Of a DNA stretch of 20,592 nucleotides, positions 1 through 20,592 are shown in pieces; position 1 is the stretch's first letter, and each line of letters begins with the position of its first letter. The stretch lies in IMG/VR virus record IMGVR_UViG_3300049856_000159, positions 1 to 20,592 of that record; one strand, given 5' to 3'. Under the pieces are notes generated by a model, which ran no database searches, was not told the origin of the DNA, and saw nothing but the letters and a program-made list of their open reading frames with translations. Source of the stretch: a virus. The position numbers and the translations under genes were made by a program.

Positions 1-1
1 T

Positions 2-550
2 CCCGGTGAATCGCTCAGGCAGACGGTAGAGCGGGCAGTTGCGTACGGTGCGCGCCTGGACGGTGCGAACCTGTCCGGTGCGAACCTGTCCGGTGCGCGC
101 CTGGACGGTGCGTACCTGGACGGTGCGAACCTGTCCGGTGCGTACCTGGACGGTGCGTACCTGGACGGTGCGAACCTGTCCGGTGCGCGCCTGTCCGGTG
201 CGCGCCTGGACGGTGCGTACCTGGACGGTGCGTACCTGGACGGTGCGTACCTGGACGGTGCGAACCTGTCCGGTGCGCGCCTGTCCGGTGCGCGCCTGGA
301 CGGTGCGTACCTGGACGGTGCGAAGGTCATCAGCACCGCGCAGATTGCTTTTACCGGCCACGGCCAATGCGGACGGCAGCTCATGGCGATCAAGACCGAT
401 AAGGGAATCCATCTTCGTTGCGGATGTTTCTCGGGAACACCGGAAGAGCTGGCGAAATACATCGCCAAAGGTGACCAGAAATACAAGACAACCCGTACCC
501 TCGCTCTGACGTTGGCGTTGATCCTCGTCGATGCGGAAAACGACAAATGA
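2..550 (+). CDS. Pentapeptide-repeat protein, 5' end cut by the window
   Basis: The reading frame is open from the first bases and ends at TGA 548-550; the start lies upstream of the window. After about 15 lead-in residues it carries 18 uninterrupted pentapeptides of the form G-A-[N/R/Y]-L-[S/D], the A(N/D)LxG pattern that builds a right-handed quadrilateral beta-helix. A non-repeat tail of about 78 residues follows, with [17 protein letters not shown] and a CGCFSG motif, an arrangement I recall from other phage pentapeptide proteins. Some family members (Qnr, MfpA) mimic DNA and protect gyrase, but most have no known role, so no function is assigned. The frame choice is firm: another frame gives only a Thr/Val/Arg-rich translation with no family pattern. 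The stop overlaps the next ATG by ATGA. Confidence 0.9.
47..316 (+). repeat. 15-bp tandem array, 18 units, inside the pentapeptide gene
   Basis: Eighteen consecutive 15-bp units ggtgcg[aac|cgc|tac]ctg[tcc|gac] run without indels. Only two codons vary: aac is always followed by tcc, tac always by gac, and cgc by either. Every other base is identical, including all wobble positions. That homogeneity points to recent expansion by slippage or unequal recombination rather than old protein-level conservation. Confidence 0.95.
137..316 (+). repeat. Exact 90-bp tandem duplication
   Basis: Units 7-12 of the array (137-226) are identical base for base to units 13-18 (227-316), in the order YD, YD, NS, RS, RD, YD. 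This is a perfect 90-bp head-to-tail duplication nested in the 15-bp array. It adds six pentapeptides, about one and a half turns of a beta-helix. Confidence 0.93.
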
Positions 551-777
551 CCTGCTCTCGTACCCTCATTCTACGCGCCGCTATCCAATACGCCTATCAA
601 GAAGCGCAACGACACGCTAAACACGCAGCGGGGTTTGCCGAGCTTTCGTTTATGCACGCCGTTGATGGTCGCAAAAAGCGAGAGTTTGAGTATCGCATTA
701 AGCGGCAAAACTCTCTAAAAGCATGCTCAAGCTACATTCACCGTATGCATAACCTTACCGATAGGATTCACAAATGA
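547..777 (+). CDS. Small basic hypothetical protein, 76 aa
   Basis: No family is recognised. The 76-residue product is basic and mostly helical in character, rich in Arg, Lys and His, with a Cys near each end (C3 and C60). The central stretch has the motif [15 protein letters not shown]. No membrane segment or signal peptide is visible. The ATG sits in an ATGA overlap with the pentapeptide gene, so it is probably translated by coupling. Its stop overlaps the next small gene the same way. That junction on both sides is the main evidence that it is real; the role is unknown. Confidence 0.7.
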
Positions 778-866
778 AGCTTTGGCTATTAAAAAAATTC
801 CGCAAGATTCTGCCTGGGGATTATGTGGATGGGGTTTTGCGGGCGAAAGATGATGGTAAGTCATGA
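774..866 (+). CDS. 30-aa microprotein (MKLWLL type)
   Basis: ATG at 774 and TGA at 864-866 give 30 residues beginning [20 protein letters not shown] and ending in a short polar stretch. It is linked to both neighbours by ATGA overlaps, and without it there would be an 85-bp hole in an otherwise gapless gene chain. Very short phage proteins starting MKLWLL followed by a Pro/Gly/Asp segment are, from memory, recurrent in proteobacterial phage early regions, but no function is known to me. The hydrophobic-basic first half could be a short amphipathic helix. Confidence 0.6.
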   Translation: MKLWLLKKFRKILPGDYVDGVLRAKDDGKS

Positions 867-1099
867 TAGAGAACCCTACTTTTGGGGCTTGGCTTCCAAT
901 CGAACAGTATAGTAAAATTTACTGGCCCGAAGTTAAATGCCAGCAAGTTTTATTTTTTCATCCGAAATATTGTAATTCTAAAGGTCAAGAATTTATTTCC
1001 GGAATTCAATTTATTAACTGGCCTGAAATTCCTAATACACATTTTTACATATTGCCGCTATGTCTGCCTGAAATAAATAAAAAAGAGGAAACCAAATGA
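863..1099 (+). CDS. Small aromatic-rich hypothetical protein, possibly DUF551-like
   Basis: This 78-residue product has an early WLPIEQ, a central VLFFHPKYC strand, and a late P-x-THFYILPLCLPE segment. The layout (W-x-P-I, a VL-aromatic strand, then a threonine/aromatic/LP ending) loosely resembles DUF551-type phage proteins, but I could not confirm the family and treat the match as weak. The gene is visibly more AT-rich than those after 1096, with A/T-ending codons. ATGA overlaps join it to the genes on both sides. Confidence 0.6.
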   Translation: MIENPTFGAWLPIEQYSKIYWPEVKCQQVLFFHPKYCNSKGQEFISGIQFINWPEIPNTHFYILPLCLPEINKKEETK

Positions 1100-1488
1100 C
1101 AATCGACGAACACATCGCCGCCACCGAACACCTGTTGGCTTTACAGCGTGCAGTTGCAGCCGGCAAGCGGCTTCAAAGTTTAGATTACGATGAAATAGGC
1201 GGAGTTTGGGTCGATATGTGTGTCGTAATATCAGATTGGTCTCATATCGCTTCCAATCCATACGACTACCGCATCAAGCCCGAGCCCAAGATCCGCCCAT
1301 GGGAGCCGGAGGAGGTGCCGCTGGGTGCATTATATAGATTAAAGGCAAATGACCATGGAGGTAAATGGGTAATAATCAATGAACCATCGAGAGAGACTGT
1401 ACTACAGCTTTTTTACGGAGGCGAATGGTGCTGGCCGCACGAACAATACGACAACGTCTGGCGTCCGTGTGGGGTGGTGGAGTCATGA
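1096..1488 (+). CDS. Phage conserved hypothetical protein with RIKPEPK motif, 130 aa
   Basis: A 130-residue soluble protein. The N-terminal half is helical with a VAAGKRLQ stretch. The middle has NPYDYRIKPEPKIRPWEPEEVP, a phrase I recognise from many phage early proteins of unknown role in which a short domain before it contacts an unknown ligand. The C-terminal half is rich in Trp and Gly (GGKWVII, GGEWCWPHEQYDN) and looks like a small beta domain. A good ribosome-binding site (AGAGGA) precedes the ATG, and the start overlaps the previous stop. Confidence 0.7.
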   Translation: MTIDEHIAATEHLLALQRAVAAGKRLQSLDYDEIGGVWVDMCVVISDWSHIASNPYDYRIKPEPKIRPWEPEEVPLGALYRLKANDHGGKWVIINEPSRETVLQLFYGGEWCWPHEQYDNVWRPCGVVES

Positions 1489-1715
1489 ATACAGAAACAA
1501 CTTTCATGCGTGAGCACTGTCGATTTAAGTTTTTCACCAAGGGGGATGGCCTCTCGGTGACTATTGTCGAGAATGACGCCGGTGATTTTTGCGTACGGGA
1601 GAAGATTTTACTCGAAGGTGGCCCAGCTCAGTGGCTTTTGAGATTAACTGCAAAATCTTTGGATGAGGCTGTCGGGTATTGTAGATCACATTATTTAGAA
1701 AGAGACAGCAAATGA
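1485..1715 (+). CDS. Hypothetical protein, 76 aa
   Basis: No family recognised. I place the start at ATG 1485 because it makes the ATGA overlap typical of this operon; an in-frame ATG 60 bases upstream lies deep in the preceding gene. The 76 residues begin MNTETTFMREHC, then alternate strands (FKFFTKGDGLSVTIVEN, DFCVREKILL) and a helix ending in CRSHYLERDSK. Small alpha/beta fold, soluble, two or three scattered Cys without a CxxC pair. Confidence 0.6.
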   Translation: MNTETTFMREHCRFKFFTKGDGLSVTIVENDAGDFCVREKILLEGGPAQWLLRLTAKSLDEAVGYCRSHYLERDSK

Positions 1716-2143
1716 AACTCCAACAATTTGAAAGAGAAGAACTAGAAGCGCTCTCAACCGAGGCCATCGACCTCCTACGACCAATCGTGGGGCTTGGCCG
1801 AGAGCACCAGATCAAGTGCCTCCGCCGATTGGTCGATGGGCAGCAAATTACCCGGCATGAGGCGAACGCTCAGTTGGCCAAGGGCGACGAGCTGCGGATG
1901 ATCGCCGGTGACTGGATGGACGCCGACAAGGCTCGTCGTCGGCCACGTCCGTGGAGCGATGCGATTGCCACTCGCGGTCGTCTCTCGCGGCTGGTCGCTC
2001 TCGGGATGTTGCCGCGCCCTGCTTCGGTCATCGTGCGCGAGTGGCTGGGCCTGTGCGCGCCGGTTGGCCACCGCCAGCCAATTGACCACGAGCAACGCAT
2101 GCGCGATGCCGAGGGCGTGTTTGATGTCGTGGGGGCAGTATGA
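1712..2143 (+). CDS. Helical hypothetical protein, 143 aa
   Basis: No family recognised. The N-terminal half is a charged helical region (MKLQQFEREELEALSTEAID, then an Arg/Gln-rich stretch). The middle is very basic with KARRRPRPW. The C-terminal region (SRLVALGMLPRPASVIVREW) could hold a small helix-turn-helix, though no clear signature is present. Base composition is much more GC-rich than the gene at 863-1099, which suggests a different origin. Start and stop both sit in four-base overlaps. Confidence 0.65.
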   Translation: MKLQQFEREELEALSTEAIDLLRPIVGLGREHQIKCLRRLVDGQQITRHEANAQLAKGDELRMIAGDWMDADKARRRPRPWSDAIATRGRLSRLVALGMLPRPASVIVREWLGLCAPVGHRQPIDHEQRMRDAEGVFDVVGAV

Positions 2144-2415
2144 AAGAATACCCGGACCACATGCTTATTGAAGTCACCCCACGGCTAAAATTAGGCACCG
2201 ACTGGGGGAGGCTTCGCTACTTCGTGAAGGTGGACACCGATCCAAACTATGACGAGGAACTAGACACCCCGATTGAGTTGTCATGGGGCGAGTGCCCAGG
2301 CGAACGACAGCCAATCGGCTTGGAGGTGGACGATGCCGAGGAATTCGCCCAGGCGATCCTTCGTGCCGTGGAGATTCGTCGTTCCGTGAAATTTGTACGG
2401 GATGCAAATTCATGA
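2140..2415 (+). CDS. Acidic hypothetical protein, 91 aa
   Basis: No family recognised. The protein is acidic (DTDPNYDEELDTPIELSWGE) with an N-terminal strand region and one C-terminal helix (DDAEEFAQAILRAVEIRRS). No Cys pair, membrane segment or catalytic motif is visible. Overlapping starts and stops on both sides place it firmly in the chain. Small acidic proteins in early phage blocks are sometimes DNA mimics or host-enzyme inhibitors; nothing in the sequence goes beyond that guess. Confidence 0.65.
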   Translation: MKEYPDHMLIEVTPRLKLGTDWGRLRYFVKVDTDPNYDEELDTPIELSWGECPGERQPIGLEVDDAEEFAQAILRAVEIRRSVKFVRDANS

Positions 2416-2912
2416 GCGGCACCCCCTGCTCCCAATGCCGCAAGCCCTGCGTGACCCGTGCCCTGCCCGGAATGGCGATCTTCTGCTCGCTGCGTTGCCG
2501 GGATCTGTACTGGGCCGCGAAGGGGCGGGGAATGAGTCTTGAATCAGGCCTATTGAAACTCGTTGAAAAGCTGCGTAACCAAAACTCCGGAAGAAGCCAT
2601 AACGAGCATCATGCAGGCTATGAATCCGGAAGTGAAAGAGCGGCTGATGCTATCGTTGACATACTTGAGGCGCATCGGGGTGTTTGCTTAATTGGTTGCA
2701 CGTATTGCAAGGCATGTTTTAAAGAGGTGTATCCGCCAGACGAGGGTAAGCCGAAACAGGATAGCACGCGGTCCGGTGCATCCGGTTGTTCGACTGCGCA
2801 AATTGCCCCATGTCCTATCTGTACCACGCCCATGGATGATTTTGATGGCGGGTGTGTTCGCCATGACCCGGAGGAAACTACACAATACTTGAAAGAACAG
2901 GGGCTAAATTAA
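2412..2912 (+). CDS. Zinc-finger protein with an FCS/YacG-like N-terminus, 166 aa
   Basis: Start taken at ATG 2412 (ATGA overlap); the frame is open further upstream but over the preceding gene. Residues 1-35 have CSQC, then FCSLRCRDLYW, the C-x2-C ... C-x3-C spacing seen in FCS/YacG-type treble-clef zinc fingers. A helical middle follows (SERAADAIVDILEAHRG), then a second Cys cluster (CTYCKAC) and a third (CPICTTPMDDFDGGC). It looks like a composite of an FCS-type finger and a separate Cys-rich domain, perhaps a fusion of two small phage proteins. Likely zinc-binding; target unknown. TAATG overlap with the next gene. Confidence 0.65.
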   Translation: MSGTPCSQCRKPCVTRALPGMAIFCSLRCRDLYWAAKGRGMSLESGLLKLVEKLRNQNSGRSHNEHHAGYESGSERAADAIVDILEAHRGVCLIGCTYCKACFKEVYPPDEGKPKQDSTRSGASGCSTAQIAPCPICTTPMDDFDGGCVRHDPEETTQYLKEQGLN

Positions 2913-3271
2913 TGAGCGACCTTCTACCGTGTCCGTTTTGTGGATGTCGGGCAAACTATAGGGCCATTGGACGTGAGTACAAATACGCGCATCACACCGT
3001 TACTTGTACGAGATGCGAGGCAGCAATATCGCGATACGATAAAAATGAAACCGGAGCCATTGCCGCATGGAATAAACGAAACGTTACGGCATCGGCAGTG
3101 TACGGCTATGAGGCTGGGGTATCTGCGTCAGGACAAGCATTCGCCCAACTCTCCGCTTACCTCCAGCAAAAGCGGATCGAGGTGAGGTCGCAGGATCCGG
3201 TGATCAGTTCGTCGCTGACGATTTTCATTGAGGAGATTGAGTGGTTTATTAAACAAGGAGAATCCACATGA
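2912..3271 (+). CDS. Lar-like zinc-finger protein (restriction alleviation family)
   Basis: The first 55 residues match the small Lar-type zinc finger: LLPCPFCG near the start (C7, C10), a second pair in VTCTRCEA (C32, C35), and the closing AIAAWNKR, the conserved A-x-x-x-W-N-x-R end of the family. In the Rac prophage, Lar modulates the EcoKI restriction-modification system; for most phage homologues this has not been tested. The remaining 60 residues form a helical extension without Cys (QAFAQLSAYLQQKRIEV). The start is in a TAATG overlap. Family assignment is fairly secure; the anti-restriction role is inference. Confidence 0.75.
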   Translation: MSDLLPCPFCGCRANYRAIGREYKYAHHTVTCTRCEAAISRYDKNETGAIAAWNKRNVTASAVYGYEAGVSASGQAFAQLSAYLQQKRIEVRSQDPVISSSLTIFIEEIEWFIKQGEST

Positions 3272-3591
3272 CTAAGTACATAAAACACTTTGAAAAATCG
3301 ATATTTGACGAAGTATTTGAGTTTCATCCGCTTATGGGGGCTAAGAAAAAATTTGAAACACTCAAAAAAGGTATTGAAAAGCTTATTTATACGGTCTCCA
3401 TACCTACCCTATATCACAGGGATAGTCATGCTATTATGAAGATGCAAATGGAAGGCGCACAAAGAAGTGCGGCAAGAGAAATAGGCGAATACCTTATTAA
3501 AGAAGGCTTTGTAAAAGTAGAAAAAGAAGAACTAACCGGCTACGGGGTTCGTTTAGTATACACAATTTATGCTGCAAAGGACATCGAGTAA
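3268..3591 (+). CDS. Lys/Glu-rich hypothetical protein, 107 aa
   Basis: No family recognised. This AT-rich gene encodes a mostly helical, Lys/Glu-rich protein with a central helix-turn segment (SAAREIGEYLIKEGFVKVEK) that looks like part of a winged-helix or similar small DNA-binding fold, then a short C-terminal beta strand (VRLVYTIYAAKDIE). No Cys pairs. Preceded by AAGGAG close to the ATG, and overlapping both neighbours by one or four bases. Confidence 0.65.
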   Translation: MTKYIKHFEKSIFDEVFEFHPLMGAKKKFETLKKGIEKLIYTVSIPTLYHRDSHAIMKMQMEGAQRSAAREIGEYLIKEGFVKVEKEELTGYGVRLVYTIYAAKDIE

Positions 3592-3767
3592 TGCTCTACG
3601 AAGCAATGTTAAAACACAAAGTCAACGTCATTCGTGACTACGATACCGTAACCGAACAAGAACGCGAGAAAGCGGAAAAGATACTTGCCCAGTGTGCCGA
3701 TAAGCCGGTGCGTAGGCTATCGAGTCGAGATTACGTTGACGGACAATTAAAGGCCGCTAATGACTAG
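3591..3767 (+). CDS. Small charged hypothetical protein, 58 aa
   Basis: ATG 3591 in a TAATG overlap with the previous gene; TAG at 3765-3767. The 58 residues begin MLYEAMLKHKVNVIRDYDTV, continue with a charged helix (QEREKAEKILAQCADK) and end with a short polar tail. No recognisable family. Without it there would be a gap of about 170 bp in a chain that otherwise has none. It overlaps the next gene by 8 bp in another frame. Confidence 0.6.
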   Translation: MLYEAMLKHKVNVIRDYDTVTEQEREKAEKILAQCADKPVRRLSSRDYVDGQLKAAND

Positions 3768-4131
3768 GCCGCTTACGAAACGAGGAGCCTTTGCCATCTT
3801 CGCGGATATGGCCAAAGGTAACCCCTTGTGGCCAAAGCTAGCAAAAGAAACTATTGCAGAAAACCCCCAATTGTTGATGGGCATGACGCCCTGGTCCACG
3901 ATGGTAGAAGCACGTAAGTTTCAACGGAAAGAGTATTGTAGCCGTTCGGTGGATTACTTAAAGAAAAAACAAAACGGCATCTGCTACGACTGTGCTCAAA
4001 AAGCGTTACCTAATCGGGTGCGCTGTCTGTACCACAACATGAAAGCGGCTGAGAATTCCGCCAAGCTAAAGGAGAAGAAACGAAATGAGCGAAACAAGAA
4101 ACCCGGCGGCGGATCTGTTGGACGAAGCTAA
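3760..4131 (+). CDS. Basic protein with a small Cys/His cluster, 123 aa
   Basis: No named family recognised. The N-terminal half contains LTKRGAFAIFADMAKGNPLW, a helical segment. The C-terminal half has a compact putative metal site C-x2-C ... C-x2-H (GICYDCAQKALPNRVRCLYH) followed by a strongly basic tail (KLKEKKRNERNKKPGGG). The basic tail and metal site suggest nucleic-acid binding. It resembles half of a treble-clef or HNH-type knuckle but lacks visible catalytic HNH residues. Its last 47 bp overlap the next gene. Confidence 0.6.
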   Translation: MTRPLTKRGAFAIFADMAKGNPLWPKLAKETIAENPQLLMGMTPWSTMVEARKFQRKEYCSRSVDYLKKKQNGICYDCAQKALPNRVRCLYHNMKAAENSAKLKEKKRNERNKKPGGGSVGRS

Positions 4132-4420
4132 GAAAATAGTAACCGGAGCACGCGCAGATTCATACGGTAAAGTCGAAGACAACTTCACACGTATTGCTGA
4201 GTTCTGGTCTACGTTTAAGGGCATTAACTTTACCGCACAAGACGTTGCCGCTATGATGGCGCTACTTAAACTGGCACGACTTGCCAATCAACCGGGGCAT
4301 CACGACAGCGTGGTTGATCTGGCTGGATATGCCGCGTGTTATGCTCGATGCCCTACGCCAAAGCCGCCTCGTCCCAACCATAACTATACAGCGCTGGGCA
4401 AAAACGATGATGCTGAGTAA
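4085..4420 (+). CDS. DUF6378-like phage protein, 111 aa
   Basis: The segment YGKVEDNFTRIAEFWSTF, followed by DVAAMMALLKLARLANQPGH and DSVVDLAGYAACYA, is the hallmark of a widespread phage domain I recall as DUF6378. It is a helical protein, possibly related to the all-alpha nucleotide-pyrophosphohydrolase fold. The pattern of Glu/Asp and the closing DLAGYAA helix are consistent with that, but no catalytic activity is established. AAGGAG precedes the start at a suitable distance. It overlaps the upstream gene by 47 bp and the downstream gene by 14 bp. Confidence 0.72.
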   Translation: MSETRNPAADLLDEAKKIVTGARADSYGKVEDNFTRIAEFWSTFKGINFTAQDVAAMMALLKLARLANQPGHHDSVVDLAGYAACYARCPTPKPPRPNHNYTALGKNDDAE

Positions 4421-4583
4421 ACAGATCAACATTGAACGGTGTGACACACTAAAACGGCTACTAGCCGAAGAGGCGTATACAAATAATGAGGAGCTAGAAG
4501 AATTAACCAATCAACTTGCTGCGTGTGAAGCGTGGCAGCACCCATTTGAAAGCGAGCATGATACCATTGAGCAAACGAATTAA
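4407..4583 (+). CDS. Acidic helical hypothetical protein, 58 aa
   Basis: Start at ATG 4407 or the adjacent in-frame ATG 4410, both just inside the end of the preceding gene; the frame is open further upstream but would overlap it deeply. The product is short and Glu-rich with a likely coiled helix (RLLAEEAYTNNEELEELTNQ). No family recognised. Its size, acidity and place directly before a putative DNA-binding protein might suggest a regulatory partner, but that is only a guess. Confidence 0.5.
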   Translation: MMLSKQINIERCDTLKRLLAEEAYTNNEELEELTNQLAACEAWQHPFESEHDTIEQTN

Positions 4584-4749
4584 GTATGCGACAGTTAGCT
4601 TACAGACGCTATCTTCAGCTACAGGGGTTCGCGTTGAGAGACTACGCAGGTGGGCGGAAACGGGAGACGCGGATGCCACCATGCTGGAGTGTAGGATCTT
4701 GTCTGCGGCACTACTTCCTGAATACCACTATTATAAGGATATTAAATGA
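4558..4749 (+). CDS. Small putative helix-turn-helix protein, 63 aa
   Basis: Start chosen at ATG 4558, beginning MIPLSKRIKYATVSLQTLSS. The central segment (LQTLSSATGVRVERLRRWAE) has the spacing of a short helix-turn-helix: a helix ending in SATG, a tight turn, then a basic recognition-like helix. The remainder (TMLECRILSAALLPEYHYY) is a further helix. A small DNA-binding or regulatory protein is plausible but not proven. It overlaps the previous gene by 26 bp and the ATPase gene by ATGA. Confidence 0.5.
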   Translation: MIPLSKRIKYATVSLQTLSSATGVRVERLRRWAETGDADATMLECRILSAALLPEYHYYKDIK

Positions 4750-5522
4750 GTTTTCTTTCACAAGTAACACGCGGGGTCATTCGCAAGCCGCCAATCATTG
4801 GCGTAATGGGCGATCCTGGTACCGGCAAATCAACGTTTGCCAGCCAAGCGCCTGCGCCTATCTTCCTTCAACTTGAAGAGGGTACGAATCAGCTAGATAC
4901 TGTTCGCGGGCCGGTGCTGCGTAGCTGGAATGAAGTTGTCAACGCGTTAGGCGAGTTAGTTAATGAAGAGCACGCGTTTCGTACGATCGTGATCGATAGC
5001 GCGGATAAGCTAGAGCACCTAATCCATAAGTTTATTTGTTCAACCGACGTCAAGAAAGACGCCACCATGGAAACCGCACGCGGCGGATATGGCAAGGCCT
5101 ACATCGAGGCATTGCAATCGTACTGGCCGCTGTTGGTTGATGCACTGCACGCTTTACGAGACAAGCGTGGCATTGGCTCAATCCTTATCTGCCACAGTGT
5201 TGACCGTACGGTCAGCGCAGCAGAAACCGATGATTACATTAAGGCGTGCCCAAAGCTGTGGGAGTCCAAGGACGGACAAAAATCCGTACCAGATTACTTA
5301 GTTGCGGAGTGCGATGCTTGGGGGTATTTTCGTTACGATGTACGCGCCTCAGGCGACGACGACGGCAAACGTAAACTCGCTAAAGGCGGGCGCAATATCG
5401 TTCAGCACTGGTATCCTGCCGCAACCCACGTAGCTAAGAACCGCTATAACATTACCGAACCAATCCCATTTAACAAAGAAACAGGGTTTGCCGATTTTAT
5501 GGCAGCCTGGAAAGATAACTAA
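4746..5522 (+). CDS. Sak4-like P-loop ATPase (phage single-strand recombinase family)
   Basis: A RecA/AAA-type ATPase of 258 residues. Walker A is GDPGTGKST at residues 22-30 and Walker B is TIVIDSAD at about 80-87. The following DKLEHLIHKF, and later ILICHSVDRT, fit the phage nucleotide-binding family (AAA_24/Sak4). Sak4 proteins are single-domain RecA-like ATPases that promote strand annealing with a single-strand-binding partner; the adjacent DUF669 gene fits that partner. AAGGA lies 6 bases before the ATG. The C-terminal region (PIPFNKETGFADFMAAWK) is typical for the family. Family confidence is high; the recombinase role is inferred from family and neighbour. Confidence 0.85.
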   Translation: MSFLSQVTRGVIRKPPIIGVMGDPGTGKSTFASQAPAPIFLQLEEGTNQLDTVRGPVLRSWNEVVNALGELVNEEHAFRTIVIDSADKLEHLIHKFICSTDVKKDATMETARGGYGKAYIEALQSYWPLLVDALHALRDKRGIGSILICHSVDRTVSAAETDDYIKACPKLWESKDGQKSVPDYLVAECDAWGYFRYDVRASGDDDGKRKLAKGGRNIVQHWYPAATHVAKNRYNITEPIPFNKETGFADFMAAWKDN

Positions 5523-5560
5523 TGTACACTAATCCCGCCAAGAAAGGCAAAACCAAATGA
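5522..5560 (+). CDS. 12-codon micro-ORF between the ATPase and DUF669 genes
   Basis: ATG 5522-5524 lies in a TAATG overlap with the ATPase stop and reads MYTNPAKKGKTK before TGA 5558-5560, which forms an ATGA overlap with the DUF669 start. The sequence also contains the AAGAAAGG ribosome-binding region of the DUF669 gene. It may simply pass ribosomes from one gene to the next, keeping the ATPase and its partner in step, rather than make a functional peptide. Confidence 0.35.
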   Translation: MYTNPAKKGKTK

Positions 5561-6027
5561 GTTTCTCTGACTTCACCCCTAACGCTGATAACGCCAATAC
5601 GGGCGGCGATTATACGCCTATTCCAGAAGGCATCTACGATCTTGTACTCGACAAGGCGGAATTGAAACGCACGAAGGCTAACGATGAGATGCTCTCCCTA
5701 GTGTTTGCTGTTAATTCTGGCGAGTATGCTGACCGTAAGATTTTTACCAATTTGCTGATGACGCATAACAATCCTGACGTGGTGTCGATTGCAAAGAAGC
5801 AACTAGATGCGTTGATCATCTTGGCAAAAGTCAAGTTTGACGGTACGACGGACTGCTTGGAAGGTAAAACGTTGAAGACCAAAGTATCCGTTAAAGCACG
5901 TAAAGACACCGGCGCGTTGCAAAACGAAGTGCTACTTGCGTTGCCAAAAGACGGCGAGCAAACTACCGAAGCTGCTCCCGCTAAGCCCTCTACTCGTCCC
6001 GTCGCAGCGCCTAAGGCTGCGTGGTAA
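5557..6027 (+). CDS. DUF669 protein, probable phage single-strand DNA-binding protein
   Basis: The 156 residues match the DUF669 family: PIPEGIYDLVLDKAELK at the start of an OB-like beta domain, LSLVFAVNSGEYADRKIFTN in the middle, and a KTKVSVKARKDTG strand. DUF669 proteins usually sit beside Sak4-type or other phage recombination ATPases and are thought to bind single-stranded DNA. The last 25 residues are a disordered Ala/Pro/Lys tail (AAPAKPSTRPVAAPKAAW) ending in Trp, not the acidic tip of bacterial SSB. The start is coupled to the micro-ORF upstream. Confident on family, inferential on role. Confidence 0.85.
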   Translation: MSFSDFTPNADNANTGGDYTPIPEGIYDLVLDKAELKRTKANDEMLSLVFAVNSGEYADRKIFTNLLMTHNNPDVVSIAKKQLDALIILAKVKFDGTTDCLEGKTLKTKVSVKARKDTGALQNEVLLALPKDGEQTTEAAPAKPSTRPVAAPKAAW

Positions 6028-6050
6028 CCCTTACTAAGAAAGGAGGAATC

Positions 6051-6119
6051 ATGAAGAAAGCTGCCGCTAAGCCAGCATCGAAGCCGGTTAAGAAACCAGT
6101 TAAGAAGCCGATGTGCTAA
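6051..6119 (+). CDS. 22-aa Lys/Pro/Ala-rich basic peptide
   Basis: ATG 6051 is preceded by AAAGGAGGA, among the strongest ribosome-binding sites in the window, at good spacing. The product is MKKAAAKPASKPVKKPVKKP followed by Met-Cys: extremely basic, Pro-rich, with no hydrophobic residues to form a core, like a histone-H1-type tail. It ends with a single Cys. It lies 23 bp after the DUF669 stop and its composition resembles that protein's tail. A nucleic-acid-condensing or partner-binding peptide is possible. The strong start signal, not length, is the evidence that it is made. Confidence 0.6.
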   Translation: MKKAAAKPASKPVKKPVKKPMC

Positions 6120-6392
6120 GTCTTTGAACGCCCTTCCCTGCAATAGCCCATCTCTTTTGGTGTGAGCGTGTGAGGGGTGATCAAGGTCCGTTGGTTACGT
6201 CTACCTTATAGATGTGACGGTGTGTCGGCCATCTGACACAGTTATGGTGCGAGTTTGGTAACAGATTCGTACAGGGTATGGCACTAGCGCACTGCTCTAA
6301 CTTGCGCTAAGAGGTGACTTGAACCGTTACGCGGTCGATGATCTGCTGTGGGAGGGCACCCCACTTATTCAAACTAACCAGAAATAAACAAA
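6120..6392 (+). other. 273-bp gap with four predicted hairpins; candidate structured RNA
   Basis: This is the only gap of more than 100 bp on the plus strand. By eye it holds four inverted repeats. H1: 10-bp stem 6194-6203 with 6209-6218 (two G-U pairs, 5-nt loop). H2: 6-bp stem tgtgtc/gacaca, 6221-6226 with 6235-6240. H3: 7-bp stem tagcgca/tgcgcta, 6285-6291 with 6303-6309. H4: 5-bp stem gtggg/cccac, 6348-6352 with 6360-6364. None is followed by a T-run, so they are not ordinary terminators. No sigma-70 promoter is convincing and no tRNA cloverleaf was found. A small RNA, leader or regulatory element for the downstream genes is possible. Confidence 0.4.
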
Positions 6393-6710
6393 ATGACTGA
6401 AATTAACCACACTACATTAACTCTCAACGGCGTTGAGTACATTCGCAAAGACTCCTTAGCTATCGCTAGCCCACCTATTGGGGATAAGCGAATCATCATT
6501 GCTGACCGCGGGTGGATCTTTGTGGGCAACTGCGTTACTAATTCGGATGGCACTGTGACCATCACGAACGCCATGAACATCCGCAAGTGGGGCACCACGA
6601 AGGGCCTTGGGGAGCTTTCTACCGGCCCCAAATCGGGAACCGTGGCCGATCCTTATGGGACTGTACGGTGTACGCCTATTGCTGAAATTGGAGTTACCAG
6701 TGGTTGGTAA
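6393..6710 (+). CDS. DUF6948-like phage protein, 105 aa
   Basis: Begins MTEINHTTLTLNGVEYIRKD, a common lead-in in phage proteins. The core follows: RIIIADRGWIFVGNCV, then ITNAMNIRKWGTTKGLGELS and GPKSGTVADPYGTV. The IRKWGTTKGLGEL signature is shared by a family of phage proteins I recall as DUF6948. Function is unknown; the fold is probably a small beta domain. No good ribosome-binding site precedes the ATG, unusual for this operon, so translation may depend on the structured region upstream. The stop lies inside a hairpin at the border of the Gly-Tyr array. Confidence 0.7.
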   Translation: MTEINHTTLTLNGVEYIRKDSLAIASPPIGDKRIIIADRGWIFVGNCVTNSDGTVTITNAMNIRKWGTTKGLGELSTGPKSGTVADPYGTVRCTPIAEIGVTSGW

Positions 6711-6713
6711 CTT
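6691..6713 (+). promoter_or_regulatory. Hairpin spanning the stop of one gene and the start of the next
   Basis: AGTTACCA (6692-6699) pairs perfectly with TGGTAACT (6705-6712), extended by a G-U pair, around loop GTGGT (6700-6704). The TAA of the DUF6948-like gene (6708-6710) is in the right arm. The candidate GTG start of the repeat protein (6700) is in the loop, and its GGAG signal (6690-6693) is partly in the left arm. Such a structure would hide the second start until a ribosome finishing the first gene opens it. Confidence 0.55.
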
Positions 6714-6999
6714 GTTGCTGTTGGCTACCGGCTACGGCTACGGCTACGGCGACGGCTACGGCGACGGCTACGGCTACGGCGACGGCTACGGCTACGGCGA
6801 CGGCGACGGCGACGGCTACGGCTACGGCTACGGCTACGGCGACGGCTACGGCAACGGCGACGGCTATGGCGACGGCTACGGCAACGGCGACGGCTACGGC
6901 AACGGCTACGGCTACGGCAATGGCAACGGCTACGGCGACGGCGACGGCAACGGCAACGGCTACGGCTACGGCAACGGCGACGGCTACGGCTACGGTTGA
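6700..6999 (+). CDS. Gly-(Tyr/Asp/Asn) dipeptide-repeat protein
   Basis: Starting at GTG 6700 (GGAG six bases upstream) the product is 99 residues: a short hydrophobic lead (MVGNLLLLATG), then 44 Gly-X pairs with X = Tyr, Asp or Asn, then Gly and TGA. Low-complexity Gly-Tyr/Asp/Ser tails occur, from memory, in phage proteins, often attached to a DUF6948-like or similar domain. Here the array is in the +1 frame relative to the DUF6948-like gene, so it is either a separate coupled protein or a tail reached by frameshifting. The frame is supported because the two odd units (tat, aat) are silent only here. Intrinsically disordered, possibly sticky; role unknown. Confidence 0.5.
   Translation: MVGNLLLLATGYGYGYGDGYGDGYGYGDGYGYGDGDGDGYGYGYGYGDGYGNGDGYGDGYGNGDGYGNGYGYGNGNGYGDGDGNGNGYGYGNGDGYGYG
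6730..6996 (+). repeat. Hexanucleotide tandem array GGC-NAC, 44 units
   Basis: Forty-four six-base units (6730-6993) of form ggcNac, closed by ggt. N is T in 23, G in 13 and A in 8 units, never C. Only two units deviate at the last base (tat, aat). A-type (Asn) units occur only from unit 21 on, which suggests local copy-number expansion. Replication slippage would readily change its length. Confidence 0.92.
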
Positions 7000-7095
7000 A
7001 TTTTGCGTATCCGTAAGTCGTCCGCGTAAGGGGCGACGCGTGTTAAGGTTAGTGCAAAAGATAAAGCGGCAGATGCCACACCAAGTGAGGAATAG

Positions 7096-7293
7096 ATGGC
7101 TGATATAACGATGTGTAGTTCTAAGACGTGCCCTTCTGCCGGTAAGTGCTTTCGCCATCCCGATTCGGGAACCAAAGAGCATCCGTACTGGCAGAGTTGG
7201 TTTTCTGACGATCCGCATAAAGGGCCGCACGGGACATTGCAAGGTTGTACCGATGGCGGATGGAAAAATGCACCAAAGCAATTACCACAGTAA
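7096..7293 (+). CDS. Small Cys/His-containing phage protein, 65 aa
   Basis: The 65 residues begin MADITMCSSKTCPSAGKCFR and continue with PYWQSWFSDDPHKGPHGTL. The spaced Cys residues (C7, C12, C18) with a later Cys suggest one metal site or disulfide cluster. The MADITMC start followed by C-P and the PYWQS phrase is one I have seen in many phage early proteins without a named function. GAGGAA lies a few bases before the ATG. The 96 bp before it (7000-7095) hold no convincing gene. Confidence 0.7.
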   Translation: MADITMCSSKTCPSAGKCFRHPDSGTKEHPYWQSWFSDDPHKGPHGTLQGCTDGGWKNAPKQLPQ

Positions 7294-7456
7294 AACACTT
7301 TTCCAAGGCCAAAGAAAAGCCGTAAAGACGCACCAATGCGATGATTGTTTTCGTGCTATCTGTAAAAACGAGTATTACTTTGTGGCAGTTACGCTTTAGG
7401 TACAAGACGCAGATCGGTTTGTTCAAGTTCAACGTTCATGTTGTAGGGAAAAATGA
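7268..7456 (+). pseudogene. Small zinc-ribbon gene interrupted by an in-frame amber codon
   Basis: ATG 7268 opens 43 codons (MHQSNYHSKTLFQGQRKAVK, then THQCDDCFRAICKNEYYF) ending at TAG 7397-7399. Reading on in the same frame gives 18 more residues (VQDADRFVQVQRSCCREK) to TGA 7454-7456, and that TGA overlaps the next ATG as ATGA, exactly like its neighbours. Cys-x2-Cys, a Tyr-containing turn, then an aromatic and a late Cys is the layout of small phage zinc ribbons of the type HxC-x2-C...I...Y...C, so the amber sits in mid-domain. Either a recent nonsense mutation, amber readthrough, or a genuinely short 43-residue protein. TAG is a normal stop elsewhere in the window. Confidence 0.6.
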
Positions 7457-7572
7457 TTAAATACGCGACAATGAGGGCGATCTGCACACAGTGCAACGCG
7501 CTGTTTATGACACACAAGAGTATGCATCACAGACGAAAGCGTTGTCCGCGCTGCCACGGAAGCCAAAAATGA
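7453..7572 (+). CDS. 39-aa zinc-ribbon microprotein
   Basis: ATG 7453 to TGA 7570-7572 encodes MIKYATMRAICTQCNALFMT followed by a basic loop and CPRCHGSQK. Two CxxC knuckles separated by a His/Arg-rich loop make a minimal zinc ribbon. ATGA overlaps link it to the gene on each side, and the following gene's start is fixed by this stop. Probably binds zinc and nucleic acid or a protein partner; no family name assigned. Confidence 0.65.
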   Translation: MIKYATMRAICTQCNALFMTHKSMHHRRKRCPRCHGSQK

Positions 7573-8060
7573 GCCATACTCAAAAGATTGCGCACTATTT
7601 AAATGAGCTTATTGTTTGGGGTAAGCTCCCAGGAAACATTCGCATTGAACCGTATTTGCAAAAAGAGATTCGTGCTCGCGCCATTGCGTGTCGTCGGCAC
7701 AACATGCGAAAGTCGTTTGTGCGTCCCGACAAAAAGCGAGGCGAGCACCGTCAAAGGCGGTACCCCACAGTTCGCATCGGGCTAGCGGGCGGATTGTGGA
7801 CTAGTAAAGGTTTTAGCTATCATCCACCAATCAAGGTAGTGCGGTATGAAACTGGTTTGCCTTATAAAGTTTGCGTGTTTGGGACCATAAGGCATGATAA
7901 CTACGATATTTGCATATATGATAATACGCGTTACAAATGGGTTGAATTTGAAAGTGGTGATGTGTGGGGTCCGTTTAAAATACACCACGAAACAAAACTA
8001 AAACCAACGGTTGAAGCAATATGGAAACGCTGGAATGATTCTCAGGCCCTACCAAGATGA
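7569..8060 (+). CDS. Basic hypothetical protein upstream of the helicase, 163 aa
   Basis: Start placed at ATG 7569 (ATGA overlap), beginning MSHTQKIAHYLNELIVWGKL; the frame stays open upstream but only over the zinc-ribbon gene. Residues about 30-75 are strongly basic (CRRHNMRKSFVRPDKKRG), followed by a beta-rich part (VVRYETGLPYKVCVFGTIRH, YKWVEFESGDVWGPF). No family recognised. Charge and position immediately before a helicase suggest nucleic-acid contact. Its end overlaps the helicase start by 26 bp. Confidence 0.6.
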   Translation: MSHTQKIAHYLNELIVWGKLPGNIRIEPYLQKEIRARAIACRRHNMRKSFVRPDKKRGEHRQRRYPTVRIGLAGGLWTSKGFSYHPPIKVVRYETGLPYKVCVFGTIRHDNYDICIYDNTRYKWVEFESGDVWGPFKIHHETKLKPTVEAIWKRWNDSQALPR

Positions 8061-9714
8061 AGCCCTTACCTCTTTACGAAACTCACTGATTGCCGGTGTA
8101 AAAAAGCCGCTGGTATGCTTGCCAACAGGAGCCGGTAAGTCGGTTGTGATCGCCAGTTTTATTCACCAAGTCCAACAGCTCGGTCACGAACAAAAGATTG
8201 TAGTAGCTGTCCATACGCAAGAACTGGTGTCCCAATTGTCGGAGACGTATCGTAAAGTATCTGGGCTAGCACCAGCGGTATATTCGGCGTCGCTTGGCGT
8301 TAAGAAGATTGGGCCGGTTACGTTTGCGCAGATTCAATCGATTAGCAAGAAAGCGTGCGACTTTGGAGCGATCAAGTTGTTGGTAATTGACGAAGCTGAT
8401 CGTTGCCCCGATAAAGGTGTCGGCCAGTATCGCACGTTTATTAAGCAGGCAAAGATTGTAAACCCTGATATGCGAATTGCGGGGTTTACCGCTACGCCGT
8501 ATCGTCTTGGATCGGGGCTTGTCTATGGCCCTGAACAACCGTTTGATGAAATGGTTTATGACATCAGCGTTAAACAGCTCATTGAGGACGGCTATTTGTC
8601 TAAGCTGACATCAAAGAATGGCGGCGCTCCTGATTTGAAAGGTGTACATGTTCGACAAGGCGACTTTGTAGCTTCTGAGCTTGAAGCAGTGATGTCGGAT
8701 GAGGAGACGGTCAAGCACGCATGCGATGAAATCCTGCGATATGGAGCGAATCGCAAGTCGTGGTTATTATTTACTTCGGGACTCAAACACGCGGCCTTAG
8801 TACATGAAGAATTAAAAACTCGCGGAGTCGTTGCGCCCATCATTGAAGGCGACATGGACAAACCCGAGCGCAAGAAACTAATCGATGCGCACCGAGCGCA
8901 TGAAGTGCAAGCCCTCATAAACGTGAATGTTTTGACGGTCGGCTACGACGCCCCAGGCGTGGACATGATCGTTCTGTTGCGACCAACAAAGAGCGCCGGA
9001 CTGTACTACCAAATGATTGGTCGCGGTCTTCGTAAAGCACCAGAAAAACAGGACTGTCTGATTCTAGACCTTGCTGGCAACATCACGCATCACGGACCAA
9101 TTGATACCCTTAACGAACGCATTAAAGAAAAGAAAAAGAAAGGCGATGAGCCGGGTGTTGCTCCTACAAAAACGTGTGCGCAGTGCCAAGAAATCGTACC
9201 GGCTGGCGTTCGTACGTGTCCGGCTTGCGGAGCTGAGTTTCCGCCGCTCCCGGTGGCTAAGCACGATACGGTGGCCGCGTATGAATCACCGCTGTCAACG
9301 AGTGAAATTATCGAGCTACCGATTGAAAGCATGGGGGTTCGTGTACACACACCCAAGGATCCCGCCAAAGCGCCGAGCCTGTGCGTAACCTACAAGCAAG
9401 GAAGAACATCCGTTAGCGAGTGGGTTTCCTTAGATCCCAAGTCGCATTTTTACGCGTATCAAATGGGGCGTAAGTGGTTGCGCTCAACGCCGTTTATACC
9501 ATTTTTTGGGCGCACACTCGCTATGGACGGTGATGCACTTATTGGCCATGATGGAGAAAAGATGGTTCGTTTAGACACCGCTATCGCTTGTGTTCCGTTC
9601 CTGGGTTGCATTCCCAAGCCGCGCAGCATACGCTACCAGACCGCTCAAGGCGGAAGCAAGTACCCTAAAGTTATCAGTCGGAGCTTCTCTAGTGACCCCA
9701 ATACAACTGGCTAG
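8035..9714 (+). CDS. Superfamily 2 DEAD-box DNA helicase with C-terminal zinc ribbon
   Basis: Start set at ATG 8035 because the family's LRPYQ motif then stands at residues 3-7. Two RecA-like domains follow: Walker A LPTGAGKS (29-36), DEAD (119-122), TATP (152-155), then NVLTVGYDAPGVD (about 298-310) and QMIGRGLRK (326-334) with the arginine fingers. A four-Cys zinc ribbon (C381, C384, C395, C398) and a beta-rich C-terminal region complete 559 residues. All core motifs are intact, so it should be an active ATP-driven DNA translocase or helicase, as in many phage replication blocks. Ends in TAG. Overlaps both neighbours. Confidence 0.92.
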   Translation: MILRPYQDEALTSLRNSLIAGVKKPLVCLPTGAGKSVVIASFIHQVQQLGHEQKIVVAVHTQELVSQLSETYRKVSGLAPAVYSASLGVKKIGPVTFAQIQSISKKACDFGAIKLLVIDEADRCPDKGVGQYRTFIKQAKIVNPDMRIAGFTATPYRLGSGLVYGPEQPFDEMVYDISVKQLIEDGYLSKLTSKNGGAPDLKGVHVRQGDFVASELEAVMSDEETVKHACDEILRYGANRKSWLLFTSGLKHAALVHEELKTRGVVAPIIEGDMDKPERKKLIDAHRAHEVQALINVNVLTVGYDAPGVDMIVLLRPTKSAGLYYQMIGRGLRKAPEKQDCLILDLAGNITHHGPIDTLNERIKEKKKKGDEPGVAPTKTCAQCQEIVPAGVRTCPACGAEFPPLPVAKHDTVAAYESPLSTSEIIELPIESMGVRVHTPKDPAKAPSLCVTYKQGRTSVSEWVSLDPKSHFYAYQMGRKWLRSTPFIPFFGRTLAMDGDALIGHDGEKMVRLDTAIACVPFLGCIPKPRSIRYQTAQGGSKYPKVISRSFSSDPNTTG

Positions 9715-11758
9715 CGCCGGGTGGCATCTCGTCCCTTGGACAAATCGCCACGCTACTACACGTCAACCAATCGTTAAAGGATACCTTGAAAATACGCCTT
9801 CAGTTCTGCAAGTAGAGGAATGGGCTAAGCGATATACAGCATGCGACTGGGCGATTGTTCCCGCACAACACGTTGTTCTTGATATCGAGATGAAAGACGG
9901 AAAGGACGGCGAGGCAGAGCTACGTGAAATTTATAAGGATGAATTGTTTGGATATCCGCAGACCAAGACTTTTAATGGCGGTCGTCATGTATGGATGCGC
10001 GTTCCCGAGGGCTGCGTTTTAAATGGCGGTGTTTGGATTGGTAAAGCGCTTGAAGTAAAGCGTAACGCATCCGTACACGTTCCGCCATCTATGGGGTACT
10101 TGTGGATAACCGAACTTGGAATGCCCGAAGCGGTGCCACTAGCGCCAGCATGGTTTCTGGAAGCGTGGGCTAAAGCGATTCCACCAAAAGCAACCGTGAT
10201 CGAGACAGAGACTTTTCCTGAAGGTCAACGGCATGCGCTCCTCTGTTCGGCAGCGGGATCGCTTCGCAATCTTGGCCTAGACGAAGAAGGGCTTTTCCTT
10301 GCGTTGCAAGGGGTGCGCCACTCCAAGTGCGAGAACCCTGAGACTATCAGCGATAGCGAGTTGCGTAGCATCGCAAAGAGCTTTTCCGAGAAGGAAGTAA
10401 CTGAAACCTGGGGTATGCGCTTAGCTCGTGGCGATGAGCGTGCCTTAGCAGTTGAGGCTTTTTTTAATCGTAAAGTGGAAGTTAAAGAGCGTCCAAAGAC
10501 CAATCAAGCCGACCTTCCCGTACTATCCTCAGAATGCTTGCGCCCAACACCGTTGATTGCGGCATGGGTTGATTGGGTAGTAAGCTGTGCCCCACGTCCA
10601 CAACCCGAGCTAGCGTTGCTCGCCGCATGCGTTGGCATCGGCGGACTTATTGGCCGTCAAGTCACTTTCCGGGGCGCGCATGCTAATATTTACGGATTGG
10701 GTCTAGCCTCATCGGGATCGGGCAAAGACGCCCCGCTACACAGCGTAGCAGCGGTATATAAAGCATGCGGCGCAGGCGACATGCTCGGGGCATCAAAGAT
10801 TGGCTCTGATGCGGGCATGCTGCAAGCTATTGGCACCAAGCAGTCCATCGTTTGGCCACTCGACGAGATTAGCATCTTGCTTGAAAACATGGGCAAACCG
10901 AACTGCCCCGGTTATATTACCGGCATCACACAGTACTTGCTTGAGCTATCCTCGTGCCGACCGCATAACGGGATTGAGTTGAAGGGCATCAAGCCGGATC
11001 CGATTATGAATCCGTTTCCCTGTATCTTGACGTTTGCACAGCCTGCTACGTTTGCACGGGTATATAATGAAAAGATGACAGAAAGCGGACTGCTTGGCCG
11101 GTTCATTCCTTTCCTTGGTGAAGACTTACCGGATTTGAGTTTTGACTACACAGAGATACCCCCGCCCGCCGATATGATAGAGAGCATCAGAGCCGCACGC
11201 GCCGCGACTCCTATAGTTCTCGTCAGCGCCGGGCCGACGCGTGCGCCGGTTCCGATGAAGATGGAAGAAGGAGTCAAAGAGCATTATAAGAACGTCGGAA
11301 TGGCCGTAGAAAAAGAAATGCAGGCAATAAAGAACGACGATCGAATCTATGCAACCCTTTTGGCACGTACCATGGAAAAAGCAAATAAGTTCGCCATGGT
11401 TCACGCATGGTCAACCAACCCTATTGATCCGATCATCACAACTAAAAGCATCGATTGGGCGGTAGAGGTCGTCCGTTACAGCAATGAGTGCATGCGCAAG
11501 ATCATTATCGCTAAAGCATCGACACCGCATGGTGGCATGGTCGACAAGATAGTTCAAGCCGTAGCTCGACAAGGTGGCGATGGTGTTAGTCACGGTCGAC
11601 TTATCAACCTGACGCTTCGCCACATTGAGCCACATAAGCGTGAGGGTATTCTTAATGATTTGGTATCCTCCGGCGCAATTATTAAGCGTGTAAAGAGAAT
11701 TGATAACCACAAGGGCGTGGTTCACTATTTTAGTAACAATAACGAGGAGCAACCGTGA
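9692..11758 (+). CDS. Prim-pol / DUF3987 primase-helicase
   Basis: Start assigned to GTG 9692, which has GGAG eight bases upstream and begins right at the prim-pol fold; longer starts would overlap the helicase more. 688 residues. N-terminal AEP-type primase: D64-I-E66, GGRH (96-99) and E121 of EVKRN match the three metal and nucleotide motifs. C-terminal DUF3987-type ATPase: a P-loop ASSGSGKD (339-346) with Asp after the Lys, common in this family, and a Walker B-like WPLDEIS (388-394). It probably lays primers and unwinds at the fork, working with the downstream polymerase. Family confident; start less so. Confidence 0.85.
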   Translation: MTPIQLASAGWHLVPWTNRHATTRQPIVKGYLENTPSVLQVEEWAKRYTACDWAIVPAQHVVLDIEMKDGKDGEAELREIYKDELFGYPQTKTFNGGRHVWMRVPEGCVLNGGVWIGKALEVKRNASVHVPPSMGYLWITELGMPEAVPLAPAWFLEAWAKAIPPKATVIETETFPEGQRHALLCSAAGSLRNLGLDEEGLFLALQGVRHSKCENPETISDSELRSIAKSFSEKEVTETWGMRLARGDERALAVEAFFNRKVEVKERPKTNQADLPVLSSECLRPTPLIAAWVDWVVSCAPRPQPELALLAACVGIGGLIGRQVTFRGAHANIYGLGLASSGSGKDAPLHSVAAVYKACGAGDMLGASKIGSDAGMLQAIGTKQSIVWPLDEISILLENMGKPNCPGYITGITQYLLELSSCRPHNGIELKGIKPDPIMNPFPCILTFAQPATFARVYNEKMTESGLLGRFIPFLGEDLPDLSFDYTEIPPPADMIESIRAARAATPIVLVSAGPTRAPVPMKMEEGVKEHYKNVGMAVEKEMQAIKNDDRIYATLLARTMEKANKFAMVHAWSTNPIDPIITTKSIDWAVEVVRYSNECMRKIIIAKASTPHGGMVDKIVQAVARQGGDGVSHGRLINLTLRHIEPHKREGILNDLVSSGAIIKRVKRIDNHKGVVHYFSNNNEEQP

Positions 11759-11910
11759 ACATAAACACTGACCAACTGGAATGCGCAACAGCTGCTGCGT
11801 GGGATCTTCATGCCACTAGAAAGTGGTCTGAAATCCCAGAAGAGTGGAAAGAGTGGTATCGCGAAAATATGCGCGCTGCTTTAGCAACACTAACCGGGGA
11901 AACGCTATGA
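11755..11910 (+). CDS. Small Trp/Glu-rich hypothetical protein, 51 aa
   Basis: GTG 11755 in a GTGA overlap with the primase stop, with GAGGAG just upstream, gives 51 residues starting MNINTDQLECATAAAWDLHA and ending near TGA 11908-11910. The centre (KWSEIPEEWKEWYRENMRAA) is an amphipathic helix with three Trp. No family recognised. The clean ribosome-binding site and overlaps on both sides make it a likely gene despite its size. Confidence 0.6.
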   Translation: MNINTDQLECATAAAWDLHATRKWSEIPEEWKEWYRENMRAALATLTGETL

Positions 11911-12347
11911 CACTAGACGACTTTATCCAATTCATCACTGAACGAGATCCGGCAGCGGCCACACCAGAAAGCATCGCCAAGCTATTCCCCCACGTAAGCG
12001 CTATTAAAAAGTTTGCTGATGCTGTTTCTGACTGCGCCGAACAGCTAGCCAAATCCGATAGTTTGCCGGGGTACGCGCTTGGTAAAGGAAGAGCAAAGCC
12101 GCTGCAATGGGTTGAAGGGTTCACTAATCCTACGTGGATGGAGACAAAACAGCTTTCTCCTGCGCAGGTCATTAAGAATAATCTAGCTAGCGAAGCTGTT
12201 TTGACAAAACAAGGGTGGGCGGTTCGCCCTGAATCAGAACTTGTTCCGGTTCCTATTGCTGCTGAGCGTAGTCGAGAAGCCGTTACCGTTACGAAGTCGG
12301 CCCCACTAGGCGGCAGATACAGACCCAATGAAGAAGTGCCTTTCTGA
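11907..12347 (+). CDS. Orphan DUF2800 C-terminal-like protein, 146 aa
   Basis: ATG 11907 makes an ATGA overlap and starts MTLDDFIQFITERDPAAATP. The middle reads LPGYALGKGRAKPLQWVEGF, which resembles the C-terminal region of DUF2800 phage proteins (typically PGYKLVEGRSNRKW), followed by SPAQVIKN, similar to the TPAQ-x-EK seen there. DUF2800 proteins normally carry an N-terminal Cas4/RecB-like nuclease; here no nuclease motif is visible, so only the tail domain is present. The resemblance is from memory and moderate. The C-terminal 40 residues are a disordered linker-like tail. Sits directly before the polymerase. Confidence 0.55.
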   Translation: MTLDDFIQFITERDPAAATPESIAKLFPHVSAIKKFADAVSDCAEQLAKSDSLPGYALGKGRAKPLQWVEGFTNPTWMETKQLSPAQVIKNNLASEAVLTKQGWAVRPESELVPVPIAAERSREAVTVTKSAPLGGRYRPNEEVPF

Positions 12348-14332
12348 TGAAGTTAAGTCTTGATTTTGAGACCCGAAGCATTGCCGAACTTAAATCCGTT
12401 GGTGGGTGGGCATACAGTGAGCACCCCTCAACCGAGATATTGATGGCGGCGGTGGCAATCGATGGCGGAAGACCGACCTGTTTTAATTGCCGGATACCCG
12501 AGCAACGCGAGCAGGTAGAAGCACTCCTTTGTGTAGCAGACGAGATCCGCGCATGGAACGTCGCGTTTGAATACGCAATGATTGTTAACGTATGGAAACT
12601 TAAAGTATCTTCTGACGTATTCTTTGACACGATGGCTAAGGCGTGCGCGTTCTCGATGCCTGCATCATTGGAGAAGTGCGGCGCTGCGCTTAACCTAGCT
12701 ATTCAAAAAGACAAAGAGGGCGATCGGCTCATTCGGCTATTCAGTATTCCAGCCACGGCGGGGAAGCTGAAAGGCACGTTTCGTGAACCCGAGCAACACG
12801 CGGAGGACTACGCAGCGTTTATGCGGTACTGCGAGCAAGACGTAGCTTCCGAGATGGCAATTGATGCTGCCTTACCTGAGCTTACTGCCGACGAACGATT
12901 ATTTTGGAACACCACTTGGAAGACTAATTTACGTGGCGTACCGTTCGATACGAAGCTTATTGCGGCTTTACAGAAGATGGTCGAGCGGGGGCAATCCGTA
13001 ATCGGTGCGGCGGTAGCGGCACGTACCGACAACGCGCTCGACGGCTATGCACTCAAAAATAACCACAAGAAAGTCGCTAACTACCTGGAGCTACCTAGCG
13101 TAGCTAAGGCGTATGTCAAAGAGATGTTGGCACACGGCGATCTGCCAGAGAAGACACGCGAATTGCTTATTGCACGGCAAGCATTAGGCCGTACCGCCGT
13201 AGCCAAGCTCCCCAAATTCAATAGTTACTTAGGCCGCGATAAGCGTGTGCGGTTTGCGCATCGCTTCAATGGCGCACAATCGGGCCGCGATACGAGTCCG
13301 GGCGTCAACTTGATGAATTTACCGCGTGGCGCGAAGTTCGATGTACCAAAGTTAATTGAGTCGGCACTTGCGGACGATTGGGAAACATTTTTTGAGACAT
13401 CGAAGTACCACCTAGGGAAAAAAGGTAACGAGCAGGTGCCGTTCGATCCGCTCGGTGCGGTTGTGGCGTGTCTACGTGGGTGCATTGCACCGATAAAGGG
13501 CGCGCTTTACCAATGTGACTACGCGAGTATCGAACCGCGTGTGTTGGCTTGGTATTCTGGTCAGGAATGGGAACTTGAAGCGTGGCGTGCTTATGATAGC
13601 GGCACGGGGCCGGATTTGTACAAGGTCTTTGCTGCTAAGGCTTGGAACATTGATGTTAGCGAGGTACAAGGTGAGCAGCGACAGCTTGGCAAAGTAGGTA
13701 AGCTTGCTGCCGCTTACAGGACGGGTTGGAAGACCTTACAAACGCAAGCTCGTGAAGTCTATGGATTGGTTCTTACCGAAGAAGAAGCCGCGTTCATTAT
13801 CGATTCGTATCGTGCGACACACCGAGAAAATGTAGCATTCTGGCACAACACCGAGTCCGCTGCAATGAAGGCGATTGCAAATCCTAAAACCGTGTACAGC
13901 GTAGGTAAGGCAGCCTACCGTTTTGATGGCGTTCACCTCCAATGCCGCTTAGCAAGTGGCAGAAAGATAACGTACCCATATGCATCAGTCAAAGAACGAA
14001 CTACCGACTGGGGAACAAAAAACCAGCTTCACTACTTCTGCGAAGATGGACCGGGAAAAGTGTGGCGAGAAGTGGCGACTCATGGCGGAGTCCTTGTCAA
14101 CCATATCGTCCAGGGAACGAGCGGGTGTTTACTTCGCGATGCTTGCAACAGGCTCGAAGGAGCCGGGTTTCCGGTTATATTGAGGATCTACGACGAGATC
14201 GTGGCAGAGATGCCGGATGACACACGCTTTGAAGAGTTCAAGAAAATCATTTTGACGTTACCGGCATGGGCAGAAGGTCTGCCTTTGAACGGTGCGGGTT
14301 TTATTGCAACAAGGTATCGCAAAGATGGATGA
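12347..14332 (+). CDS. Family A DNA polymerase with 3'-5' exonuclease
   Basis: 661 residues, the usual size of stand-alone phage PolA-type replicases without a 5' nuclease. Exonuclease: D6 and E8 in LDFETRS, NVAFE (71-75), and Y161/D165 in RYCEQD, so proofreading looks active. Polymerase: motif A CDYASIEPRVLAW with D391; motif B R445, K449, L453, Y457 (RQLGKVGKLAAAY); motif C RIYDEIVAE with D616 and E617. Catalytic acids are present; the Phe of E. coli motif B is Leu, as in other phage polymerases. TGATG overlap with the previous gene. It is the likely replicative polymerase, partner of the primase-helicase upstream. Confidence 0.95.
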   Translation: MKLSLDFETRSIAELKSVGGWAYSEHPSTEILMAAVAIDGGRPTCFNCRIPEQREQVEALLCVADEIRAWNVAFEYAMIVNVWKLKVSSDVFFDTMAKACAFSMPASLEKCGAALNLAIQKDKEGDRLIRLFSIPATAGKLKGTFREPEQHAEDYAAFMRYCEQDVASEMAIDAALPELTADERLFWNTTWKTNLRGVPFDTKLIAALQKMVERGQSVIGAAVAARTDNALDGYALKNNHKKVANYLELPSVAKAYVKEMLAHGDLPEKTRELLIARQALGRTAVAKLPKFNSYLGRDKRVRFAHRFNGAQSGRDTSPGVNLMNLPRGAKFDVPKLIESALADDWETFFETSKYHLGKKGNEQVPFDPLGAVVACLRGCIAPIKGALYQCDYASIEPRVLAWYSGQEWELEAWRAYDSGTGPDLYKVFAAKAWNIDVSEVQGEQRQLGKVGKLAAAYRTGWKTLQTQAREVYGLVLTEEEAAFIIDSYRATHRENVAFWHNTESAAMKAIANPKTVYSVGKAAYRFDGVHLQCRLASGRKITYPYASVKERTTDWGTKNQLHYFCEDGPGKVWREVATHGGVLVNHIVQGTSGCLLRDACNRLEGAGFPVILRIYDEIVAEMPDDTRFEEFKKIILTLPAWAEGLPLNGAGFIATRYRKDG

Positions 14333-14780
14333 AACGCGCGAAACTATCACTGAGCGTCCACCGCATTTATGCTTGGTGTGTGGTACGCCGATATCAGATA
14401 CAAGAATCTTTTGTTCTTATGGGTGCAGCGCATCCAGCAAGGAGACTGACCCCGTTTCCACTTCTTGCAGAACTTGCGGAAAATTAATAGAGATATCAGA
14501 CCGGCAAAGAGATAACTATAAGTTGCGCGGTGTCGCCTATTGCAGTATGATATGCGGAAACGTAGCGAGAATAGCAAAAGTGACGCAATACTTTACGTCT
14601 GAAAGAATACGAAAAGGAGTTCCTGATACCACAACGTGTAAATACTGTGGGGCGACGATTGATTTTACGATTAGAAATAGGACAACCAGTAAGCGAATAC
14701 AAAAGTATCTTAGCCTAGGCTATTTCGTATGTAGATCCTGCACAAACATCCGTAGAGAAACAAAAAAACCAGCGGAGTAA
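14325..14780 (+). CDS. Multi-zinc-finger protein, 151 aa
   Basis: Start at ATG 14325, just inside the polymerase end, preceded by AAGG. Cys pairs are spread along the chain: CLVCG and CSYGC near the start, CRTCG and YCSMICG in the middle, CKYCG and VCRSC near the end. That gives enough ligands for three zinc sites of treble-clef or ribbon type, separated by basic linkers. No named family recognised. Likely a nucleic-acid-binding accessory protein of the replication or recombination block; the gene is slightly more AT-rich than the polymerase. Confidence 0.65.
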   Translation: MDETRETITERPPHLCLVCGTPISDTRIFCSYGCSASSKETDPVSTSCRTCGKLIEISDRQRDNYKLRGVAYCSMICGNVARIAKVTQYFTSERIRKGVPDTTTCKYCGATIDFTIRNRTTSKRIQKYLSLGYFVCRSCTNIRRETKKPAE

Positions 14781-14782
14781 TA

Positions 14783-15130
14783 ATGATAGTCACTCTCCCC
14801 GGCCTTGAACCATGCGCCAAAGCGCGTCCGCGTGTAACTGCACGCGGCACCTACATGCCAAAGCGCTACCAAGAATGGCGCAAGAAGTTTGTTATTATGT
14901 GGCGGAAAACTGTTCCGCCTTATCAATGGAACGAGCCAGTAATGATCAACGTACGCTGGACAACACCGACAGGTAATTGTAGACCCGACCTAGACAACGC
15001 GATTTCAGCGGTTTATGATGCGCTGCAAGATGCAGGCGCGCTCAGTAATGATTCACTTGTACGATCGGGGGCTTTTCGCATCGACAAAGGCCCCCTATCT
15101 ACGATCATAACTATCGCCGCTCACGTTTAG
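14783..15130 (+). CDS. rusA: RusA-type Holliday junction resolvase
   Basis: 115 residues, the normal length of RusA. N-terminal LPGLEPCAKARPRVTARGTYMP carries the basic strand typical of the family, and the catalytic region reads RPDLDNAISAVYDAL with D69 and D71, then SNDSLV with D90, matching the three essential aspartates of RusA (D70, D72, D91). RusA cuts four-way DNA junctions symmetrically; here it would clean up recombination or replication branches before packaging. GGAG lies upstream of the ATG. The gene ends at TAG 15128-15130, immediately against the stop of the opposing late operon, and carries a strong hairpin near its end. Confidence 0.88.
   Translation: MIVTLPGLEPCAKARPRVTARGTYMPKRYQEWRKKFVIMWRKTVPPYQWNEPVMINVRWTTPTGNCRPDLDNAISAVYDALQDAGALSNDSLVRSGAFRIDKGPLSTIITIAAHV
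15067..15095. terminator. GC-rich hairpin at the convergent operon border, possible terminator
   Basis: A 10-bp stem, GGGGGCTTTT (15067-15076) with AAAGGCCCCC (15086-15095), one G-T pair, 9-nt loop, sits inside the end of rusA. For the minus-strand late transcript it falls 36 bases after the stop codon, an expected terminator position. Neither side is followed by a T-run, so it is not a classic intrinsic terminator; it may cause pausing or block RNA decay. Confidence 0.4.
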
Positions 15131-18100
15131 TTATTCCGATAGCCGCATCTCTAAGTCATTATCGACTTTTTGCAAACGTTTGAAAGCAGCGGGGCCGAGC
15201 GCGAGACGTAACTTGATTAACTTTGCCCCGCCTGTTTTCTCATCGCGGTACTGATGGAGTAACATAGCACTGCGAATAAACTTATTGTATTCCGCATCGC
15301 TATTGGCTTCTTGTACCTTGGCGGTTATCCGATTAACCTTCTTGTAGTCTTGCTCAAGCAATGCCTTGCGAAGATCAGCACGTGATTGCGATAGGTAGCT
15401 CGGTCCTTCTCCGCCAGTGATTGAGACTTTGCCAAACAGCTTAGCCGTCTTTTCCTTGTAAAGGTTGTAAGCATACGGCCCCGTCATATCTTTAACGTTC
15501 ATCAAGCGATTGATTCGCTTAACAGCGGGAACAGCATCGGCGGGTTTCTCGCCTGCACTGACGGCTGTGGAGGCTAAGCCGAAAGGCGCGACGAGCATCT
15601 GCCAAATGCGTTTTCCGGTAAGATCACCGGCCCGTGCGGTTTCTTGAATACTGTTTCCAATAGGGCCACCCCCCAGTACCTGAACAAGCACGGGGATCTT
15701 GTAATCGCCGCTTTCGTACATCATGCGCAGCGAATCCATGCCATAGTATAGCGCTGCCGTCGCTGCTGTTGTCGCCGCAGCGCCAAGGCCAAGCCCTGCT
15801 ACACTTTCGCCAACGATACGACTGAACGCATGCGCCTTTGCGGCAGTAGAAGCGTCGCGGCTGAGTATCCCGCGTGCCGATTCCATGGTACGAAGAATTG
15901 TACGAATGCGGTTCTCCGCGTAACGGCGGAACAGCGGACCTAGCAGCAGCAACTTATCGTTTCGAGATAGTGTGCCTTGTTGCGCACGGTTACGGCTTTC
16001 ACCAACTACGTTTTCCGCAACGCGAGTTGCTGCCGCATGTATGTCCGCGTCAGTAGCGCTACCGTCTTTGAGCGATGCGATAAGCGAATCAGGAAGGTGG
16101 TGTTTTGCTGCGTAACCCTCATCGAGTAGGCTAATGCCGTCTTTGCGCATGCTCGTAATCCATGACCGAGCAGATTCGTACGCGGCTCCGCGAACGCTGC
16201 GATTCATGGTGTTACGCAAAGAACCACGACGTAGCCCGTTAGCTACATTATCGATAGTTTGACCTGGGCTGACACCCGCTACATCGCCACGGCGCAAATC
16301 CGTCTTGTTGTAAATAGTCTTCTCAAGGCCCCCTTCACGAACGGCCCGCCCTGGATTCATGGCCCGGTTCGCCACGCCGTAGAGTACGTGCTGTACCGGC
16401 ACTGAGCCGACGAGATTGAAATGCTCTAATGCATCTTGATACGCGGTTGCCGTAAGCATCAGGTTACTGATGATCTTTTTGGCATCATTATAATACCGAA
16501 CGGTGCCCTTGTCGTTAGCATCAAGGCCATGCGACGACACGTTATGGTACGCGTTCACAGCATCATTAACGGCTGCGATCTGCTCCTTGTTTATGACGCC
16601 TACTTTTAATTCAGGTAATGATTTCGCCAGATCACTTCCCGTACTTGCACCTTCAAACGCCGAATGGAAACCGATGCGGTCTGCGGTCGATTGAAAGAGC
16701 CCTTCCACATAGCTATGTGGGTCCGTCTCAATCATCTTGATGACTTTACCCTTAGCGTCTTTGATATACGCCGGTTGGAATGGGTACTTACGGCTTTGTT
16801 CCATACCGACTCGACCAACGAGCGCGCCTTCGCCAACTTCGCTTGGCCCCCAATCTTTGAGCACTACCTCTTCGGGTATACCGTTCTTTTCCGACAACAC
16901 TTTAACCCATGTGTCAAGAGCTGACGGATTATTGCCATCGAATACTGTTTGCGCCTGCGGGGTATGTCGACGAACAAGAACATTTTTACTGTCACTAGTA
17001 ACGGTCGGTAAGCCCGACTTCTGCGCGATGTCATAGGTCGCCTTGTTCGCTAGATCAACGCCGTCAAACACGTCTTTCAAGATCGCAGCACGCGGCTTAG
17101 CACCGGTGTACATGTCCATCAGATCCGATGACGCCCAGTTTTGTCCGGGTTCAAAGTTCGGTTTGTCGAGTCTACGAAGAGCAAACTCTTTGCGTGGGTC
17201 GACGATCGACGTCAACGCACGTGCTTTGGTGGCCGCTTCATGCGTTTCCGTTTTTACTTTCTGCGCTACGTGGAACGCTTCATTGAAACGTTCTGCGACT
17301 TTACGCACGCCTTCGTGGCTTGACCGCGCTAAACGATCAATGGCGCTTGCTCCGGCCAAGCCTTCAGCGTAGCGCAACGTACGCGACGCCAGATTGGTAT
17401 CTCCACGAGTTACATTTAAAAGCTCTTTGCTTAGCTTACCGACAGCTTTGCCGCCTTCGATAAGGGCGTCCGCTGGGTTCATGGACGCGCCAGTGCGTGC
17501 TTGATTACGTCCAGCAAGTTTCCGCTGTGTGTTTTTCTCCGCTACATCAACACGGTTCTGTTGCGCTGGCGAAAGGTCAGCGTAAGCAACGGTTTCTTTC
17601 GGATCTACGGCCGTGTAATCGGTGACGAGGCGGGCTTTGCCGGTTTCGGGTTCTACGAGATAGCGTTTCCCTTCTGGAGCGTTGCGTGCTTTTTCATCGA
17701 GCATGTCCTTCATTTTGCCCTGGATTAGCTCCGCGATCTGATTGACCTCTTTAGGATCCCGAAGCCCGCTTTGAATCTGTTCTGCTCCTGCTTTACGCAT
17801 AACAGCTACAGGGTCGGCACCTGCGGCATGCATTTTCGTAGACACGATAGCCATTGCAGTATCACGCAGCTTATTCGCTAGCTCATCCCCACTTCTGTCT
17901 AAAGTTTTGTATAGGTTATTAATAAGGAAGTGCCCCATGTCTTCAGGGGTTTGGAGATTTTCTGCTTCATGTAAATTTCCAAGCTCCGTACGATAGTCCT
18001 TAGCGTCATACCCTGATTGATAAATCGCTTTGTAATCGGGGGAGTCGGTACTTAGGTCTACGCCGTGTTTCTCAAGAAGGTCGTCGCGCACTTCTCCAGT

Positions 18101-19711
18101 AAGGCGTAGCTGCCGGTCTGCCTTTTTCCAATCTTCTTTAAAAAGACGCTGTAGGTGCCCCTCGCTTATTTTTTTATCGGCGTTGAATAGCTCCTCAATG
18201 TCGTGTAGTGATTTTCCGACTAAAGGACCGTCGAGAAGCGACGGCGACGTTTGCTCTCGCGGAGTTTCAACCGCCGCGCCTATACGTGTTTTATTTGCTC
18301 GGCGCTGCAAACCTTCATCAATCATCTGGAGATTACCGAGATAGCCTTTAGGATCCGGGTTTGCACGTAGATGTTCAACAGATGGCGCGAGGGCGGTTTG
18401 TCGCTCAGGCGGAAGACTATCGACGTATGCTTGTGCTTCCGGCGAGAGTGGACTCGCTTGCTGTTCAGCAGCAAGCGATTGTTGCTCTGCATCAAAAGCC
18501 GTTTGATCAGCCCGTTTGGTGCGCTCATCAATGCGTTTTTGTGCATCGATGCTACCGACGGCGGCAGGCTCTTGAACAGTTACCGGTTGGCTACCTATCT
18601 TCTCTGCTTTCTTACCGAGTAGTGCTTTAAGTTCTTCCGGCGTATATGATTCATGAAGGGTGCTTGCCACCTCAGAACCGGGTACTTCTTTAACGGCGCC
18701 TTGCATTCCATATGCCGCATCTCGTGCCACTGGAATTGCTTCGGCGGGAAGAACCCCTTGGCCTACGGGAGCAGGCACTACGTCGTCACCGCGATTGGCG
18801 GGTTGCCCGAAGTCTTGAGCGCGTTGTGCAATAGCGGCATCTTCGGTAATGCGCGCTTGCCGGGCTACCCGTTCTCCCCGCAATGCCGCAGGAAGTGCGT
18901 GTGCTCCGGGTAATAGCCCAAGCCCCGCACCTACTGCATAGTCGGCAGCACCTGGCGCAAACTGCTCATTGCCTGTCGCATAATCTGTAGCGCCCTGCAA
19001 GCCGGTTGCTGCAAGATTCGAGACAACGCCGGTTCCTGCCAAAGCGGCTGCTGCCATACGTCCTTCTTGCCCCAACGCTGACGCAGTGGGAACTACCGAT
19101 AACGCTGCGTTGGTCCCGGCAGTAACTCCAAGATTAAGTCGGTTAAGCGGATCGCGAAGGTCTTTGCCTTGATCCTGCATCTGTACGGCTTTGTTAGTCG
19201 TATCACCCAGCGCAGCGGTAAGGCCTGTAACGGGGGTGGAGTATGCAAGTAGATTTGAACCTGCTGCACTAAAAGGATCCATCCCTGCTTCTTGGGTCTG
19301 AACGCTTTGCGCTTGCTGTTGTAAGCGTTGAGCTAAGGCATCACGATACTCGGGTGAGATAACCGGAAGGTTATCACCGCCGTAAGGATTAGGAACGCGG
19401 GCGGCGTTAAGTAAGCCGCCTACCGCAGCGTTAGCGCCAAGCGCGATCTTTTTACCCGCAAGTCCAAAAGTGTCCGCTACTTCTGAGCCGTACTGCGATG
19501 CAAGACTCGGCGCTTCGTTTTTAGTTGGCGTACCAACGCGATTGCGCGCAATGTCACTAATGCGGCCAAAGTCATCTACTGTCGGGGTGTAGCCATTAGC
19601 CTTAAGCCCGGCTCCTGCCATCTGCATGACTTCTGCCGGATCAAGCGTAACGCCTTGCTTCTTCGTCTCATTGATGATGTAATCAACAAGACCCTCGTGA
19701 TTGACCGGCAT
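15131..19711 (-). CDS. Giant virion-type protein, 1526 aa (putative internal/ejection protein)
   Basis: A very large helical protein starting MPVNHEGLVDYIINETKKQG, with AGGGG five bases before the ATG. Visible layout: a helical N-terminus; a Gly/Ala-rich hydrophobic region at about residues 190-275 (LAGTGVVSNLAATGLQ, GAGLGLLPGAHALPAAL); a Gln/Ala-rich charged stretch at about 395-445; long helical regions with DRLARSSHEGVRKVAERF at about 800; and near residue 1310 another membrane-prone segment (AGLGLGAAATTAATAALYYG). Size, composition and membrane-prone segments match internal virion or DNA-ejection proteins of podovirus-like phages. No lysozyme or transglycosylase motif was recognised. It is last in the late operon, 8 bp after the Gln-rich gene. 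Confidence 0.7.
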   Translation of the reverse strand: MPVNHEGLVDYIINETKKQGVTLDPAEVMQMAGAGLKANGYTPTVDDFGRISDIARNRVGTPTKNEAPSLASQYGSEVADTFGLAGKKIALGANAAVGGLLNAARVPNPYGGDNLPVISPEYRDALAQRLQQQAQSVQTQEAGMDPFSAAGSNLLAYSTPVTGLTAALGDTTNKAVQMQDQGKDLRDPLNRLNLGVTAGTNAALSVVPTASALGQEGRMAAAALAGTGVVSNLAATGLQGATDYATGNEQFAPGAADYAVGAGLGLLPGAHALPAALRGERVARQARITEDAAIAQRAQDFGQPANRGDDVVPAPVGQGVLPAEAIPVARDAAYGMQGAVKEVPGSEVASTLHESYTPEELKALLGKKAEKIGSQPVTVQEPAAVGSIDAQKRIDERTKRADQTAFDAEQQSLAAEQQASPLSPEAQAYVDSLPPERQTALAPSVEHLRANPDPKGYLGNLQMIDEGLQRRANKTRIGAAVETPREQTSPSLLDGPLVGKSLHDIEELFNADKKISEGHLQRLFKEDWKKADRQLRLTGEVRDDLLEKHGVDLSTDSPDYKAIYQSGYDAKDYRTELGNLHEAENLQTPEDMGHFLINNLYKTLDRSGDELANKLRDTAMAIVSTKMHAAGADPVAVMRKAGAEQIQSGLRDPKEVNQIAELIQGKMKDMLDEKARNAPEGKRYLVEPETGKARLVTDYTAVDPKETVAYADLSPAQQNRVDVAEKNTQRKLAGRNQARTGASMNPADALIEGGKAVGKLSKELLNVTRGDTNLASRTLRYAEGLAGASAIDRLARSSHEGVRKVAERFNEAFHVAQKVKTETHEAATKARALTSIVDPRKEFALRRLDKPNFEPGQNWASSDLMDMYTGAKPRAAILKDVFDGVDLANKATYDIAQKSGLPTVTSDSKNVLVRRHTPQAQTVFDGNNPSALDTWVKVLSEKNGIPEEVVLKDWGPSEVGEGALVGRVGMEQSRKYPFQPAYIKDAKGKVIKMIETDPHSYVEGLFQSTADRIGFHSAFEGASTGSDLAKSLPELKVGVINKEQIAAVNDAVNAYHNVSSHGLDANDKGTVRYYNDAKKIISNLMLTATAYQDALEHFNLVGSVPVQHVLYGVANRAMNPGRAVREGGLEKTIYNKTDLRRGDVAGVSPGQTIDNVANGLRRGSLRNTMNRSVRGAAYESARSWITSMRKDGISLLDEGYAAKHHLPDSLIASLKDGSATDADIHAAATRVAENVVGESRNRAQQGTLSRNDKLLLLGPLFRRYAENRIRTILRTMESARGILSRDASTAAKAHAFSRIVGESVAGLGLGAAATTAATAALYYGMDSLRMMYESGDYKIPVLVQVLGGGPIGNSIQETARAGDLTGKRIWQMLVAPFGLASTAVSAGEKPADAVPAVKRINRLMNVKDMTGPYAYNLYKEKTAKLFGKVSITGGEGPSYLSQSRADLRKALLEQDYKKVNRITAKVQEANSDAEYNKFIRSAMLLHQYRDEKTGGAKLIKLRLALGPAAFKRLQKVDNDLEMRLSE

Positions 19712-19719
19712 CGTAACCC

Positions 19720-20571
19720 CTATTTGGTGATGAACTGCCCCATACCCGTTACGATGTTATTCTTAACCGCTTCGCGATCAACAGGCACAACCGGACCGGC
19801 CTTAGGATCAGTCGGCGGCGGGTTGTTCGATTCCCACACGGCAAGCTCTTCTGGCGATGGTGCACCCTGTAAAAAGGAAGCACGCATTCTCTTCCATGCC
19901 GTCTGTGCTTTAACGTATGACGCTGCTGCCGCCACGTCATTCTTACGGGTATCGGCCTCTTCTTTATTCTTTGCAATAAGTCCGTACTTTGCTTCCAACT
20001 CCGCAATACGTTGTTCGGGCGTCAGATGCATGTTCGGGCGCTCGGCAGCTAGTGTTTTCCGTGCGGACAACCCCTGTTGCGAGGGCGAAGAAATAAATGG
20101 CCCTTGTTCGCCCTGCGGTCCGGTGTTTTGTATATCGCGAGGGTCGACGTATCCTTGCGTCGCATCTTTGAACTGTGAGGCGTTCAGTTTGCTTTGCGCG
20201 TATTGGGCAAGTGCAGGATCTGAGCCGTTCGTGTACGCACGAGGATTAGTTTCTGCGAGTCGGTAGTTACCGAGCTGTTGCGCTAGGGCTGCCGATGCGC
20301 TACGCTGATCAGCAACGTGCTGTTGCGATGCGTAGTTGCGGCTATCCATGAGGGCTTGCCGTGCATCTTGCTGCTGGAGCCGATCTTGCTGTTGTGCATA
20401 CCGTTGCTGTTCCAACGCCATGCGGGCCGATTCTCGGTTATTGACAATATCCTGCTGGGCCTGTGCGGCTTTCTGATTATTGTAATCCGCATACGCCTGC
20501 GCGACTCCGCTCAAGCTGCGGCCTAACTGATCAGCAATACCGCCCGGAGTAAGAATAGCTTCAGCGTTCAT
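19720..20571 (-). CDS. Gln-rich structural-type protein, 283 aa
   Basis: Begins MNAEAILTPGGIADQLGRSL and is extremely rich in Gln, Ala and Arg over its first 110 residues (QQRYAQQQDRLQQQDARQA), which should form a long helix or coiled coil. A Pro/Gly-rich middle and a second helical part (ELEAKYGLIAKNKEEADTRK) follow. No enzyme motif. Such small Gln-rich proteins commonly sit just before a giant internal protein in podovirus-like late operons and probably form part of the internal core or ejection assembly; this is inference from composition and position. The ATG overlaps the preceding stop as TAATG. Stops with TAG. Confidence 0.65.
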   Translation of the reverse strand: MNAEAILTPGGIADQLGRSLSGVAQAYADYNNQKAAQAQQDIVNNRESARMALEQQRYAQQQDRLQQQDARQALMDSRNYASQQHVADQRSASAALAQQLGNYRLAETNPRAYTNGSDPALAQYAQSKLNASQFKDATQGYVDPRDIQNTGPQGEQGPFISSPSQQGLSARKTLAAERPNMHLTPEQRIAELEAKYGLIAKNKEEADTRKNDVAAAASYVKAQTAWKRMRASFLQGAPSPEELAVWESNNPPPTDPKAGPVVPVDREAVKNNIVTGMGQFITK

Positions 20572-20592
20572 TAGCCCATCCGATACGAGTTT
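20571..20592 (-). CDS. C-terminal end of an upstream late gene (partial)
   Basis: Reading on the minus strand into the window gives codons N-S-Y-R-M-G then TAA at 20573-20571, which overlaps the ATG of the Gln-rich gene as TAATG. Only six codons are visible, so the assignment rests on the overlap pattern typical of phage operons. The product cannot be named. Confidence 0.35.

What the first reader, a model, noticed from the sequence alone, without database searches (positions are those of the whole stretch)
6691..6713. Hairpin that joins the stop of one gene to the start of the Gly-Tyr array
An exact 8-bp inverted repeat (6692-6699 with 6705-6712) holds the TAA of the DUF6948-like gene in one arm, the GTG candidate start in its loop, and part of the GGAG signal in the other arm. 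Opening of the hairpin by the terminating ribosome would release the next start. Because Gly-Tyr tails are, from memory, fused to similar domains in other phages, the site could alternatively mark a +1 frameshift that appends the array as an optional tail.
Basis: partly seen in the sequence, partly recalled or inferred. Interest (0 to 1): 0.6.

Follow-up and report, generated by a model that had tools for sequence, protein, structure and literature searches.

The report
Overlapping phage gene pair, chance hairpin
The small hairpin between the two phage genes is real but looks accidental; what evolution keeps instead is a gene pair, found in very different phages, in which a gene for a long Gly-Tyr/Asp/Asn repeat protein starts inside the end of a gene for a small, possibly RNA-binding, protein.

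Summary
The inverted repeat is present exactly as described (arms 6692-6699 and 6705-6712, 5-nt loop with GTG 6700-6702; TAA 6708-6710 in the 3' arm). It is not more than chance: the window has 3 exact 8-bp repeats of this kind, 2.4 +/- 2.0 expected. It is absent in L003 (78% identical protein), partly broken in L009, and with the window left out it pairs in relatives no better than synonymous codons predict (p = 0.18). Both the hairpin switch and the frameshift-tail idea lose support. In about 150 distinct relatives the array is a separate same-strand gene downstream, in frame +2 (117), +1 (25) or 0 (7); only one is fused in frame. A domain-based sample that did not select for arrays has the array in 92 of 94 testable cases. 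What is conserved is an overlap: the array's start codon precedes the domain's stop in 126 of 145 pairs, typically by 13, 16 or 19 nt, and in 89 it uses the TG of a domain Trp codon. Best reading: an overlap-coupled two-gene module, a DUF6948-superfamily protein (predicted Sm-like fold, weak evidence) plus a low-complexity Gly-Tyr/Asp/Asn protein. Coupling and function are inferred. No published description found in the held library.

The parts
6393..6710 (+). Gene 1: 105-aa DUF6948-superfamily protein, C-terminus ..GVTSGW, stop TAA 6708-6710
   Evidence: ORF; relatives 73-78% identical in IMG/VR; superfamily link to PF22253; AlphaFold model pLDDT 86.9
6690..6693 (+). GGAG, likely Shine-Dalgarno for gene 2, 6 nt before GTG
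   Evidence: sequence
6692..6712 (+). Inverted repeat, arms 6692-6699 and 6705-6712, loop 6700-6704
   Evidence: not conserved beyond coding constraint
6700..6702 (+). GTG start of gene 2, overlapping gene 1 by 11 nt
   Evidence: same position as ATG in L001/L002/L009 and GTG in L003; the leader MVGNLLLLAT resembles MAGSAVLLLNT and MGGDAALLLNT
6700..6999 (+). Gene 2: 99-aa Gly-X (X = Tyr, Asp, Asn) low-complexity protein, stop TGA 6997-6999
   Evidence: Gly-X frame kept although Gly codons vary (GGC, GGT, GGA, GGG) between phages
6730..6996 (+). Hexanucleotide GGC-NAC repeat array of gene 2

Best explanation
The junction is a short overlap between two separately translated phage genes that form a conserved module. 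Gene 1 encodes a DUF6948-superfamily small beta-barrel protein, by predicted fold most like Sm/LSm RNA-binding proteins. Gene 2 encodes a Gly-Tyr/Asp/Asn low-complexity protein whose start codon lies inside the 3' end of gene 1. The most likely mechanism is translational coupling: a ribosome finishing gene 1 re-initiates at, or clears, the nearby GTG, helped by GGAG, so the two proteins are made together in a set ratio and probably act together. The 8-bp inverted repeat in this genome is an incidental, at most modulating, feature. Shown: two separate frames, conserved overlap, start position and module; hairpin not conserved. Inferred: coupling, joint action, RNA binding.
For: Closest relatives keep the 11-nt overlap and a similar array leader. 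Array downstream in 149 of 160 distinct domain ORFs plus 1 fusion, and in 92 of 94 testable loci of a scan that used only the domain motif. Start before stop in 126 of 145 pairs, offsets -13, -16, -19 in 78 of 145; start codon uses TG of a domain Trp TGG codon in 89. Frame varies +2/+1/0. Isolated phages of Rheinheimera, Eggerthella, Iodobacter and Pectobacterium carry the pair. Published work shows that coupling needs overlaps or very short distances and that such pairs often encode subunits of one complex (PMC10666635; review PMC12548453).
Against: Coupling itself is not measured. Overlaps of 11-19 nt are not the commonest type (-4 and -1 are). Some relatives have the start 1-4 nt after the stop. 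7 domain ORFs show no array nearby. In the window's closest clade the stem persists partly (L001 9 of 9 with wobbles, L075 8 of 9), so a local role is not excluded.
Confidence: 0.82

Rival explanations
1. Hairpin-gated coupling (RNA-unfolding type, as in MS2 coat-lysis or f1 VII-IX): the stem hides the GTG and part of the SD until the terminating ribosome opens it.
For: Exact 8-bp stem (9 bp with the closing G-U), -10.5 kcal/mol, on the start and SD; the same register pairs 9 of 9 with wobbles in L001 and 8 of 9 in L075. The mechanism exists in other phages (PMC12548453).
Against: Broken in L003 (4 of 9), two mismatches in L009 (7 of 9); without the window, 5.85 pairs observed against 5.62 expected from synonymous codons, p 0.18; mean z over 64 junctions only -0.21; number of such repeats in the window at chance level.
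Confidence: 0.13
2. Programmed +1 frameshift that appends the array as an optional tail of gene 1.
For: The array is in the +1 frame here and in L001, L003, L009; one relative (L135) encodes domain and array in one frame.
Against: Frame is +2 in 117, +1 in 25, 0 in 7 separate pairs; nearly all arrays have their own start near the stop; by inspection no classical slippery site at GGT TGG TAA.
Confidence: 0.02
3. The array is a DNA or RNA repeat element, or is translated in another frame (Ala-Thr), not a Gly-X protein gene.
For: In the window the variable base would be a silent third position in the Ala-Thr frame; some depositors annotated other frames (MVMV in L006, MAMA in L246).
Against: Across phages Gly codons vary (GGC, GGA, GGG, GGT) while Gly-X is kept; the Ala-Thr frame has no ATG/GTG/TTG start before the array in L001 and L003; the Gly-X frame has a similar leader and overlapping start in relatives.
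Confidence: 0.03

Closest known systems
Translationally coupled overlapping gene pairs (termination-reinitiation)
   Same: Same strand, start of the second gene inside the end of the first, SD in front of it, likely functional partners (PMC10666635)
   Different: Overlaps cluster at 13, 16 and 19 nt rather than 4 and 1, the start often being built from a Trp codon of the first gene; coupling not measured here
RNA-unfolding coupling in MS2 coat-lysis and phage f1 VII-IX
   Same: A stem covers the downstream start in this genome
   Different: The stem is not conserved in relatives and is near chance level
DUF6948 (PF22253)
   Same: Linked by intermediates L072 and L131 and by predicted structure
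   Different: The window protein itself does not reach the Pfam cut-off
Sm/LSm/Hfq proteins, some with disordered tails
   Same: Nearly all of the best PDB fold matches are Sm/LSm proteins
   Different: Foldseek E-values 0.02 and up; the low-complexity part is a separate gene; RNA binding untested

Membership tests
Overlap-coupled gene pair | Co-directional genes overlapping or a few nt apart | tested here: met
   11-nt overlap; 126 of 145 pairs overlap
Overlap-coupled gene pair | SD-like sequence at proper distance from the second start | tested here: met
   GGAG 6690-6693, 6 nt before GTG 6700; SD-like triplet in 97 of 145 pairs
Overlap-coupled gene pair | Second gene's translation depends on the first | not testable with these tools
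   needs reporters
Hairpin-gated (RNA-unfolding) coupling | Stable stem over the second start or RBS | tested here: met
   -10.5 kcal/mol for 6690-6714
Hairpin-gated (RNA-unfolding) coupling | Stem conserved beyond coding constraint | tested here: not met
   p 0.18 without the window; L003 broken
Programmed frameshift fusion | Constant frame relation between the two parts | tested here: not met
   +2, +1 and 0 all occur
Programmed frameshift fusion | Fusion product exists | not testable with these tools
   needs mass spectrometry
DUF6948 (PF22253) | Pfam score above the gathering cut-off | tested here: not met
   no hit for the window protein; 13-20 bits in L003, L005, L072 against cut-off 27
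DUF6948 (PF22253) | Homology through intermediates or predicted structure | tested here: met
   L131 matches the profile of the window family (E 6.8e-8) and PF22253 (8.7e-30); BFVD DUF6948 protein at E 7.7e-6
Sm/LSm fold | Significant match to solved Sm/LSm structures | tested here: inconclusive
   nearly all top 50 PDB matches are Sm/LSm, probability mostly near 1.0, but best E 0.019; second aligner closed

The most novel reading that the evidence does not exclude
A widespread, undescribed phage module: a phage Sm-like protein and a separately encoded Gly-Tyr low-complexity partner whose start codon is often built into a C-terminal Trp codon of the first gene. The two would be co-translated and form an RNA- or DNA-binding assembly or condensate in infected cells.
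Probability: 0.25. Interest if true: 0.75.

Novelty: new variant of a known kind. Interest (0 to 1): 0.42.

Why it matters
The hairpin itself does not matter much. The conserved pair does: it occurs in phages of unrelated hosts, is annotated as hypothetical, 'lamprin' or in the wrong frame, and a simple rule (start codon at the end of the DUF6948-like gene, often in its Trp codon) finds the second gene. Near-obligatory pairing plus one natural fusion suggests that two uncharacterised proteins work together, which can be tested directly.

Tried and rejected
DNA-level search of 6001-7500 in phage records: no match. Rfam: only a weak isrG match on the other strand, rejected. Relatives in GTDB genomes with A3: none. 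Pfam hits of the array protein (TrAA12, below cut-off) and the NCBIfam serine-rich hit taken as low-complexity matches. Hairpin as an intrinsic terminator rejected: no T run. Literature for DUF6948 or Gly-Tyr phage arrays: no relevant papers in the held library. In one search the frames of L216 (picked a Gly-Thr reading) and L134 are doubtful.

Full report
Observation. The stop TAA 6708-6710 of the 105-aa ORF (6393-6710) is in the 3' arm, the GTG at 6700 is in the loop, and the last two bases of GGAG (6690-6693) are in or beside the 5' arm. The array ORF is in the +1 frame. The 25-mer folds at -10.5 kcal/mol (z -3.5), but z shrinks to -2.0 and -0.9 in 51- and 81-nt contexts. The window holds 3 exact 8-bp repeats with 3-8 nt loops, against 2.4 +/- 2.0 in shuffles. 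The site was picked after seeing it, so its position at a junction is only weak evidence.

Relatives of the domain gene. IMG/VR gave L001/L002 (76%), L003 (78%) and L009 (73%). In all of them the domain ORF ends ..GW-stop and is followed by a Gly-X array in the +1 frame, whose start (ATG in L001, L002 and L009; GTG in the window and L003) overlaps by the same 11 nt. The array leaders are alike: MVGNLLLLAT (window), MAGSAVLLLNT (L001), MGGDAALLLNT (L009). This supports GTG 6700 as the start. More distant relatives in isolated phages (Rheinheimera Barba18A, Eggerthella PMBT5) and Manatee Spring phages also have the array as the next gene, in various frames.

Wider survey. A scan for Gly-X-coding repeats and, independently, a scan for the domain motif WGTxKGLGEL were analysed with an HMM of the domain. 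Of 160 distinct domain ORFs, 149 have a separate array downstream on the same strand, 1 (L135) is fused in frame, 7 have none within 250 nt, and 3 are cut. Frames of the separate pairs: +2 in 117, +1 in 25, 0 in 7. In the domain-motif sample alone, 92 of 94 testable loci carry the array. In 145 pairs the best start lies before the end of the domain stop in 126; offsets -13, -16 and -19 make up 78; in 89 the start's TG is the TG of a domain TGG (Trp) codon; 97 have an SD-like triplet upstream. The start choice is a simple score (ATG and SD preferred), so single offsets may be wrong. The distribution differs from the usual -4 and -1 spacing described for prokaryotes (PMC12548453).

Hairpin test. 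At the window's stem register, 14 relatives ending GW-stop (window included) pair 6.07 of 9 on average, but synonymous-codon resampling with the amino acids held fixed already gives 5.68 (p 0.044). Without the window the figures are 5.85 against 5.62, p 0.18. L003 keeps 4 of 9, L009 7 of 9 with two mismatches, L001 9 of 9 with wobbles. Over 64 junctions the mean folding z is -0.21. So a stem is partly present in some close relatives, but coding constraint accounts for most of it.

Frameshift test. A frameshift tail needs a constant frame relation; it is not constant. Nearly every array has its own start close to the stop. One in-frame fusion in about 150 suggests instead that the two proteins belong together.

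Reading frame of the array. Within the window alone the Ala-Thr frame could look constrained, because the variable base would be a silent third position. Across phages Gly codons are GGC, GGA, GGG or GGT while Gly-X stays, and the Ala-Thr frame lacks a standard start before the array in L001 and L003. Some deposited annotations chose other frames.

Identity of gene 1. No Pfam or PHROG hit for the window protein. L072 (58% identical) reaches DUF6948 weakly (6.6e-4); L131, found by the window family's HMM, matches it at 8.7e-30. AlphaFold with 46 sequences gives pLDDT 86.9, pTM 0.68. BFVD matches include DUF6948 proteins, best at 7.7e-6; PDB matches are nearly all Sm/LSm chains, best E 0.019, so the Sm-like fold is a lead and not a result. 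The confirming aligner was closed.

Mechanism. Overlaps and very short distances are what translational coupling requires, and such pairs often encode subunits of one complex (PMC10666635). The likely mechanism is therefore coupling through the overlap and SD, with the hairpin incidental. A ribosome terminating at 6708-6710 would cover the stem anyway. Coupling, joint action and nucleic-acid binding remain inferences.

Noticed in passing
window 2-550: Repetitive [15 protein letters not shown] protein, pentapeptide-repeat-like, at the left end of the record, itself a tandem DNA repeat.
   Followed up: no
window 6120-6392: About 270 nt without an obvious plus-strand gene upstream of the domain gene, after a tiny Lys/Pro-rich ORF (6051-6119); no Rfam family found.
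   Followed up: partly
window 5557-6027; L001 about 3631 onward: The DUF669 (SSB-like) gene lies upstream of the pair in the window, but a similar-looking protein starts directly downstream of it in L001, as if the pair moves as a cassette.
   Followed up: no
L104 9108-9488 and 9789-10169: Two tandem copies of the domain-array pair in one phage contig, both followed by arrays.
   Followed up: no
L066, L107, L110, L115, L020: Here the array runs on in frame into a further domain at its C-terminus (for example ..VDGVPTIVSSHRGNLA.. in L066); the two tested (L066, L115) have no Pfam match.
   Followed up: partly
L006 2902-3192; L246 1831-2076: Array genes annotated in the wrong frame in public records (MVMV.., MAMA..); in L246 an ATG in the Trp codon opens the Gly-X frame (MDGINYGYGDG).
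   Followed up: partly
window 18455-18479: The only other exact 8-bp short-loop inverted repeat site in the window, inside the 1526-aa minus-strand ORF.
   Followed up: no
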